Assembly (NCBI RefSeq): GCF_000331225.1
Contig: NZ_ANFY01000003.1
Coordinates: 1-64,000 of the forward strand
Source of the DNA: Sandarakinorhabdus sp. AAP62
GTDB lineage: Bacteria > Pseudomonadota > Alphaproteobacteria > Sphingomonadales > Sphingomonadaceae
Reading direction: 5' to 3'
DNA: 64,000 bases
Shown: one piece after another, positions 1 through 64,000 of the stretch
Layout: each line of letters starts with the position of its first letter
Position numbering within the stretch: the first letter of the stretch is position 1
Program-made: the position numbers and the translations under genes
Notes under the pieces: generated by a model
What the model was told of the DNA's origin: nothing
The model's input: only the letters and a program-made list of their open reading frames with translations
The model's database searches: none

Positions 1-37
1 CCCTCCCCCAGCCCCTCCCTGCAAGCAGGGAGGGGAG
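1..37. repeat. GC-rich inverted repeat, window-edge copy
   Basis: An 11-base arm CCCCTCCCTGC (12-22) faces GCAGGGAGGGG (25-35), preceded by CCCTCCCCCAG. It lies just past the stop of the minus-strand HerA-like gene. The same core occurs near 3.6, 26.0 and 27.3 kb, where it comes in inverted pairs, so this is probably half of a pair cut by the window edge. It could also act as a transcription end hairpin, but no T-tract is seen. Confidence 0.7.
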
Positions 38-40
38 CTG

Positions 41-1633
41 TTACCGCGCGTTCGCCCGCCAGCGCGCGATCACCCGGTTCAGCATGTCGCTGTCATCCCC
101 GGTCTTCACCCACAGTTCGCTGAACACCGGATCGTCGCTCATCGGCCGCTTGGCGGCTTCCAGTTCGTCCAGCCGCACGCGGATCGGCGCCGGCACGCCT
201 TCGCCGGAAATGATGCACTCGCGGTTGCGCAGCGCCGGGATGGCTTCGAGCAGGCTGCGCCCACCTTCGGGCAGGGCGGCTTTCACGAAATCCTGGTCGC
301 GCTCGTTGTTGAGCCGCAGGGAGACGATGGTGCCGCACTGTGACAGCGCGCCTTCGGCCAGATCAGACGGGCGCTGCGTCACCAGCCCCAGTGACACGCC
401 ATATTTGCGGCCTTCCTTGGCGATGCGTTCCAGCACGTCGCGCACCGGGGAGCGCAGCGAGATGGCGCGATTGGGGATGTAACGGTGGGCTTCCTCGCAG
501 ATCAGCACCACCGGTCGCTTGCGCTCGCCGCGCGACCAGACGGCAAAATCGAAGACGATGCGGGACAGCACCGACACCACGGCCGTGACGATGGTGGTGG
601 GCACGCCCGAAAGGTCGATCACCGAAATTGGCTTGCCGTCCACCGGCAGGCGCAGGATGCGCGCGATGAAATCCACCATGGAATCATTGGAAAAGCGCCG
701 ATCGAACATGAACTGCTGGCGCGGATCGCGCATCACCTGGTCCAGCTTGTTGCGGATGCGGACATAGTTGGAAGCGTTCTGCGCCTCCGACATCTTGCCC
801 ATTTCGGCCTGCAGCGTATCGGTGAGGGCAGACAGCAGATAGGGGATCGGCGTGTCGGTGGTGACCGTCGCCAGCCCTTGCGCATAAACCGATTTGGCCC
901 GCGCCATCTGCAGGCAGCGCGCCAATATATCCCGATCCATGTCGCGGGCGGCGCCTTCGCTGGTCAGCAGCACTTCGCAATGTTCTTCGAAGTTCATCAG
1001 CCAATAGGGCAGTTCCAGATTGTCGACATTGAACACCATGCCGGTGTGTTCGAACGCCTTGGCATATTCGCCGTGCGGGTCGATCATCACGACATGGCCT
1101 TCCGGCGCCTTTTCGATGATGCGGTGCAGGATCAGCGCGGTGCTGGTGGATTTGCCGGTGCCGGTGGAACCGACGATGGCGAAATTCTTGGAAAGAAACG
1201 TGTCGAACAACAGCGCGGCGCGCACATTGGCGGTGGGATAGACCACACCGATCTGGATGTGCGGGCGATCATCGCCGGAAAACACCCGCGCCGATTCCGG
1301 GCTGGTCATCGGATAGGCGAGGCTGCCGGCGCGCGGATAGACGCCGACCCCGCGGCTGAAGCCGGCGATGCTGCGGTCCGCCGCGATTGCCGCTTCGCCA
1401 ACCAGATCGACCTCGGCGATGGCGACATTGTCCTGCCAGGTGATGCCGCGCAGGGTGGCCACCACCCAGCGCTGGCCTGATTCCACCTTTACCAGGCCGC
1501 CCAGCATGCCGGCGGCCGCGATCACCGAATCGGAATTGTCCTTCAGGCTGGCAGTGGCGGCAATATCGATGCGCAAGCGCAGATGGCCGGCGGTAACGCC
1601 CACCACTTCGCCAATCACGGTCTCTTCATGCAT
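41..1633 (-). CDS. HerA-like ATP-binding protein (DUF87 family)
   Basis: This is a 530-residue P-loop ATPase of the HerA/FtsK-like DUF87 group. Walker A GSTGTGKST sits at residues 155-163 and the Walker B stretch VVLICEEAHRYIP at about 375-387. The N-terminal 100 residues form the small beta-barrel (HAS-barrel) region typical of HerA. HerA proteins are hexameric DNA translocases that often work with the NurA nuclease in archaea. Bacterial homologues are common, but their role is less settled and no nurA gene is next door. It is transcribed alone. The start MHEET is the first Met, and another gene diverges about 130 bases away. Family assignment is firm; the cellular role is not. Confidence 0.88.
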   Translation of the reverse strand: MHEETVIGEVVGVTAGHLRLRIDIAATASLKDNSDSVIAAAGMLGGLVKVESGQRWVVATLRGITWQDNVAIAEVDLVGEAAIAADRSIAGFSRGVGVYPRAGSLAYPMTSPESARVFSGDDRPHIQIGVVYPTANVRAALLFDTFLSKNFAIVGSTGTGKSTSTALILHRIIEKAPEGHVVMIDPHGEYAKAFEHTGMVFNVDNLELPYWLMNFEEHCEVLLTSEGAARDMDRDILARCLQMARAKSVYAQGLATVTTDTPIPYLLSALTDTLQAEMGKMSEAQNASNYVRIRNKLDQVMRDPRQQFMFDRRFSNDSMVDFIARILRLPVDGKPISVIDLSGVPTTIVTAVVSVLSRIVFDFAVWSRGERKRPVVLICEEAHRYIPNRAISLRSPVRDVLERIAKEGRKYGVSLGLVTQRPSDLAEGALSQCGTIVSLRLNNERDQDFVKAALPEGGRSLLEAIPALRNRECIISGEGVPAPIRVRLDELEAAKRPMSDDPVFSELWVKTGDDSDMLNRVIARWRANAR

Positions 1634-1763
1634 GGCGTTTCACTCCCTGGCCGGGCAGATGTGCCCATATTCCGGTTAAATTAGGCTGAAGCCCTCCCCA
1701 ATTGCCGTGATTGCGCCGAAGCCCGGTCCGCGCCACCATGGCGGAAATCTGGGGAGGATGCGC

Positions 1764-2690
1764 ATGACCGACTATTATCCGCACGTGATCGTGGCCGAAG
1801 GGCTGGGCTTTCCGGAAGGGCCGGTGGCGATGGCCGATGGCAGCGTGCTGGTGGTGGAAATCCGCCCCGGCCGCATCACCCGCGTGCACCCCGATGGCCG
1901 CACCGAAACGGTGGCGACACCCGGCGGCGGCCCCAACGGCATGGCGGTCGGGCCGGATGGCGCGCTGTATGTGTGCAACAATGGCGGCTTCGAATGGTAT
2001 GAGCAGGACGGCATATTGCTGCCCGGCAATGCCGCCAGGGATTACACCACCGGCCGCATCGAGCGCATCGATATTGCCACCGGCAAGGTCGACCGCCTCT
2101 ATGACAGCTGCGACGGCCACCGCCTCTCGGGGCCCAACGATATCGTGTTCGATGCCCACGGCGGTTTCTACTTCACCGATCTCGGCAAGCATTTCGATCA
2201 TCACACCGATGCCGGCGGGCTGTTCTATGCCCTGCCCGATGGCTCCAGGATCACCCGGCTGATCCACGGGCCTGATCTGAACGGCGTCGGCCTCAGCCCG
2301 GATGGCAAGACGGTCTATGCCGCCTCCACCAGCCGCCGCGTCGTGCTGGCCTTCGATATCGTGTCGCCCGGCGTGCTGGCGCCGGAACCGCTGCCGGCGG
2401 TGCCCGGCCGTTACGTGACGGCGTGGGCCAACAAGACTTTCCTTGATTCGCTCGCCATCGAAGCCAATGGCAATATCGCGCAGGCAACACTGATCGAGAG
2501 CGCCGGGGTGACCAGCGTCGATCCGGCAACGGGCGCGCAGGAGTTTTTCCCTTTCCCCGATCTGCTCACCACCAACATCTGCTTTGGCGGGGCGGACATG
2601 ATGGATGCCTGGGTTTGCCTGTCGACCACCGGCAAGCTCGCCAAATGCCGCTGGCCGCGACCGGGCCTCAAATTGCACTATAACGCATGA
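1764..2690 (+). CDS. SMP-30/gluconolactonase/LRE family protein
   Basis: A 308-residue six-bladed beta-propeller of the SMP-30/gluconolactonase family, lactonase-type enzymes that usually hydrolyse sugar lactones or related esters with a bound divalent metal. The hallmark GPNDIVFDAHGGFYFTDLG lies at about residues 122-140, with propeller repeats such as GPNGMAVGPDGALYV upstream. The start is set at ATG 1764 because a GGGGAGG ribosome site ends six bases before it; a second ATG two codons earlier overlaps that site. The stop overlaps the ATG of the next gene (ATGA), so the two are translated together. The substrate cannot be read from sequence. Confidence 0.88.
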   Translation: MTDYYPHVIVAEGLGFPEGPVAMADGSVLVVEIRPGRITRVHPDGRTETVATPGGGPNGMAVGPDGALYVCNNGGFEWYEQDGILLPGNAARDYTTGRIERIDIATGKVDRLYDSCDGHRLSGPNDIVFDAHGGFYFTDLGKHFDHHTDAGGLFYALPDGSRITRLIHGPDLNGVGLSPDGKTVYAASTSRRVVLAFDIVSPGVLAPEPLPAVPGRYVTAWANKTFLDSLAIEANGNIAQATLIESAGVTSVDPATGAQEFFPFPDLLTTNICFGGADMMDAWVCLSTTGKLAKCRWPRPGLKLHYNA

Positions 2691-3541
2691 TCTTGCAGGC
2701 CAACGGGCTGGACTTCGCCTGCGATGTCGCCGGGGAAGGGCCAGACGTGGCCCTGTGCCTGCACGGTTTCCCGGAATCGCGCTTTTCCTGGCGGTTCCAA
2801 TTGCCGTTCCTTGCCGCGCAGGGCTGGCGGGCGGTGGCGCCTGATCTGCGCGGCTATGGCCAGTCGAGCCGGCCGCTTGGCAAGGCCGCTTACCATATCG
2901 ATCATCTCGTCGATGATGTGGTGGGGATGTTCGACGCGCTCAAACCGCGCCGCAAACTGTTGGTGGCGCATGATTGGGGCGCGGTGATCGCCTGGGTGGT
3001 GGCGATGCGGCGGGCTGTCGATCTCGATGGGCTGATCATCATGAACGTGCCGCACCCGGCGGTGTTTGCCGATCTGATCCGCCACTACGCGCCGCAGCGG
3101 CGCAAGAGCTGGTATGTCGCCTTCTTCCAGATCCCGTGGCTGCCGGAATATCTGCTGCGCCAGAATCGTGCCGAGGGGATCGCCAAGGCCTTCCTCAACA
3201 TGGCGATCGACAAGGGCGCCTTCCCGCCACACGTGCTGGAGGAATATCGCAGGAACGCCCTCATCCCCGGCGCGTTGACGGCGATGATCAATTACTACCG
3301 CGCCAATCTGGGCATTCTCGACGAGAAGGGGCCGCCCATCGACGTGCCGACGCTGATGCTGTGGGGCGAGGAAGACACGGCATTGGATGTGAAACTGACC
3401 GAGGGCTATGGCCCGCATGTGCGGGACTTCACGCTGGTGCGTTTTCCGGACGTCTCGCACTGGGTGCAGCAGGAAGCGCCCGTGCCGGTGAACGCGGCGA
3501 TGCTGGACTGGCAGCGGGCGAAGGGGTTGGTGGCAGGCTAA
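2687..3541 (+). CDS. Alpha/beta hydrolase, epoxide-hydrolase-like
   Basis: A 284-residue alpha/beta-hydrolase. HGFPES (oxyanion hole, starting at residue 26), DLRGYGQSSRP, and the nucleophile elbow HDWGA with Asp96 mark the epoxide hydrolase / haloalkane dehalogenase branch, since these use Asp rather than Ser. A late His (His258 in DVSHW) completes the likely triad. A cap region with aromatic residues lies between about 130 and 220. It overlaps the SMP-30 gene by four bases, so the two probably act in one catabolic step sequence. Epoxide hydrolase and dehalogenase activities cannot be told apart here. Confidence 0.87.
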   Translation: MILQANGLDFACDVAGEGPDVALCLHGFPESRFSWRFQLPFLAAQGWRAVAPDLRGYGQSSRPLGKAAYHIDHLVDDVVGMFDALKPRRKLLVAHDWGAVIAWVVAMRRAVDLDGLIIMNVPHPAVFADLIRHYAPQRRKSWYVAFFQIPWLPEYLLRQNRAEGIAKAFLNMAIDKGAFPPHVLEEYRRNALIPGALTAMINYYRANLGILDEKGPPIDVPTLMLWGEEDTALDVKLTEGYGPHVRDFTLVRFPDVSHWVQQEAPVPVNAAMLDWQRAKGLVAG

Positions 3542-3560
3542 AGAGCGCGCGCGCACCACG

Positions 3561-3659
3561 CACCCTCCCCCAGCCCCTCCCTTTGCAAGGGAGGGGGGCA
3601 GAACGGGCAATCACACACGCCTCCCCTCCCTGCTTGCAGGGAGGGGCCGGGGGAGGGTG
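3561..3659. repeat. Paired GC-rich inverted repeats (BIME-like)
   Basis: Two hairpins face each other. Hairpin one is CCCCTCCCTT (3574-3583), loop TGC, AAGGGAGGGG (3587-3596). Hairpin two is CCCCTCCCTGC (3623-3633), TT, GCAGGGAGGGG (3636-3646). Outer flanks CACCCTCCCCCAG and CCGGGGGAGGGTG are themselves inverted, so the block can fold as two small or one large stem-loop. It fills the gap between the convergent hydrolase and polA genes. The same composite recurs at 26.0 and 27.3 kb. Confidence 0.8.
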
Positions 3660-3690
3660 CGGCGCAGCCGCCTTGACCAAGCGTCAAGCC

Positions 3691-6453
3691 CTAATGCGCA
3701 TCCCCCCACGACGCGCCGTGGCCGATCTCCACGCCCAGCGGCACGGTCAGGTCCACCAGCGGCCGGTGCGCTTGTCCCATAACCGCGCGGATCACCGGCT
3801 GCACCGCCTCCACCTCGGCCTCCGGCACTTCGAACACCAGTTCGTCGTGCACCTGCAGCAGCATCTTCGTGCCTGAAAGCCCGGCTTCGGCCAGCGCGCC
3901 GGGCATCTGCACCATCGCCCGCTTGATGATGTCGGCGGCGGTGCCCTGCACGCGGGCGTTGACGACGGCGCGCTCGGCAAACTGGCGCTCGCCCTGGTTC
4001 TTGGAGAGGATCAGCGGCGCATGGCATTTGCGGCCAAACAGCGTGGTGACGAAACCGGCGTCCTTGGCGAAGGCAATCGTCTCGGCCATGTAATTGCGGA
4101 TGCCGGGGAATCGGCTGAAATAGAGCTCGATATAGCGCGCCGCCTCGCTGCGATCGATGCCCAGCCGCGCCGCCAGGCCAAAGGCGGAAATGCCGTAGAT
4201 GATGGAGAAGTTGATCGTCTTGGCCCGGGCGCGGGTGTCGCGATCGACATGGCCAAAGACTTCCTTGGCGGTGAGTGCGTGCACGTCTTCGTTCGCCGCA
4301 TACACGGCCTTCAATTCCGGCACATCGGCGATGTGCGCGACCAGCCGCAATTCGATCTGGTTATAGTCCGCCGCCATGATGACGTTGCCAGGCGCGGCGA
4401 CAAAGGCGTGGCGGATGCGCCGGCCCAGTTCGGTGCGGATGGGGATATTCTGCAGATTGGGATCGTTTGACGAGAGCCGCCCCGTGGACGTTGCGGCGAG
4501 GTGGAAATTGGTGTGCACCCGGTCGGTCGTCGGGTTGATCTGGGCCTGCAGCGCGTCGGTATAGGTGGATTTCAGCTTCGAATGCTGGCGCCAGTCGAGG
4601 ATCTTCTGGGCAATCGGCGCGCCTTCCTCTGCCAACCGTTCCAGCTCGCTGGCATCGGTGGTCCAGGCGCCGGTCTTGCTGCTTTTCTTGCCGCCCTTGT
4701 AACCCAGCTTGTCGAACAATATCTCGCCGAGTTGCTTGGGGCTGCCGATGGTGAAGGGGCCGCCGGCCAGGTCGTGGATTTCAAGTTCAAGCCGGCTGAT
4801 CTCGGCCTCGTAGAGCGCCGACAGGCGTGCGAGTTCGGCGCGATCGACCTTGATGCCGGCCATTTCCATCCGTGCGATCACCGGCAGCAGCGGGCGGTCC
4901 ACCTGCTCGTGAATTGCCGTCACCTGTTCCTTCCACAGCCGGCGACGGAAACCCTGCCACAGCCGGAAGGTGACATCGGCATCTTCCGCCGCATAGTCGG
5001 TCGCCTTGCGCAGGTCGACCTCGGCGAAACTCTTCAGCCCCTTGGCGACATCCTTGTAGGCAATCGGCGTGTGGCCGAGATGGCGGGCCGACAGATCATC
5101 CATGCCGTGGTTCCAGCGCCCGGCATCGAGCGCATAGGAAAGCAACATCGTGTCGTCATAAGGGGCCAGCACCGGCACACCGTGGCGGGCCAGCACGATC
5201 AGATCATATTTCAGATTCTGGCCGATCTTCAGCACGGCCGGATTGGCAAACAGCGGGTTCAGCCGCGCGATGGTTTCCGCCAGGCCCAGTTGCGGCGGCC
5301 GTTCCGCGAACATGCCCTCGCCGGTGCCGTGAGCGACCGGGATATAGCAGGCCGTGCCCGGTGCGGTGGCGAGCGAAATGCCGACCAGGTCACAGCGCAT
5401 CTGATCGGTGCCGGTGGTTTCGGTATCAACCGCCACCGCGCCCAGCCGGGTCGCCTCGGCGATCCACCAATCCAGCCGCTCCAGCGTGATGACCGTCTCG
5501 TAATCGGCGTGGGTGAAGGCGACCTCGTCCTCCACCACGGCTGCCGTTGACGGGCGATGGGTGTTGGGCGCCGGCCCGTTGGCGCCGCTGCTGCCCAGCT
5601 TGGCCAGCATGGCGCGGAAACCGTGTTTCTTCAGGAAGGCCGCCAGTGGTTCGTGCTGCGGTTCCTTCAGGGTCAGCGCGTCGAGCGGCTCCGGCAGCGG
5701 CAGATCATCCTTCAGGCGCACCAGTTCGCGCGACAGCCGCGCCATCTCCACCGAAGCGGCCAGCGTCTCCTTCAGCTTGGGCTTCCTGATCGCATCGATA
5801 TTGGCGATCACGCCTTCGACGCTGCCATATTCGCTGATCAGCTCCGCCGCCGTCTTCGGCCCCACGCCCTTCACGCCGGGGATATTGTCGGCCGTGTCGC
5901 CCATCAGCGCCAGCACCTCGCCCACCTGTTCAGGCGGCACGCCGAATTTCTCGATCACCTCGGCCCGGTTGATGACCTGGTTCTTCATCGTGTCGAGCAG
6001 GTTGATGCCGGGCTCGACGAGCTGCATCAGATCCTTGTCGGACGAAACGATGGTGACATTCATGCCCGCCGCCCGCGCCGCCACGGCATAGCTGGCGATG
6101 ATGTCATCCGCCTCCACCCCGGCCTGCTCGAAGCAGGGCACGGAAAACGCCCGCACCGCATCGCGGATCAACGGGAATTGCGGAATCAGATCCTCCGGCG
6201 CCGGCGGGCGATTGGCCTTGTAGCCATCATACATGTCGTTGCGGAACGTATGGCTGCCGGCATCGAGCACCACGGCCAGATGCGTCGGTGCCTCTGCCTT
6301 GTTGAGTTCGGCAATCAGCTTCCACAGCATCGCGGTGAAGCCATAAACCGCGCCCACCGGCGTGCCTTGCGGATCGGTGAGCGGCGGCAGCCGGTGATAG
6401 GCGCGGAAGATGAAGCTGGAGCCGTCGACCAGATAAAGATGCTGCTGCGTCAT
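3691..6453 (-). CDS. polA: DNA polymerase I
   Basis: A 920-residue DNA polymerase I for gap filling and primer removal. The order is an N-terminal 5'-3' exonuclease (residues 1 to about 290, with LVDGSSFIFRAYH and the helix-hairpin-helix region GVKGVGPKTA), a 3'-5' proofreading domain with DTETTG at about 342, and a family A polymerase domain with DYNQIELRLVAHI at about 695 and HDELVFEVP at about 870. The proofreading motif is intact. An in-frame upstream Met would add 18 residues of low-complexity sequence, so the start at MTQQHLYLVDGSS is preferred because the exonuclease fold begins there. It is monocistronic and divergent from the lectin-like gene. Confidence 0.97.
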   Translation of the reverse strand: MTQQHLYLVDGSSFIFRAYHRLPPLTDPQGTPVGAVYGFTAMLWKLIAELNKAEAPTHLAVVLDAGSHTFRNDMYDGYKANRPPAPEDLIPQFPLIRDAVRAFSVPCFEQAGVEADDIIASYAVAARAAGMNVTIVSSDKDLMQLVEPGINLLDTMKNQVINRAEVIEKFGVPPEQVGEVLALMGDTADNIPGVKGVGPKTAAELISEYGSVEGVIANIDAIRKPKLKETLAASVEMARLSRELVRLKDDLPLPEPLDALTLKEPQHEPLAAFLKKHGFRAMLAKLGSSGANGPAPNTHRPSTAAVVEDEVAFTHADYETVITLERLDWWIAEATRLGAVAVDTETTGTDQMRCDLVGISLATAPGTACYIPVAHGTGEGMFAERPPQLGLAETIARLNPLFANPAVLKIGQNLKYDLIVLARHGVPVLAPYDDTMLLSYALDAGRWNHGMDDLSARHLGHTPIAYKDVAKGLKSFAEVDLRKATDYAAEDADVTFRLWQGFRRRLWKEQVTAIHEQVDRPLLPVIARMEMAGIKVDRAELARLSALYEAEISRLELEIHDLAGGPFTIGSPKQLGEILFDKLGYKGGKKSSKTGAWTTDASELERLAEEGAPIAQKILDWRQHSKLKSTYTDALQAQINPTTDRVHTNFHLAATSTGRLSSNDPNLQNIPIRTELGRRIRHAFVAAPGNVIMAADYNQIELRLVAHIADVPELKAVYAANEDVHALTAKEVFGHVDRDTRARAKTINFSIIYGISAFGLAARLGIDRSEAARYIELYFSRFPGIRNYMAETIAFAKDAGFVTTLFGRKCHAPLILSKNQGERQFAERAVVNARVQGTAADIIKRAMVQMPGALAEAGLSGTKMLLQVHDELVFEVPEAEVEAVQPVIRAVMGQAHRPLVDLTVPLGVEIGHGASWGDAH

Positions 6454-6523
6454 GGCCGCAACGCTAGCAGCATGGCGGCATCGGGGCGAGAGCGCAGGTG
6501 GCGACACGAAAGCTTCATTTTGG

Positions 6524-6544
6524 TGGTTAATTGCTTCGTAACCA
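6524..6544. promoter_or_regulatory. Inverted repeat TGGTTA-N9-TAACCA upstream of the PEP-CTERM gene
   Basis: A six-base perfect inverted repeat with a nine-base spacer lies about 40 bases before the GTG start, within an AT-richer patch between divergent polA and the lectin-like gene. It could be an operator. No convincing -35/-10 pair was found around it. Confidence 0.3.
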
Positions 6545-6582
6545 TCTCATGGCACAAGGCCCTCAACTCAGGGGGAATTTCC

Positions 6583-7185
6583 GTGTTGCTCAAGAAGTCT
6601 GCTCTCATTGTTGCCTCGGCGCTTGGCCTGCTTGCCGCTCCGTCGGCCGCCGTGACCCAGTTTGCCGGCAATGGCCATCTCTATGAATTTGTCGCGACCA
6701 ACCTCAGCTGGCAGGACGCGCTGGCGGCTGCGGCTGCGGCCACGCCGATTGCTGGTTACACTGCGCACCTCGTCACCATCACGTCCCAGGGCGAAGATGA
6801 TTTCGTCAAGGCGCTCACGGGCAGCGCCACCTTCGTCTGGGCCGCCGGCACCGACGAAGCGATCGAGGGCGTCTGGAAATGGGCCGCCGGTCCGGAAGCG
6901 GGCCAGACCTTCTTCCTGTTCGACGAAGGACCGGTGGGCTATGCCAACTGGAATGCCGGTGAACCCAACAATGTCGGCTCTGAGGATTATCTCCACTTCA
7001 AGGCCAATGCCGGCAACTGGAACGATATTTTCGCCACCTTCACCAGCGGCGGCTATGTGGTGGAATATAGCCCGAGCGGCAGCACCATTCCCGAACCGGC
7101 AAGCTGGGCGATGCTGATGGGCGGCCTGGGCCTGGTGGGTGCGGCCCTGCGCCGGCGGAGCAGCCGCAAGATCGTCGCGGCCTGA
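6583..7185 (+). CDS. PEPxxWA-CTERM sorted C-type-lectin-like protein
   Basis: A 200-residue secreted protein. A signal peptide covers about residues 1-23 (LLKKSALIVASALGLLAAPSAA). A C-type-lectin-like domain follows, with YANWNAGEPNNVGSEDYLHF and NWNDIF, the usual Ca/sugar-loop pattern. The tail PEPASWAM begins at Pro170 and continues into a hydrophobic helix and an RRR end, the exosortase sorting signal common in Sphingomonadales. The start is GTG 6583, served by a GGGGGA site at 6571-6576; no better ATG exists near the signal peptide. No exosortase gene is in the window. It is likely delivered to the cell surface or extracellular matrix; the ligand is unknown. Confidence 0.85.
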   Translation: MLLKKSALIVASALGLLAAPSAAVTQFAGNGHLYEFVATNLSWQDALAAAAAATPIAGYTAHLVTITSQGEDDFVKALTGSATFVWAAGTDEAIEGVWKWAAGPEAGQTFFLFDEGPVGYANWNAGEPNNVGSEDYLHFKANAGNWNDIFATFTSGGYVVEYSPSGSTIPEPASWAMLMGGLGLVGAALRRRSSRKIVAA

Positions 7186-7204
7186 ACAAACGCCAAAGGA
7201 CACG

Positions 7205-7238
7205 GCACCGGCGGTGGATTCCGCCGGTCGCTTGTGCC
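7205..7238 (+). terminator. Weak hairpin between PEP-CTERM gene and leuD
   Basis: ACCGGCGG (7207-7214) pairs with CCGCCGGT (7221-7228) around a six-base loop, flanked by GGCAC and GTGCC. There is no T-run after it, so intrinsic termination is doubtful. It may separate the lectin-like gene from the leu operon. Confidence 0.35.
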
Positions 7239-7272
7239 ATGTGATGCGCCGATCCTGACAGAGGCAATTCAC

Positions 7273-7872
7273 GTGCAGCCCTTCACCACCCTTTCCGGCG
7301 CGGCCATTCCCTTCGGTGCCGCCAATATCGATACCGATGTCATCATCCCGGCGCGCTTCCTGAAGACGATCAGCCGACTTGGCCTGGGCAAGGGCGCCTT
7401 TGCCGCGCTGCGCGAGAATCCGGACAATGTGTTCGACAACAACGCCGGCGCGCCGATCCTGATCGCCGGGCATAATTTCGGCTGTGGCTCCAGCCGCGAA
7501 CATGCGCCGTGGGCCCTGGCCGATCTGGGCATCCGCGTCGTGATCTCGTCGGGCTTTGCCGACATCTTTGCCGGCAATGCCTTCAAGAATGGCCTGCTGC
7601 TCGTCACCCTGCCGCAGGATCAGGTGGACCGCTTGATGGAGGTGGCGCGCGACGGCTTGGCCGTAACGGTCGATCTGGAAAACCAGGTCGTCACCACGCC
7701 GTTCCAGGATCGGTTCGAATTCGCCATGGATCCGTTCCGCAAGCAATGCCTGATCAGCGGGCAGGACGAGATCGGGCTGACACTGGCCATGGCTGGCGCC
7801 ATCGGCGCTCACGAAGCCCGGCTGGCGGCCGAACGGCCGTGGATCGCCGGCGCCGCCCGGCACGTGGCCTGA
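7273..7872 (+). CDS. leuD: 3-isopropylmalate dehydratase small subunit
   Basis: A 199-residue small subunit of isopropylmalate isomerase, leucine biosynthesis, working with the LeuC large [4Fe-4S] subunit. The family signatures [13 protein letters not shown] near the N-terminus and [14 protein letters not shown] at about residues 66-79 are intact. GTG 7273 is chosen as start: it gives the usual VQPFTTLSG beginning and has GAGG eight bases upstream. An in-frame ATG at 7234 would add 13 atypical residues. leuB follows after 57 bases, but leuC is not adjacent. Confidence 0.93.
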
Positions 7873-7929
7873 TTGGCAGCGCCATTCGACCCGGTTGGCA
7901 GCGCAGCGCGTTGCCGTTAAGGGCAAGGC

Positions 7930-9009
7930 ATGACCAAGACCCTTCTGCTCCTTCCCGGTGATGGCATCGGCCCTGAAGTCACCGCCGTTGCCCGCCGCGT
8001 TGCCGGCCGCCTGATCACCGGCGGTCTTGATCTGGCCGTTGAAGACGCGCTGTTCGGCGGCGCCAGCATCAATGCGACCGGTGTGCCGCTCACTGGCGAG
8101 ACGCTGGCGCGGGCCAAGGCTGCGGATGCCGTGCTGATGGGGGCCGTGGGCGGGCCGCAATGGGCCAGCCAATCCTATGACAAGCGCCCCGAAGCCGGGC
8201 TGCTGGGCTTGCGGGCCGGCATGAACGTCTATGCCAATCTGCGCCCGGCGCGCTGTTTCTCGGCGCTCGCCGATGCCTCGTCGCTGAAGCGCGTGCATGT
8301 CGATGGCCTTGATATCCTGTTCGTCCGCGAATTGACCGGCGGTGTCTATTTCGGGGCCCCGCGCGGGGTGGAAACCCTGCCCGATGGCCAGCGCCGCGGG
8401 GTGAACACCCATGTCTATACCACCAGCGAGATCCAGCGCGTTGCCCGCATCGCCTTTGAACTGGCCCGCACCCGCACGGGCGCTGTCTGTTCGGCGGAAA
8501 AGGGCAATGTGATGGAAGCCGGGCTGATGTGGCGCGAGGATGTGCAAAGCTTGCGCGACGCCGAATATCCCGACATCAAGCTGACCCACATGCTGGCCGA
8601 CAACATGGCGATGCAGCTGGTGAAATATCCCAAGCAGTTCGACGTGATCCTGACCGACAATCTGTTCGGCGACATATTGTCGGACGAAGCCGCCATGCTC
8701 ACCGGCTCGCTCGGCATGCTGCCGTCGGCCGCAATCGGTGAACCGGGCAAGCCCGGCCTGTATGAGCCGATCCATGGCTCCGCCCCCGATATCGCCGGGC
8801 GCGGCGTTGCCAACCCCTGCGCTTCGGTGCTCAGCCTCGCCATGGCCTTGCGCTACAGCCTGGGCGCACCGGAACTGGCCGACAAGGTGGAAGCCGCTGT
8901 CGAAGCCGCGCTCGACAAGGGCGCGCGGACGCCGGATCTGGGCGGCACCATGTCCACGGCGGCCATGGGCGACGCCATCCTGGCCAATCTTTCCCTGGCA
9001 ACTCTTTGA
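7930..9009 (+). CDS. leuB: 3-isopropylmalate dehydrogenase
   Basis: A 359-residue NAD-dependent beta-decarboxylating dehydrogenase of leucine biosynthesis, oxidising 3-isopropylmalate to 2-oxoisocaproate. It starts [13 protein letters not shown], has VGGPQWAS, the substrate-binding RPARCF / [10 protein letters not shown] region, [22 protein letters not shown]-type metal-binding segment, and [12 protein letters not shown] near the NAD site. Length is normal. An AAGGGCAAGG stretch precedes the ATG. Its stop overlaps the TTG start of the DUF502 gene, which points to co-translation. Confidence 0.96.
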
Positions 9010-9626
9010 TCCGCAAGTTTCTCAGCCCCTTTGCGACCGGGCTGCTGTTCCTGGCACCGGTGCTACTGACGCTGATCCTGCTCAACTGGCTGTCCGGCTA
9101 TCTGATTGCCGCGCTGGGGCCGGAAACCCCGCTGGGCCATATGCTGGGCGCGGCCGGCATGATCTTCACGCCTTCACCGCTGGCCGCCTTCTGGGCTGGC
9201 ATCGGCATGGCGGCGCTGCTGGTGTGGGTGGTGGGGCTGCTGGTGCAAACGCGCTTTCGCCAGCGGCTGGAGGGCGGGCTGGATGGCCTGATCGCCCGCA
9301 TTCCGGTGCTGGGGCCGCTCTATCGCCCGCTGGCGCAGTTCGTGCGCATGATGGGCAGCAGCCCTGGCGGCGAGATGAGCGGCATGTCGGTGGTCTCGGT
9401 CCGCTTTGGCGAGTCCGTCGAGGCGCTGGCGCTGCTCACCAGCCCACGTCTGCATGATTTCGGCCAGGGCTCGCGCTATCTCGTCCTGATTCCCACCGCG
9501 CCGGTGCCGGTGGGCGGCGGCCTGTTGTTTGTCGAGCCCAGCCGGGTAAAGCCCGTACCAACGATGGGCGTCGATGATCTCGCCAAGCTGTACGTGACCA
9601 TGGGCACGCTGGAGGCGGCGAAATGA
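9006..9626 (+). CDS. DUF502 family membrane protein
   Basis: A 206-residue inner-membrane protein of the DUF502 family. Two hydrophobic spans near the N-terminus (about residues 10-35 and 60-80) are followed by a soluble region carrying [19 protein letters not shown], the recognisable family core. It starts at TTG 9006, overlapping the leuB stop, because no ATG or GTG gives the conserved [18 protein letters not shown] beginning. Its stop overlaps the next ATG. The molecular function of DUF502 is not known; the link to leuB is positional only. Confidence 0.83.
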
Positions 9627-10843
9627 ACCTCACGCTACGCATTTTCCTGGCGCTGCTGGCCGGGCTGGTGGTCGGCGCGCTGTTGCCGGCTGACATCGGC
9701 AAGCCGCTGCTGCCAGTGACGGACGCCATCGGCAATCTGTGGTTGCAGGCGCTGCAGATGACGATCATTCCGCTGATCGCCGGGCTGCTGTTCACCGGCA
9801 TCGCGCAATCCGTGGGCCAGGCCGGCGGCGGCAAGGTGGCCGGGCGGGCGCTGCTGGCGTTCCTGGCGCTGCTGATCTTTTCCGCCCTGTGGTCGATGAT
9901 CTTCGTGCCGCTGCTGCTGGATTGGTGGCCGGCACCGCCGGCTGCGGCCGCGGCCATCGTGGCCAATAGCGCCGGCGCGGCGCCGGTGGGTGATATCAGG
10001 ATCGATGTCGGCAAATGGCTGCTGTCACTGGTGCCCGCCAACATCTTCGATTCCCTGGCCAAGGGCGACATGCTGCCGGTCGTCACCTTCATCGCCCTGT
10101 TTGCGCTGGCCGCGACCCGGCTGGACGATGATCGCCGCCGCAATCTCGTCGGCCTGTTCGATGCGGTGAAGGATGCCATGCTGGTGCTGGTCGGCTGGAT
10201 CTTCGTGATCGCGCCGCTGGGCGTGTTCGCGCTGGCGGTGAGCGTCGGCATCAAGGCCGGGCTCGGCGCGTTCGGCCTGCTGGGCCATTATATCGCCGTG
10301 CTGGTTCTGGTGCAGCTTGGCCTCATCATCCTCGTCTATCCGCTCGCCGTCCTGTTCGGCCGCGTCGGCCCATTGGCCTTTGCCCGCGCCGTGCTGCCAG
10401 CCCAGGCCGTGGCCGTTTCCACCCAGTCCAGCATTGCCAGCCTGCCGGCGATCTTTGACGGGGCGGAACGGCTGGGCCTGCCGGAGGCCACCAGCCGCGT
10501 GGTGCTGCCGCTGGCGGTGAGCATCTTCCGCATCACCAGCCCCTGCGCCAATGTCGCCGTCGTCCTCTATTGCGGCCATCTTTACGGCATGGATCACACC
10601 GCGCTGGCCTATCTGGGCGCGCTGCTGGCCGCGCTGGTGGCGGCCGTCTCCACCGGCGGCCTGCCCGGCTCCATCACCTTCCTCGCCGCCTGCGTACCGA
10701 TCGCCAACGCCATGGGCGTGCCCATCGCCGTGCTGCCGGTGCTGCTGGCGGTGGAACTGGTGCCCGACGTGTTCCGCACGCTGGGCAATGTCACGGCCGA
10801 TCTGGCGGTGACGGCGATATTGTCGCGCAACCGCAGCGCCTGA
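9623..10843 (+). CDS. Dicarboxylate/amino acid:cation symporter
   Basis: A 406-residue secondary transporter of the DAACS (GltP/DctA) family in the inner membrane, coupling Na+ or H+ to uptake of glutamate, aspartate or C4-dicarboxylates. Many hydrophobic segments are visible. The STQSSIASLPAIF stretch corresponds to the serine-rich re-entrant loop, and SIFRITSPCANVAVVLYCGHLYG to the TM7 region. The latter normally reads NMDGT; here it is RITSPCAN, so substrate may differ from aspartate or glutamate. It is translationally coupled to DUF502 (ATGA). Family is clear, substrate is not. Confidence 0.87.
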   Translation: MNLTLRIFLALLAGLVVGALLPADIGKPLLPVTDAIGNLWLQALQMTIIPLIAGLLFTGIAQSVGQAGGGKVAGRALLAFLALLIFSALWSMIFVPLLLDWWPAPPAAAAAIVANSAGAAPVGDIRIDVGKWLLSLVPANIFDSLAKGDMLPVVTFIALFALAATRLDDDRRRNLVGLFDAVKDAMLVLVGWIFVIAPLGVFALAVSVGIKAGLGAFGLLGHYIAVLVLVQLGLIILVYPLAVLFGRVGPLAFARAVLPAQAVAVSTQSSIASLPAIFDGAERLGLPEATSRVVLPLAVSIFRITSPCANVAVVLYCGHLYGMDHTALAYLGALLAALVAAVSTGGLPGSITFLAACVPIANAMGVPIAVLPVLLAVELVPDVFRTLGNVTADLAVTAILSRNRSA

Positions 10844-10929
10844 TCGGGCCCCTGATTGCTGCATTGCAATATTGGCAGTCTGGACTCTGCGGCCTGATGC
10901 GTTAACAGCACCGGCGCAAGGAGCTGAAC

Positions 10930-11970
10930 ATGGGTTACAAGGTCGTTGTTGTGGGCGCCACCGGCAATGTCGGGCGCGAAATGCTGAACATCCTGGCGGA
11001 ACGCCAGTTCCCGATCGCGGATATTGCCGCCGTGGCGTCGTCGCGCTCGGTGGGCGACATGGTCGAATTTGGCGAGACCGGCCGCGAGATCAAGGTGCAG
11101 AACCTGGAGCATTTCGATTTCACCGGCTGGGATATCGCCCTGTTCGCCGCCGGCTCCGGCCCCGCCAGGATCTATGCCCCCAAGGCCGCTTCCCAAGGCT
11201 GCGTGGTGATCGACAACAGCAGCCTGTTCCGCATGGATCATGATGTGCCGCTGATCGTGCCGGAAGTGAACCCGGAAGCCATCGATGGCTACAAGAAGCG
11301 CATGATCATCGCCAATCCCAACTGCTCGACCGCGCAGATGGTGGTGGCGCTGAAGCCGCTGCACGATGCCGCCATCATCAAGCGCGTGGTGGTGAGCACC
11401 TATCAATCCGTGTCCGGCGCCGGCAAGGACGGCATGGACGAGCTGTTCACCCAGAGCCGCGCCATCTTCGTGGGCGACGAGCCGGTGAACGAGAAGTTCA
11501 CCAAGCGCATCGCCTTCAACGTCATCCCCCACATCGACAGCTTCCTGGGCCCTGACAGCGGCATGGACGGCTACACCAAGGAAGAGTGGAAGATGACGGT
11601 GGAAACCCGCAAGATCCTCGATCCCGATATCGAGGTGACGGCGACCTGCGTGCGGGTGCCGGTGTTCGTCGGCCATTCGGAAGCCATCAATGTGGAATTC
11701 GAAATGCCGATCACGGTCGCCAAGGCGCAGAGCCTGCTGCGCGAGGCACCGGGCATCATGCTGGTCGACAAGCGCGAGGACGGTGGCTACGTCACGCCGG
11801 TCGAATGCGTGGGCGATTATGCCACCTTCGTTTCCCGCGTGCGCAAGGATCCGACCGTGGAACATGGCCTGGCGCTGTGGTGCGTGTCGGACAATCTGCG
11901 CAAGGGCGCGGCGCTGAACGCGGTGCAGATTGCCGAGCTTCTGGGCCGTCGCCACCTGAAGAAGGGATGA
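10930..11970 (+). CDS. asd: Aspartate-semialdehyde dehydrogenase
   Basis: A 346-residue NADP-dependent enzyme that reduces aspartyl phosphate to aspartate semialdehyde, the branch step to lysine/diaminopimelate, threonine and methionine. The N-terminal Rossmann motif VVVGATGNVGREM, catalytic Cys132 in NPNCSTAQ, and the late segment with GLALWCVSDNLRKGAALNAVQIAE are all present. An AAGGAG site precedes the ATG. A possible weak hairpin follows. It is preceded by 86 non-coding bases, so it probably has its own promoter. Confidence 0.96.
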   Translation: MGYKVVVVGATGNVGREMLNILAERQFPIADIAAVASSRSVGDMVEFGETGREIKVQNLEHFDFTGWDIALFAAGSGPARIYAPKAASQGCVVIDNSSLFRMDHDVPLIVPEVNPEAIDGYKKRMIIANPNCSTAQMVVALKPLHDAAIIKRVVVSTYQSVSGAGKDGMDELFTQSRAIFVGDEPVNEKFTKRIAFNVIPHIDSFLGPDSGMDGYTKEEWKMTVETRKILDPDIEVTATCVRVPVFVGHSEAINVEFEMPITVAKAQSLLREAPGIMLVDKREDGGYVTPVECVGDYATFVSRVRKDPTVEHGLALWCVSDNLRKGAALNAVQIAELLGRRHLKKG

Positions 11971-11986
11971 ACCAAGCGGGGCGGTT

Positions 11987-12007
11987 TTGCGGCGCGCGTC
12001 GCCGCAA
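11987..12007 (+). terminator. Small hairpin after asd
   Basis: TTGCGGCG (11987-11994) pairs with CGCCGCAA (12000-12007) around CGCGT. The T-run is poor (TTCCCTG), so efficiency is uncertain. It lies 17 bases past the asd stop. Confidence 0.4.
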
Positions 12008-12083
12008 TTCCCTGAAATTGCCCAATTTGGTTCAGCCGGCGGCCATGCGCGCTGTCACATAACGGCCAGGCCGGAACGACCGG

Positions 12084-12113
12084 TTGACTTACTGTATTAG
12101 TCTGATAATACAG
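12084..12113 (+). promoter_or_regulatory. Promoter overlapped by a perfect 8-base palindrome
   Basis: TTGACT (12084-12089) and TAATAC (12106-12111) are spaced 16 bases and form a good sigma-70-like promoter. Within it CTGTATTA (12092-12099) and TAATACAG (12106-12113) are a perfect inverted repeat with a six-base spacer, covering the -10 element. That arrangement fits a repressor operator. The target is the outer-membrane protein gene 50 bases downstream. Confidence 0.6.
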
Positions 12114-12162
12114 CCACAGCCGGCCGCCCCCACTGCCGGTGAACAACATGAAGGAATAGAAG

Positions 12163-12780
12163 ATGTCGCGTATTGCAATCGCGCTGCTGACGGCGGCTGC
12201 CCTGGCCGCACCCGCCATGGCCCAATCGGCCGATACCAACTTCAACGGCCCGTTCATCGGTGCCCAGCTTGGCTGGCAGCAGGACCGCCAGTCGCTGACC
12301 ACCGGCACCGTGCCGCCGATCACCACCCGTGCCAGGGGCGACGGCTTCGCCTATGGCGGCCAGCTTGGCTATGACTTCAACCTGGGCAGCGCCGTGCTTG
12401 GCGTCGAAGCCTCGCTGACCGGTCGCACCGGCAGCAACCGCTTCCCGACCTTCGATCTGGAAGCCGGCCGCACCATCAACGTGACCGCGCGTGCCGGCTG
12501 GCTGGTGACGCCGGAAGGCCTGCTCTATGCCCGCGGCGGCTATTCCAATGCGCGCTACACTGTCGCCAATAATGTTCTGAGGCTGGCAGACGTTTCGGAA
12601 AATCGCGACGGCTATACCGTCGGCGCCGGTTACGAACATATGCTGGCCAAGAATGTCTCGGCCCGCATCGAGTATAATTACAGCGATTTCGGCAACGATT
12701 CGCTGCCCGGCATCGGCGGGCCCGCGACGCTCAACTATCATCGCCACGCGGTGATGACCGGCGTCAACTTCCGCTTCTGA
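12163..12780 (+). CDS. Outer-membrane beta-barrel protein
   Basis: A 205-residue protein with a signal peptide (cut after AMAQ, about residue 21) and a small beta-barrel of alternating hydrophobic/aromatic strands, ending in Phe as outer-membrane proteins do (GVNFRF). GPFIGAQLGWQQDR at the mature N-terminus, GRINV-like GRTINVTARAGWLV and RIEYNYSDFGN resemble the OmpA-barrel/Omp25 surface protein group of alphaproteobacteria. It stands alone, with its own palindrome-covered promoter upstream and a strong hairpin downstream. A structural or stress-responsive role is likely; no specific ligand can be named. Confidence 0.85.
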   Translation: MSRIAIALLTAAALAAPAMAQSADTNFNGPFIGAQLGWQQDRQSLTTGTVPPITTRARGDGFAYGGQLGYDFNLGSAVLGVEASLTGRTGSNRFPTFDLEAGRTINVTARAGWLVTPEGLLYARGGYSNARYTVANNVLRLADVSENRDGYTVGAGYEHMLAKNVSARIEYNYSDFGNDSLPGIGGPATLNYHRHAVMTGVNFRF

Positions 12781-12798
12781 TCTCCCCCGACCGGAGCG

Positions 12799-12828
12799 AG
12801 GGGCCGGCGGCTCATGCCGCCGGCCCCT
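12799..12828. terminator. Strong hairpin between convergent genes
   Basis: AGGGGCCGGCGGC (12799-12811), loop TCAT, then GCCGCCGGCCCCT (12816-12828) gives a 13-base perfect stem followed by CTTGTCT. It lies between the barrel gene (+) and scoB (-) and can serve both. Confidence 0.75.
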
Positions 12829-12839
12829 CTTGTCTGCGC

Positions 12840-13472
12840 TCAGGCCTCGAAATGGCCTTCGGTCCGCGCCCTGAGCGTGTCGAGATCAACGCCCGGCGCC
12901 AGTTCGATCAGCTTGAACGCGGCGCCCTTCGCGGGGCGGGCCAGCACGGCGAGCTCGGAAATCACCATGTCCACCACGCCCTTGCCGGTCAGCGGCAGGG
13001 TGCAGGCCGTCTTGAACTTGGCCGAACCGTCCTTGGCATTGTGCTCCATCAGCACGATGATCTTCTTCACGCCCGCCACCAGATCCATGGCGCCGCCCAT
13101 GCCCTTCACCATCTTGCCGGGGATCATCCAGTTGGCGATGTCGCCATTGTCGGCCACTTCCATGGCGCCCAGGATGGAGAGGTCGATATGGCCGCCGCGG
13201 ATCATGGCGAAACTGTCGGCGCTGCTGAAATAGCTGGTGCGACGAAGCTCGGTGATGGTCTGCTTGCCGGCGTTGATCAGATCGGCATCTTCCTCGCCCG
13301 CGAACGGAAACGGCCCCATGCCGAGCATGCCGTTCTCGCTCTGCAGCGTCACGTCCACGCCGGGCGGGATGTGATTGGCCACCAGGGTCGGCATGCCGAT
13401 GCCCAGGTTGACGTAGAAACCATCCTTGAGTTCCTGCGCGGCGCGGGCGGCTTGCTGGTCACGCGTCCACAT
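12840..13472 (-). CDS. scoB: 3-oxoacid CoA-transferase subunit B
   Basis: A 210-residue beta subunit of succinyl-CoA:3-ketoacid CoA-transferase type enzymes, which move CoA between succinate and acetoacetate-like acids. The catalytic glutamate is in [12 protein letters not shown] (Glu46). [17 protein letters not shown]-type start ([16 protein letters not shown]) and LDLVAGVKK-like segment are family features. Its ATG overlaps the scoA stop, so the two subunits are made together. The preferred acid could be acetoacetate, but related enzymes use other beta-keto acids. Confidence 0.93.
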
Positions 13473-14182
13473 CAGGCAGACTCCCTTTCCCGAACGGTGC
13501 GTTGCTCGATGCGCTTTTCATAATCGCGGCCCACGAACAGCCGCTGCACGAAGATGCCCGGCGTGTGAATGCCATCCGGATCAAGTTCGCCGGGGCCGAC
13601 CAGCTCCTCCACCTCGACCACCGTCATCTTGCCGGCGGTGGCCATCATCGGGTTGAAGTTGCGCGCCGTCTTGCGGAACACCAGATTGCCGTAGGGATCA
13701 GCCTTCCACGCCTTCACGATGGCGAGATCGGCGACCAGACCAGTTTCGAGGATGTAGGTCTCCCCGTTGAAATCCTTGTGCTCCTTGCCTTCGGCGACCA
13801 GCGTGCCGACACCGGTTTTCGTGTAGAAGCCCGGGATCCCCGCGCCGCCAGCCCGGATCCGTTCGGCCAGCGTGCCCTGCGGGTTGAACTCCAGCTGCAG
13901 CTCGCCAGCCAGATATTGCCGCTCGAATTCCTTGTTCTCCCCCACATAGGAGGAAATCATCCTGGCGATCTGGCGGGTTTCGAGCAGCAGGCCAAGGCCA
14001 AAGCCATCGACGCCGGCATTGTTGGAAATGCAGGTCAGCCCCTTCACGCCAGAAGCGCGCAGGGCGGCGATCAGATTTTCGGGAATGCCGCACAGGCCGA
14101 AGCCGCCGGACATGACCGTCATCCCGTCGAACAGCAGCCCATCCAGGGCGGCGGCGGCATCGGGATAGAGCTTGTTGGCCAT
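13472..14182 (-). CDS. scoA: 3-oxoacid CoA-transferase subunit A
   Basis: A 236-residue alpha subunit partner of the downstream scoB. The CoA-binding glycine motif [14 protein letters not shown] (about residues 26-39) and [13 protein letters not shown] are typical. The start is [13 protein letters not shown] at 14182, served by GAAAGGGG upstream; a longer in-frame extension would add 40 residues with no homology-like character. It is first gene of the two-gene operon and diverges from the PLP decarboxylase across about 146 bases that hold both promoters, though none is clear by eye. Confidence 0.93.
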
Positions 14183-14328
14183 GGGCGAACCCCTTTCATG
14201 TTGCGTCTGCGAGATAACCAGATTGTCGCAGCCGCGCCAGACGCTTTTCAATCCGTTGCGTCGGGCGGAAAGGTGACACGGCGGATTTCCGCAAGACTCC
14301 ACCCATTGCGGCCGCTATCAGGCCGGCC

Positions 14329-15735
14329 ATGAGCCCGCTTGATATCGCCCCCCTCGACATCGCCCCCCTCGACATCGCCATCGCCGAAGGCCGCCGCTTC
14401 ATCGACAGCCAGTCGACGCGCAGCGTGGCACCCACCGGCACGCGCGCCGATATCCTGGCCCCGATGCCCACCGCCTTGCCCGCCACCGGCATGGACCCGG
14501 CCGACGTGGTGCGCCTGATCGCCCGCGCTGCCGAGCCGGGCCTGATGGGCAATCTGGGCGGGCGTTTCTTTGCCTGGGTGAAGGGCGGCGCGCTGCCGGC
14601 GGCCCATGCCACCGATGTGCTGGCGACGCTGTGGGACCAGAATGTCGTGCTCGCCGCCACCAGCCCGGCCGGCGCGGTGCTGGAGGAAGTGGCGGGGCGG
14701 CTGCTGCTCGATGCGCTGCACCTGCCCGCGACATGTGCCTACAGCTTCACCACCGGCTGCCAGATGAGCCACGCCACCGCGCTGGCGGCCGCCCGCCACC
14801 ATGTGCTGGCGCGCGCCGGCTGGGATGTGGAGGTGGACGGCCTGTTCGGCGCGCCGCCGATCTGCGTGCTCGCCAACGCGCACCGGCATTCGAGCGTGGA
14901 CCGGGCGCTGCGCCTGCTGGGGATTGGCACGGCGGCGATCGTGCCGCTCGGCGGCGGCGGGGCCGGCAAGGTGGGGGCCGCCGAACTGGCCGCCGCGCTG
15001 CTGGCGACGGAAGGCGCGCCCACCATCGTCATCCTCAACGCCGGCGATCTCAACCTCGGCGCCAGCGATGATTTCGCCACGCTGGTGCCGATGGCGCAGG
15101 CGGCCGGGGCCTGGGTGCATGTCGATGGCGCGTTTGGCCTGTGGCTGAATGCGGCTCCGCGCTTCCGCGCCCAGGTCGCCGGTATCGCGTTGTGCGATTC
15201 CTGGGCAACCGACGGCCACAAGTGGCTGAACACGCCCTATGATGCCGGCATGGCCATCACCCGCCACGGCGACGCGCTGCAGGCTTCGATGCGGATGACG
15301 GCGAGTTATCTGACCGAAGGCGGCGAGACCCGCGACCCGATGGATTACACGCCGGAATGGTCCCGCCGCGCCCGCGCCCTGCCGACATTGGCGGCGTTGC
15401 TGGAACTGGGCCGCGACGGGCTTGCCGATCTGATCGAGCGCTGCTGTGATCATGCCGCGGCCATTCACGACGGCATCGCCGCGCTCGATGGCGCCACCAG
15501 CATCGCGCGGCCCGTGATGAACCAGGGCATGATCCGCTTTCACGACCGGGCGGGCGCCAACATCAGCGACGCGGTGATCGCCGCCATCAACGCCAGCGGC
15601 GAAGCGTTCCTGAGCGGCGTGCTGTGGCAGGGCGAACGCACGATGCGGATCAGCGTGTGCAACTGGCAGACCAACGAAGACGATGTTCGCCGCACCGTGG
15701 CGGCGGCCGCTCAGGCGCTGATCGCCTTGCGCTGA
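14329..15735 (+). CDS. PLP-dependent group II decarboxylase family protein
   Basis: A 468-residue fold-type I PLP enzyme of the aromatic-amino-acid/glutamate decarboxylase family. VHVDGAFGLW holds the Asp that binds the pyridine nitrogen. TDGHKWLN provides the PLP lysine (Lys298). TGCQMSHATALAAARHHVL is the small-domain phosphate site region. The N-terminus contains three near-identical LDIAP units encoded by 15-base tandem repeats (14338-14382). The usual tetramer-loop residues that define substrate are not readable, so decarboxylase or aldolase-type activity is open. The last 25 bases overlap the convergent PEP-CTERM gene. Confidence 0.85.
   Translation: MSPLDIAPLDIAPLDIAIAEGRRFIDSQSTRSVAPTGTRADILAPMPTALPATGMDPADVVRLIARAAEPGLMGNLGGRFFAWVKGGALPAAHATDVLATLWDQNVVLAATSPAGAVLEEVAGRLLLDALHLPATCAYSFTTGCQMSHATALAAARHHVLARAGWDVEVDGLFGAPPICVLANAHRHSSVDRALRLLGIGTAAIVPLGGGGAGKVGAAELAAALLATEGAPTIVILNAGDLNLGASDDFATLVPMAQAAGAWVHVDGAFGLWLNAAPRFRAQVAGIALCDSWATDGHKWLNTPYDAGMAITRHGDALQASMRMTASYLTEGGETRDPMDYTPEWSRRARALPTLAALLELGRDGLADLIERCCDHAAAIHDGIAALDGATSIARPVMNQGMIRFHDRAGANISDAVIAAINASGEAFLSGVLWQGERTMRISVCNWQTNEDDVRRTVAAAAQALIALR
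14338..14382 (+). repeat. 15-base tandem repeat inside the decarboxylase 5' end
   Basis: Three consecutive copies of a 15-base unit (CTCGACATCGCCCCC and two variants) encode LDIAP, LDIAP, LDIAI immediately after the start. Copy number could change without breaking the frame. Confidence 0.8.
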
Positions 15736-16361
15736 CGCAACACGACACCGGCCAGACCCAGGCCCGCGATCCACAGGGCCCAGCTTTGCGGTTCCGGCAC
15801 GGCGCTGATCTGATAGTCCACCCGCAGCCGATCGACCATGAAGCCGTTGGCGCCGGGCAGCGTATCGGCGGCGCTGAGGAAATTGAAGATCAGCCCGGCT
15901 GATACCTCGCGCGGGCCACCGCCGAGGAACGGGCTGGGCAGCCAGTCCCAGCTGATCGGGCGCGGCAGGATCACCCGCAGCCGCGGCCGGCCTTCTTCCT
16001 CGGGATCGCTGTCCAGCCATTCCGAAAGCGGCGTCAGCGGCGTGCGCAGCTGGATGGCAGCCGGGGTGAAGGCATCAAGCGGCGACCACAACAGGCTGAC
16101 ATCCAGCGTCGCGCCCTTCGTGCCCGGATCGCTGATCAGAAAGGGCGCCGACAGGCCAACCCGGATCGTGCCCTGGCTGCCCAGGATGTCGCCAACGCCG
16201 AAATCGCGGCTGAACGTCAGCCGCTCTTCGCGCGTGATCTCGCCATCGGTGACGGCCAGCGTCGATTCAATGCCGAGCCGATAAGGACATTCGGGCGGGC
16301 AGCCGGCCCACGCCGGTGCGGCCAACGCCATGGCGGCCAGTGCAGCAAACCCATTCTTCAT
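15711..16361 (-). CDS. PEPxxWA-CTERM sorted exported protein
   Basis: A 216-residue exported protein with a signal peptide (about residues 1-19, ending APAWAG) and a C-terminal sorting tail PEPQSWALW followed by a hydrophobic helix and RQRK. The middle is beta-rich and has two close Cys at CPPECPY. It has no domain I can name. It is the second exosortase substrate in the window. Its 3' end overlaps the convergent decarboxylase by 25 bases, so the sorting tail codons are also the end of that gene. Confidence 0.75.
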   Translation of the reverse strand: MKNGFAALAAMALAAPAWAGCPPECPYRLGIESTLAVTDGEITREERLTFSRDFGVGDILGSQGTIRVGLSAPFLISDPGTKGATLDVSLLWSPLDAFTPAAIQLRTPLTPLSEWLDSDPEEEGRPRLRVILPRPISWDWLPSPFLGGGPREVSAGLIFNFLSAADTLPGANGFMVDRLRVDYQISAVPEPQSWALWIAGLGLAGVVLRQRKAISA

Positions 16362-16425
16362 GGCCCATCCCCTCTTGGCGAGGATAATGGCGGCAGGGGT
16401 GCCGGCGCGAAATCCGGGTGAACGC

Positions 16426-16758
16426 TTAGCCGCGCCGCCGCCCGATCAGCCCGCCGATCAGGCCAGTGACCGCGCTGCTGCCGGTGCCCAGTGCCAGCAG
16501 GCTGGTCGGCACATCACCCAGCGCCACCGACACCGCGATGCCGATGGCGGCGCTGATGCCGCCCGCCAGAGCGCCTTGGCCGGCCGCGGCCGACAGGCTG
16601 GCCGGCTGGCCTTTCAGCGCCGCCCAGCCGGCAACAGCGGAAATGCCCATGCCGCCGACGGCAAACAGATTGGCGACGGCCGGCACATGATGGCCGGCCA
16701 CCACCATGGCGATCTGGGCGATTGTGCCGAGCAGCGTTGCGCGTGTGAGTTGGTTCAT
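16426..16758 (-). CDS. Small hydrophobic membrane protein, unknown function
   Basis: A 110-residue protein, nearly all hydrophobic, with about three glycine/alanine-rich membrane spans and a short RRRG end. A strong GGGGGGAGAGG site lies just before the ATG, which supports expression. The sequence does not match a family I recognise. It sits between the PEP-CTERM gene and the acyl-CoA synthetase, 48 bases from the latter. Confidence 0.6.
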   Translation of the reverse strand: MNQLTRATLLGTIAQIAMVVAGHHVPAVANLFAVGGMGISAVAGWAALKGQPASLSAAAGQGALAGGISAAIGIAVSVALGDVPTSLLALGTGSSAVTGLIGGLIGRRRG

Positions 16759-16806
16759 GATCCTCTCCCCCCAGAGTGGACCATCATGCTGCGCCGCTTT
16801 GCTGTC

Positions 16807-18309
16807 TCAGGCAACCGTGCCCTTGAAGCTGTCACGCAATTCACGTTTCAGCACCTTGCCGATGTGGCTGCGCGGCAGTTCGTCAACCAGCACGACGGCG
16901 GCCAGGCGCTGGGTCTTGCCCACCTTGGCGTTGACGGCGGCGCGCAGGGCTTCGGCGTCACCGCCCGGCGCGACGACGAAGGCGACCGGGGTTTCGCCCC
17001 ACGCATCAGATGCGACACCCACCACGGCGGCTTCGACCACGCCGGGCAGGGTGAGCAGCACGGCTTCGATATCGGAGGGGTAGATGTTGAAGCCGCCGGA
17101 GATGATCATGTCCTTGGCGCGGTCCATCAGCGTCAGGAAGCCCTCTTCATCCAGCCGGCCGATGTCCCCGGTGCGCAGCCATTCCTTGCCCTCGGCGTCG
17201 ATCCAATAGGCCTTGGCGGTGAGATCCGGCCGATTCTTGTAGCCGTTCATGGTGGCGGGCGAGCGGCCGACAATCTCGCCTGGGGTGCCGGGCGGCACGT
17301 CGTTGCCGTCTTCATCGATGATGCGCACTTCATGACCGGGCTGCGGCTGGCCGACGGTGTGCAGCTTGTCGGGATGTTCGTGGGCGACCAACATGAAGCC
17401 GACCCCGCCTTCGGTCATGCCGAAGAATTCGATCAGACCGCCGGGCATGCGGCGCAACACTTCGGCCTTCAGTTCGGCCGCGAACGGTGCGGAGGTGCAG
17501 AATTTCATCTGCAGCGACGAAAGATCGGTGGCGTCGAACCCCGGATCGGCGAGCAGGCGGCGATATTGCACCGGCACCAGCATGGCGTGGGTAACGCGGT
17601 GGGTTTCGGCTTCGCGCAGCCACTGTGCCGTGTCGAACTTGGGCATCAGCACGGCGGTGCCGCCCCAGGCCAGGGTGGGGATGAAGCTGACCAGGGTGGT
17701 GTTGGAATAGAGCGGCGTGGAACACAGCGTCACGCAGTCCGGCCCATAGCCGATGCGGCGACCGCCCGTGATGTGCAGCGATCGCATGGCGCAGCTCTGC
17801 ACGATGCCCTTGGGCGTGCCGGTGGTGCCGCTGGAATAGATGATGTTGAACCCGGCCTGGGGATCGAGCGGCGCCAGCGGCGGCACCGGCACGGTGGGAT
17901 CGATGAAGCTGTTCAGCCGGTCGAGATCGACCAGCGTCTTCCCGGCCAGCACCGAACCAAAGGCGGCGCGATTGGGGGCATCGACAAACACGAACCGCGC
18001 GCCCGAATCGGCGACCATGGCCGCGATCTGATCGGGCGTGGAACTGGGCGCCAGCGGCGCTATGGTGGCGCGCAGCCGCAGCACGGCGGCCCACAGCACG
18101 GCATAATCGACGCTGGAAAGCGCGATGCTGGCCACGCTGTCGCCGGGCTTCACGCCGTGATCGGCGAGCGTGCCGGCGAGCTTTTCGGCCCGGGCGACGA
18201 ATTCGCGCCAGTTCAGCCGGTCGCTGCCGCAGATGACGGCAGGATGATTGGGCCTGGCCGCCGCATTGGCAGCCAGAGCGGCGGGGAAATCGAAAGTGGC
18301 GTCAGTCAT
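16807..18309 (-). CDS. AMP-dependent acyl-CoA synthetase/ligase
   Basis: A 500-residue adenylate-forming enzyme that activates a carboxylic acid to its CoA thioester through an acyl-AMP. Motif A3 YSSGTTGTPKGIV at about residue 150, EFFGMTEGG, the hinge GDIGRLDEEGFLTLMDRAKDMIISGG and the catalytic lysine region HIGKVLKREL are complete. MTDATFDFPAAL (18309) is preferred over a Met seven codons upstream, though neither has a clear ribosome site. Substrate (fatty, aryl or other acid) is not evident. It is separated from the larger acyl-CoA gene run at 25 kb. Confidence 0.88.
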   Translation of the reverse strand: MTDATFDFPAALAANAAARPNHPAVICGSDRLNWREFVARAEKLAGTLADHGVKPGDSVASIALSSVDYAVLWAAVLRLRATIAPLAPSSTPDQIAAMVADSGARFVFVDAPNRAAFGSVLAGKTLVDLDRLNSFIDPTVPVPPLAPLDPQAGFNIIYSSGTTGTPKGIVQSCAMRSLHITGGRRIGYGPDCVTLCSTPLYSNTTLVSFIPTLAWGGTAVLMPKFDTAQWLREAETHRVTHAMLVPVQYRRLLADPGFDATDLSSLQMKFCTSAPFAAELKAEVLRRMPGGLIEFFGMTEGGVGFMLVAHEHPDKLHTVGQPQPGHEVRIIDEDGNDVPPGTPGEIVGRSPATMNGYKNRPDLTAKAYWIDAEGKEWLRTGDIGRLDEEGFLTLMDRAKDMIISGGFNIYPSDIEAVLLTLPGVVEAAVVGVASDAWGETPVAFVVAPGGDAEALRAAVNAKVGKTQRLAAVVLVDELPRSHIGKVLKRELRDSFKGTVA

Positions 18310-18355
18310 GGCCGGCAGGGTGGCGCACACCCGACCGGCCTGTCCACTGCTGAAT

Positions 18356-18658
18356 TCAGGCAGCCTGCTGCAGCACCGGCGCGTCGATCAACGCCGGCAC
18401 GTCGCTGCCCAGCTGGGTCAGGGCGCGGGCATGGGCGTCATACTGGGCCTGCAGGCGGGCGAGGTGCACCGGATCATGGCCATTGCGGCTGATGGCATCG
18501 GCCAGCAGTTCGGCACCCGAAACCAGCTTGGCGATGTTGCGCTGCTTGCGGGTTTCCAGCTGGCGCGGCGCGAGAATGAAGAAATAGGCCACCGGCGCCG
18601 AAAGGGTGATGTAGGTCATCACGATCATGATGATCGTCACGCTGTTGTTGCCCAGCAT
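18356..18658 (-). CDS. Single-span membrane protein, unknown function
   Basis: A 100-residue protein with one N-terminal membrane helix (about 8-30), followed by a basic patch RKQRNIAKL and a helical cytoplasmic tail. GGAG lies upstream of the ATG. I do not recognise the family. It lies 46 bases upstream of the acyl-CoA synthetase gene on the same strand and may be co-transcribed with it. Confidence 0.55.
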   Translation of the reverse strand: MLGNNSVTIIMIVMTYITLSAPVAYFFILAPRQLETRKQRNIAKLVSGAELLADAISRNGHDPVHLARLQAQYDAHARALTQLGSDVPALIDAPVLQQAA

Positions 18659-18799
18659 TGTCGTGCTCCAAGGATGTTATCGGGCCTGATGCCCATGCTG
18701 CGACGCCGCATGACAGGCCTGTAATGCGAATACCAGCCCAATAATGCCAACGCCTTGGGGGGCGGGCCATTTTGCCGCAGCGCAGGGAAGACCGGCATG

Positions 18800-18835
18800 A
18801 AAAAGGGCGGCGGCCATGGTGGCCGCCGCCCGATT
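18800..18835 (-). terminator. Rho-independent terminator of the cold-shock gene
   Basis: On the minus strand GGGCGGCGGCC, loop ACCAT, GGCCGCCGCCC and then TTTTT forms an 11-base perfect stem with a T-tract, 20 bases past the stop. The plus strand also ends in ATTTTT, so it may be bidirectional. Confidence 0.85.
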
Positions 18836-18854
18836 TTTCAGCGAACTGCGCGCG

Positions 18855-19673
18855 TCAGAGCGGCTGCAGGTTCACGGCGGCCTGCTTGCCGCGGCGATCT
18901 TCTTCCAGTTCGAACGAGACGCGCTGGCCTTCGTTCAGATTGGCGAAGCCGGCGCGTTCCACGGCCGAGATGTGCACGAAGGCATCCGGCGCGCCATCGT
19001 CGCGCTGGATGAAGCCGAAGCCCTTGGTGCCGTTGAAGAACTTCACCGTGCCGTCAACGCGCTCACCCGTGGTCATCGGGGTGCGTTCACGCGACGGGCG
19101 ACGTTCGAAATCGCCACCGGCGCGCGGTTCGCGCGGTTCACGCGGGGCACGCTCTTCAACCGGCAGCGGTTCGCCTTCGATCTTGAGTTCGGTCGCCGAC
19201 ACGCGGCCATTACGCTCGGTCAGGGTGAATTCCAGCGGTTGGCCATCGGCCAGGCCGGTCAGGCCAGCAGCTTCCACCGCCGAGATGTGCACGAACACAT
19301 CTTCGCCGCCGTCTTCACGGACCACGAAGCCGAAACCCTTTTGGGCGTTGAAGAACTTGACCGTGCCGCGGCCAGTGCCGATCACGATACCGGGCGACAT
19401 CTCACGGCGCGGACCGCCGCCACCGAAGCCGCCGCCACCGCCGCCGCCGAAACGACCGCCGCCACCGCCACCGCCGAAGCGATCACCGCCGCCGCCGAAG
19501 CCGCCGCGCCCACCGCCGCCGCCGAAACGATCACCGCCGCCACCGAAGCCGCCGCCGCCGAACCGGTCGCCACCGCCGCCGAAGCTACGGCCCGAATCTT
19601 CAAAACTGTCAAAGCCGCGTTCGCGCTTGTCAGAACCACGCCCGGGACCACGTCCCCGTCGATCAAAGCTCAT
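18855..19673 (-). CDS. Double cold-shock-domain protein with glycine-rich head
   Basis: A 272-residue nucleic-acid-binding protein. Residues about 1-32 are charged and Arg-rich, 33-90 are almost wholly Gly with regularly spaced DRFGGGG units, then two cold-shock domains follow: the first at about 100-165 ([23 protein letters not shown]), the second at about 206-271 ([23 protein letters not shown]). RNP1 and RNP2 aromatic residues are intact in both. The linker is rich in PREPRE. Two-domain cold-shock proteins are known in alphaproteobacteria as RNA chaperones; the long Gly/Arg head resembles RGG-type RNA-binding disordered regions. It is monocistronic, with its own terminator and a 164-base upstream region. 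Confidence 0.9.
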
Positions 19674-19837
19674 TTAATTTCCAAATCCGTAGCTGTCTGT
19701 CTGAAACTGGAGCCTAGCGGGCGATGCGGTGAGGTATTCAAAGCAGCGGGCCGATAATGCGCCGACCCACAAGGTAAACGAAAAAGGGGCTGGACGCGAG
19801 TCGAATATTGGCGGTTGCAAAGGGCTTACCCGGCCCC
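19674..19837 (-). promoter_or_regulatory. Upstream region of the cold-shock gene
   Basis: A 164-base AT-richer non-coding stretch precedes the cold-shock gene. On the minus strand TTGAAT, a 17-base spacer and GCTAGG may be a weak promoter, giving a leader of roughly 50 bases ending in TTGGAAATTAA before the ATG. No further structure is convincing. Confidence 0.3.
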
Positions 19838-20599
19838 TCACCAGCGACGCCGCGTCACCAGTGCTGCAATCGCGCCAGCGGCCAGTGCGGCCATCACCGC
19901 AACCAGGCCATAGGCCAGGCTGTTGTCCTGCGCCATCACATAGACCCAGCGTTCAAAACCCGATTTGTCGATCAGGAACGGCGCCGATGTGCTGGCCAAT
20001 ACCCGCCCCTGCCGCACCAGGTGGATTTCCGCCGTGTAATCGCCCACCGGCACCGCCGCCGGCAGCGCGATGCGCGCGGCATAGAGCACGCCGCGGGTGA
20101 TCTGGACGCCGTCTGGCCGCTCGCTGAACAATCCGGCTTTCTGGCGTGCCGCGATCAGCCCGGCTTCAAAGGCACGGCTGACATCATCATCGGCGCCGCT
20201 GGCCGGAGACAGCTGGAGATTGCGGATGCCGATTTCATAGATGGCGGTGGTGCGTTCGTCGGCCAGCGCGTCGATCGGGCGGGTCGCCGCCACGGCGTAG
20301 AAGCCCGGCACCGATTCAAAGCGCACACCAGCGGCGTTCACCCAGATACCGGCAATGCGCGCCTTCTGCCGGACGGTGACGGGTGCCGACGGCCCGCGCA
20401 CCACCACGGCAATATCGGGCGGCGCATCGGGCACGCTGCCTTGCGGATACTGGATGGCACCGAACACCAGCATTTCCGATCCGCGAAACGTGGTGTTGAT
20501 CTCGATGCGGGCCTGGGAAAGCTGGGTGATCAGCCGAATCGGCGCCGCGCCGACCAGCGCCAGCCACAGGCCCAAGGCCAGAAGGATGCGCCCGATCAT
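19838..20599 (-). CDS. TIGR02186 family membrane-anchored protein
   Basis: A 253-residue protein with an N-terminal signal/anchor (about 1-18), a beta-rich periplasmic region, and a C-terminal membrane span (about 225-247) ending RRRW. Segments ARIEINTTFRGSEMLVFGAI and DIAVVVRGP match the TIGR02186 family of alphaproteobacteria, which is habitually encoded beside a TauE/SafE transporter. Here its ATG overlaps the TauE stop (ATGA). A joint role in sulfur-oxyanion export is an inference from this pairing; the protein itself has no known activity. Confidence 0.82.
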   Translation of the reverse strand: MIGRILLALGLWLALVGAAPIRLITQLSQARIEINTTFRGSEMLVFGAIQYPQGSVPDAPPDIAVVVRGPSAPVTVRQKARIAGIWVNAAGVRFESVPGFYAVAATRPIDALADERTTAIYEIGIRNLQLSPASGADDDVSRAFEAGLIAARQKAGLFSERPDGVQITRGVLYAARIALPAAVPVGDYTAEIHLVRQGRVLASTSAPFLIDKSGFERWVYVMAQDNSLAYGLVAVMAALAAGAIAALVTRRRW

Positions 20600-21513
20600 G
20601 CGCCTTCAAACAGGGCAAAGGGTTCGTCGGGCGTGAGCGTGAGGCCAATCATCAGCCCGCCCGCCACCGCCAGCACGACAATGGCAAGCCCCAGCCGCAA
20701 CCGATCCGGTGACAGTTTCTGCGCCGCCCGCACGCCCAGTTGCGCGCCCGTCACCCCGCCCAGCAACAGCAGCAGCGCCAGCACGATATCGACGCTTTTC
20801 GACGCCGTGGCATGCAGCAGCGTGGTTGCCGCCGTCACGAAGATGATCTGGAACAGCGAGGTGCCCACCACCGCCTGGGCGCGCATGCCCAGGATATAGA
20901 CCATCGCCGGCACCATGATGAAACCGCCGCCTATGCCCATGATGACGGTCAATATGCCCACGGCAGCCCCCAGCAGCAGCGGCGCCAGCGGCGAGATGTA
21001 GAGGCCGGAGCGCACAAAGCGCATCTTCCACGGCAAGGCCGCCACCCAGGGCAGGTGGCGGCTGCGGCGCGGCGGCGGTGCGGTGCCGGCGCGGGCGGCC
21101 TTCAAGGCGGCCAGTGCATCGCGCAGCATCAGCCCGCCGATCACCGACAGGAACAGCACATAGATCAGGCTGATCACCACATCGATCTGGCCCATCTGCT
21201 GCAACACCGAGAACACCACCTGCCCGACGCCGGCGCCGATCAGCCCGCCCGCCACCAGCACGCCGCCCATGCGCACATCAACCTGGCCGCGTTCCCAATA
21301 GGCCAGCGCGCCGGATACCGACGAACCGGTGATCTGCGTGGCCGACGACGCCACGGCGACGGCGGGCGGGATGCCATAGAAGATCAGCAACGGTGTGGTG
21401 AGGAAGCCGCCGCCCACGCCGAACATGCCGGACAGAAACCCGACAGCCCCGCCCATCAGGATGATGAGCAGTGCATTCACCGACATTTCGGCAATGGGCA
21501 GATAGATGTCCAT
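20596..21513 (-). CDS. TauE/SafE family sulfite/anion exporter
   Basis: A 305-residue inner-membrane transporter with about eight spans in two homologous halves. The two glycine-rich repeats GFLSGMFGVGGGFLTTPLLI and GILTVIMGIGGGFIMVPAMV are diagnostic of TauE/SafE. Members export sulfite, sulfoacetate or related organosulfonates, or act as general anion permeases. It precedes and overlaps the TIGR02186 gene. No sulfonate-degrading enzyme is close by, so the substrate stays open. Confidence 0.88.
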   Translation of the reverse strand: MDIYLPIAEMSVNALLIILMGGAVGFLSGMFGVGGGFLTTPLLIFYGIPPAVAVASSATQITGSSVSGALAYWERGQVDVRMGGVLVAGGLIGAGVGQVVFSVLQQMGQIDVVISLIYVLFLSVIGGLMLRDALAALKAARAGTAPPPRRSRHLPWVAALPWKMRFVRSGLYISPLAPLLLGAAVGILTVIMGIGGGFIMVPAMVYILGMRAQAVVGTSLFQIIFVTAATTLLHATASKSVDIVLALLLLLGGVTGAQLGVRAAQKLSPDRLRLGLAIVVLAVAGGLMIGLTLTPDEPFALFEGA

Positions 21514-21564
21514 GCGTGCCCGACGTTACGGGCTGGACGGGGAAAAGGGAATCGGGCTTTTCGT

Positions 21565-22335
21565 TCAGGCCAGTGCGATCACCGACAATTGCCGGCCATA
21601 ATCCGGCTCGGCGCGGTGGGTGGTGCGGCGGAAGCTGAACCAGCGGGCTTCATCCGGGTAGGTATCGACCCCCATCGCCACGACGGTGCGCACGCCGGCG
21701 GCGGCGAGGCGGGAGGCGATGAAGCCTTCCAGATCGAACTGGCAATGCCCCGGCTTGCCGGCGGCGAAGAAGGCGTCGTGTTCGGGATCGACAGCGCAGA
21801 AACGGTCGCGAAAGGCGAGATCGACCTCGTAACTGGCGCGCGCAATGGTGGGGCCGATGGCGGCAACAATGTGGTCGCGCCGGGCGCCGAGCTGCTCCAT
21901 CGCCGCCACCGTTGCCGGGCCGATATCGGCGAGCGCGCCCTTCCAGCCACTGTGCGCCGCGCCGATCACCCCGGCCTCCACATCGGCAAACAGGATCGGC
22001 GCGCAATCGGCGGTGAGAATGCCGAGCGCGAGGCCGGGCGTTGCTGTCACCATCGCATCGGCATGCGGACGGGCCTCATCGGGATAAGCCGCGGTAACGG
22101 GCACGACAGTTGCGCTGTGGATCTGATGCAGCGTCACCAGCGCAGCGCCGGGCGCGACGGCGTCGACCGCGCGACGGCGGTTTTCCAGCACATGGGCGCG
22201 ATCATCACTGCTGCCCAGCCCGACATTCAGGCTGGCGAACAGACCTGATGACACACCGCCGCGCCGGGTGAGAAACCCGTGGCGCGTGCCAGCCAGCGCC
22301 GGAACGGAGAGGAAGCCTACAGCTTCGCCCGGCAC
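21565..22335 (-). CDS. pgeF: Peptidoglycan editing factor PgeF (YfiH/DUF152)
   Basis: A 256-residue YfiH/PgeF-family protein. RHGFLTRRGGVSSGLFASLNVG opens the domain; TLHQIHSATV, TADCAPILFAD and AHSGWKGAL supply the His-Cys-His metal site. PgeF removes L-Ser mis-incorporated in peptidoglycan stems in E. coli; relatives were described as polyphenol oxidases. The frame stays open another 65 codons upstream, but these lie inside the GNAT gene. GTG 22335, just before GEAVGFLSVPAL, gives the normal length and overlaps the GNAT stop by 19 bases. Confidence 0.88.
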   Translation of the reverse strand: MPGEAVGFLSVPALAGTRHGFLTRRGGVSSGLFASLNVGLGSSDDRAHVLENRRRAVDAVAPGAALVTLHQIHSATVVPVTAAYPDEARPHADAMVTATPGLALGILTADCAPILFADVEAGVIGAAHSGWKGALADIGPATVAAMEQLGARRDHIVAAIGPTIARASYEVDLAFRDRFCAVDPEHDAFFAAGKPGHCQFDLEGFIASRLAAAGVRTVVAMGVDTYPDEARWFSFRRTTHRAEPDYGRQLSVIALA

Positions 22336-22838
22336 AATATGTCCTCGTCGGCCTGATCGCCGACCATGAAGTGATAGGGCGCCACTTCGTCGAAGCCATG
22401 GCGGGCATAGAAGCGCCGGGCGCGTGGATTTTCGGTGAAGACGCTCAGCCAGATTTCCGGCGCGCCGCGCGCGCGGGCTGTGTCCTTCGCCCACTCGGTC
22501 AGCACGTCCGCAATGCCAAGGCCCTGCCACGGCTTGTAGATATAGAGCTGGCGCAGCTCCATCGCGCCTTGTGTGGGATCAGGCGCAGGCAACTTCAGGC
22601 TGCTCACCTTGCAGAAGCCGATCGGCGTGCCGCCGGTCAGCGCGAAGCGCACGCTGATATCGGGATCGGCCAGTTCGGCGGCATAGGCTTCGTCGCTGCC
22701 CTTTTCGAGGAAGGCCGCCATGTCTTCCAGCGTGTAGAGCGTGCCGAACGTATCGATGAAGGTGGCGCGTGCGATGCCGCCCAGCACGGCCCCATCGGCC
22801 GGTGTCGCATCGCGATAGGTGATGAGGGGGTGGCTCAT
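22317..22838 (-). CDS. GNAT family N-acetyltransferase
   Basis: A 173-residue GNAT acetyltransferase. Motif A (LYIYKPWQGLGIADVLTEWAKDTA) with the acetyl-CoA Q-x-x-G-x-G/A loop and motif B (ENPRARRFYARHGFDEV) are clear. It transfers acetyl from acetyl-CoA to an unknown amine. Its ATG overlaps the upstream methyltransferase stop and its end overlaps pgeF, so it is embedded in the lgt operon. Confidence 0.87.
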   Translation of the reverse strand: MSHPLITYRDATPADGAVLGGIARATFIDTFGTLYTLEDMAAFLEKGSDEAYAAELADPDISVRFALTGGTPIGFCKVSSLKLPAPDPTQGAMELRQLYIYKPWQGLGIADVLTEWAKDTARARGAPEIWLSVFTENPRARRFYARHGFDEVAPYHFMVGDQADEDILCRAKL

Positions 22839-23869
22839 GCGCCAGAATCTCCTGATGCTGCCATGCCAAATCCGGCCGGCACTGGCCAGCCCGGCGCCGT
22901 GACCGCCATGGCGCGGAAGATGGCGCCCATCTGCTGCGGCGCCGTCAGCCGCAGCAGGGCAGCGGTGATGCTGCCGGCCTCGTGCGGCGGCTTGCCCAGT
23001 TTCAGCGCTTCGGCCCGCGCCGCAATGCCGAGATCGCCGAGCAGCGCGCCCTGCGCCACCGGGCCGTGGATGGCCAGGCCGCGCCCGTGGGCGACGGCGG
23101 CCAGCGCGCTGAAATCGACATGCGCTGTCAGATCATGCGCGCCGGGATCATAGAAGGGGCTGACCATTTCGCCGCGGTGCACGGCCTGCAACGTGTCCAG
23201 CGGCACGCTCTCGATCACCTGGCCGCCATAGCCATAATCGATGATCAGCAGGGCCCCGCCCTGCGCGGCGATGCGCCCGGCCAGATGGCCCATGATGGCG
23301 TGCGCCGCCTCGCTCCATTCCGCGTCTGCTCCTGCCGCCGGTAGCCACTTCGGCATGAACAGGCCTTCGGCAAAATCGACATGCAGTTCCTTGCCCGACC
23401 GGCGCTGGCGGATAGGCAGGGCATCGAAAAATTCATTGGCGATGATCACCAGCGGGCGATCGTCGGGCAACTGATCCACCCGGTCGTGCCATTGCGCCGC
23501 CCAGCCGGCCAGACGCGCCCGCTGGATGGAACGCAGCGCCAGGCTGGTTTCCACCATGTGCAGGCCGGCGCTGCCCATGAAGCCCGGCAGCCGGCCGAGC
23601 AGGCGCAGGGCATCGGCCATCAGGCTGCCGTGGCCGGGGCCGAGTTCGGCAATGTGCAGCGGCGGCTTTTCGGCCCGCAGCCACAGATCGCCGATCCAGC
23701 CGCCGATCATCTCGCCAAACATCTGGCTGATTTCCGGCGCGGTGGTGAAATCACGGCCCAACGGGTCTTCGCCGCCATAATAGGCGCTGTTGCAGGCCGC
23801 CATCCAGGCATCCAGCCGCATCGGCCCATCGGCGGCGATGCGCGCGGCAAGGCTGTGGGCGAGCGTCAC
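22835..23869 (-). CDS. SAM-dependent methyltransferase, NDUFAF7/MidA family
   Basis: A 344-residue class I methyltransferase of the MidA/NDUFAF7 (DUF185) family. The N-terminal YYGGEDPLGRDFTTAPEISQMFGEMIG block is diagnostic, followed by the SAM-binding AELGPGHGSLMADAL (about 74-88) and ANEFFDALP. The mitochondrial member symmetrically dimethylates an arginine of complex I subunit NDUFS2; the bacterial substrate is not established. It overlaps lgt upstream and GNAT downstream by four bases each. Confidence 0.88.
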   Translation of the reverse strand: MTLAHSLAARIAADGPMRLDAWMAACNSAYYGGEDPLGRDFTTAPEISQMFGEMIGGWIGDLWLRAEKPPLHIAELGPGHGSLMADALRLLGRLPGFMGSAGLHMVETSLALRSIQRARLAGWAAQWHDRVDQLPDDRPLVIIANEFFDALPIRQRRSGKELHVDFAEGLFMPKWLPAAGADAEWSEAAHAIMGHLAGRIAAQGGALLIIDYGYGGQVIESVPLDTLQAVHRGEMVSPFYDPGAHDLTAHVDFSALAAVAHGRGLAIHGPVAQGALLGDLGIAARAEALKLGKPPHEAGSITAALLRLTAPQQMGAIFRAMAVTAPGWPVPAGFGMAASGDSGA

Positions 23870-24723
23870 GCGCAGACGGGTTTGCGCACCAGCGCAATGA
23901 TGATCAGCAGCAGGCCGGCGGCGATCAGCGGCAGGGTGAGCAGCTGGCCCATGGTGAAGCCGCTGGACAATATGCCGAGCTGGCGATCGGGCTCGCGATA
24001 ATATTCGACGATGAAGCGCGACGCGCCATAGCCGATGCCGAACACGCCCGACAGCAGCCCGGGCCGCAGCCGCGCCGGCGTGAACCAGAACAGCAGGGTC
24101 AGCACGATGAACAGCAGGCCGCCTTCCAGGCCGGCTTCATAAAGCTGGCTGGGGTGGCGTGGTTCCGGGCCGGCATCGGGAAAGATGATGCCCCAATCCG
24201 TGCCGGTGGGCCGGCCCCACAGTTCGCCATTGACGAAATTGGCCAGGCGGCCAAGGCCAAGGCCCAGCGGCGTGACAGTGGCGACCAGATCGAGCAGGCG
24301 CAGGCCGCTGTATCGGGCAAACCAGCCGTGCAGGAAGCAGGCGGCGATGACCCCGAAGCAGCCGCCGTGAAAGCTCATGCCGCCGTCCCACAACCGGATG
24401 ATCTCCATCGGATCGGCCAGATATTTGTCGGGATTATAGAACAGCACATAGCCGAGCCGGCCGCCGCCGATCACGCCGAGCGTGGCCCAGGTGATATAAT
24501 CGTCGAGCTGTTTCTGGTTCAGCGGTGCGCCGGGCTGGCGGATCATCCGCGTCATCAGGAACCAGGCCCCGGCGATGCCGGTGATATAGGCCAGGCTGTA
24601 CCAGCGCAGGGCAAATGGCCCCCATTCGCTGCCCGCCAGGTTGAACGCCGGGATGGTGAAGGCCTCGGGCCGCACCTTTAGCGTGGTGAAATCGACCGCG
24701 GCCGCCAGGAAATCAGGAAACAT
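23866..24723 (-). CDS. lgt: Prolipoprotein diacylglyceryl transferase
   Basis: A 285-residue integral inner-membrane enzyme, first step of lipoprotein maturation: it moves diacylglycerol from phosphatidylglycerol to the lipobox Cys. Seven or so spans are visible. The Lgt signature GRLANFVNGELWGRPT and upstream GGMSFHGGCFG (catalytic His region) are intact, as is GYGASRFIVEYYREPD. It heads the minus-strand operon lgt, methyltransferase, GNAT, pgeF. Lnt, the last enzyme of the same pathway, is 25 kb away at 49.9 kb. Confidence 0.96.
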   Translation of the reverse strand: MFPDFLAAAVDFTTLKVRPEAFTIPAFNLAGSEWGPFALRWYSLAYITGIAGAWFLMTRMIRQPGAPLNQKQLDDYITWATLGVIGGGRLGYVLFYNPDKYLADPMEIIRLWDGGMSFHGGCFGVIAACFLHGWFARYSGLRLLDLVATVTPLGLGLGRLANFVNGELWGRPTGTDWGIIFPDAGPEPRHPSQLYEAGLEGGLLFIVLTLLFWFTPARLRPGLLSGVFGIGYGASRFIVEYYREPDRQLGILSSGFTMGQLLTLPLIAAGLLLIIIALVRKPVCA

Positions 24724-24810
24724 CGTGCCTCTACATCATCTGCCAGCTTTGCTGGCGCAGCGCGGGGCACCATAAAGCCGACATGTGAATTTTCCAGTGG
24801 GAGAGGGAAG

Positions 24811-25998
24811 ATGGCTGACCTTGAAAGTTTCCGCGCCGAAACGCGCGCCTGGCTGGAGGCAAATTGCCCGCCGGAAATGCGCGAGCCGATCCGCGATGAC
24901 GACGATGTGTGCTGGGGCGGCCGCCAGTGCAAGTTCAAGAATGAAGCGCAGAAGCTGTGGCTTGAACGCATGGGCGCCAAGGGTTGGACGGTGCCGGAAT
25001 GGCCCAGCCAATATGGCGGCGGCGGGCTGGACCGGGCGCAGGCCAAGGTGCTTTCCGAAGAAATGCGCCGCATCAAGGCGCGCTCCCCCTTGTCGAGCTT
25101 CGGCATCTGGATGCTTGGCCCGGCGCTGCTGAAATATGGCAATGAAGCGCAGAAGCTGGAGCATCTGCCCAGGATCGCGCGCGGCGAGATCCGCTGGTGC
25201 CAGGGCTATTCCGAACCGGGTGCCGGGTCCGATCTGGCCTCGCTGCGCACGTCTGCCGAAGACAAGGGTGATCATTATCTCGTCAACGGTTCGAAGGTGT
25301 GGACGTCCTATGCCGACAAGGCGGACTGGATCTTCTGCCTCGTCCGCACCGATCCGGCTGCGCCCAAGCATCTGGGCATCAGCTTCCTCTTGTTCGACAT
25401 GGCAAGCGAAGGCGTGTCGACCAGCCCTATCAAGCTGATTTCCGGCTCCTCGCCCTTCTGCCAGACCTTCTTCGACAATGTGAAGGTGCCCAAGGAGAAC
25501 CTGATGGGCGTGCCCGGCAAGGGCTGGGACATCGCCAAATATCTGCTGACCCACGAGCGTGACATGATCGGCGGCAGCGATTCCACCGGCGGCGGCCAGC
25601 GCGACAGCGTGTCGAACATCGCCAAGCGCCTGATCGGCCTCGATGCCGCCATCCTGGCTGACACCGCGCTGCGCACCGACATCGCCCGCCACGAGATCAA
25701 CGCGCTGGCGTTTTCGCTGACGATGGAGCGGGTGATGGCCGAGACCAAGAGCGGCCAGGGCACCGGCGCGCTTTCGTCGATGCTGAAATATTACGGCACC
25801 GAGCTGAACAAGGAACGCATGCAGCTGCTGATGTCGATCCGCGGCAGCGACGGGCTGACCTGGGAAGGCGAGGAGAAAGGCGAAGGCGATCTGGCCCGCT
25901 CGTGGCTCAGGAGCCGCGCCAATTCGATCGAGGGCGGCACCTCGGAAGTGCAGCTCAACATCATCGCCAAGCGCGTGCTGGATTTGCCGGGGGCCTGA
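24811..25998 (+). CDS. Acyl-CoA dehydrogenase, catalytic-type subunit
   Basis: A 395-residue FAD enzyme of the acyl-CoA dehydrogenase family that inserts a 2,3-double bond into an acyl-CoA. YSEPGAGSDLASLRTSA is the FAD/substrate loop, and SIEGGTSEVQLNIIAKRVL contains the likely catalytic base Glu374. Ribosome site GAGAGGGAAG precedes the ATG. A second, Glu-lacking paralogue follows after a repeat block. This resembles the two-gene FadE pairs of actinobacteria and PimC/PimD, which form heteromers. Natural substrate unknown; steroid-side-chain-like, pimeloyl-like or branched acids are all possible. Confidence 0.9.
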   Translation: MADLESFRAETRAWLEANCPPEMREPIRDDDDVCWGGRQCKFKNEAQKLWLERMGAKGWTVPEWPSQYGGGGLDRAQAKVLSEEMRRIKARSPLSSFGIWMLGPALLKYGNEAQKLEHLPRIARGEIRWCQGYSEPGAGSDLASLRTSAEDKGDHYLVNGSKVWTSYADKADWIFCLVRTDPAAPKHLGISFLLFDMASEGVSTSPIKLISGSSPFCQTFFDNVKVPKENLMGVPGKGWDIAKYLLTHERDMIGGSDSTGGGQRDSVSNIAKRLIGLDAAILADTALRTDIARHEINALAFSLTMERVMAETKSGQGTGALSSMLKYYGTELNKERMQLLMSIRGSDGLTWEGEEKGEGDLARSWLRSRANSIEGGTSEVQLNIIAKRVLDLPGA

Positions 25999-26002
25999 CA
26001 AG

Positions 26003-26118
26003 CTCCCCTCCCTGCCTGCAGGGAGGGGCCGGGAGGGTGCTGCGGACAAGCGCCCGTTCTCCCGGCTTCTGCCCGGCTCGTAACCCTCCCCCGACCCCTC
26101 CCTGACCAGGGAGGGGAG
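26003..26118. repeat. Paired GC-rich inverted repeats (BIME-like), second copy
   Basis: The first hairpin is CCCCTCCCTGC, CT, GCAGGGAGGGG, ending CCGGGAGGGTG near 26039. The second, 26083-26118, is CCCTCCCCCGACCCCTCCC, TGACCA, GGGAGGGGAG. The two are inverted relative to each other with about 43 bases between. The block separates the two acyl-CoA dehydrogenase genes and its last GGGAGGGGAGAA also serves as the ribosome site region of the second. Confidence 0.8.
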
Positions 26119-26133
26119 AAATAGAGGCCAGAA

Positions 26134-27270
26134 ATGCCACTCATCCTCACCGACGACCAGATCATGATCCGCGATTCGGCGGAGGGCTTCTTCAAGGATG
26201 AAGCCCCCGTGTCCCAGCACCGCGCCTTGCGCGATGCGAAGGACGCCACCGGCTTCTCCCGCGATGTGTGGGCCAAGATGGCCGAGATGGGCTTTGCCGG
26301 CGTACTGGTGCCGGAAGCCCATGGCGGGGCGGACATGGGCCATGTCGCAGCCGGCATCATCCTGGAAGCGATGGGCAAGAATCTCAGCGCCGCGCCGATG
26401 CTGTCCACCGCCGTGCTGGGCGCCACCGCGCTGAAACAGGGCACGGCCGAACAGCAGGCCAAATATCTGCCGCTGATCGCGCAAGGCGCGCATCTGCTGG
26501 CGTTGGCCGCCGATGAGGCCGCCCGCCACAAGCCCAACCATGTCGCCACCACCGCCACCCCGTCGGGCAATGGCTTCAAGCTGAATGGCGTGAAGGGCTT
26601 CGTGCTCGATGGCGCGGCCGCCGACACGCTGATCGTTGCGGCACGCACGGGCGGCGAGACCGACGACAAGGCCGGCATCACCCTGTTCCTGGTCAATCCC
26701 AAGGCCGATGGCGTCACCATCGACAAGCGTTCGATGGTCGACAGCCGGGGCGCTGCCCGCGTCACGCTCAAGGATGTGCAGGTCGATGGCGCCGACGTGC
26801 TGGGCGGCGTGGGAGAAGGCTTTGCCATCCTTGAAAAGATGCTCGATGCCGGCCGCGCCTGCCTGGCTGCCGAAATGCTTGGCGTATCCGGCACGGCCTT
26901 CAGCATGACGGTGGATTATCTGAAACAGCGCGAACAGTTCGGCCAGAAGATCGGCAGTTTCCAGGCGCTGCAGCACCGCGCCGCGCACCTGTTCTGCGAA
27001 GTCGAACTGGCGCGATCGGCCACGCTGAAGGCGCTGCAGGCACTGGATGAAGGCAACGACCGCGCGCCGATGTATGTCTCCCTCGCCAAGGCCAAGGCCG
27101 GCGAGGTGGCGATTCTCGCCAGCAACGAAGGCGTGCAGATGCACGGCGGCATCGGCATGACCGACGCGTTTGACATCGGCTTCTTCATGAAGCGCGCCCG
27201 CGCCGCGCAGGAAACCTTTGGCGACGCCGCCTTCCACAGCGACCGGATTGCGCGAACGTTGGGCTATTGA
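26134..27270 (+). CDS. Acyl-CoA dehydrogenase family protein, likely non-catalytic subunit
   Basis: A 378-residue acyl-CoA dehydrogenase-fold protein. The N-terminal helical domain, the beta domain, and the helical C-domain with YLKQREQFGQKIGSFQALQHRAAHLF and QMHGGIGMTDAFDIGFFMKRA are present. At the position of the catalytic glutamate segment (IEGGTSE in the upstream paralogue) it has no equivalent; the protein ends RIARTLGY. It probably forms a heteromer with the upstream subunit, as in FadE26/27-type pairs. Both are read from the same strand, 135 bases apart. Confidence 0.88.
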   Translation: MPLILTDDQIMIRDSAEGFFKDEAPVSQHRALRDAKDATGFSRDVWAKMAEMGFAGVLVPEAHGGADMGHVAAGIILEAMGKNLSAAPMLSTAVLGATALKQGTAEQQAKYLPLIAQGAHLLALAADEAARHKPNHVATTATPSGNGFKLNGVKGFVLDGAAADTLIVAARTGGETDDKAGITLFLVNPKADGVTIDKRSMVDSRGAARVTLKDVQVDGADVLGGVGEGFAILEKMLDAGRACLAAEMLGVSGTAFSMTVDYLKQREQFGQKIGSFQALQHRAAHLFCEVELARSATLKALQALDEGNDRAPMYVSLAKAKAGEVAILASNEGVQMHGGIGMTDAFDIGFFMKRARAAQETFGDAAFHSDRIARTLGY

Positions 27271-27278
27271 GGCTCCTT

Positions 27279-27391
27279 GCTCCCCTCCCTGAAAGGGAGG
27301 GGTTGGGGGAGGGTGTGTGGCTGATGGGCCGGCCTGAACGCTCGCTGCGCTCGCGACCCTCCCCCGGCCCCTCCCTTGCAGGGAGGGGAGC
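27279..27391. repeat. Paired GC-rich inverted repeats (BIME-like), third copy
   Basis: Hairpin one runs 27279-27315 (CTCCCCTCCCT, GAA, AGGGAGGGG, TTGGGGGAGGGTG). Hairpin two runs 27355-27391 (CCCTCCCCCGG, CCCCTCCCT, TGC, AGGGAGGGGAGC). Outer ends are exact inverses (GCTCCCCTCCCT / AGGGAGGGGAGC). It occupies half of the 225-base gap before the acyl-CoA ligase gene, the largest gap in the window. The remaining 27392-27495 hold a GGGAGA ribosome site (27483-27488) and nothing else evident. Confidence 0.8.
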
Positions 27392-27495
27392 AATGCCGCC
27401 ACGAATCCTTGCGCTTGCAACCATCGCCGGGCGTGGCATGAAGGGGATGTAACAAAACTGCGACCAGCAGCAGCAACCCCTTGGGAGAATCACGC

Positions 27496-29223
27496 ATGCA
27501 GTCCGCCCTCGACGCCGCCCTCGATCAGGTCGTCGCCGGTATCACGGCCCCCGGTGGTGCGCTCGGCGTGGGCACCGCCAATGTGCACGGCGTCACCCTG
27601 CCGGTGTTCAGCGCCGCGCCGCCGACGATGCGCGAATTCATGGCGATGTTCTTCACCGTGAACAGCGCCAAGGAGTTTCTGGTGTTCGGCGAGGAGCGCA
27701 TGACCTTCGCCGAGGTCTATGCCAGATCGCTTCACTTCGCCGCCATGCTGCAGCACCGCCACGGCATCGCCAAGGGTGACCGCGTGGGCGTCGCCATGCG
27801 CAATTATCCGGATTGGATCATCGCCTATGTCGCCTGTGCCCATATGGGCGCGGTGTGCATCCCGATGAACGCGTGGTGGACGGCCGAGGAAATGTCCTAT
27901 GGCATCGAGGACAGCGGTGCCCGCCTGGTGGTTGCCGACGAGGAACGCGCCCGCCGCCTCGCCACCCTGTCGTGCACGGCAAAGGTGATCACCGTGCGCA
28001 CCTCTGGCGAAGTCGCCAGCCAGCTTGGCTTTGCCCGCGCCGAGGATGAACTCGCCGCCAGTCCCGACACCATGTGGTATCTGCCCGAACTGCTGCCCGA
28101 AGATGATTGCACGATCATGTATACGTCGGGCTCCACCGGCGCGCCGAAGGGGGCGGTTTCGACCCACCGCGCGCAAGTGTCTTCCGCCATGAATTATCTG
28201 GTCACCGGGCTGGCGCTGCTGGAATTGTCGGCCCAGTCGGGCGCGGCACCGGCGGATCAGCAGGTGATGCTCCTGAATGTGCCGTTGTTCCACATCACCG
28301 GCCTGGTGCCGGTGCTGCTGGTCAGCTTTGCCATCGGCCGCAAGATGATCATCATGCACAAATGGGATGCCGGCGAGGCGCTGCGCCTGATCGAGAAGGA
28401 GCGCTGCACCTATTTCGTCGGCGTGCCGACCATGAGCCTTGAACTCATGCAGCACCCGGACCGCCACAAATATGATCTGTCGTCGCTGGTCGACATTGCA
28501 TCCGGCGGCGCACCGCGCCCGCCCGAACATGTCGAACGGCTGGTGAAGGAATTCGCAGGCAAGCACCCGGTGCAGGGCTATGGCCTCACCGAAACCAACG
28601 GCGTGGGTGCCGGCAACATCCGCGAGAATTACCGCAACAAGCCGGCCTCCACCGGCCGCGCGGCGCCGCCGCTGATGGAATTGCGCATCGCCGATGGGGA
28701 TGGCCCGGTGGGCGAGGCGCTGCCGGCCGGCACGGTGGGCGAAGTCTGCCTGCGATCGGTGTGCAACTGCCGCGGCTATTGGAACAAGCCCGAAGCCACC
28801 GCCGCGGCCTTCGTGGGCGATGGCTGGTTCCGCAGCGGCGATCTGGGTTACATCGATGAGGACGGCTATCTGTTCATCGTCGATCGCAAGAAGGACATCA
28901 TCATCCGTGGCGGCGAGAATATCAGCTGCCAGGAAGTCGAATCCGCCATCTATGCCCACCCGGCGGTGGCCGAAGCGAGCGTGTTCGGCCTTCCCGATGA
29001 ACGGTTGGGCGAGATTGTCGGCGCTGTCGTCTATGCCAAGCCGGGCGAGCATCTTGATCCCGATGCGCTCACCGATTTCCTGCGGGCCGGCCTTGCCGCC
29101 TACAAGATCCCGGCGAAAGTGTGGATCAGCAGCGACCAGCTGCCCAAGCTGGGATCGGCCAAGATCGACAAGGTCACGCTGAGGAAGCAGTATCGTGAAG
29201 TCTGGGCCGGAAAGGCCGCCTGA
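27496..29223 (+). CDS. Acyl-CoA synthetase (class I adenylate-forming)
   Basis: A 575-residue AMP-binding acyl-CoA ligase. A3 motif YTSGSTGAPKGAV starts at residue 209; GYGLTETNGVG, the hinge GDLGYIDEDGYLFIVDRKKDIIIRGGENIS and the catalytic Lys region GSAKIDKVTLRKQY are all present. The start is ATG 27496 with GGGAGA seven bases upstream. It follows the dehydrogenase pair and precedes the HD protein by 30 bases, so it likely supplies the CoA ester used by the dehydrogenases. Acid specificity is not known. Confidence 0.9.
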   Translation: MQSALDAALDQVVAGITAPGGALGVGTANVHGVTLPVFSAAPPTMREFMAMFFTVNSAKEFLVFGEERMTFAEVYARSLHFAAMLQHRHGIAKGDRVGVAMRNYPDWIIAYVACAHMGAVCIPMNAWWTAEEMSYGIEDSGARLVVADEERARRLATLSCTAKVITVRTSGEVASQLGFARAEDELAASPDTMWYLPELLPEDDCTIMYTSGSTGAPKGAVSTHRAQVSSAMNYLVTGLALLELSAQSGAAPADQQVMLLNVPLFHITGLVPVLLVSFAIGRKMIIMHKWDAGEALRLIEKERCTYFVGVPTMSLELMQHPDRHKYDLSSLVDIASGGAPRPPEHVERLVKEFAGKHPVQGYGLTETNGVGAGNIRENYRNKPASTGRAAPPLMELRIADGDGPVGEALPAGTVGEVCLRSVCNCRGYWNKPEATAAAFVGDGWFRSGDLGYIDEDGYLFIVDRKKDIIIRGGENISCQEVESAIYAHPAVAEASVFGLPDERLGEIVGAVVYAKPGEHLDPDALTDFLRAGLAAYKIPAKVWISSDQLPKLGSAKIDKVTLRKQYREVWAGKAA

Positions 29224-29253
29224 GTCGCCTTTGAATCTGTCGGGAGTCACAAC

Positions 29254-29799
29254 ATGTTCACCACCATGCTGGAAGGCACCAAGGACGACTGGATGCACAT
29301 CGCATCCGAGCATATGAAGCATCAGCAATCCGCCGCCGCCGATCAGATCATCGACTCATTGAAGCGGCTGGAAGCCATCGAGGTGGGTTTCGGCGCCAAC
29401 CAGCTCGTCCACAGCCTGATGACTGCCACGCTGGCCCGCCGCGACGGCGCCAACGACGAGGAAGTGGTCGCCGCACTGTGCCACGACATCGGCAAATTGT
29501 TCAGCATCCCCAATCATGGCGCCATCGCCGGCGAGATGCTGAAGCCCTATGTGGCCGACGACATCTATCACGCCATCGTCCACCACCAGGATTTCCAGGG
29601 CCGTTACTATTACGAGCACCTGGGCAAGGACCCGAACGCCCGCGAGAAATATCGCGGCGAGCCGTGGTTCGCCATGGCCGAAAAGATCGTCGACCGCTGG
29701 GACGCGCCGGCCTTTGACCCGAACTTCGACGTGGACAGCCTCGAAAGCTTTGAACCGGAAATCCGCCGCGTGTTTGCCGCGCCGAAGCGGGGCATCTAG
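29254..29799 (+). CDS. HD-domain protein, PhnZ-like diiron oxygenase candidate
   Basis: A 181-residue single HD-domain protein. Metal-ligand candidates are His53, His77-Asp78 (CHDIGKLF), His88 (NHGAIAGEML), His110/His111 (IVHHQDF), and a C-terminal Asp near AEKIVDRWDAPAF (147-150). The 24-residue step from the first His to the HD pair, the HxxxG helix after it and the C-terminal WD segment resemble PhnZ/TmpB mixed-valence diiron oxygenases rather than phosphohydrolases. It is the last gene of the acyl-CoA run, 30 bases behind the ligase. Enzyme class is an inference; HD-domain membership is firm. Confidence 0.8.
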   Translation: MFTTMLEGTKDDWMHIASEHMKHQQSAAADQIIDSLKRLEAIEVGFGANQLVHSLMTATLARRDGANDEEVVAALCHDIGKLFSIPNHGAIAGEMLKPYVADDIYHAIVHHQDFQGRYYYEHLGKDPNAREKYRGEPWFAMAEKIVDRWDAPAFDPNFDVDSLESFEPEIRRVFAAPKRGI

Positions 29800-30461
29800 C
29801 GCCCGAAGCGCACCTGCACGCTCACCGGCCCGGCCGGCACATCGGTGAGACTGCTGGCAAAGATCAGCGTCTTGCCGGGGCCAACGCTGGCGGCAGGCGG
29901 CGGGATGGTCCAGTCGCGCACGCGCATGCCGTTCACCAGCAGGCGGGCATTCAGCGGCGGCACGACGACACGGGCGGCGCTGGGGTTGTGGATGGTGCCG
30001 GTCACTTCCAGCAGGGCGCCGCCGCCGGGCAGGCGCGTCACCCGGCCTTCCAGTTTCACATCCAGCACCGTCGCGGGCGTAGCGACCTGGGCCAGCGCAT
30101 CGGCCACGCCGGGCAGAGCTTCGGGATCGATGCGGCCCACCCACAGGCCGACCGAGGCGGTGGTGAAGGCGGCCCCCAGCACCACCGCTACCAGCCATTT
30201 CAACCACAAGGCCGGCGGCCGGCGCGGTGCGGGTGGTTCGGGCTCGGGCGCCGGTTCGGGCTCCGGTTCGGGCGGGGGTGGTGGCGGCAGGCTGGCAGCG
30301 CGGGCCTCTTCCTGCACGGCGGCAACCGCCTCGTCCTCGTCAATCTCTTCGGCGGGCACCCAGCGGTGGCTGCAGGCGGCGCACTTCATGCGCGGCCGGC
30401 GCATCACCACGCCCACCGCCACCCGATATTGTGCTTTGCAATTGGGGCAGGAAACGATCAC
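29796..30461 (-). CDS. MJ0042-type zinc-ribbon membrane protein
   Basis: A 221-residue protein. An N-terminal zinc ribbon VSCPNCKAQYRV...KCAACSHRW (two CxxC pairs, about residues 5-36) is the MJ0042 finger. Then come an acidic stretch, a Pro/Glu-rich linker (PEPEPAPEPEP), one membrane helix (about 105-125) and a beta-rich outer domain with TGTIHNPSAARVVVPPL, the DUF3426-like module. This two-part layout is common in proteobacteria; function unknown. GTG 30461 is the start because the finger begins there and GGTGGGG lies upstream. It is divergent from serS and overlaps the convergent HD gene by four bases. Confidence 0.8.
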   Translation of the reverse strand: MIVSCPNCKAQYRVAVGVVMRRPRMKCAACSHRWVPAEEIDEDEAVAAVQEEARAASLPPPPPPEPEPEPAPEPEPPAPRRPPALWLKWLVAVVLGAAFTTASVGLWVGRIDPEALPGVADALAQVATPATVLDVKLEGRVTRLPGGGALLEVTGTIHNPSAARVVVPPLNARLLVNGMRVRDWTIPPPAASVGPGKTLIFASSLTDVPAGPVSVQVRFGR

Positions 30462-30542
30462 GGCCCCACCATAGGCAGGCAGGTGCGCGCATGGAAGGGG
30501 GCGCTTGCGCGCTTTGCCCAGCCAAGGCAAAGGCAGCGAACC

Positions 30543-31823
30543 ATGCATGATCTGAAAGCCCTCCGCGCTGACCCTGCCGCTTTCGCCGCCGGCCTTGCCC
30601 GCCGCGGCATCACCGATGCGGCCGATGCGCTGCTGTCGGCTGACAGCGAGCGGCGCGCTGCCGAAACCAAGGCACAGGAAGCGCTGGCCCGCCGCAATGC
30701 TGCCTCGAAAGAGATTGGCGCGGCGATGGCTGCGAAGGACAGTGGCCGCGCGGAGGCATTGAAGGCCGAAGTTGCTGGCTTGAAAGACGAGATTGCCGCC
30801 CTCGAAGATGCCGCCCGCGCCGCCAGCGAGAAGGCGGAGGCGCTGCTGGTCCGCCTGCCAAACCTGCCCGCCGCCGACGTGCCGGACGGGCTGGACGAGC
30901 ATGGCAATGTCGAGCTGATGCGCTGGGGCACGCCCCGCGATTTCGATTTTGCGCCGCTGGAGCATGACATTGTGGCGGCCCGGCTGGGCTATGATCCGGA
31001 AGCCGCCGCACGCGTGGCCGGCGCGCGCTTTGCCGTGCTGAAGGGCCCGCTGGCGCGGCTGCAGCGCGCGCTGGGCCAGTACATGATCGACACGCAGACC
31101 AGCGTGCGCGGTTATCAGGAAGTCTATGGGCCATTGCTGGTGAAGGCCGAAGCCGCCTTTGGCACCGGCCAGTTGCCGAAGATGGAAGAGGATGTCTTCA
31201 AGACAACTGACGGCCGTTACCTGATCCCCACCGCCGAAATGAGCCTGACCAACCTGGTCGCCGGCGAGATCGTCGACGCCGCGGCCCTGCCGATCCGCAT
31301 GACCGCGCTCACCCCCTGTTTCCGCAGCGAGGCCGGCAGCGCCGGGCGCGATACGCGCGGCCTCATTCGCCAGCACCAGTTTGAAAAATGCGAGCTGGTG
31401 ACGATCTGCACGCCCGAACAGGCCGAAGCCGAGCACCAGCACATGCTTGCATCGTCGGAAGCGATTCTGCAGGCGCTGGGCCTGCCTTATCGCCGGATGC
31501 TGCTGTGCGCCGGGGACATGGGCTTTTCGGCGCGCAAGACGTTTGATCTGGAAGTGTGGCTGCCCGGCCAGGGCTGCTACCGCGAGATCGCCTCGATTTC
31601 CGACTGCGGCGAATTCCAGGGCCGCCGCATGAACGCGCGCTGGAAAGTGGCGGGCGAGAAGGGCAGCCGTGGGCCGGTCAACACGCTGAACGGCTCCGGC
31701 CTTGCCGTGGGCCGCACGCTGGTGGCGGTGATCGAGAATTATCAGCAGGCCGATGGCACTGTGGTCATCCCTGACGTTCTGAAGCCCTATATGGCCGGCA
31801 TCGACCGGTTGGAGCCCCGTTGA
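30543..31823 (+). CDS. serS: Seryl-tRNA synthetase
   Basis: A 426-residue class II synthetase that charges tRNA-Ser (and tRNA-Sec where present). The N-terminal long coiled-coil arm (about 25-105, rich in Ala/Glu/Lys) binds the tRNA variable loop. Class II motif 2 FRSEAGSAGRDTRGLIRQHQFEK and motif 3 region NGSGLAVGRTLVAVIENYQ are intact. Ends at the usual GIDRLEPR. Starts at ATG 30543 (MHDLKALR), a normal SerS beginning. Its stop overlaps the surE start. Confidence 0.97.
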   Translation: MHDLKALRADPAAFAAGLARRGITDAADALLSADSERRAAETKAQEALARRNAASKEIGAAMAAKDSGRAEALKAEVAGLKDEIAALEDAARAASEKAEALLVRLPNLPAADVPDGLDEHGNVELMRWGTPRDFDFAPLEHDIVAARLGYDPEAAARVAGARFAVLKGPLARLQRALGQYMIDTQTSVRGYQEVYGPLLVKAEAAFGTGQLPKMEEDVFKTTDGRYLIPTAEMSLTNLVAGEIVDAAALPIRMTALTPCFRSEAGSAGRDTRGLIRQHQFEKCELVTICTPEQAEAEHQHMLASSEAILQALGLPYRRMLLCAGDMGFSARKTFDLEVWLPGQGCYREIASISDCGEFQGRRMNARWKVAGEKGSRGPVNTLNGSGLAVGRTLVAVIENYQQADGTVVIPDVLKPYMAGIDRLEPR

Positions 31824-32599
31824 TGCGCATACTTGTGACCAATGATGACGGTATCAACGCCCCCGGCCTGGTAGCGCTGGAAACCATCGCCGCCGAGCTT
31901 TCGGACGATGTGTGGGTCGTCGCGCCCGCCGAGGAACAATCGGGCGCCGGCCACAGCCTGACGCTGTCCCAACCAGTCCGCGTGCGCGAGGTCAGCCCGC
32001 GCCGCCATGCCGTGCGCGGCACGCCCACCGACTGCGTGATGCTGGCGCTGGGCGCGGTGATGGAAGATCGCAAGCCGGATCTGATCCTGTCCGGCGTCAA
32101 TCGCGGCGGCAATCTCGCCGAGGACGTGACCTATTCGGGCACCGTCTCGGCGGCGATGGAAGGCTGCCTTGCCGGCATCCGCTCCATCGCACTGAGCCAG
32201 GTGATGATGGATTACACGGCGGGGATGGAGGATTTTTCCTGCGCCGCTCATCATGGCGCAGCGATCATCAGCCGGGTGATCGGCACCGAGTGGCCCGATG
32301 GCGTGCTGATCAACATCAACTTCCCGCCGGTGCTGGCCGCCGACGTGAAGGGTGTGCGCGTCACCGAACAAGGCTTCCGCGATTATGGCAATATCCACCT
32401 GATCAAGCGCATCGATCCGCGCGGCTTTCCCTATTACTGGCACGGCTTTGGCAAGGAAAAGCCGGTGCCGGGGCATGAAACCGATCTGAAGGCCATGCAC
32501 GAAGCCGCCATTTCGGTGACGCCGCTGCATCTCGACATGACACATTACCAGTCGATGAGCCGGCTGAAGGCAGCGCTGGCCGATCTGGCCGAGTCCTGA
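31823..32599 (+). CDS. surE: 5'/3'-nucleotidase SurE
   Basis: A 258-residue metal-dependent nucleoside-monophosphate phosphatase linked to stationary-phase survival. RILVTNDDGINAPG at the N-terminus carries the paired Asp metal ligands; SGVNRGGNLAEDVTYSGTVSAAMEG is the second signature. It sits between serS and an NlpD-like gene, overlapping both by one to three bases (TGATG junctions). The surE-nlpD order parallels the surE-pcm-nlpD-rpoS region of gammaproteobacteria, here without pcm. Confidence 0.96.
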   Translation: MRILVTNDDGINAPGLVALETIAAELSDDVWVVAPAEEQSGAGHSLTLSQPVRVREVSPRRHAVRGTPTDCVMLALGAVMEDRKPDLILSGVNRGGNLAEDVTYSGTVSAAMEGCLAGIRSIALSQVMMDYTAGMEDFSCAAHHGAAIISRVIGTEWPDGVLININFPPVLAADVKGVRVTEQGFRDYGNIHLIKRIDPRGFPYYWHGFGKEKPVPGHETDLKAMHEAAISVTPLHLDMTHYQSMSRLKAALADLAES

Positions 32600-33528
32600 T
32601 GCGGCGGGCGGCAGAGTCCCTGGCGGCCCTTGTGCTGCTGCTGGCGCTGCCGGGCTGCATGATCGGCCGGCCGGAGCCTGCGCCCCGCCCAACGCCGCGC
32701 GTCGTCGCTCCACCCACCCGCTCCGCGACGACCCCGCCGCCCCAGCGGCAGACGCCGCCGCCCGCCCGCACCGATTGGGTGGTCCGCCGCGTGGTGCCGG
32801 CGGCGATCGTCACGCCGGAAGGCCGCTTTCATGTCGTCAAGACCGGCGAGACGGGGATCGCCATTGCCCGGGCCTATGGCCTGGCTTGGCGCGATCTGGT
32901 TGCGCTCAACAAGTTGCAGGAGCCGTTCGTGCTGCGCGCCGGCCAGCGCCTGCGGCTGACCCCGGTCGTGACGCCGTCTCCGCGCCCGGCGCCGCCGCCG
33001 CCGTCGCAAACGCTGGAACAGCGTGCCCGCGCCTTTGATATCACCATCGACGACGTGATGACCGGCGGCCAGCCTGCCGCAAATGGACCCGTGCCGCGCC
33101 GGGCTGGTGAGGAACGGCCCGCACCGCTGCCGGCCGTCACCGGCAATGCGCCGGCTTTCCGCTGGCCGCTCCCCGGCCGCATCATTTCCGGCTTTGGCCC
33201 GAAACCGGGCGGGCGCTTCAACGATGGCGTCAATCTGAAGGCCAGTCCCGGCGAAGCCGTGCGCGCCGCCGGGGATGGCGTCGTCGCCTATGCCGGCGAT
33301 GCGATTCCGGGGTTCGGCAATCTGCTGCTGGTGAAACACGCCGGCGGCTGGGTTTCTGCCTATGCCCACAATGAAGCCCTGCTGGTGGCGCGCGGCGCGC
33401 GCGTGAAGGCCGGCGAAGTGGTTGCCCGTGCTGGCCAGTCCGGCGCCGTGGCCGAACCGCAGCTGCATTTCGAACTGCGCCGCGGGCGCGCGCCGGTGGA
33501 TCCCGCCAAGGTGATCGGCGGGCGGTAG
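32599..33528 (+). CDS. NlpD-like lipoprotein with LysM and degenerate LytM (M23) domain
   Basis: A 309-residue lipoprotein. The lipobox LPGC (Cys near residue 20) ends the signal. A long Pro-rich linker follows, then a LysM peptidoglycan-binding domain at about 77-120, and a LytM/M23 fold at about 198-305. Three of the four zinc ligands of active LytM enzymes are replaced: Asn208 and Asn212 stand for the H-x3-D pair and Gln288 for the first His of HxH; His257 and His290 remain. It is thus probably not a peptidase but an amidase activator like NlpD/EnvC. It is co-translated with surE. Confidence 0.88.
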
Positions 33529-33586
33529 CGGCGGCTGCCCCGATGCCCCCTTGCACTTTTCGCCTGAACAGCGCACGGCGCGCGCG

Positions 33587-34915
33587 ATGACTTTGAACCT
33601 TGATACTGCGCCGAAGGTCGGGATGGTGTCCCTGGGTTGCCCCAAGGCGCTGGTCGATTCCGAACGCATCCTCACCCAGTTGCGCGCCGATGGCTATGCG
33701 CTGTCAGGCGATTATGCCGGGGCAGATGTGGTGATCGTCAACACCTGCGGCTTTCTGGATTCCGCCAAGGCCGAAAGCCTGGATGCCATCGGCGAGGCCA
33801 TTGCCGAAAACGGCAAGGTGATCGTGACGGGCTGCATGGGCCATGAAGCCGACGCCATCCGCGCCCGCTTCCCCGATGTGCTCGCCGTGACGGGCCCGCA
33901 GCAGTATGAAGCCGTGGTCAGCGCCGTGCACGATGCCGCGCCGCCCGTGCGGTCGGCCTTCGTCGATCTGGTGCCCGATGCTGGCCTGAAGCTGACACCG
34001 CGCCATTATGCCTATGTGAAGATTTCCGAGGGCTGCAATCACACATGCGCCTTCTGCATCATCCCGTCTTTGCGCGGCCGCCTCGCCAGCCGGCCACCCG
34101 CCGCGATCCTGCGCGAGGCCGAAGCGTTGGTGAAGGCAGGGGCCAGGGAACTGCTGGTGATCAGCCAGGACACGTCAGCCTATGGCGTGGACCTTCGCCA
34201 CGCCACTTCAAGCCTCGGCGGGGTCGAGCGGCGCGCCCATATCCAGGATCTGGCCCGCGCGCTCGGCGAAACCGGTGCCTGGGTGCGGCTGCACTATGTC
34301 TATCCCTATCCGCATGTGGACGACCTGGTCCCGCTGATGGCGGAAGGGTTGGTGCTGCCCTATCTCGATATCCCGTTCCAGCACGCGTCCCCCAGGGTGC
34401 TGAAGGCCATGAAGCGTCCGGCCAACGAAGCCAAGGTGCTGGAACGCATCCAGAAATGGCGCGCCATGGTGCCCGATCTCGCCATCCGTTCCACCTTCAT
34501 CGTCGGCTTCCCCGGCGAGACCGAAGAGGACTTCCAGTATCTGCTCGATTGGCTGGAACAGGCGCAGATCGATCGCGCCGGCTGCTTCAAATATGAAGCG
34601 GTGGACGGCGCGCAGGCCAATGCGCTGCCGGGCGCGGTGCCGGAGGATGTGAAGGAAGAGCGCTGGCACCGCTTCATGGCGCTGCAATCGAAGATTTCGG
34701 AAGCGCGTCTCGCCGCCAAGATCGGCCGCACCATCGAGGTGCTGATCGACGAAGTGGATGACGAAGGCGGCGCTTCGGGCCGCAGCAAATATGACGCGCC
34801 CGAAATCGACGGCATGGTGCATCTGCGCGATTGCACCGGCGTGAAGCCGGGCGACATCGTGATGGCCCATATCGAGGATGCCGACGAGGCTGATCTGTTT
34901 GGAGTGCCGGTTTGA
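33587..34915 (+). CDS. rimO: Ribosomal protein S12 methylthiotransferase
   Basis: A 442-residue radical-SAM enzyme that adds a methylthio group to an Asp of ribosomal protein S12. The N-terminal UPF0004 cluster is present ([25 protein letters not shown]), and the radical SAM motif CNHTCAFC uses Cys150, 154 and 157. A C-terminal TRAM-like domain ends [14 protein letters not shown] 33587 gives the standard [13 protein letters not shown] start; TTG 33551 is possible but adds nothing recognisable. Its stop overlaps the TTG start of the aminopeptidase gene. Confidence 0.95.
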
Positions 34916-36288
34916 CCGACTTTGCTGCACTGCTCGCCCCCGCCGATGGCCAGCCGGCGATCGGGCTGACCCCGGTGACCAAGGCTGGGCTGGATGGCTG
35001 GCTGGGGGCGCAGAGCGAGCGGGTGCGGGTGGCCGTCGCCGCACAGGACTTCAAGGCCGCGCCCGACAGCGTGGTTATCCTGCCTGGCGACGGCGCCGCC
35101 GATTGGAGCGTCGCCGCCGGTGTGGCCGAAGGGTCGCAACTGGGCCCGTGGGCGCTGGCCGCTGCCGCGGAAAAGCTGCCGGCCGGGCGCTATGCACTCA
35201 ACGGTGATCTGGGCCAGGCTGGCCTGGGCTGGTGCCTCGCTCAGCACCGGCTTGGCCGTTACCGCCGTCTGGAGCCAAAGGGCGCGCGCGTGCTGACCAC
35301 CACCAGCCTGGGCGCCATCGCCAGCGCCGCCAGCGAAGCCGAAGCCGTGGCGCTGGTGCGCGATCTGGTCGACACGCCGGCAAGCGACCTCGGCCCGGCC
35401 GAACTGGCCAAGGCGGTGATCGACGCGCTGGGCAGCCAGGCCGAGGTGCGGGTGATCACCGGCGAAGCGCTGATCGATCAGAATTTCCCCGCCGTCCACG
35501 CCGTCGGCCGCGCGGCATCCCAGGCTCCGCGCCTGATCGAAGCGCTTTGGGGCGACGCTGCGCACCCGGTGGTGGCCATCATCGGCAAGGGTATCACCTT
35601 CGACAGCGGCGGCCTGAACATCAAGCCGGGCAGCGCCATGGCCGCGATGAAGAAGGACATGGGCGGCGCCGCGCACGCCCTGGCGCTGGCCAGGCTGGTG
35701 ATCCAGGCCAATCTGCGCGTGCGGCTGCACCTGATCATCCCGGCGGCGGAAAATGCCATTTCCGGCAACGCCATGCGCCCCGGCGACATCATCGCCACCC
35801 GCGCCGGCAAGACGGTGGAGATCACCAACACCGATGCCGAAGGCCGGCTGGTGCTGTGCGATGCCATCGCGCTCGCCGCCGAGAAGAGCCCGGCGTTGAT
35901 CATCGATTTCGCGACGCTCACTGGTGCCGCAAGGGTGGCGCTGGGGCCGCAGTTGCCGGCGCTGTTTGCCAATGATGATGCGCTGGCCAGCGAGTTGCTG
36001 GCGGCCGGCATGGCGGTGGGCGATCCGGTGTGGCGGCTGCCCTTGTGGGCGCCCTATCACGACATGCTGAAATCCGGCATCGCCGACATGGTGAACAGCG
36101 CCGATGGCGGCTTTGCCGGGGCGATCACGGCGGCGCTGTTTCTGGAAAAGTTCGTGCCGGCCGGCGTGCCGTGGGCGCATTTCGACACCTTCGCCTGGAA
36201 CCCGTCTGCCCGCCCTGGCCGGCCCAAGGGCGGCGAGGCGCTGGCACTGCGGGCCAGTTGGGCTGTGCTGAGGAGCAGATTCGGATGA
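34912..36288 (+). CDS. Leucyl aminopeptidase family protein (M17)
   Basis: A 458-residue M17 dimetal aminopeptidase that releases N-terminal residues from peptides. The catalytic core is complete: [16 protein letters not shown] (Lys and Asp ligands), KKDMGGAA, and [10 protein letters not shown] at residues 306-315 with the signature Asp/Glu/Arg. The N-terminal 150 residues are divergent from PepA. The start is TTG 34912 overlapping the rimO stop. The 3' end overlaps the next ATG (ATGA), coupling it to an NlpC/P60 gene, a common pairing in this order. Confidence 0.93.
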
Positions 36289-37121
36289 GTTGGGTGTTGA
36301 AAGGCCCGGCCCAGCGTTTCGAACCGCGCGAATGGTTTGCCGGGCCGGACGTGGTGGAACTGGGCCTGGCCGGCGAGATTGGTGCCGTGCGCTATGTCGA
36401 GCCGCGCGCCCTGGTCTGCACGGCGCCGCGCGTGGCGGTGCGTGGCGCGCCCGAAGCAACAGCAGAAGCGGTGAGCGAGCTGTTGCTGGGCGAGGGCTTC
36501 GAGATTGTCGAAGTGAAGACCGGCTTTGCCCTCGGTCGCACGCTCCATGATCGCTACATCGGCTGGGCACCGTTCGATGTGCTGGCCCTGGCCGGCGCCG
36601 AGCCGACCCATCGCGTCACGGCGCGGCGCGCACCGGTGTTTGCCGTGGCCAGCATCAAGGCGGCCGTGGTGATGGAGCTGCCATTTGCGGCGCTGGTGTC
36701 AGGCGAACTGGATGGCAATTTCCTTGCACTGGCCGGCGGCGGCTTCGTGCATCGCCGCCATGTCGAGGCCCCGCCGGCCAATCGATTCGCCGCAGCGGCG
36801 CTGTTTGCCGATGCGCCCTATCTGTGGGGCGGGCGCAGCCCCGATGGTGTCGATTGTTCCGGCCTGGTGCAGCAGGCGCTGGCTGCCGAAGGGATTTCGC
36901 TGCGCCGCGACACGGATCTGCAGGTGGCCGAAGGTGAGCCGGTTAAATATGCCGCGCGCGAACCGGGCGATCTTCTGTTCTGGCCCGGCCATGTCGGGCT
37001 GCTGCTGGAGGGTGACCGCCTCTGTCACGCCAACGCGCACTGGATGAAGGTGGTGACGGAGCCACTGGCCGATGTGATGGCGCGGGCGGACGCAGAGCCG
37101 GTGGTGCGGCGCTTCAGATGA
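36285..37121 (+). CDS. NlpC/P60 family cysteine hydrolase with SH3-like N-terminus
   Basis: A 278-residue protein. The N-terminal half (about 35-165) is made of SH3-like barrels (MELPFAALVSGELDGNFLAL). The C-terminal NlpC/P60 domain carries the catalytic Cys191 in GVDCSGLVQ, His236 in PGHVGLLL, and a third polar residue near NAHW (about 250). Such enzymes cut peptidoglycan stem peptides, usually gamma-D-Glu-diaminopimelate bonds. No signal peptide is visible, so a cytoplasmic muropeptide-recycling role, together with the coupled M17 aminopeptidase, is plausible. Confidence 0.87.
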   Translation: MSWVLKGPAQRFEPREWFAGPDVVELGLAGEIGAVRYVEPRALVCTAPRVAVRGAPEATAEAVSELLLGEGFEIVEVKTGFALGRTLHDRYIGWAPFDVLALAGAEPTHRVTARRAPVFAVASIKAAVVMELPFAALVSGELDGNFLALAGGGFVHRRHVEAPPANRFAAAALFADAPYLWGGRSPDGVDCSGLVQQALAAEGISLRRDTDLQVAEGEPVKYAAREPGDLLFWPGHVGLLLEGDRLCHANAHWMKVVTEPLADVMARADAEPVVRRFR

Positions 37122-37124
37122 GCC

Positions 37125-37157
37125 TTGGCCCTCCCCCCTCGAGGGGGAGAGGGCCAA
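37125..37157. terminator. Hairpin between convergent genes
   Basis: TTGGCCCTCCCCCCTC (37125-37140) faces GAGGGGGAGAGGGCCAA (37141-37157) with one bulged base and almost no loop. It lies between the NlpC/P60 stop and the methyltransferase stop. It belongs to the broad class of C/T-rich intergenic hairpins seen at several gene ends here and is followed by AAAAGC on the plus strand (a T-tract for the minus-strand gene). Confidence 0.6.
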
Positions 37158-37161
37158 AAGC

Positions 37162-37956
37162 TTACTTCGGCTTGACGAACTTCAGCGTCATGCGATCGCT
37201 CTCGCCGATCGCCATATATTTGGCCCGGTCCACATCACCCTTCTGCAGGGTCGGCGGCAGGGTCCACACACCGTCGGCGTAATCCTTGGTGTCCTTCTTG
37301 TTGGCATTCACTTCCGAGGCGCCGGCCAGCTTGAAGCCGGCCTTTTCGGCCAGCATCTTCACATAGGACATCTTCATGTAGCCGCTCTTCTTCATGTCGG
37401 CATCGGGCCGGTCTTCCGGCAGGCGGTGTTCGACCACGCCCAGCGTGCCACCCGGTTTCAGCGCCTTGAAGAACAGGTTGAACGCCTCCTGGTCCCAACC
37501 GCCCATGTGCCAGTTGTGCACGTTGCGGAAGGTGAGCACCACGTCGGCGCTGCCGGGCTCGACGATGTCGGCGACGCCCTTGCCGAACACCCCGATACCG
37601 ATGTCGCCATAGATGGCCTTGTCGGCATATTTGGTCTTGAAATTCTCGACGCTCTTGGCGGCGTTCACCGACGCCAGCGGATTGGCGAGGCCGGCGACAT
37701 ATTTGCCGTTACCCTTCATCGCCGGGGCCAGGATCTCGGTATACCAGCCGCCGCCGGGGGAGACTTCCACCACGGTCTGGCCGGGCTTCACGCCGAGGAA
37801 CTTCAACGTCTGCGCCGGATGGCGATACTGGTCGCGGGCCTTGTCGGCCGGCTTGCGCCAGCTGCCGGCAACGGCGTCTTCGATCGGGCCGGCAATGGCA
37901 GGGGCGGCGATGGCAGCGACGACAAGAGCCGAAGCAAGAGCGATACGGCGGATCAT
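37162..37956 (-). CDS. Exported class I SAM-dependent methyltransferase
   Basis: A 264-residue methyltransferase-fold protein with an evident signal peptide (MIRRIALASALVVAAIAAPA, cut near IAG, about residue 23). The SAM motif VVEVSPGGGWYTEIL lies at about 60-74, and motif IV/post-I segments (SADVVLTFRNVHNW, LKPGGTLGVVEH) follow. A longer open frame upstream is non-homologous; ATG 37956 begins the signal. A periplasmic location is odd because SAM is cytosolic. Related exported proteins exist in sphingomonads, but I know of no proven activity. Confidence 0.82.
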   Translation of the reverse strand: MIRRIALASALVVAAIAAPAIAGPIEDAVAGSWRKPADKARDQYRHPAQTLKFLGVKPGQTVVEVSPGGGWYTEILAPAMKGNGKYVAGLANPLASVNAAKSVENFKTKYADKAIYGDIGIGVFGKGVADIVEPGSADVVLTFRNVHNWHMGGWDQEAFNLFFKALKPGGTLGVVEHRLPEDRPDADMKKSGYMKMSYVKMLAEKAGFKLAGASEVNANKKDTKDYADGVWTLPPTLQKGDVDRAKYMAIGESDRMTLKFVKPK

Positions 37957-38058
37957 GGCGTGGTCTCCGTTCAAGTGATGCACTGACGTAAAACAGCTGC
38001 GCACCACCTGCAAGACAAGAGATTGCCTTGGTCTGAATGGCCTGCCAAAGCGCCGCCG

Positions 38059-38256
38059 ATGGATGCGCAAACGACCTGGTTCCTGTTGGCCTCTGGCGCG
38101 GTTCTGGCGGCAGCCGGCGCACTGGGCGGCGTGGCGCGCACCCGGGCGCCATTGGCCTGGCACGCGCATCTGCCGTGGAACGGGGCCGCCTTTGCCGGCG
38201 TGGCCGGCGTGTTGTTCGCCGCCGTGCACCTGTTTACGTTGTTCCGGGCTGGATAA
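38059..38256 (+). CDS. Small two-span membrane protein, unknown function
   Basis: A 65-residue hydrophobic protein with two predicted membrane helices (about 6-24 and 43-60). MDAQTTWFLLASGAVLAAAG is preferred over an upstream TTG because the extra residues are not conserved-looking. Its end overlaps the convergent thioesterase by 23 bases. I do not recognise a family; coding status rests on the clean two-helix pattern. Confidence 0.5.
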   Translation: MDAQTTWFLLASGAVLAAAGALGGVARTRAPLAWHAHLPWNGAAFAGVAGVLFAAVHLFTLFRAG

Positions 38257-38653
38257 AGGGCGCGGCAATCTCGGGCCGGACGCGGGCGAGCCGGCCGGTG
38301 GCCTTGTCGATGATCGCCCAGGTCGTCACCGCCTTCACGCGGATCGCGCCATCGGGGCCAGCGATTTCGACATGGCGGTCGAACCGTGCGCCCTTGGGCT
38401 CCCCCACCCAGGTGGTGAGCGTCAGCGTCTCACCCTCCAGCGTCTGCCGCAGATAGTCGATCTCGTGCCTTGTCACGACCCACACATAGGTGTCGCGATG
38501 TTCGGTCGGGGCGACCGCGCTCCAGTGCGCCGTCGCCACGTCCTGGATCCATTTCAGATAGACCGCGTTGTTGACATGGCCCAGCTCGTCGATGTCGGCC
38601 GCGGTGGCGGTGACCTGGATCGCGAAGCTGCGCCGGTCAGCGGGCGGTGGCAT
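38234..38653 (-). CDS. Acyl-CoA thioesterase, hotdog fold (4HBT)
   Basis: A 139-residue single hotdog-fold thioesterase. The motif DIDELGHVNNAVYLKWIQD near residue 20 matches the 4-hydroxybenzoyl-CoA thioesterase family, with Asp and His/Asn in the active segment. It hydrolyses acyl-CoA to free acid and CoA; chain-length preference is unknown. The start MPPPADRRSFAIQV (38653) overlaps the end of the oligopeptidase B gene by 17 bases on the same strand, so the two are co-transcribed. Confidence 0.87.
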   Translation of the reverse strand: MPPPADRRSFAIQVTATAADIDELGHVNNAVYLKWIQDVATAHWSAVAPTEHRDTYVWVVTRHEIDYLRQTLEGETLTLTTWVGEPKGARFDRHVEIAGPDGAIRVKAVTTWAIIDKATGRLARVRPEIAAPFIQPGTT

Positions 38654-40694
38654 CGCTGATCCCGAATTGGGTGAGGATGAAGGCATATTCCTCCGCCAGC
38701 TCCTCCAGCGCGGCAAAGCGCCCGGATTTGCCGCCATGGCCGGCGCCCATGTTGGTCTTGAAGACGAGGATATTGCGGTCGGTCTTCAGGTCGCGCAGCT
38801 TGGCGACCCATTTGGCCGGTTCCCAATAGGTGACGCGCGGATCGTTGAGGCCAGCGGTGACCATCAGCGGCGGATAGGCCTGTGCCGTCACCTGATCATA
38901 GGGCGAATAGGAACGGATCAGCTCGAAATCCGCCTTGCTGGTAATGGGGTTGCCCCATTCCGGCCATTCGCCCGGCGTCAGCGGCAGCGTCTCGTCCAGC
39001 ATGGTGTTGAGCACATCAACGAACGGCACATGGGCGACCACGGCGCGGAACTGTTCGGGGGCCTGGTTGATCACGGCGCCCATCAGCTCACCGCCGGCCG
39101 AACCACCGCTGGCCGAAATCATGCCCGGCGCCGCCCAGCCGGCCTGCACCAGCCCCTTGGCCACATCGACGAAATCGTTGAACGTGTTGGTGCGCTTGGC
39201 CAATTTGCCATCGAGATACCATTGGTAGCCCAGGTCATCACCGCCGCGGATCTGCGCAACAGCATAGGCCATGCCGCGATCCAGCAGCGACAGGCGATTG
39301 GCCGAGAAGCCCGGCATGGTCGGGATGCCATAGGCGCCATAGGCATAGAGATGCAGCTTGCCCGTGGCGTCGGGCTTGAAGCCCTTGCGGTAGACGATGG
39401 CGACCGGCACCTGCACGCCATCGCGGGCCGTGATGAAGAAGCGCTGGCTCTCATACTGGCTGGCATCATAGCCCGACGGCACCTGCTGCACCTTGCGGGT
39501 GATCAGCGTGCCCGCGCCGACGTCGTAATCATAGACGGTGGCCGGCGTGACCATGGAGGCATAGTTGACGCGCAGCAGCGGCGCATCGGGTTCGAGGTTG
39601 CTGCCGATGCTGGCCGTATACGCCGCTTCGGTGAAGGGCAGCACGGTCTCATGGCCATCGTCCTTGCGCAGCACGATCCGGTCCAGCCCGTCGCGGCGGC
39701 CCTGCACGGCGAGATAGGAGGTGAAGGCGGCGATGCCGGTGATGTAATCGCGATCCGAACCGGCGATCAGCGTCGTCCAGTCGCTTGGGCTGGCGATGCT
39801 GGCCGTGGCGACGCGGAAGTTCACATGTTCATCGTTGGTGCGGATGAACAAGCGATCATCCTGCACATCCACCTCATAACTCACCCCGGCCTGCCGGTGC
39901 TTGACCAGCAGCGGCGGCGCGGTCGGGTTGGCGGCCGGCAGCAGCCGCACTTCACTCGTCACATGGTCAGACGTGGTGATGATGATCCACTGGCCGTCCT
40001 GGCTCTTGGCTACGGAAACACCGAAGCCCTTGTCCTCGGTTTCCTCATAGAGCACGCGGTCTTCGCCGCTCTGGCCCAGCACGTGCAGCCGCGCCTTGAT
40101 GCGCCGCCAATTGTCGTTGACCTCGGTCCAGACGATGGCTCTGGAATCCGCCGCCCACTCGATGCCGCCAACGCTGACCTTGGTGACGTTCTCGATATCT
40201 GTTCCGCTCGCAATGTCGCGGATGCGGATGGTGAAACGCTCGCTGCCATCGCTGTCGGTGGCATAGGCCAGCAGCGTGCCGTCGGGGCTGACCGATTGCG
40301 CGCCCAGCCGGAAATAGTCCAACCCCTTGGCCAGTTCCGGTTCCGACAACACCAGCTGTTCGGCACCGCCCCCCTTGGGCCGTCGCACCCAGGTGCGATA
40401 CTGGTCGCCCGGCTTGAACTGCCACCAATATTCAAAGGCACCGTTGGGCACCGGCACCGAGGCATCATCCGGCTGCACCCGGCCCTTCAGCTCTTCGTAG
40501 AGCCTGTCCTTCAGGCCAGTGATCGGTGCCATCTGGGCTTCGAAATACGCATTCTCGGATGTGAGATAGGCCAGCACATCGGCATCAGCGACCGTGGGAT
40601 ATCCGGGGTCCTTCAGCCAGTTGTACGGATCCTCCACGGTGATGCCATGGTGGGTGAAGCTGTGCGGGCGTTTGGCAGCAATTGGCGGGTTCAT
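38637..40694 (-). CDS. ptrB: Oligopeptidase B (S9A serine peptidase)
   Basis: A 685-residue prolyl-oligopeptidase-family enzyme. The seven-bladed propeller covers about residues 75-400. The alpha/beta hydrolase domain has SASGGSAGGELMG with nucleophile Ser532, the Asp in GLNDPRVTYWEP and the His in GHGGKSGRF. These motifs and VEDPYNWLKDP at the N-terminus match oligopeptidase B, which cuts short peptides after Arg/Lys. No signal peptide, so it is cytosolic. MNPPIAAKRPHSF (40694) is chosen as start; longer frames run into the divergent aminopeptidase P gene. Confidence 0.93.
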   Translation of the reverse strand: MNPPIAAKRPHSFTHHGITVEDPYNWLKDPGYPTVADADVLAYLTSENAYFEAQMAPITGLKDRLYEELKGRVQPDDASVPVPNGAFEYWWQFKPGDQYRTWVRRPKGGGAEQLVLSEPELAKGLDYFRLGAQSVSPDGTLLAYATDSDGSERFTIRIRDIASGTDIENVTKVSVGGIEWAADSRAIVWTEVNDNWRRIKARLHVLGQSGEDRVLYEETEDKGFGVSVAKSQDGQWIIITTSDHVTSEVRLLPAANPTAPPLLVKHRQAGVSYEVDVQDDRLFIRTNDEHVNFRVATASIASPSDWTTLIAGSDRDYITGIAAFTSYLAVQGRRDGLDRIVLRKDDGHETVLPFTEAAYTASIGSNLEPDAPLLRVNYASMVTPATVYDYDVGAGTLITRKVQQVPSGYDASQYESQRFFITARDGVQVPVAIVYRKGFKPDATGKLHLYAYGAYGIPTMPGFSANRLSLLDRGMAYAVAQIRGGDDLGYQWYLDGKLAKRTNTFNDFVDVAKGLVQAGWAAPGMISASGGSAGGELMGAVINQAPEQFRAVVAHVPFVDVLNTMLDETLPLTPGEWPEWGNPITSKADFELIRSYSPYDQVTAQAYPPLMVTAGLNDPRVTYWEPAKWVAKLRDLKTDRNILVFKTNMGAGHGGKSGRFAALEELAEEYAFILTQFGISDATAR

Positions 40695-40800
40695 CAGGGC
40701 AGCGGCTCCGGCAACAAACAGATGCGTCAGGATTTCCTGCGCTTGAGGCGCGGGGGCAGTGCGCCTATCTGGGTCGGCATTGATAGAGGGAAGATTGCCC

Positions 40801-42609
40801 ATGTCCACTGCCGCGTCCACCATCGCCTCACGCCTTGCGGCATTGCGCGCCGAGCTCGCCGCCCAGAATCTTGCCGGTTTCGTGGTGCCGCTCACCGATG
40901 AGCATATGAGCGAATATGTTGGCGAATATGCCCAGCGGCTGGCGTGGATCAGCGGTTTTGGCGGATCGGCGGGCAGCGCGGTTGTGATGCACGACAAGGC
41001 GGCAATGTTCACCGATGGCCGTTACACCGTGCAGGTGCGCCAACAGGTGCCCGCCGATCTGTTCGCCTATGAAGACGTGCCGCAAACCAGCGCCGCGCAG
41101 TGGCTGGGCGAGATCGCCAGCGCCGGCCAGCGCATCGGCTATGATCCGTGGCTGCACACCAGCGCCTGGGCCAAGCAAGCCGACCAGCAGCTGACGGCGC
41201 GCTCCGCCGAACTGGTGGCGGTGCAGCACAACCCCATCGACGCGGTGTGGACCGACCGCCCCGCCCCCAGCCTGGCGCCGCTGGAAGTGCATGACGATCA
41301 GTTCGCCGGCCGTGCCCATGCCGAAAAGCGGGCCGAAGTGGCCGCTTGGCTGGCCGGCATGGGTGCCGATGCGGTGGTGATTGCCGCGCTGGATTCGATT
41401 GCCTGGCTGCTCAACATCCGCGGCAAGGATGTCTCGCGCACGCCGGTCGCTTTGGCCTTCGTGATCGCCCACAAGGATGGCTCGGTTGACCTGTTCACCG
41501 CGCCGCAGAAGATCACCGCGTCCGTGCGCGCCCATTTGGGTGAGGCCGTGCGCTGCCAGCCCCGGGAGCGTTTTGCCGAGGCGTTGCAGGCGATGACCGG
41601 GCAGACGGTGGTGGTCGATCCGCAATCGTGCGTCGCCGCCATCTTCAACGCACTGGAAGCCGGCGGCGCCCGCATCATCGAAGCCCGCGACCCGACCGTG
41701 CTGCCGCGCGCGGTGAAGAACCCCACCGAAATCGCCGGCACCACCGCCGCCCATGTGCGCGACGGCGCCGCGCTCACCCGCTTTCTGGCCTGGTTCGACA
41801 GCGAGGCCCCCAAGGGCGGGCTTGATGAACTCAGCGCCGCCGAGCGGCTGCGCCAGTTCCGCGCCGAGACCAATAGCCTCGAAGATCTGTCGTTCGACAC
41901 CATTTCGGCTGCCGGCCCCAACGCCGCGCTGCCGCATTACCGCGTGAGCGAAGAGACCAACCTGCCGATCACGCACGACAGTATCTACCTCGTCGATTCG
42001 GGCGGCCAGTATCGTGATGGCACCACCGACGTGACGCGCACCCTGGTGGTCGGCACCCCCAGCCCGGAAATGCAGGACCGCTTCACCCGCGTGCTGAAGG
42101 GCCATATCGCGCTGGCCCGCGCCATCTTCCCGGCCGGTACCAAGGGCGTGCAGCTCGACGCGCTGGCCCGCCAGCACCTGTGGAGTGCGGGCCTCGATTA
42201 CAACCACGGCACCGGCCACGGTGTGGGCAGCTATCTTTCCGTGCACGAGGGCCCGCAGCGCATCGCCGCGGCCTGGTCGGCGCAGTCGGGCAATGACGAG
42301 CCGCTGCAGCCGGGCATGATCCTGTCCAACGAGCCGGGCTATTACAAGCAGGGCGCTTACGGCATCCGCATCGAGAATCTGGTGCTGGTCGAACGCCGCA
42401 GCGCCGAAGGCGCCGAGCGCGAGATCATGGGCTTCAAGGAACTCACACTGGCGCCGATCGACCGCAGGCTGGTGGACGTCAGCCTGCTCACCGCCGACGA
42501 GCGCGACTGGTGGAACGCCTATCACGCCCGCGTGGCAAACGAGATCGGGCCGCTGCTCACCGATCCGGCCGAGCAGAGCTGGCTGCAACAGGCCTGCGCG
42601 CCGCTGTGA
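40801..42609 (+). CDS. pepP: Xaa-Pro aminopeptidase (M24B)
   Basis: A 602-residue aminopeptidase P family enzyme that removes residues preceding proline. Two N-terminal creatinase-like domains are followed by the pita-bread domain with metal ligands Asp399 (YLVDSGGQY), Asp410 (TTDVTR), His in HGTGHGVGSYLSVHEGP and Glu in NEPGYY. GAGGGAAGA lies before ATG 40801. It diverges from oligopeptidase B, whose substrates overlap in kind. The long C-terminal form (about 600 residues) resembles eukaryotic-type XPNPEP1. Confidence 0.93.
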   Translation: MSTAASTIASRLAALRAELAAQNLAGFVVPLTDEHMSEYVGEYAQRLAWISGFGGSAGSAVVMHDKAAMFTDGRYTVQVRQQVPADLFAYEDVPQTSAAQWLGEIASAGQRIGYDPWLHTSAWAKQADQQLTARSAELVAVQHNPIDAVWTDRPAPSLAPLEVHDDQFAGRAHAEKRAEVAAWLAGMGADAVVIAALDSIAWLLNIRGKDVSRTPVALAFVIAHKDGSVDLFTAPQKITASVRAHLGEAVRCQPRERFAEALQAMTGQTVVVDPQSCVAAIFNALEAGGARIIEARDPTVLPRAVKNPTEIAGTTAAHVRDGAALTRFLAWFDSEAPKGGLDELSAAERLRQFRAETNSLEDLSFDTISAAGPNAALPHYRVSEETNLPITHDSIYLVDSGGQYRDGTTDVTRTLVVGTPSPEMQDRFTRVLKGHIALARAIFPAGTKGVQLDALARQHLWSAGLDYNHGTGHGVGSYLSVHEGPQRIAAAWSAQSGNDEPLQPGMILSNEPGYYKQGAYGIRIENLVLVERRSAEGAEREIMGFKELTLAPIDRRLVDVSLLTADERDWWNAYHARVANEIGPLLTDPAEQSWLQQACAPL

Positions 42610-42688
42610 GCCCCTGCGTCACCCTTCACCTTCGCTGATGCGCGCAAGCGTGGTAAAGCCACGTCAAATCACGCACCGGAGCTGACTC

Positions 42689-43240
42689 ATGCTGAAGCAC
42701 ATCACCCTCGCCGCCGCCGCGCTGACCGCGCTCGTCGCCGCCGCGCCCACGCCCAAGAGCCTGCACCAGTTCACGCTGAAGACCATCGACGGCAAGCCGA
42801 TGCCGATGGCGCAGTACAAGGGCAAGGTGGTGCTGCTGGTCAACACCGCCTCCATGTGCGGCTACACCCCGCAATATGAAGGCCTGCAGGCGCTGCACGA
42901 CAGCTACAAGGCCAAGGGCTTCACCGTCGTCGGCGTGCCGTCGGGCGATTTCGGCGATCAGGAATATGGCAGCAATGCCGAAGTGAAGCAGTTCTGCGAG
43001 AGCAAGTTCGGCATCAAGTTCCCGATGGCGGAAAAGGCCGTGGTGAAGGGCCCCAAGGCCATCCCGCTCTACAAATGGGCCGCCGCCACCCTGGGTGAAG
43101 ACAAGACCCCGCAGTGGAATTTCCACAAATATCTGATCGGCAAGGATGGCCGCCTCATCGCTGCCTTCGGCACCAAGACCACGCCAACCTCGCCGGAAGT
43201 GCAGGCTGCCGTGGCCAAGGCGCTGGCGACCGGGAACTAA
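42689..43240 (+). CDS. Glutathione peroxidase family protein, exported
   Basis: A 183-residue thioredoxin-fold peroxidase. The peroxidatic Cys57 is in NTASMCGYTPQYEGLQ, followed by VGVPSGDFGDQEYGSN and WNFHKYLIG, the Gln/Trp/Asn tetrad region of the family. A short hydrophobic leader (LKHITLAAAALTALVAAA) suggests export. It likely reduces peroxides, perhaps with thioredoxin rather than glutathione as donor, as most bacterial Cys-type members do. Its stop overlaps a small convergent gene by four bases. Confidence 0.92.
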   Translation: MLKHITLAAAALTALVAAAPTPKSLHQFTLKTIDGKPMPMAQYKGKVVLLVNTASMCGYTPQYEGLQALHDSYKAKGFTVVGVPSGDFGDQEYGSNAEVKQFCESKFGIKFPMAEKAVVKGPKAIPLYKWAAATLGEDKTPQWNFHKYLIGKDGRLIAAFGTKTTPTSPEVQAAVAKALATGN

Positions 43241-43386
43241 TCCGGCTTTTCAGCTTGTGAGGGGTGCTGGCTGCGTTCGGGATCGGCTGAACCGCCAACA
43301 CCCTTCCTCTTGCGCAGATTCGCCCGTAGCGCCGCCGCCAGCCGTTCGGCGCGTGCCTGTGCCTGCTTTTCGGTTTCCCTGGTCAT
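43237..43386 (-). CDS. Small basic protein, 49 residues
   Basis: An open frame of 49 codons: MTRETEKQAQARAERLAAAL, then RANLRKRKGVGGSADPE and a polar tail. The first 28 residues look like one basic amphipathic helix of the kind seen in short uncharacterised sphingomonad proteins that begin with a Gln/Ala/Arg helix and end in RRK. It runs opposite to the peroxidase, ends on TAG at 43237-43239 and starts about 105 bases from the tRNA-Thr gene. Coding status is supported by codon-regular helix periodicity only; function unknown. Confidence 0.5.
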   Translation of the reverse strand: MTRETEKQAQARAERLAAALRANLRKRKGVGGSADPERSQHPSQAEKPD

Positions 43387-43425
43387 GCTGCGCCTCATAG
43401 CCCAACTGTGCGGCGGCGTCAGCGC

Positions 43426-43454
43426 TTGACAGGGGGATGGGCCTTGGCCATAGG
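43426..43454 (+). promoter_or_regulatory. Probable promoter of tRNA-Thr
   Basis: TTGACA (43426-43431), a 17-base spacer and CATAGG (43449-43454), followed by a GC-rich discriminator GGCCGC. The -35 is perfect, the -10 matches three of six. It sits 38 bases before the mature tRNA 5' end. Confidence 0.5.
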
Positions 43455-43491
43455 GCCGCTTCCCGCATCACTGCGGGCCGTTCGGGGCCGT

Positions 43492-43566
<75 letters not shown>

Positions 43567-43669
43567 CCCCCGAAATCTGGCGCCGCTGCTGGCACCATCC
43601 GCCATCGCAGAGCCGGGCTGACAAGGCCTGCCGCATGTCCTAAACCCTTCGCAACAAGGGGAGACGGGC

Positions 43670-45019
43670 ATGAAGACGCTGATCACCGCACTGCTGCTGG
43701 CCACCGCCACCACCGCCGCCGCACAGGATTATCAGCGGCCAGCCGTGCCGAACCTGCGCGACCGCGTGGCGGCGCACGACCGGTTGATCAAGGCGCGACT
43801 GGACCAGGTGGTGCCGAAGATCATGCGCGAAGTCGGCGTGGACATGTGGGTTCTCGTCTCCAGCGAGTATAATGAAGACCCGGTGGTGAAGACGATGCTG
43901 CCCGCCACCTGGGCCTCCGCACGACGCACCATGGTGCTGATCTTCTTCGATAGATCAGCAAACGGGGGCCCGGAAAAAGGCGTCGAACGCCTGGCCATCG
44001 CCCGCTATCCGGTGGGCGATATCTTCCCTTCGCTGTGGAATCCCGAAGAACAGCCCGAACAATGGGCGCGCGTCGCCCAGGTGATCGCCGAGCGCAGCCC
44101 AAAGCGCATCGCCATCAACATCAGCCCGACATTCGCGTTGGCCAACGGGCTTTCGGCCGGCGAGCATCGCCAGCTGCTCACCGCGCTGGGGCCGGCGGCC
44201 GCCAGGCTGGAAAGCCATGACCGGCTGGCGCTGGGCTACCTCGAAACCCGAACGCCCGAAGACATGGCGGTGTATCAGGGCATCATGCGCGTGGCACACA
44301 GCCTGATCCCCGAAGGCCTGTCGGAAAAGGTGATCACGCCGGGCGTGACCACCACGCAGGACGTGGTGTGGTGGTATCGCGAGCGGCTGGCCGATCTGCG
44401 CCAGGATGCCTGGTGCCAGCCATCCGTGACGGTGCAGCGCAACGCCGGCCCCGGCATCGTCCCCGGCCGCCAGACCCTGCCGGAAAACACGGTGATCATG
44501 CCCGGCGATCTGCTGCACGTCGATTTCTGCGCCGGCATGCTGGGCCTGAAGACCGACACGCAGCAACTGGCCTATGTGCTGCGCCCCGGTGAGACCGACG
44601 CCCCTGCGGGCCTGAAGGCCGGCATGGCGGCGGCCAACAAGGTGCAGGATGCGCTGGTTGCCAGCTTCAAGACCGGCGCCACCGGCAACGAAGTGCTGAT
44701 GGCCGCGCGCCAGAAGGCGATTGCCGCCGGCACCAACCCGATCATCTACACGCACAGCATCGGCCTGCACGGCCATGGTGCCGGGCCCTGGATTGGCAAT
44801 TGGGAACATCAGAACCCGATCCCCGGCCGCGGCGACTATCGCATCTACCCCGATACGGCCTGGTCGATCGAACTGGCGGCGCTGGCCAGGGTGCCGGAAT
44901 GGGGCGGCGCCGAAGTGCGCTTCCCGCTGGAGGTGGATGGTTTCTGGAACGGCAGTTCATGGCGCTGGATCGATGGCCGGCAGACGCAGCTGCACCTGAT
45001 CCCGCGCAGCGCGAAATAG
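43670..45019 (+). CDS. Exported M24-family metallopeptidase-like protein
   Basis: A 449-residue protein with a signal peptide (MKTLITALLLATATTAAAQ). The pita-bread fold is suggested by VITPGVTTTQDVVWWYRERL, MPGDLLHVDFCAGMLGLKTDTQQLAYVLRPGE (first Asp ligands), THSIGLHGHGAGP (His) and a C-terminal YPDTAWSIELAALARVPEWGG. Usual M24 has two late Glu ligands; here SIELAA supplies one and the other is less plain. It is likely a periplasmic aminopeptidase or an M24-fold relative. A C/T-rich hairpin follows. Confidence 0.83.
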   Translation: MKTLITALLLATATTAAAQDYQRPAVPNLRDRVAAHDRLIKARLDQVVPKIMREVGVDMWVLVSSEYNEDPVVKTMLPATWASARRTMVLIFFDRSANGGPEKGVERLAIARYPVGDIFPSLWNPEEQPEQWARVAQVIAERSPKRIAINISPTFALANGLSAGEHRQLLTALGPAAARLESHDRLALGYLETRTPEDMAVYQGIMRVAHSLIPEGLSEKVITPGVTTTQDVVWWYRERLADLRQDAWCQPSVTVQRNAGPGIVPGRQTLPENTVIMPGDLLHVDFCAGMLGLKTDTQQLAYVLRPGETDAPAGLKAGMAAANKVQDALVASFKTGATGNEVLMAARQKAIAAGTNPIIYTHSIGLHGHGAGPWIGNWEHQNPIPGRGDYRIYPDTAWSIELAALARVPEWGGAEVRFPLEVDGFWNGSSWRWIDGRQTQLHLIPRSAK

Positions 45020-45025
45020 GAAGAA

Positions 45026-45069
45026 CCCACCCCCAACCCCTCCCGCAAGCGGAAGGGGTTGGGGGTGGG
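45026..45069. repeat. 16-base perfect inverted repeat between convergent genes
   Basis: CCCACCCCCAACCCCT (45026-45041) and AGGGGTTGGGGGTGGG (45054-45069) with a 12-base loop. It lies between the M24 peptidase (+) and the DUF885 gene (-) and could end transcription from both, although no T-run follows. It is related in base style, not in exact core, to the CCCCTCCC repeats. Confidence 0.75.
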
Positions 45070-45075
45070 AATAGC

Positions 45076-46671
45076 CTATTTGCCCACCGGCACACCCAGC
45101 CACTGTTCCCGGATCAAGCTGACCGGGATCATGCCGAAGCCGCCCAGCCGATCGTAGAAGCCCTTCACCGTGAAGCTGCCGCCGGGCAGGCTGGCGCGTT
45201 CCTTCTCGGCCAGCTCGGCGAACAATTGTTCGATCTGCGCCTTGCCGGTGATGTAGCTGGGGCCATAGCCGACCTGCCGCAGATAGAGCGACTGTTCAAA
45301 GCCGAGCAGCGGCAGATCGGGGCTCATCCAGCCGTTGGGGGTGCGCGCCACCTGCATCGCCATCGCGGCCTTGAGGTCGATCTGGTTGGCCTGCGCATAA
45401 AGCGACGCCAGTCCGCGCGCCGCCCGCTGGGCCTGCATGATCCACACCACTTCGCGGGAACGCGGCTTGTTGTCGAACAGGCCGGCATCCAGCATCATGG
45501 CTTCCATCGCCGTGGCATTGCCTTCGGACCGGCTGACCCAGATATTGTAGAGCAAGGGCCCGCGCCGGATCGGCGAGGGGTGCGGGCGCTCGACCATTTC
45601 GGCCAGATCCCACCAGTGATAGAAATGCGCGAACAGGCTGTTGGGCGCGCGGCCCTGGGCGATGTGGAAAAAATTCTGCTGTTCGGGCGGTACCCACTTG
45701 CCGATGCGCTTGGCCAGTTCCGGCTTCATGTAGGGCTGGATGGTGGCCACACCTGTCCTGTCCATGAAGTCAATGAAATGGTCGATGTCCGCCAGGCTCT
45801 TGGCTTCCCACTCCGCCTGGTTGGCCGGGCTGGTGAGTTGCGGGAGCGTCTTGTGCAGATTTTCCTCCAGCCGCAGGCCGGCGTGCGCACGGGCCAGTTC
45901 GCGGCTCAGGATCGCGACCTCCTGTTCCCAGGTGTAGGGCGAAAGCTGAACATGCTTCAGATACCAGTTGTAGGCCTCGATGCCGACGCCCGAAGGCCCC
46001 GATTTCTTCGGCGCTTCGGCCTTCACCCAGGCGATGAAATCCCGCGTCGCGGTCAGCGCTTCGGCCACCCGGCGCTCCAGCAGCCTGTCACCCTTCACCT
46101 TCGCGGCGAGGCCCACCAGCCCTTCTTCCTGTTCGGCCAGCGTGATCGGGCTGGCGTTCCACAGATCGGCGGCGTTGCCGGTGAGATTGCCGCGCGCCTG
46201 GGCCAGCAGCGGCGGGATGTGCGCCAGTTCGCCGGCCAGCTTCGCCGCATCGGGCTTCGACAGCGGGAAGCCATAGCGCCACAGTTCGATGGGGGCGGCA
46301 TGCACCGGGCCTTCATGATCGGGCGTGTCGCTCTGAGCGCCCCACAGGCTGAGATACCAGGCCGGATCGCGGGCCCAGGGTTTGGCCACCTCCAGATCGA
46401 ACTTCAGGCCGTTCATTTCGGCCTGCACCAGCTGCCAATCCACCTTGTCGGCCGCGTTCCAGCCGTTCGTATCGATGGCGGCCAGTTTCGCCTGAAAGCC
46501 TTTCAGCGCTTCGGCCCGGGCGGCGACGGCGGGCGGCGTGTAATCCGGCACGCCGCCTGTCCCCGCATGGAAACGCCGCCAGTCGGCAAACAGTGCGTGG
46601 AGATCGGCAGGCGCACTGGCAAGGGCCGGCGCGGCAATCAGCAACATCAGGGCAAACAGCAGGCGCAGCAT
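45076..46671 (-). CDS. DUF885 family exported protein
   Basis: A 531-residue protein with a signal peptide (about 1-19, ALASA). The helical DUF885 fold is indicated by ARAHAGLRLEENLHKTLPQL, RSEGNATAMEAMMLDAGLF, and LRQVGYGPSYITGKAQIEQLF near the C-terminus. Typical DUF885 members carry an HExxPGH zinc site; I see none here, but HFYHWWDL and the SEG segment stand at similar places, so metal binding may be altered. It is likely periplasmic and peptidase-related. It precedes nothing on its own strand but sits 17 bases after the outer-membrane channel gene. Confidence 0.8.
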   Translation of the reverse strand: MLRLLFALMLLIAAPALASAPADLHALFADWRRFHAGTGGVPDYTPPAVAARAEALKGFQAKLAAIDTNGWNAADKVDWQLVQAEMNGLKFDLEVAKPWARDPAWYLSLWGAQSDTPDHEGPVHAAPIELWRYGFPLSKPDAAKLAGELAHIPPLLAQARGNLTGNAADLWNASPITLAEQEEGLVGLAAKVKGDRLLERRVAEALTATRDFIAWVKAEAPKKSGPSGVGIEAYNWYLKHVQLSPYTWEQEVAILSRELARAHAGLRLEENLHKTLPQLTSPANQAEWEAKSLADIDHFIDFMDRTGVATIQPYMKPELAKRIGKWVPPEQQNFFHIAQGRAPNSLFAHFYHWWDLAEMVERPHPSPIRRGPLLYNIWVSRSEGNATAMEAMMLDAGLFDNKPRSREVVWIMQAQRAARGLASLYAQANQIDLKAAMAMQVARTPNGWMSPDLPLLGFEQSLYLRQVGYGPSYITGKAQIEQLFAELAEKERASLPGGSFTVKGFYDRLGGFGMIPVSLIREQWLGVPVGK

Positions 46672-46688
46672 CGCGGGATGATCCTCCG

Positions 46689-47492
46689 TCAGAACCGGCT
46701 GGAGACGCCCAGATAGGCGACCAGATCGGGCGTGTCGCGATTGAGGCCGATATTGGCGCCAATGTCCAGTTGCAGCGTCGGCCGCGCCAGCCAGGCCAGC
46801 GACACATCATAGCTGTACTGACGCACCGTGCCGGCCGGATCGAAATTCTGGCTGGTCCAGAGCTCGTTGTAGAGCGTGAAGGCACCAAACTGCTTGGCGA
46901 CATTGAACAATCCGGTGATGCCGCCATGATGGCCGCGGCCGTCGCTGTCGGCCAGCACATCCAGCTGTGGCCCCAGCGTGATCGTCCACCCGCCGGGCAC
47001 ACTGATGTTCATCGGCGCGGCGATGCCGGCTTCGACGCGGCGGTTGCCGATGCCGGCGGGCGCGGTGGGCAGCTTCACGAACGGCAGCAGCGCCAGCTGG
47101 AATGTCCCATCGGCCGCTGTCAGCCGGTGCTTGTAGCGCAGGGTGACATCGCCCGTGCCGGCCTGCGTGGTGGGCGTGCCGGCGGCATCGCGGCGGCGCA
47201 CGCGGGTGTACGGCACCCAATTGAGCTGGATATCGCTGCGGCTGGAGAGGCCGAACTTGATCGTGGGGTTGCTGAACAACAGTTGATCCACCCGCGCGCC
47301 ACCGGCTCGCGTGCTGATCCAGCTGAAGGCGTCGGCCTCGATCTGCACCAGGCCTGATGGCACAGTGCAGGCGAAATTGGATTTGGTCGGGCGGTCGGTG
47401 CAGATTGGTGCATCCGCGCTGGAAGCGGTCGGCACCGTCTGCGCCGCCGCCGGCAGCGCCAGCATCCCGGCAAGGGCCGCCAGCCGCATCAT
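46689..47492 (-). CDS. Outer-membrane transporter/channel, beta-barrel
   Basis: A 267-residue protein with a signal peptide (ALAGMLALPAAAQ) and about a dozen beta-strands of alternating pattern, ending in Phe (LGVSSRF). Segments such as GTGDVTLRYKHRL, VKLPTAPAGIGNRRVEAG and LDIGANIGLNRDTPDLVAYLGVSSRF match the outer-membrane transporter family first named for MetA-pathway phenol degradation. The start overlaps the stop of the ABC permease/binding-protein gene (ATG at 47489-47492), so it is made together with that importer and may be its outer-membrane entry pore. Confidence 0.83.
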   Translation of the reverse strand: MMRLAALAGMLALPAAAQTVPTASSADAPICTDRPTKSNFACTVPSGLVQIEADAFSWISTRAGGARVDQLLFSNPTIKFGLSSRSDIQLNWVPYTRVRRRDAAGTPTTQAGTGDVTLRYKHRLTAADGTFQLALLPFVKLPTAPAGIGNRRVEAGIAAPMNISVPGGWTITLGPQLDVLADSDGRGHHGGITGLFNVAKQFGAFTLYNELWTSQNFDPAGTVRQYSYDVSLAWLARPTLQLDIGANIGLNRDTPDLVAYLGVSSRF

Positions 47493-49021
47493 GGCTGCAG
47501 GCCGGTTTGCCTGGCCAGCCATTGCGCGGCCTCCACCGGGCTGCGCTTGCCCTCCGGGCGATCGGCCTGCCAGTTGGCGACGCGCATCGCCTCCACCGAT
47601 ATGCGTCCGTCGTAACGCGCCAACTGCCGCACCAGATCGTCGCGGCCCGGCGCCACCAGCAGCAGCGCATCATAGGCCGGCAGCGCCGCGCGATCATCGG
47701 TGAGCAGCACGATATCGGCCCCGGCCAGCGCGCCATCGCTGCTGTAGGCGGTGATCACGTCGGCAGAGCCGTCCTTCAGGGCCGCCACCATCAGCACCGG
47801 GGTGAACGCACGCGCACTGGCAAATTCCAGCCCATAGGCCTGGCGCAGGGCCGCCCACTCGCTGCGGGAGAGAAACTCCAGATCGGTCGCCAGCCGCAAC
47901 TTGCCCGAAACCCGCGCCAGATCGGAAATGCTGCGCACGCCCAGCCGATCGCTATCTGCCCGGCGCATCGCCAGCGCATAGGCATTTTCAAACCCCAGCC
48001 GCGCCGCCACGGTGACGCCATAACGCGCCTTCAGTTCACGGGTGAGGATGGGCAGCATCATCGCGCGCGGCACCACATCGTTGCGTTCCAGCGCCTGGGT
48101 CCACAGCGTGCCGGTATAATCGATGCTGATATCGATGCCGCCGGCCGCCAGGCTCTTGAAGGCAATGCCCGAGCCCAGGCCGGAGCGGACGCCGGTGGCA
48201 ATCCCGTCGTGCCTGAGATCGGCTGCGATCAGTTCGGCCAGGATATATTGTTCGGAAAACGTCTTGGTGCCGATCAGCACCGGTTTGGCCGTGGTGGCCG
48301 GGCGGCTGTGCAGCCACCAGCCGGTCACGCCCAGGCTGAGCAGCGCCAGCAGGGCCAGGCCCTTGGCCGCCGGTGCCCAGCGCCGCTGCGCAATGCCGGC
48401 CTGGCACCAGCCCAGCGCGCCATCGACGATCAACGCCAGCGCCGCCGCCGCCACGCAACCGAGCAGCACCTGTTTCCAATCCTGCAGCTGCAGCCCGGCA
48501 AAGATCAGATCGCCCAGACTTTCTTGGCCCACCATGGTCGCCAGCGTCGCCGCACCGATGGTCCAAACGGCCGCCGTGCGCACACCGCCCATCACCACTG
48601 GCGCCGCCAACGACAGTTCGACGTGAAACAGGCGCTGCGCCGGGCTCATGCCAATGGCGCGGGCGGCATCGCGAACACTATCGGGCACGGCCGCCAGCCC
48701 ACCGGCCCCGCCGCGCAGCAGCGGCAGCAGCGCATAGAGCGCCAGCGCCAGCAGCGACGGCAACAGCCCCAGCGAAGGAACCGGCAGGCCGGTGAGATTG
48801 CGCAGCAGCACCAGCAGCGGGAAGAACAGGGCCAGCAGCGCCAGCGCCGGCACCGTCTGCACCACGCTGGCCAGCCCCATCACCGTGCGTCGCAGCCAGG
48901 GCCGGCCCGGCATCAGCAGCACCAGCGGCGTCGCCACCAGCAGCGCCAGCGCCAGCGCCGCCGCGCTGATCGCCAGGTGCGCCGCCAGCGCCGATGGCAG
49001 GGATTCCCAGCCAGCGATCAC
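47489..49021 (-). CDS. Osmoprotectant-type ABC transporter, fused permease and binding protein
   Basis: A 510-residue fusion. Residues about 1-220 are a permease with five or so spans and the EAA-like loop RDAARAIGMSPAQRLFHVELSLAAP; a linker span follows. Residues about 250-510 are an OpuAC/ProX-type substrate-binding domain (IGTKTFSEQYILAELIA, GGIDISIDYTGTLW, ALKDGSADVITAYSSDGAL). GTG 49021 starts the gene and overlaps the ATPase stop. Such OpuB/OpuC-like fusions import betaine, choline, carnitine or related quaternary amines; the exact ligand is not readable. Confidence 0.9.
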   Translation of the reverse strand: MIAGWESLPSALAAHLAISAAALALALLVATPLVLLMPGRPWLRRTVMGLASVVQTVPALALLALFFPLLVLLRNLTGLPVPSLGLLPSLLALALYALLPLLRGGAGGLAAVPDSVRDAARAIGMSPAQRLFHVELSLAAPVVMGGVRTAAVWTIGAATLATMVGQESLGDLIFAGLQLQDWKQVLLGCVAAAALALIVDGALGWCQAGIAQRRWAPAAKGLALLALLSLGVTGWWLHSRPATTAKPVLIGTKTFSEQYILAELIAADLRHDGIATGVRSGLGSGIAFKSLAAGGIDISIDYTGTLWTQALERNDVVPRAMMLPILTRELKARYGVTVAARLGFENAYALAMRRADSDRLGVRSISDLARVSGKLRLATDLEFLSRSEWAALRQAYGLEFASARAFTPVLMVAALKDGSADVITAYSSDGALAGADIVLLTDDRAALPAYDALLLVAPGRDDLVRQLARYDGRISVEAMRVANWQADRPEGKRSPVEAAQWLARQTGLQP

Positions 49022-49812
49022 GCGCGCTGCGCCATTTCCGAAAGCGCGCGGGCCTGCGCCAGCGGCGTCGCCACCAGATTCTGCACCGCCGGGTGCGGAT
49101 CGGCGGCGACCTGCGCCGGCGGGCCGCAAGCGACGATGCGGCCGCCATCCAGCACCACCATCAGATCGGCGCGCAGCAGCGCATCGGCCAGATCGTGGGT
49201 GACCAGTACCGTGGTCAGCCCCTGTGCCCGGTGCAGCGCCAGCAAGCGATCGCCCAGTTCATCGCGGGTATCGGGATCAAGCGCGCCAAAGGGTTCATCC
49301 AGCAACAACAGGCGCGGGCTGACCGCCAGCGCCCGCGCCAGGCCCACCCGGCTCGCCTGCCCACCCGAAAGTTCACCGGGAAAACGATCGGCCAGCTTGG
49401 GCGGCAGTTCCAGCATGGCCATCAGTTCGGCGGCGCGCGCCATGCGGCGGGGCTTGTCCCACCCCAGCAGCCACGGCACGGCGGCGATATTGTCGGCCAC
49501 TGTCCAGTGCGGGAACAGTCCGCCGCCCTGCACGGCATAGCCGATGCCGCGCCGCAGCTGCATCGGATCGGCGCGGGCGGTATCGGCGCCGTGCACGCGC
49601 AATTGGCCGGCATCAGGCTCCAGCATGCGGTTGATCAGGCGCAGCAGGCTGGATTTGCCTGCGCCCGATGCACCGACCAGCGCCACGAACTGGCCTTGCG
49701 GCACCGCCAGATCGATGCCGGCGAGCACCGGGTGACCGCCCAGCGCCAGGGTGACGCCCGACAGTGCCAGAGCCAGATCCGGTTGAGGGGCGACAGGCGG
49801 GCGGGCGACCAT
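49018..49812 (-). CDS. Osmoprotectant-type ABC transporter ATP-binding protein
   Basis: A 264-residue ABC ATPase that powers the fused permease downstream. Walker A GASGAGKSS is at about residue 46, signature LSGGQASRVGLARAL at about 145, Walker B LLLLDEPFGALD at about 165, and the H-loop LVTHD follows. MVARPPVAPQPDLAL (49812) is the chosen start; two upstream Mets extend into a basic stretch with no clear ribosome site. No CBS regulatory domain follows, unlike some OpuA ATPases. First gene of the three-gene importer/channel operon. Confidence 0.9.
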   Translation of the reverse strand: MVARPPVAPQPDLALALSGVTLALGGHPVLAGIDLAVPQGQFVALVGASGAGKSSLLRLINRMLEPDAGQLRVHGADTARADPMQLRRGIGYAVQGGGLFPHWTVADNIAAVPWLLGWDKPRRMARAAELMAMLELPPKLADRFPGELSGGQASRVGLARALAVSPRLLLLDEPFGALDPDTRDELGDRLLALHRAQGLTTVLVTHDLADALLRADLMVVLDGGRIVACGPPAQVAADPHPAVQNLVATPLAQARALSEMAQRA

Positions 49813-49935
49813 TGCCCGCCTGTGTGGCATGGTGCAGCACGCTGTGCCAATCCCGAATTGCGACCGGCGTTTCGTTGTTGCCGTCGTCAAAAGGTCACTG
49901 GCCTTGGGCGTGGCAGCCGGCTACCACCGGCAACC

Positions 49936-51663
49936 ATGCAGGGCCCTCGCAATTTCATCATGGCAACGGTCGCCGGCAGCGGCACCGCACTGGCGTTTGC
50001 GCCGCTCAACCTGTGGCCGCTGGGGGTGATCGGCTTTGCCCTGCTGGCGCATCTGGTGACCAGTGCCAGCCGCGGCTGGACGGCAGCCCTATGGGCCTGG
50101 CTGTTCGGCACCGCCATGTTTGCCGTGTCGCTGAACTGGATTGCCACCGCCTTCACCTTCCAGGCCAAGATGCCGGCCGAACTGGGCTGGGTCGCCGTTG
50201 TGGGCCTGTCGATGTATCTGGCCCTGTTCGTGGCGCTGCCGGCCGGGCTGGCGGCGCGGCTGGCGCAGAAGCCCACGGCCCGCGCACTGTGGCTGGTGGC
50301 GCTGTGGCCGCTGGCGGAAATGCTGCGTGGCACCTTGCTTACCGGCTTTGCCTGGAATCCGGCCGGGGCGATCTGGCTGGAAACGCCGGTGGCGCAGCTG
50401 GCTTCGGTGGTGGGCGGCACCGGGCTTTCGATGCTGGCGCTGGCCTGCGGCGTGGCGCTGTTGTGGCTGGTCCGCGGCGCCGGGCGCTGGCGGGCGGCCG
50501 GGATTGCGACCCTGGCCAGCACCGGCGTGCTGGCGTTGCTCGGCGGCAGCATGATTAGCGAAACCGAATTCATCGGCACACCGCTGGTGGTCGTTCAGCC
50601 CGGCATCGGCCAGGACGAACGCTATGACGCCGCCGCGGCCGAGCGTCATCTGGCGACCTATATCCGCCTCACCCGCACGGCGCTGAACGAAGTGGCGCAG
50701 GCCGGACGGCCGGTGATCCAGAGCGCCGAGGTGGCGCAACGCAGCCTGACGGAAACCGAAGGCGTGGTCTCCCCGCTGCCGCCCAGCGCCGAAAAGGTGA
50801 CCGGCGAGTTTCGCAACAAGGTGGATGCCGGCCTCGCCAGGCCCACGCCCGAAGCCGCCGGCGGTGGCACCGCGCTGCTGCCGCGCAAGCCAACGCTGGT
50901 GGTGTGGCCGGAAGGCGCCATCGACGATCTGATCGAAATCAATCCGGCGGCGCTGGCGCGCCTTGCCGCCACCATCAGCAAGGGCGATCTGCTGCTCGCC
51001 GGTGGCACCGGTGTGCGCCGCTTGCCTGACGGCAGCGCCCGTTATGCCAACAGCCTGTTTGCCATTTCCGGCGACGGCCGCATCGTTGCCCGGTTCGACA
51101 AGGCGCACCTGGTGCCGCTGGGGGAATATGTGCCGTGGCGCGACTGGCTGGAGCCGCTGGGCATCGCCCGGCTGGTGCCCGGCGACTTTGATTTTGCCGC
51201 CGGCCCCGGGCCGCGCACCCTGGCGCTGCCGGGCTTTACCAGCGTTTCCCCGATGATCTGTTACGAAATCGCCTTTCCGCAGGCCGTGACCGACAACAGC
51301 AATCGGCCGGGCTGGATCGTGAACGTGTCGAACGATGCCTGGTTCGGCGCCTGGGGGCCGCCGCAGCATCTGGCGCAGGCGCGGCTGCGCGCCATCGAAG
51401 AACGCCTGCCCGTCGCCCGCGCCACGCCCACCGGCATCAGCGCCGTGGTCGACGGCTTTGGCCGGGTGCGGGTGTCGATGGATCAGGGCGCCGTGGGCAG
51501 CATCACCACCAGCCTGCCGCCGCCGCAGCCGGAAAGCCTGTTTGCCCGCCTCGGCCTCTACCCCGTGGCCGTGCTGGTGCTGCTGCTCGCCCTGCTTGGC
51601 CATCTGTTGGAACGGCACCGGCCACCGCCGCCGCCACGGCCGCTGCGCACCATCACGGTGTGA
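49936..51663 (+). CDS. lnt: Apolipoprotein N-acyltransferase
   Basis: A 575-residue inner-membrane enzyme that adds the third acyl chain to lipoproteins. About eight membrane spans come first, then the nitrilase-like domain. The triad is visible: Glu in VVWPEGAIDD, Lys in FDKAHLVPLGEYVP, and Cys in SPMICYEIAFP. Between LTRTALNEV and PTLVVWPEG lies a stretch of about 60 residues (roughly 50690-50880) longer than the equivalent loop in the E. coli enzyme. ATG 49936 (MQGPRNFIMATV) is the likely start, with MATVAGS eight codons later as an alternative. Confidence 0.94.
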   Translation: MQGPRNFIMATVAGSGTALAFAPLNLWPLGVIGFALLAHLVTSASRGWTAALWAWLFGTAMFAVSLNWIATAFTFQAKMPAELGWVAVVGLSMYLALFVALPAGLAARLAQKPTARALWLVALWPLAEMLRGTLLTGFAWNPAGAIWLETPVAQLASVVGGTGLSMLALACGVALLWLVRGAGRWRAAGIATLASTGVLALLGGSMISETEFIGTPLVVVQPGIGQDERYDAAAAERHLATYIRLTRTALNEVAQAGRPVIQSAEVAQRSLTETEGVVSPLPPSAEKVTGEFRNKVDAGLARPTPEAAGGGTALLPRKPTLVVWPEGAIDDLIEINPAALARLAATISKGDLLLAGGTGVRRLPDGSARYANSLFAISGDGRIVARFDKAHLVPLGEYVPWRDWLEPLGIARLVPGDFDFAAGPGPRTLALPGFTSVSPMICYEIAFPQAVTDNSNRPGWIVNVSNDAWFGAWGPPQHLAQARLRAIEERLPVARATPTGISAVVDGFGRVRVSMDQGAVGSITTSLPPPQPESLFARLGLYPVAVLVLLLALLGHLLERHRPPPPPRPLRTITV

Positions 51664-51762
51664 ACCGGACCAGTTAATCATATAAAGATTTCGTTATGTG
51701 ACTTGCGCGTACTGGCTGGCGTGCGTATGACGGCGCGTGTTTTCCAGTAGGGCCCCTCTGCC
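51664..51762 (+). promoter_or_regulatory. metK leader with long-range stem
   Basis: 99 bases between lnt and metK. An AT-rich patch CATATAAAG near 51680-51690 could be a -10 element. Downstream, TACTGG (51710-51715) is an exact complement of CCAGTA (51744-51749), enclosing a G/C-rich loop with CTGGCGTGCG and GACGGCGCG. The right arm ends 13 bases before the ATG, so pairing could mask the ribosome site. It does not fit the SAM-II or SAM/SAH riboswitch consensus that I know. Confidence 0.4.
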
Positions 51763-53013
<1,251 letters not shown>

Positions 53014-53034
53014 GGCGGGATCCGATAGGGTCTG

Positions 53035-53108
53035 ACCCGCTCATGCCGAGCTTGTCGAGGCACTGACCAAGCGTGGTGCGTGCCTCGACAAGCTCGGCAT
53101 GAGCGGGT
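53035..53108. terminator. 29-base perfect inverted repeat after metK
   Basis: ACCCGCTCATGCCGAGCTTG.. (53035-53063) is repeated in inverse without mismatch at 53080-53108, with a 16-base loop. It lies between metK (+) and the ABM-domain gene (-), 22 bases from each stop. A core CTCGACAAGCTCGGCATGAGCGG of this kind is familiar to me as an interspersed alphaproteobacterial repeat, so it may be both a mobile repeat and a bidirectional terminator. Confidence 0.8.
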
Positions 53109-53129
53109 GTTGCCTTGCGGGAATAGGCC

Positions 53130-53420
53130 TCAGGCCACCCCGTCCAGATATTCGACCTCGGGCTTGCCGGCGAGGCAGGCCCCCAACCCCGGACCGGCGG
53201 CCTTGAAATGGTCGCTGGCACCGTGGGCCTTCAGCGCATCGGCATCGGCGTAGACTTCCAGCACCTTGTAGGTGGTGGGATCCGTCTTCGAGCGGGTGAG
53301 CTGGTAACAGATGTTGCCTGGTTCATTGGCGCGCACCGCTGCCGAAAGCGTGCGAAACACCGCTTCGAAATCGTCTGCCTTGCCGTCCTGGATCTTCAGG
53401 GTTGCGATCACGCCGATCAT
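53130..53420 (-). CDS. Antibiotic biosynthesis monooxygenase-domain protein (quinol monooxygenase-like)
   Basis: A 96-residue ABM-domain protein: MIGVIATLKIQDGKADDFEAV opening, NICYQLTRSKTDPTTYKVLEVYADADALKAH, SDHFKAAGPGLG. These dimeric ferredoxin-like proteins (YgiN type) oxidise quinols or act on reactive small molecules without cofactor. The upstream gene diverges; promoters lie in 53421-53550, not resolved by eye. Confidence 0.88.
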   Translation of the reverse strand: MIGVIATLKIQDGKADDFEAVFRTLSAAVRANEPGNICYQLTRSKTDPTTYKVLEVYADADALKAHGASDHFKAAGPGLGACLAGKPEVEYLDGVA

Positions 53421-53550
53421 TGTCTGTCTCCCGGTTTGAATGGCCGGCAGGCTGGCCCAGGCCCGCGCCTGCGGCTAGCTGGCGAAATGATGGACGCGCC
53501 CCGCGCCAGTGATTAAGCTGACACCGGTTCATCTGGGGGGACGAACGATC

Positions 53551-54315
53551 ATGGCGACTCGGGCAACATCCACGCACGATTGGCTGGGCACGCAGGCGCG
53601 CATCACCGGGGTGATGGCGCTGATCTTTGCGGCGGCGTTTTCCTTCCACCTCGGCATGGGCCGCTCCACCTTCGCCATGCCGGCCATCTGGCACATCCAC
53701 GGCATCATCTTCTTTGGCTGGGTTGGCCTGTCGCTGTTGCAGGCCGGGCTGGCCGCCAGTGGCCGGCTGGAATGGCACCGCCGCCTCGGCTGGGTGGGGC
53801 TGGTATGGATCATCGCCATGGTGGCGGCCGGTTTCGCCATCACCATCGCCGTGGCGCAGGCCGGGCGCACGCCCTTCTTCTTCCGCCCGCAATATTTCAT
53901 GATGCAGAACCCGCTTTCGCTGCTGGCCTTTGCCGTTCTGGCTTTGAGTGCCATCGCCAGGCGCCGCGATACCGGTTGGCACCGCCGCCTGCACCTGTGC
54001 GCGCTGGCCAGCATCATGGGGCCAGCCTTTGGCCGGCTGCTGCCTTCGCCGTTCCTGATTCCGTGGGCAATGGAGATTGTCTCCATCCCCGGCATGCTGT
54101 TCCCGATCTATCTGGCGTTCCGCGAATGGCGCGCCGGCGAGGGCTGGCATCCGGCATGGACCATCGGGCTGGCCGCACCCGTGGCCGCGATGGCACTGGG
54201 ATATGTGATCGCCGGCACGCCGCTGGGCGCCGATCTCTATGCCAGCGTGGTGGCCGGCACGCCGGGTGCCGCCATCGACGGCAACGCCTTCGGCAGCCCG
54301 CCGCCCGGCATGTGA
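53551..54315 (+). CDS. Multi-span membrane protein, unknown function
   Basis: A 254-residue inner-membrane protein with about seven spans. His-rich loop residues ([29 protein letters not shown]) at span edges recall haem- or metal-binding membrane proteins, but no named family fits with confidence. ATG 53551 follows GGGGGGA; an upstream start at 53509 is less likely. The cupin gene is 11 bases behind it, so they form an operon. Confidence 0.7.
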
Positions 54316-54326
54316 GGAGAGCGCCC

Positions 54327-54785
54327 ATGCGCCTTTTGTTGATGACGCTGGCGCTTGCCGGTGCCGCGACTGCTCAGCCAGCGGAATTTCGCACCGTTCA
54401 GGCCGACGCCGTGCAATGGCAGCCGATTCCAGACGGCCAGGGAGCGCAGAGCGCCTTGATCGCCGGCAACCCGTCGCAGCCCGGCACCTATGTGATCCGG
54501 GTGAAATTCCCGCCGCATGTGATGGACCGCCCCCACCACCACAGCCGTGATCGCCATGTGACGGTGTTGCAGGGCCGCTGGTTTGCCGGCACCGGGCCGG
54601 CGTTCGCGCCCGACAAGGCACAAGTTCTGCCCGTTGGCAGTTACATGTTCCACCCGGCCGGCGGCGTGCACTGGGACGGCTCCAACAGCGACGACACGGT
54701 AATCGTGCAGATCATCGGCGAAGGGCCAGTCTCGTCCGCCGATGTCGATCCGGCGCTGGCCAGCTGGGTGAAGCTGCCGGGTTAG
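54327..54785 (+). CDS. Exported cupin-domain protein
   Basis: A 152-residue cupin with a signal peptide (MRLLLMTLALAGAATAQ). The metal site is PPHVMDRPHHHSRDRHVTVLQGRW with three His and a Glu-position replaced, and FHPAGGVHWDG supplies the late His. AGGAGA sits six bases before the ATG. Typical cupins in this class bind Mn/Fe/Zn and sense or act on small molecules. Linked to the upstream membrane protein; role unknown. Its last four bases overlap the convergent flippase gene. Confidence 0.83.
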   Translation: MRLLLMTLALAGAATAQPAEFRTVQADAVQWQPIPDGQGAQSALIAGNPSQPGTYVIRVKFPPHVMDRPHHHSRDRHVTVLQGRWFAGTGPAFAPDKAQVLPVGSYMFHPAGGVHWDGSNSDDTVIVQIIGEGPVSSADVDPALASWVKLPG

Positions 54786-56311
54786 AGCTTGTCCACCGGC
54801 AGCGGCAGCGGCAGGCTGGCGGCTTCATCCTCGATCTTCTTCAGGCCGCGCGCAAACAGCAGGCGATCGGCGCCCTTGAAGCCGAAGCGCCAGATGATCA
54901 GGCCATAGCTGCCCAGAATCGCGAAGAAACCGATCGAAAGCTGAATGGGTTCCGGCGTGCGCAGCACCAGCAGGCCCACGCCAAAGGCCGGAATGCCCGC
55001 CAGCAGCAAAGATGGCCGCCAGCCCGACACGGCATGACCCAGCCGCGCCTGCAACAGCCTTGATTTGGCCACCGATTGCAGCAACGCCGCGATCGCCAGT
55101 GCCAGCGCCGCCCCCACGCCGCCACCCAGTGGGCCCGCCATCGGCACCAGCAGCAGCGACAGCCCGGCCTGCACCGCCAGCCCGATGACAGACCAGATCA
55201 GATTGGCATTGCGCGCCACATAGATCAGCGCGCCTTCCGCCACTGCCGCCTGCGCCGCGAACAATTCCACCGTCAACAGCACGGCCAGCACTGTCACCCC
55301 GGCGGCAAAGGCCGGGCCAAACAGGCCCATCGCGGCCTGGCCGGGAATGCCCAGCGCCAGCACCGCCGCCAATTGCACCGCCGCCACCCAGAAACTGATC
55401 TGGCGCACATGGCCCGCCGCCTTGGCGAGATTGCCCGCCGCCAGATTGCGGGTGAGCACCGGGCCGAGGATCGGATCGAAGCTGGATTTCAGCCGCTGCG
55501 GCAGCGAGGCGATCTGCTGCGCCACATAATAGATGCCGACAATCTCCGCCGAGGCAAAACGGCCCAGGATGAAGATATCGAGCCGGCGCGCGCCCCATTC
55601 GGCGATATCGGCGCCGGCCAGTGGCACATTGGCTTTCACCAGTCGCCAGATGCGCCCCGCATCCAGCCGCCAACCGCCCGGCCAGCCAAAGCGGCGCAGC
55701 GCCGGCGACAGCGCCGCGAAAAACGCCGCCACCATCGACAGCAGATAGGCGATCAGCATGCCGTCGCTTTTCCAGGCGGTGAACGCCAGCGCCAGCGCGG
55801 CGATGGACAACACCCAGGGCTCGATGATCGAACGGGCCCGCACCTGCGCGCCAACATCATGATGGAAGGCCAGCCCGGCCAGCGCCACATCAGCAAGCGC
55901 GATGAACGGGATAATCAATGCGAACCACCGATCAAGCGGTGCCAGCCGTGTGGCCGGAAACACGAGTTCGGGCAGCAGCACCAGCACCGCTGCCCCAGCC
56001 AGCGATGCGACCAGCGCCGCCAGCAACGCATCGATCAGTGCGGCGGCTTCTTCCTGCGGGCGGCGCGCCATGTCTTCGGCAAGGCCGCGTTTGAGGCCCA
56101 GCGTGGCCAGCATCGCCACCAGTTCGACCACCATGGTGGCATAGGCAAAGCGGCCCAGCGCCTCGGCGCCGTACAAGCGCCCGGCGATGAACAGGAAGGG
56201 AAAGCGCGCCGCCAGTCGCAGCACATAACCAAAGAAACTGGTGCGCCCGCCCTTCGCCAAGGCAGCGGTTTCCGCCGCATCACGGTTAGAGGCGGAGGGT
56301 TCAGCCAACAT
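54782..56311 (-). CDS. Polysaccharide/LPS flippase (MVF superfamily)
   Basis: A 509-residue membrane protein with 12-14 hydrophobic helices of the Wzx/MurJ (MOP) superfamily, which flips lipid-linked sugars across the inner membrane. FGRFAYATMVVELVAMLATLGLKRGL-type early helices (LGRFAYATMVVELVAMLATLGL) and KSSFDPILGPVLTR fit the oligosaccharide flippase pattern. MLAEPSASNRD (56311) is chosen over a Met seven codons earlier. It overlaps the flavin reductase stop by 11 bases. No glycosyltransferase cluster is adjacent, so the cargo is unknown. Confidence 0.83.
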   Translation of the reverse strand: MLAEPSASNRDAAETAALAKGGRTSFFGYVLRLAARFPFLFIAGRLYGAEALGRFAYATMVVELVAMLATLGLKRGLAEDMARRPQEEAAALIDALLAALVASLAGAAVLVLLPELVFPATRLAPLDRWFALIIPFIALADVALAGLAFHHDVGAQVRARSIIEPWVLSIAALALAFTAWKSDGMLIAYLLSMVAAFFAALSPALRRFGWPGGWRLDAGRIWRLVKANVPLAGADIAEWGARRLDIFILGRFASAEIVGIYYVAQQIASLPQRLKSSFDPILGPVLTRNLAAGNLAKAAGHVRQISFWVAAVQLAAVLALGIPGQAAMGLFGPAFAAGVTVLAVLLTVELFAAQAAVAEGALIYVARNANLIWSVIGLAVQAGLSLLLVPMAGPLGGGVGAALALAIAALLQSVAKSRLLQARLGHAVSGWRPSLLLAGIPAFGVGLLVLRTPEPIQLSIGFFAILGSYGLIIWRFGFKGADRLLFARGLKKIEDEAASLPLPLPVDKL

Positions 56312-56795
56312 GCACCCTGCGATAGCGGCCATGCAGATAGAGCAAGGGCTCGCGGGCCTGATCGAGCGCCAGCCGCGTCACCCGGCCGACGATGATGCGG
56401 TGATCGCCGCCATCATGATCGGCGTAGAGCGTGCAGGCAAAGGCCGCCTTGGCGCTGGCCAGCACCGGCACGCCATCCCAATCCTGCCAGTCATGCTCGG
56501 CAAAGCGGTCGATGCCCTTTTTCGTGAAGCGATCGGCCACGGCCTGGCCGTCGAGATCAAGAATGTTGATGGCAAAGCGCCCCGATTCGCGCAGCACCGG
56601 CAGCGCCGATGCGCCATTGGCCGGGCAGAACAGCAAGAGCGGTGGATCGAGGCTGAGCGAGGTGAAGCTGTTGGCGGTGAGGCCAACCCGTTCGCCCGAC
56701 AGCGACTGGCTGGTGATCACGGTGACGCCGGTGGCAAAGCAGCCAAAGGCATCGCGCAACAGGCGGGGATCGAAGGGGGCATCAGCGTTGGTCAT
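56301..56795 (-). CDS. Flavin reductase family protein
   Basis: A 164-residue flavin-binding split-barrel reductase that supplies reduced FMN/FAD using NAD(P)H, normally to a partner monooxygenase. FATGVTVITSQSLSGERVGLTANSFTSLSLDPPLLLFCP is the diagnostic N-terminal block, and HDGGDHRIIVGRVTRL the C-terminal one. No partner monooxygenase is adjacent. The start MTNADAPFDPRLL replaces a long low-quality extension. It is co-directional with the flippase, stop-start overlapped. Confidence 0.9.
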   Translation of the reverse strand: MTNADAPFDPRLLRDAFGCFATGVTVITSQSLSGERVGLTANSFTSLSLDPPLLLFCPANGASALPVLRESGRFAINILDLDGQAVADRFTKKGIDRFAEHDWQDWDGVPVLASAKAAFACTLYADHDGGDHRIIVGRVTRLALDQAREPLLYLHGRYRRVHVG

Positions 56796-56890
56796 CCGCC
56801 GTCCCCTATCGCGAATCCGCTGCCCGTCAATGTTGCGGATGCGCAACGACCCGCTATCGTGGCGCTTTGGCCACAGACGAAAGCCCGTTG

Positions 56891-57319
56891 ATGCTTGCCC
56901 TTGCCCTGTTTGCCGCCAGCGCCGCCCTGCCGGCCAGCCTGCCGATCGATGCCGCCACGCCGGCGCGGCTGCCGGCGGCCAGCGCCACACTGACCGCGCA
57001 CGGGCAGAGCCACGCCTGCACCGGAGTCTGGCTTGCCGATCTGGCGGCGGCGGCCGGCTTGCCGGCGGGCGAGGCGCTGCGCGGCCCGGCGCTGACCACG
57101 CTGATCATCGCCGAAGCCGCCGATGGCTATCGCGTCGCCTTCGGACTGGCCGAGCTTGATGCCAAGCTGGGCAATCGCCCGGTGCTGGTGGCCAGCGCCT
57201 GCGACGGCAAGCCTTTGGCCGCCGCCGATGGCCCGTTGCGGCTGGTCGTGCCGGGCGAAGCACGCGCCGCCCGATCGGTGCGGCAGTTGAAGGCGCTGCG
57301 GGTGGTGGCGGCGCCCTGA
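56891..57319 (+). CDS. Small exported protein with molybdopterin-oxidoreductase-like fold
   Basis: A 142-residue protein with a signal peptide (about 1-18). ACTGVWLADLAAAAGLP, ALTTLIIAEAADGYRVAFGLAELD and GPLRLVVPGEARAARSVRQLKAL match short members of the oxidoreductase molybdopterin-binding domain (sulfite-oxidase-like) family. It is much shorter than cofactor-binding enzymes and seems to lack most of the pterin site, so enzymatic function is doubtful. ATG 56891 begins the signal. It ends five bases before the convergent galU stop. Confidence 0.72.
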   Translation: MLALALFAASAALPASLPIDAATPARLPAASATLTAHGQSHACTGVWLADLAAAAGLPAGEALRGPALTTLIIAEAADGYRVAFGLAELDAKLGNRPVLVASACDGKPLAAADGPLRLVVPGEARAARSVRQLKALRVVAAP

Positions 57320-57323
57320 AACC

Positions 57324-58202
57324 TCAGAAGGTCTGGCTGCGCAGCCATTCGCGCACGGCGGGGCCAACATCATCCCGTTCCAGCGCCAGGGCGATATTGG
57401 CCGTCACGTGCCCGGCCTTGTCGCCACAATCGAAACGCGTGCCGGTGAAGGTGAGGGCGTGGAACGGCTGCTGGCCGATCATCTCCGCCATGGCATCGGT
57501 AAGCTGGATTTCATTGCCGGCCCCGCGCTTGCCCAGCGCCAGCACGTCCATCACCTCAGGCTGCAGGATATAGCGACCAATGGCGGCCAGCCGCGACGGG
57601 GCGGTACCCTGCTTGGGCTTTTCCACCAGGCCCTTGACCTCGGTAACCAGGCCATCGACGGCGCCCGGCGAGACAATGCCATAGCGGTGCGTGTGCGCAT
57701 CCGGCACCTCCAGCACGGAAATCACATTGCCGCCCAGTCGCTGGTAGGCGTCGTTCATTTCCTTCAGCGCCGGGCAGGCCGGGTTCCACAGCAGTTCATC
57801 GGGCAGCAGCACGGCAAACGCATCGCGCCCCACCACGTGGCGGGCGCACCACACGGCATGGCCCAGCCCGGCGGGTTCCTGCTGGCGCACATAGACCATG
57901 CGACCCGGCTCGATCTGGGTGGCTTCCAGCACGGCGAGTTCCGCCGTCTTGCCCCTGGTCTTCAGGCTGTCCACCAGCTCGCGGGCGACATCGAAATAAT
58001 CCTCCAGCGCGCCCTTGCCGCGCGCCGTCACGAACACCAGCCGCTCAATGCCGGCAGCCAGCGCTTCGTCCACCGCATATTGCAGCAGCGGCTTGTCGAC
58101 GACGGGGAGCATTTCCTTGGGCATGGCCTTGGTAGCGGGCAGGAAGCGCGTGCCCTGGCCGCCAACCGGGAAAACGGCAGTCTTGACGGGTTTGAACGAC
58201 AT
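57324..58202 (-). CDS. galU: UTP-glucose-1-phosphate uridylyltransferase
   Basis: A 292-residue nucleotidyltransferase that makes UDP-glucose for exopolysaccharide, LPS and trehalose. The nucleotide-binding GGQGTRFLPATKAMPKEMLP, DEALAAGIERLVFVTARGKGALEDYFD and RFDCGDKAGHVTANIALAL regions are typical. MSFKPVKTAVFPV (58202) is the start, with AGAGG six bases upstream. Single gene. Upstream 58203-58291 holds the promoter region but no clear elements. Confidence 0.96.
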   Translation of the reverse strand: MSFKPVKTAVFPVGGQGTRFLPATKAMPKEMLPVVDKPLLQYAVDEALAAGIERLVFVTARGKGALEDYFDVARELVDSLKTRGKTAELAVLEATQIEPGRMVYVRQQEPAGLGHAVWCARHVVGRDAFAVLLPDELLWNPACPALKEMNDAYQRLGGNVISVLEVPDAHTHRYGIVSPGAVDGLVTEVKGLVEKPKQGTAPSRLAAIGRYILQPEVMDVLALGKRGAGNEIQLTDAMAEMIGQQPFHALTFTGTRFDCGDKAGHVTANIALALERDDVGPAVREWLRSQTF

Positions 58203-58291
58203 AATGACCTCTATTGATGGCACTCATCCATTGTCATCAGATACGGTCGGTCAAGCGAAACTTCCGCGACAGTTGGTGAAATTTTGCCTTC

Positions 58292-60001
58292 TCAGCGGCT
58301 TGTCGCGCCGCGCAGCAAGCGACCCGGGAGCGCGCCAGTGGCCTCGCCGTCGCGGTAGGTGACCTGTCCCGCGACCAGCGTGGCACGATAACCCGTCGCC
58401 CGCTGCAGCAGGCGGCGACCGCCCGCCGGCAGATCATGCGCCACTTCCGGCGGCAACAGGGCGAGACGGTCGAGATCGATCAGGTTGATGTCTGCCCGCT
58501 GGCCAGGGGCGATCAGGCCACGATCGGCCAGCCCAACCGCCCGTGCCGTGTCGTGCGCCTGACGCCTGATCAGATGTTCAAGCGGCAACCGGCCATGATC
58601 GCGGTCGCGCGCCCAATGGGTGAGCAGTGTCGTCGGGAAGCTGCCATCACAGATCATGCCGACATGGGCGCCGCCGTCGGACAGGCCGGGGATGGTATCG
58701 GCATGCGCCAACATTGCACCCACCGCTGCCAGATCGCCATCGGCAAAATTGAGGAACGGCACATAGATCATGCCATCGCGCAGCCATTCCGCCGCCACCA
58801 CCTCGTGGGCGACCCCGCGCCGCATCGCCTGCGCGGCCAGGCTGGTTTCCGGCAGCGGTTCGTAATTGGGCCGGCTGCCGAGCTGATACATGTCACCCCA
58901 GCGGTGCAGCAGCGCCGTGCCGAGCGCATTGCCCTTCGCCGGCGGATTGGCGATCAGGCGGGCGACGAATTCCGGATCGGCGAGCAGACGGCGCTGTTCA
59001 TCAAGGCTGGCCGCCTTCGGCCAATCGGGATGCAGGCTGAACGGATTGAGGGTGAGATCAAGGCCGAGCAGCACACCCACCGGCCGCGCCGCCACCTGCG
59101 CCTTCATCGGCAGGCCCGCGGCGGTGGCCTGTTCCAGCAGATCGAGCAACTTGCGCCAGCCCAGTGGCGCGACCGGCGATTGGGCGAGGCTGAAGCTCAA
59201 GGGCCGGCCGGAGCGTTCGCACAGCCGGCGCATCATGGCGAATTCGGCCACCGGATCGGCAAAATCGGACACGAACTGGAGCACGCCCCTTCCCTCGCCA
59301 TTGCCGGCGCGGCCCAGCGCCAGCGCGATGCCCATCAATTCGTCTTCGGCCGCCGTCAGCGTTGGCGTCGGCTGGCCATCTGACGTGCGGTGATTGAGCG
59401 TGCGCGACGTGGAAAAACCCATCGCGCCGGCATGCATGGCGGCTTCGGCCAGCGCTGCCATCTGGGCGATATCATCTGCACTTGCCGGTTCGCGATTGGC
59501 GCCGCGTTCGCCCATCACGTACACGCGCAGCGCGGCGTGCGGCAGTTGCAGGCCGATATCCATGTCGAAGGCGCGGCCGGACAGGCTGTCGAGATACTCG
59601 GGGAAGCTCTGCCAGTTCCACGGCAGGCCTTCCTTGAGCACCGGGAAGGGCAGATCCTCCACCCCTTCCATCAGGCGAATCAGCCGATCCTGATCGTCTA
59701 CCCGGCACGGCGCGAAACCGACGCCGCAATTGCCGGCAATCACCGTGGTGACGCCATGCCACGACGACGGCTGCAGCCGCTGGTCCCACGTCGCCTGGCC
59801 GTCATAATGGGTGTGGACGTCGACGAAGCCGGGGGTGACGATGAGGCCCTTGGCGTCAATCTCCTCGGCGCCGCGCCCCGTCACCTGGCCAACGGCAGCG
59901 ATGCGGCCGTCCCTTACCGCCACGTCACCGTCTAGACCGGGGCGGCCGCTGCCATCGACGACATGGCCACGGCGGATGACGAGATCGAAGTCGCTGCTCA
60001 T
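58292..60001 (-). CDS. N-acyl-D-amino-acid deacylase family amidohydrolase
   Basis: A 569-residue amidohydrolase of the D-aminoacylase branch. IVTPGFVDVHTHYDGQATWD provides the HxH metal pair near residue 60, GNCGVGFAPC the bridging Cys, and DGGAHVGMICDGSFPTTLLTHWARDR the late Asp/His sector. Such enzymes remove acyl groups from D-amino acids; some act on D-Glu or D-Asp or on related N-acyl compounds. A C/T-rich hairpin and the pdeM gene stop lie upstream. Substrate is inferred from family only. Confidence 0.88.
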   Translation of the reverse strand: MSSDFDLVIRRGHVVDGSGRPGLDGDVAVRDGRIAAVGQVTGRGAEEIDAKGLIVTPGFVDVHTHYDGQATWDQRLQPSSWHGVTTVIAGNCGVGFAPCRVDDQDRLIRLMEGVEDLPFPVLKEGLPWNWQSFPEYLDSLSGRAFDMDIGLQLPHAALRVYVMGERGANREPASADDIAQMAALAEAAMHAGAMGFSTSRTLNHRTSDGQPTPTLTAAEDELMGIALALGRAGNGEGRGVLQFVSDFADPVAEFAMMRRLCERSGRPLSFSLAQSPVAPLGWRKLLDLLEQATAAGLPMKAQVAARPVGVLLGLDLTLNPFSLHPDWPKAASLDEQRRLLADPEFVARLIANPPAKGNALGTALLHRWGDMYQLGSRPNYEPLPETSLAAQAMRRGVAHEVVAAEWLRDGMIYVPFLNFADGDLAAVGAMLAHADTIPGLSDGGAHVGMICDGSFPTTLLTHWARDRDHGRLPLEHLIRRQAHDTARAVGLADRGLIAPGQRADINLIDLDRLALLPPEVAHDLPAGGRRLLQRATGYRATLVAGQVTYRDGEATGALPGRLLRGATSR

Positions 60002-60050
60002 GGGCGAAGCGTCTCGCGAAGCTACGAGAGCGTCAACCTGCGAATATCAT

Positions 60051-60075
60051 CCCCTCTCCCCTTGCGGGAGAGGGG
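60051..60075. repeat. 10-base perfect hairpin after pdeM
   Basis: CCCCTCTCCC (60051-60060), loop CTTGC, GGGAGAGGGG (60066-60075). It lies between the pdeM stop and the amidohydrolase start on the minus strand and may act as an end signal or as another interspersed repeat. Confidence 0.65.
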
Positions 60076-60078
60076 GAT

Positions 60079-60738
60079 TCAAACCGGAAAACGCAACAGC
60101 CGATCGCCTTCTACCACCAGCGCCGTCGCCGGCCCGGCCAGCGCCGTCTGCAGCGCAGGATCGGCGATGTCGAGCCCGCCAGTGAAGGCACCATAAGCCG
60201 GCAGGATCAGCTTGGTCGGCGCGTGCGCGTAGCAGCGCCGGGCAATGTGGCGGCCACGGTGGCGGATCACCAGCTTGGGGTGGAAATGGCCGGAGAGTTC
60301 CGGCGTCGGGTCGGCCGGAACGGCCTCGTGGCGCAGTACCAGCGGGCCGAGGCGGGCTTCCGCCATCACCCGCCCGCCCAGCACGGCAGCCGAATCCTCG
60401 TCGTGGTTGCCGGTGATCCACCACCAATCGAGGCTGCGCGTCATCGTCATCAGCGCGCGGCGGGTTTCGACTGACAGTCTGTCGGGGCCGGCTTCATCGT
60501 GAAACGAATCGCCCAGGCAGACCAGCCGCTGCGCGCCCGTCGATTCGACGGCGGCAATCAGGTTGGCCAGCGTTTCGGCGGTGGCATGCGGCGGCAGCAG
60601 CCAGCCTTTTGCGGCGAAATGGCTGGCCTTTTCGAAGTGCAGGTCCGCCACGAACAAGGTCGATTCCGCCGGCCACCACAGCGCGCCACACAGCAGCGGC
60701 TGGAGCACTTCACCAGCGAACGAAAAGGAAACAGGCAT
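60079..60738 (-). CDS. pdeM: Ligase-associated DNA damage response endonuclease PdeM
   Basis: A 219-residue calcineurin-like metallophosphoesterase. VADLHFEKASHF, CLGDSFHDEAGP, ITGNHDED and LSGHFHPKLVIRHRG carry the dimetal His/Asp/Asn set. In the ligase-associated cluster (TIGR04121-04123) it accompanies a DEXH helicase, an MBL exonuclease and an ATP-dependent DNA ligase in bacterial DNA repair. It follows the helicase by 32 bases on the same strand. Confidence 0.92.
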   Translation of the reverse strand: MPVSFSFAGEVLQPLLCGALWWPAESTLFVADLHFEKASHFAAKGWLLPPHATAETLANLIAAVESTGAQRLVCLGDSFHDEAGPDRLSVETRRALMTMTRSLDWWWITGNHDEDSAAVLGGRVMAEARLGPLVLRHEAVPADPTPELSGHFHPKLVIRHRGRHIARRCYAHAPTKLILPAYGAFTGGLDIADPALQTALAGPATALVVEGDRLLRFPV

Positions 60739-60770
60739 GGTGCTGCGTTAGGCCCGCGCGGCCCCTGCGG

Positions 60771-63203
60771 TCAATCCACTCGCATCGCTTCGGCGATCAG
60801 TGCTTCGGCTTCAAGCAGCAGCGCCGAATCGGCACTGTCGCCTATTCGTTCGCGCCCAATTGTGAGCAAGGACGGCACCGCCAGCGGCGTCACGTGCGCA
60901 GCGCGAACATGGCTCAGCCGCGCATGCGCCTGTTCCAGCAGGGCCGCCAACCGGGCCACATCGGTCAGCTTGCCGCGCGCATCAGTCCACGCCGCGGTGA
61001 GCAGCAGATGGTCCGGCTCATACCGGCGCAGCACGTCATAGATGAGGTCAGACGACACGCTCATCGCCTTGCCCGACTTGTGCACACCGGGCTGCACCCG
61101 TTCGATCAGGCCGCCGATGATGGCGACCTCGCGGAAGGCCCGGCGCAGGAACGGCGAGGCGGCGAGCCATTCGGCCAGTTCGTCTTCCAGCACGGTCGGA
61201 TCAAACAGGGGCCGCGGATCATCCACCGGATCGAGGCTCCAGCAGGCCATGGCGTAATCGCTGGCGACAAAGCCCAGCGGCTTCAGCCCGGCCCGCTCCA
61301 TGCGCTGCGTCACCAGCATCCCCAGCGTCTGGTGTGCAGGATGGCCGGCAAAGCCATAGACGACCATGTACCAGCGATCATCGCGCTGGAAGGTTTCGAC
61401 CAGCACATCATCTTCGCCCGGCAGACGCGAAACCCGGGCCTGGATTGCCAGCCATTCGCGCACATCATCCGGCATGCCAGGCCAGCGCGCGCGGTCATTC
61501 ATCAGGCCGCGCACCCGCGCCGCCAGCCGGGTGGTCATCGGCATCCGCCCGCCGGCATAGACCGGCACCTTGGGGCTTCCGCGCCCCATGCGCACATGGA
61601 TATCGGCGCCGTCGAAGCCGGTGACTTCAAGCGTCTGCCCGGCGAACATGAAACTGTCCCCCACCCGCAATTGCCCGGCGAAATACTCCTCGACCTGGCC
61701 CAGCCTGCGGCCGTGGTGGCGGGACTTGCCGCTGCCGAAGACAACGTTCATCGCCACAGCCTCGACGATGGTGCCGCTGTTCATCCGCCACTGCCGGGCC
61801 AGCGCGGCGGAGCGCAGCCGCAGCCTTCCATCCGGCAGCGCCACCAGCCGCTGGTAGCGTTCATAGGCCTTCAGCGCATAACCGCCGGTGGCCGCATAGC
61901 CGAGCACGGCGTCAAAGCTCTCGCGGGTGAGGCCGGCATAGGGCGCGGCGCTTTTCACCTCGTCATATAGTTCATCCGGGTAAAACGGCCCGGCCGCCGC
62001 GCAGCCCACCACGTGCTGGGCCAGCACATCGAGCGCGCCGGGGCGGAAGCCATCGGGATCAAGCTCGCCGGCTTGCACCGCATCGCGCGCCGCGAGTGCC
62101 TCCAGATATTCGAAGCGGTTGCCCGGCACGATCAGGCAGCGGCTGGCTTCGTCCATGCGGTGGTTGGCGCGTCCGGTGCGTTGCAGCAGCCGCGATGCCC
62201 CCTTGGGCGCGCCCATCTGGATGACGAGATCAACATCGCCCCAGTCCAGCCCGAGATCGAGGCTGGCGGTCGCCACGATGGCGCGCAATTTGCCGGCGGC
62301 CATCGCCGCTTCCACCTTGCGGCGGGCTTCGGGGGCGAGGCTGCCATGGTGGATTCCGATGGGCAGGGCGTTGTCATTCTCCGCCCACAGGTCGCGGAAG
62401 ACGAGTTCAGCGACGGCGCGGGTGTTGACGAAGACGATGGCCAGTCGCGCCGCCTCGATGCGGCGCATGACGGCGCGGGCCGCCCAGCGGCCATTGTGAC
62501 CGCCCCAGGGGATGCGATCGTCGATGACGAGGATATCGATGGCCGGATCGGCGCCACCTTCCGCCACCACGATCTCCACCTGGGTCGCGTCGGCGTCGGG
62601 TGCCAGCCAGCCGGCCCAGCTTTCCGGATCGGCGATGGTGGCGGACAGGCCGACGCGCTGCAGCGCCGGTGCCAGCCGCTGCAGGCGGGCGAGGCACAGC
62701 ATCAACTGGTCGCCGCGCTTGGTGGTGCCAAAGGCGTGGACTTCATCGATGATGACACGCTTTACCCCGGCCATCATCGCGGCGGCTTCGGGGCTGGAGA
62801 GGAGATTGGCCAGGCTTTCCGGGGTCGTGAGCAATATGTGCGGCGGCTGTTCCTTCTGCCGCGCCTTGCGGGCGGCTGGCGTATCCCCGGTGCGGGTTTC
62901 CACCCTGATATCCAGCCCCATCTCGGCCACCGGCGTGAGCAGGTTGCGCTGCACGTCCACCGCCAGCGCCTTCAAGGGCGAGATGTAGAGCGTGTGCAGG
63001 CCCTCGGCGGGATTGGTGGCAACATCAGCCAGTGTCGGCAGGAACCCCGCCAGCGTCTTGCCCGCCCCGGTCGGCGCGGTGAGCAGCGCATGGCGACCGC
63101 GTGCCGCGGCGTCCAGCATCGCCTGCTGATGCGCGCGCACCAGCCAGCCGCGCGCGGCAAACCATTGGGCGATGATACGGGGCAGTTGCACGCTGCGACC
63201 CAT
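60771..63203 (-). CDS. Ligase-associated DNA damage response DEXH-box helicase
   Basis: An 810-residue superfamily 2 helicase of the Lhr-like group. Walker A TAPTGAGKT at residues 42-50, DEVH box in VIIDEVHAFG, SAT-like LSATIADPESW, and QRTGRANHRMD (motif VI). The C-terminal part contains a long domain typical of ligase-associated helicases. MGRSVQLPRIIAQWF (63203) is the preferred start, leaving 43 bases to the divergent exonuclease; earlier Mets would overlap that gene. It works with pdeM, which follows. Confidence 0.92.
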   Translation of the reverse strand: MGRSVQLPRIIAQWFAARGWLVRAHQQAMLDAAARGRHALLTAPTGAGKTLAGFLPTLADVATNPAEGLHTLYISPLKALAVDVQRNLLTPVAEMGLDIRVETRTGDTPAARKARQKEQPPHILLTTPESLANLLSSPEAAAMMAGVKRVIIDEVHAFGTTKRGDQLMLCLARLQRLAPALQRVGLSATIADPESWAGWLAPDADATQVEIVVAEGGADPAIDILVIDDRIPWGGHNGRWAARAVMRRIEAARLAIVFVNTRAVAELVFRDLWAENDNALPIGIHHGSLAPEARRKVEAAMAAGKLRAIVATASLDLGLDWGDVDLVIQMGAPKGASRLLQRTGRANHRMDEASRCLIVPGNRFEYLEALAARDAVQAGELDPDGFRPGALDVLAQHVVGCAAAGPFYPDELYDEVKSAAPYAGLTRESFDAVLGYAATGGYALKAYERYQRLVALPDGRLRLRSAALARQWRMNSGTIVEAVAMNVVFGSGKSRHHGRRLGQVEEYFAGQLRVGDSFMFAGQTLEVTGFDGADIHVRMGRGSPKVPVYAGGRMPMTTRLAARVRGLMNDRARWPGMPDDVREWLAIQARVSRLPGEDDVLVETFQRDDRWYMVVYGFAGHPAHQTLGMLVTQRMERAGLKPLGFVASDYAMACWSLDPVDDPRPLFDPTVLEDELAEWLAASPFLRRAFREVAIIGGLIERVQPGVHKSGKAMSVSSDLIYDVLRRYEPDHLLLTAAWTDARGKLTDVARLAALLEQAHARLSHVRAAHVTPLAVPSLLTIGRERIGDSADSALLLEAEALIAEAMRVD

Positions 63204-63246
63204 GGCAAGGGTGACAGGGGCAGCGCAAGCCGGCATCGTGGCGCGC

Positions 63247-64000
63247 ATGGCAACAACGCCCGATTGGATCACGCCCCGGCCAGAGGGGCTCTATCTGCCC
63301 GGCATTGATGCCTGGGTTGATCCATCGCGGCCGCATCATCGCGCCATCATCACCCACGGCCACGCCGATCATGCCCGCGCTGGCCATGGCAAGGTGCTGG
63401 CCACCGCCGAAACACTGGCGATCATGCACCAGCGTTTCGGCCCGCAGCCGGGCGGGCAGGCATTGGCCTATGGCGAGCGGCTGGCGCTGGGCGATGGGCT
63501 GACGCTGATGCTGCTGCCGGCCGGCCATGTGCTGGGCTCGGCGCAGGTGGTGCTGGAGAAGGGCGGCACGCGCATCATCATATCCGGCGATTACAAGCGG
63601 CGGCCTGATCCGACCTGCGCGGCGTTTGAGCCGCTGCCCTGCGATATCTTCATCACTGAAGCCACCTTCGGCCTGCCGGTGTTCCGCCATCCCGATGCCG
63701 CCGGCGAAGTGGCGAGGCTGCTGGCTGCGCTGGCCGCCAATCCCGATCGCTGCGTGGCGGTGGGCGCCTATGCGCTGGGCAAGGCGCAAAGGCTGATCGC
63801 CGAACTGCGCCGCGCCGGCCATGATGCGCCCATCTATCTGCATGGCGCGATGACGGCCCTGTGCGTGCTCTATGATGCGCACGGCGTGGCGCTGGGCGAT
63901 CTGCGCCCGGTTGGCATGCTGAAGGGCGAGGCCTTGAAGGGCAGCATCATCATCGCGCCGCCCTCGGCGCTGCGCGATGTGTGGAGCCGCCGTCTGCCCG
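63247..64000 (+). CDS. Ligase-associated DNA damage response exonuclease (partial)
   Basis: The first 251 codons of a metallo-beta-lactamase/beta-CASP family exonuclease, open at the window end. THGHADH (His37, His39, Asp41, His42) is the metal site; AGHVLGSAQVVLE and ISGDYKRRPDP follow, then TEATFGLPVFRHP. It starts at ATG 63247 (MATTPDWITPRPEGLYLPG). In the TIGR04122 family it usually precedes the ATP-dependent DNA ligase, which would lie beyond the window. It is divergent from the helicase-pdeM pair. Confidence 0.93.
   Translation, partial: MATTPDWITPRPEGLYLPGIDAWVDPSRPHHRAIITHGHADHARAGHGKVLATAETLAIMHQRFGPQPGGQALAYGERLALGDGLTLMLLPAGHVLGSAQVVLEKGGTRIIISGDYKRRPDPTCAAFEPLPCDIFITEATFGLPVFRHPDAAGEVARLLAALAANPDRCVAVGAYALGKAQRLIAELRRAGHDAPIYLHGAMTALCVLYDAHGVALGDLRPVGMLKGEALKGSIIIAPPSALRDVWSRRLP

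Follow-up and report, generated by a model that had tools for sequence, protein, structure and literature searches.

What an HD-domain protein does at the end of an operon of acyl-CoA genes is the question raised by a short gene of Sandarakinorhabdus sp. AAP62, which lies in the window analyzed here (the whole stretch of 64,000 nucleotides, positions 1 to 64,000 of contig NZ_ANFY01000003.1). A sequence-only reading had placed this gene 30 bases behind an acyl-CoA ligase gene and two acyl-CoA dehydrogenase genes, and had suggested that its product is a diiron oxygenase akin to PhnZ and TmpB but used outside phosphonate breakdown. The ORF coordinates and Pfam assignments bore out this arrangement, with 30 bases separating the ligase stop (29223) from the HD gene, whose start is preceded by GGGAG:

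24811-25998, + strand: acyl-CoA dehydrogenase, first subunit (ACAD1), by Pfam; PimC-like in NCBIfam, below cut-off
26134-27270, + strand: acyl-CoA dehydrogenase, second subunit (ACAD2), by Pfam; PimD-like in NCBIfam, below cut-off
27496-29223, + strand: AMP-binding acyl-CoA ligase (Pfam AMP-binding, 4.6e-83; the longest ORF begins at 27481)
29254-29799, + strand: HD-domain protein of 181 aa with an ATG start, a putative mixed-valent-diiron-type oxygenase (ORF, family scans and predicted model)

Judged by their sequences, each dehydrogenase corresponds to a different subunit of two-subunit enzymes: the best PDB matches of ACAD1 were Tcur3483 (6wy9, 6wy8_B) and 4x28_A, and those of ACAD2 included Tcur3481 (6wy8_A, the fourth match) and 4x28_D. 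The HD gene is present as a single copy in its own genome (next match, E 0.44). Pfam assigned its product to HD (E 4.2e-6) and gave a weak match to MIOX (PF05153, E 0.018), at 15.1 bits against a gathering score of 25. An E value of 4e-6 together with the family-wide conservation described below makes the HD assignment more than chance.

An AlphaFold2 model built on 22 homologues (pLDDT 89.4, pTM 0.84) was compared with solved structures, a comparison that the sequence-only reading had proposed for PhnZ. Foldseek against the PDB returned ten chains at E<=1e-3 for the predicted model, seven of PhnZ and three of TmpB, followed by MIOX (0.085) and the best HD-GYP protein (0.15). In VIA-align 2, the model scored highest with PhnZ (uncultured bacterium HF130_AEPn_1, 4n6w/4mlm; Z 18.5, rmsd 2.5, 152 residues), followed by TmpB (Leisingera caerulea, 6npa; Z 17.3), MIOX (2huo and 2ibn; Z 12.1 and 10.4) and glycyl-tRNA synthetase (Z 9.2 and 8.9), and no HD hydrolase in the list of 50 entries scored above 8.5 (YqeK 7.3, SAMHD1 7.0). 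A single-sequence search of solved structures likewise found PhnZ nearest (5e-6; TmpB 0.096), and a 21-sequence profile matched TmpB/PhnZ at 1e-12 to 6e-12, then MIOX (0.077) and Listeria Lmo0812 (0.094). HHalign with PhnZ/TmpB gave 98-99% over 146-148 columns (98.2% over 146 columns for the close family), whereas the HD-GYP control aligned only locally, at 37-39% over 27-35 columns (38.6% over 27 columns for the close family), and is a weaker control in that L253, one of its five rows, appears to be shifted. Sequence alignments to the NCBIfam and PDB oxygenases were local (residues 20-90, and within 49-90 for NCBIfam), with the span of the whole protein reached only by profile and structure. 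Profile and predicted-structure comparisons agree in placing the HD protein on the oxygenase side of the HD superfamily, and the kinship with PhnZ and TmpB that had been claimed is backed by sequence, profile and model.

Conservation was followed in 146 distinct family members, comprising 39 close and 107 distant ones, together with 21 PhnZ/TmpB references. The family loci derive from 212 matches that passed a length and no-stop filter, of which 163 were distinct and 146 had flanks longer than 1.8 kb; the short locus copy of the source genome itself was dropped and is represented by L052 (98%). Of 24 PhnZ/TmpB loci, 21 were retained (17 from TIGR03276, 9 above and 8 below its cut-off) by requiring the pattern H...HD[IVLM]G, so that ligands 1-3 are conserved there by selection. 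All residues singled out from the letters (H53, H77-D78, H88, H110/H111 and the C-terminal W149-D150) were found in the translation at those positions. The sites considered here are the following:

29401-29403, + strand: Q50 codon, at the site of the Arg of HD phosphohydrolases, three before the first His; Gln in 39/39 close homologues
29410-29412, + strand: H53 codon, predicted metal ligand 1; invariant in 146/146
29482-29487, + strand: H77-D78 codons, predicted ligands 2 and 3, D78 bridging by analogy; invariant in 146/146
29494-29496, + strand: K81 codon, equivalent in the MIOX alignment to the Lys of MIOX HDLGK; Lys in 39/39 close homologues
29515-29517, + strand: H88 codon, predicted ligand 4; invariant in 146/146
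29584-29586, + strand: H111 codon, predicted ligand 5; invariant in 146/146
29701-29703, + strand: D150 codon, predicted ligand 6; invariant in 146/146

H110 varies within the close set (W18/H17/Y4) and H111 and D150 are invariant, so the latter two are the likely ligands. The PhnZ/TmpB-like order of six ligands that had been claimed is thus upheld for these six residues, but H110 is not conserved and the motif is not diagnostic. According to the accessible part of a review (PMC8177086), the dinuclear hydrolase YqeK carries the same H...HD...H...H...D set, and HD-GYP proteins have H...HD...H...HH...D, with one extra His. The six-ligand motif is therefore necessary but not sufficient and leaves the chemistry undecided, and the earlier proposal to recognize a phosphohydrolase by a four-ligand site would not discriminate.

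A phosphohydrolase or phosphodiesterase with a dinuclear HD site, similar to YqeK or HD-GYP, could share these ligands and might for example clear the nucleotide by-product of the ligase, but we consider this unlikely. Phosphohydrolases have an Arg three residues before the first His of the HD motif (PMC8177086, accessible part). This position is Arg in 96/107 distant members, which counts against the whole family being oxygenases, whereas it is Gln in all 39 close homologues and in 14/17 PhnZ-type references. Some HD-GYP proteins likewise have a Lys at position 81 (Asp in 97/107 distant members and His in 21/21 PhnZ/TmpB references), so K81 is not diagnostic, and one relative is labelled 'phosphohydrolase'. 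On the other side stand the Z scores of YqeK and SAMHD1 in the predicted model as against that of PhnZ, the merely local alignment with HD-GYP, and the lack in the HD protein of the HD-GYP motif HHE..DG.GYP after the second His, where the sequence reads HHQDFQG. That the protein instead oxidizes phosphonates in the manner of PhnZ or TmpB is highly improbable, although the phosphonate enzymes are its nearest characterized relatives and a distant cousin on a Pseudomonas plasmid, described below, is paired with a TmpA-like TauD gene by choline genes. Its best NCBIfam matches, Phn-HD (7e-8), PhnZ1 (1e-7) and TmpB (4e-5), all fell far under the cut-offs (TIGR03276, 32.2 vs 214.6 bits; NF052439, 31.4 vs 300; NF049941, the TmpB score, 23.5 vs 300). 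In PhnZ, the Lys/Arg residues make contacts with the phosphonate. The Lys-Arg pair after the fifth ligand, present in 21/21 PhnZ/TmpB references, is Q115-G116 in the close clade (Q115 in 106/107 and G116 in 74/107 distant members), and the Arg at 147 and Lys at 154, also invariant in the 21 references, are D147 and F154. The YxxE loop before the first His is replaced by E43...F46, position 43 being chiefly E25/T6/Q5/V2 (the top four) in the 39 close homologues as against Tyr in 21/21 references, and position 46 being F39. PhnZ further differs in having a His at the place of K81 and a hydroxylase partner gene, and TmpB in having TmpA as a neighbour. F2, G8, T9 and D12, which the close clade has in common with most distant members, and the conserved W13 fall in gaps of most PhnZ/TmpB references.

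The missing YxxE loop and the four missing basic residues indicate that the protein is neither PhnZ nor TmpB and probably not a phosphonate enzyme; the loss of these basic residues and the gene context also back the non-phosphonate use that had been suggested. The operon contains no phosphonate gene, in agreement with the sequence-only reading. PhnJ (C-P lyase) is encoded on another contig of the same genome (C4 181921-182736, L263; E 8e-140), so this genome may use phosphonates by another route. MIOX shares with the HD protein the ligand pattern, the lysine of HDxGK and the lack of YxxE, but the Pfam score lies under the MIOX gathering score and the operon holds no hint of a link to inositol. 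In sum, the HD protein has the predicted fold and the ligands of HD oxygenases, and lacks the subfamily features of PhnZ/TmpB and MIOX as well as two hydrolase markers. It probably belongs to a separate, large and little-studied family of PhnZ/TmpB/MIOX-type HD diiron oxygenases. The nearest characterized relatives break C-P or C-C bonds with the help of O2.

In a tree of the 146 members and the 21 PhnZ/TmpB references, the 39 close members formed one clade (support 0.95) beside the 107 distant ones (0.93), and all 146 grouped together and separate from PhnZ/TmpB (0.85). The tree was built without MIOX, for which no reference was found in 150 genomes where the controls were silent as well. HD homologues occurred in 177/298 genomes sampled from the source family (E<=1e-3), 85/289 from the class (E<=1e-5) and 59/398 from the phylum (E<=1e-10), each sample containing nearer kin too. 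Named relatives with at least 71% identity belong to Sandarakinorhabdus, Polymorphobacter and unclassified Sphingomonadales or Alphaproteobacteria assemblies. Six relatives are annotated as 'HD domain-containing protein' (three), 'phosphohydrolase', 'hypothetical protein' and 'inositol oxygenase family protein' (one each), the last being an automated label on a distant relative. Among the literature matches listed, with most subscription papers outside the search, we found neither biochemistry for any family member nor an HD oxygenase tied to acyl-CoA genes.

Whether the HD gene travels with the dehydrogenases had been proposed as a further check. In 29/39 close loci the gene directly upstream, in the same orientation, is a ligase gene, and in 25/39 a dehydrogenase is upstream too; the ligase link is absent from two four-member sub-clades and from L051 and L207. 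The deep-branching L205 is also linked, to a 54% ligase, so the linkage is probably old, and the distant L136 carries homologues of ACAD1 (59%) and ACAD2 (47%) behind its HD gene. With thresholds of at least 55% identity for HD and at least 60% for the ligase, the HD gene was present in 33 of 298 family genomes: the ligase was adjacent in 22, adjacent at 54% in G040, unlinked in four (G005, G099, G161 and G210), lacking at E<=1e-150 in five (G142, G236, G272, G195 and G074), and represented in G203 only by a 49% ligase on another contig. Conversely, 13 of the 39 ligase genomes had no HD gene at 55%, some of them having an HD relative near 40%; these co-occurrence counts are not independent, as the genomes are related. 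The acyl-CoA partnership is thus frequent but neither strict nor obligate, and strict travel of the HD gene with the dehydrogenases was rejected given the HD genomes in which the ligase is unlinked or missing and the 13/39 ligase genomes without an HD gene at 55%.

A steroid substrate was also considered and was rejected as suggestive only. The likeness of ACAD1 and ACAD2 to the subunits of the steroid-linked Tcur3481-Tcur3483 dehydrogenase is accompanied by a match of the ligase to the steroid-24-oyl-CoA synthetase CasG (417.5/750 bits), second to the long-chain ligase PRK06187 (427/476 bits), both below cut-off. Yet there is no sign that the operon acts on steroids, the PimC, PimD and CasG matches all being below cut-off, and with a match at E<=1e-150 in 198/298 family genomes the ligase seems too widespread to serve steroids alone. 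Among the bile-salt genes of Caenibius tardaugens, neighbouring operons likewise encode dehydrogenases of two subunits and CoA ligases (PMC12882949, accessible part).

The neighbours of the distant cousins offer a further view of the family. PhnZ and TmpB act after the hydroxylases PhnY and TmpA (PMC8177086, accessible part), and TmpA-TmpB forms a two-gene operon (PMC10574752, accessible part). In 14/107 distant loci, a same-strand iron-hydroxylase-like gene lies next door within 150 bp (12 upstream, 2 downstream), of the PhyH (4), TauD (3), DIOX_N (4), fatty-acid hydroxylase (2) or Rieske (1) type. Five of these 14 neighbours (L080, L115, L116, L131 and L144) were directly named by Pfam and the rest were assigned by BLAST likeness to these five or to similar neighbours, with NCBIfam giving no family for that of L076 and weak PhyH-like families for those of L148 and L150. 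Hydroxylases occupied 15/214 adjacent versus 13/823 farther positions in distant loci (Fisher p 1e-4), a p value that is optimistic in that the 12 marker proteins were picked partly for adjacency. With the same 12 markers, hydroxylases were found at 0/78 adjacent positions in the 39 close loci and at 1/285 farther positions, a PhyH-like gene in L051; the pairing argument therefore comes from the distant cousins, and for the close clade the analogy is indirect. A class II aldolase is adjacent in five other distant loci, and the other scanned neighbours (among them GMP synthase, Rho, amino-acid permease, gluconolactonase-like, DHDPS and DNA methylase) are of unrelated kinds, so most distant loci show no hydroxylase pairing. 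Gene calls came from a home-made composition rule and are incomplete, most of all in AT-rich loci.

Two of the distant loci may be described individually. L080 (Pseudomonas aeruginosa plasmid pF045_1, 6857-12814) has a TmpA-like TauD gene (347 bits, cut-off 400) directly before an HD member that scores just 42.5 bits as TmpB, with genes for a choline-binding protein, choline dehydrogenase and aldehyde dehydrogenase beside it, and is perhaps a cluster for a quaternary-amine route. In L116, a Rieske oxygenase gene precedes a tandem pair of HD genes (44 and 40% identical to that of the source genome), and PhyH-like fragments lie upstream.

We put the probability that the HD protein is an O2-dependent HD oxygenase acting on a non-phosphonate substrate at roughly 60%, with iron and O2 use drawn by analogy from the characterized enzymes. 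By analogy with the HD-oxygenase mechanism summarized in PMC8177086 (accessible part), an Fe(II)/Fe(III) pair would be held by H53, H77, D78, H88, H111 and D150, a hydroxyl and a neighbouring anionic group of the substrate would chelate one iron (Fe1), and O2 on the other iron (Fe2) would take hydrogen from the hydroxyl-bearing carbon, leading to cleavage of the adjacent C-X bond in a four-electron oxidation without an external reductant. As the basic residues of PhnZ/TmpB are gone, the leaving group X is probably carbon. The likeliest reaction would shorten the chain of a 2-hydroxy or vicinal-diol acid by oxidative C-C cleavage, after which the shortened acid would be activated by the adjacent ligase and desaturated by the two dehydrogenase subunits; we propose this specific cleavage feeding the ligase only tentatively. 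No hydroxylase able to make the proposed substrate is evident in the operon. Just as speculatively, the widespread family might act outside phosphonate metabolism and supply the C-C cleavage in 'hydroxylate, then cleave' modules, with PhyH, TauD, DIOX_N, fatty-acid hydroxylase or Rieske partners depending on the bacterium. The source clade would be a branch that has moved into acyl-CoA catabolism, where it would trim a hydroxylated acid for the ligase and the two-subunit dehydrogenase in an O2-dependent, cofactor-regenerating alpha-oxidation.

Two other readings bear on this role in the operon. The HD oxygenase may be incidental to its neighbours, with a substrate unrelated to the acid of the ligase, which is possible though not favoured and would be compatible with the protein being an oxygenase on a non-phosphonate substrate. 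The close loci without a directly upstream ligase, and the 12 (L195-L205 and L212) that have same-strand downstream genes, including one of 747-805 aa, are in keeping with such independence, while the linkage in 29/39 close loci, that of the deep-branching L205 among them, and the dehydrogenase homologues behind the HD gene of L136 speak against it. It is improbable that the protein uses the HD fold, as Ddi2 does, for metal-dependent lyase or hydratase chemistry, for example on the enoyl-CoA of the dehydrogenases. An HD hydratase is known and the operon has no hydratase gene among its four same-strand genes, but Ddi2 has a Zn site in which the terminal Asp is replaced by Thr (PMC8177086, accessible part), whereas D150 is invariant here.

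If the reading of the HD protein as a non-phosphonate oxygenase is true, a further abundant group would widen the chemistry of the diiron cofactor, and candidate functions would be at hand for vaguely named proteins such as 'HD domain-containing protein'. MIOX, PhnZ and TmpB are the only HD-domain oxygenases listed in the accessible part of one review (PMC8177086); that of a later one also mentions two homologues, GmPhnZ and the fused PhoF (PMC10574752). Estimates of how many environmental genomes carry phnZ-like genes conflict, at about 20% versus under 1% of expected genomes (PMC10574752, accessible part), and we suggest that miscounted HD cousins may bear on this conflict.

Several loci show further features. 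In the 12 loci L195-L205 and L212, a same-strand gene begins 18-233 bp after HD, and the gene of 747-805 aa is the first or second downstream; in L195, the one locus scanned, it is molybdopterin oxidoreductase-like and is followed by ferrochelatase and short-chain dehydrogenase genes. No ligase is upstream in 8 of these 12 loci. L207 (G820, same phylum but another class) has an HD protein that is 57-58% identical; 270 bp downstream of its gene, in the same orientation, lies a gene for an AidB-like acyl-CoA dehydrogenase. The viral collection gave no match to the single protein, and with an alignment as query it gave one contig, L264 (IMGVR_UViG_3300032820_000196), whose HD member is 41% identical and is either contamination or an auxiliary gene. 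Four genomes of just 1.2-1.9 Mb (G345, G502, G564 and G494) retain a member of the HD family, and this persistence in reduced genomes suggests that the protein is useful. Among the Sphingomonadaceae loci L054-L072, whose HD proteins are about 40% identical, the HD gene is divergent, at 65-247 bp, from a LytS-type sensor histidine kinase gene in 15/19, usually followed by a LytTR-type response regulator gene (both identified by eye from the letters), and a regulatory link between the HD gene and this LytS/LytTR-type pair is possible.
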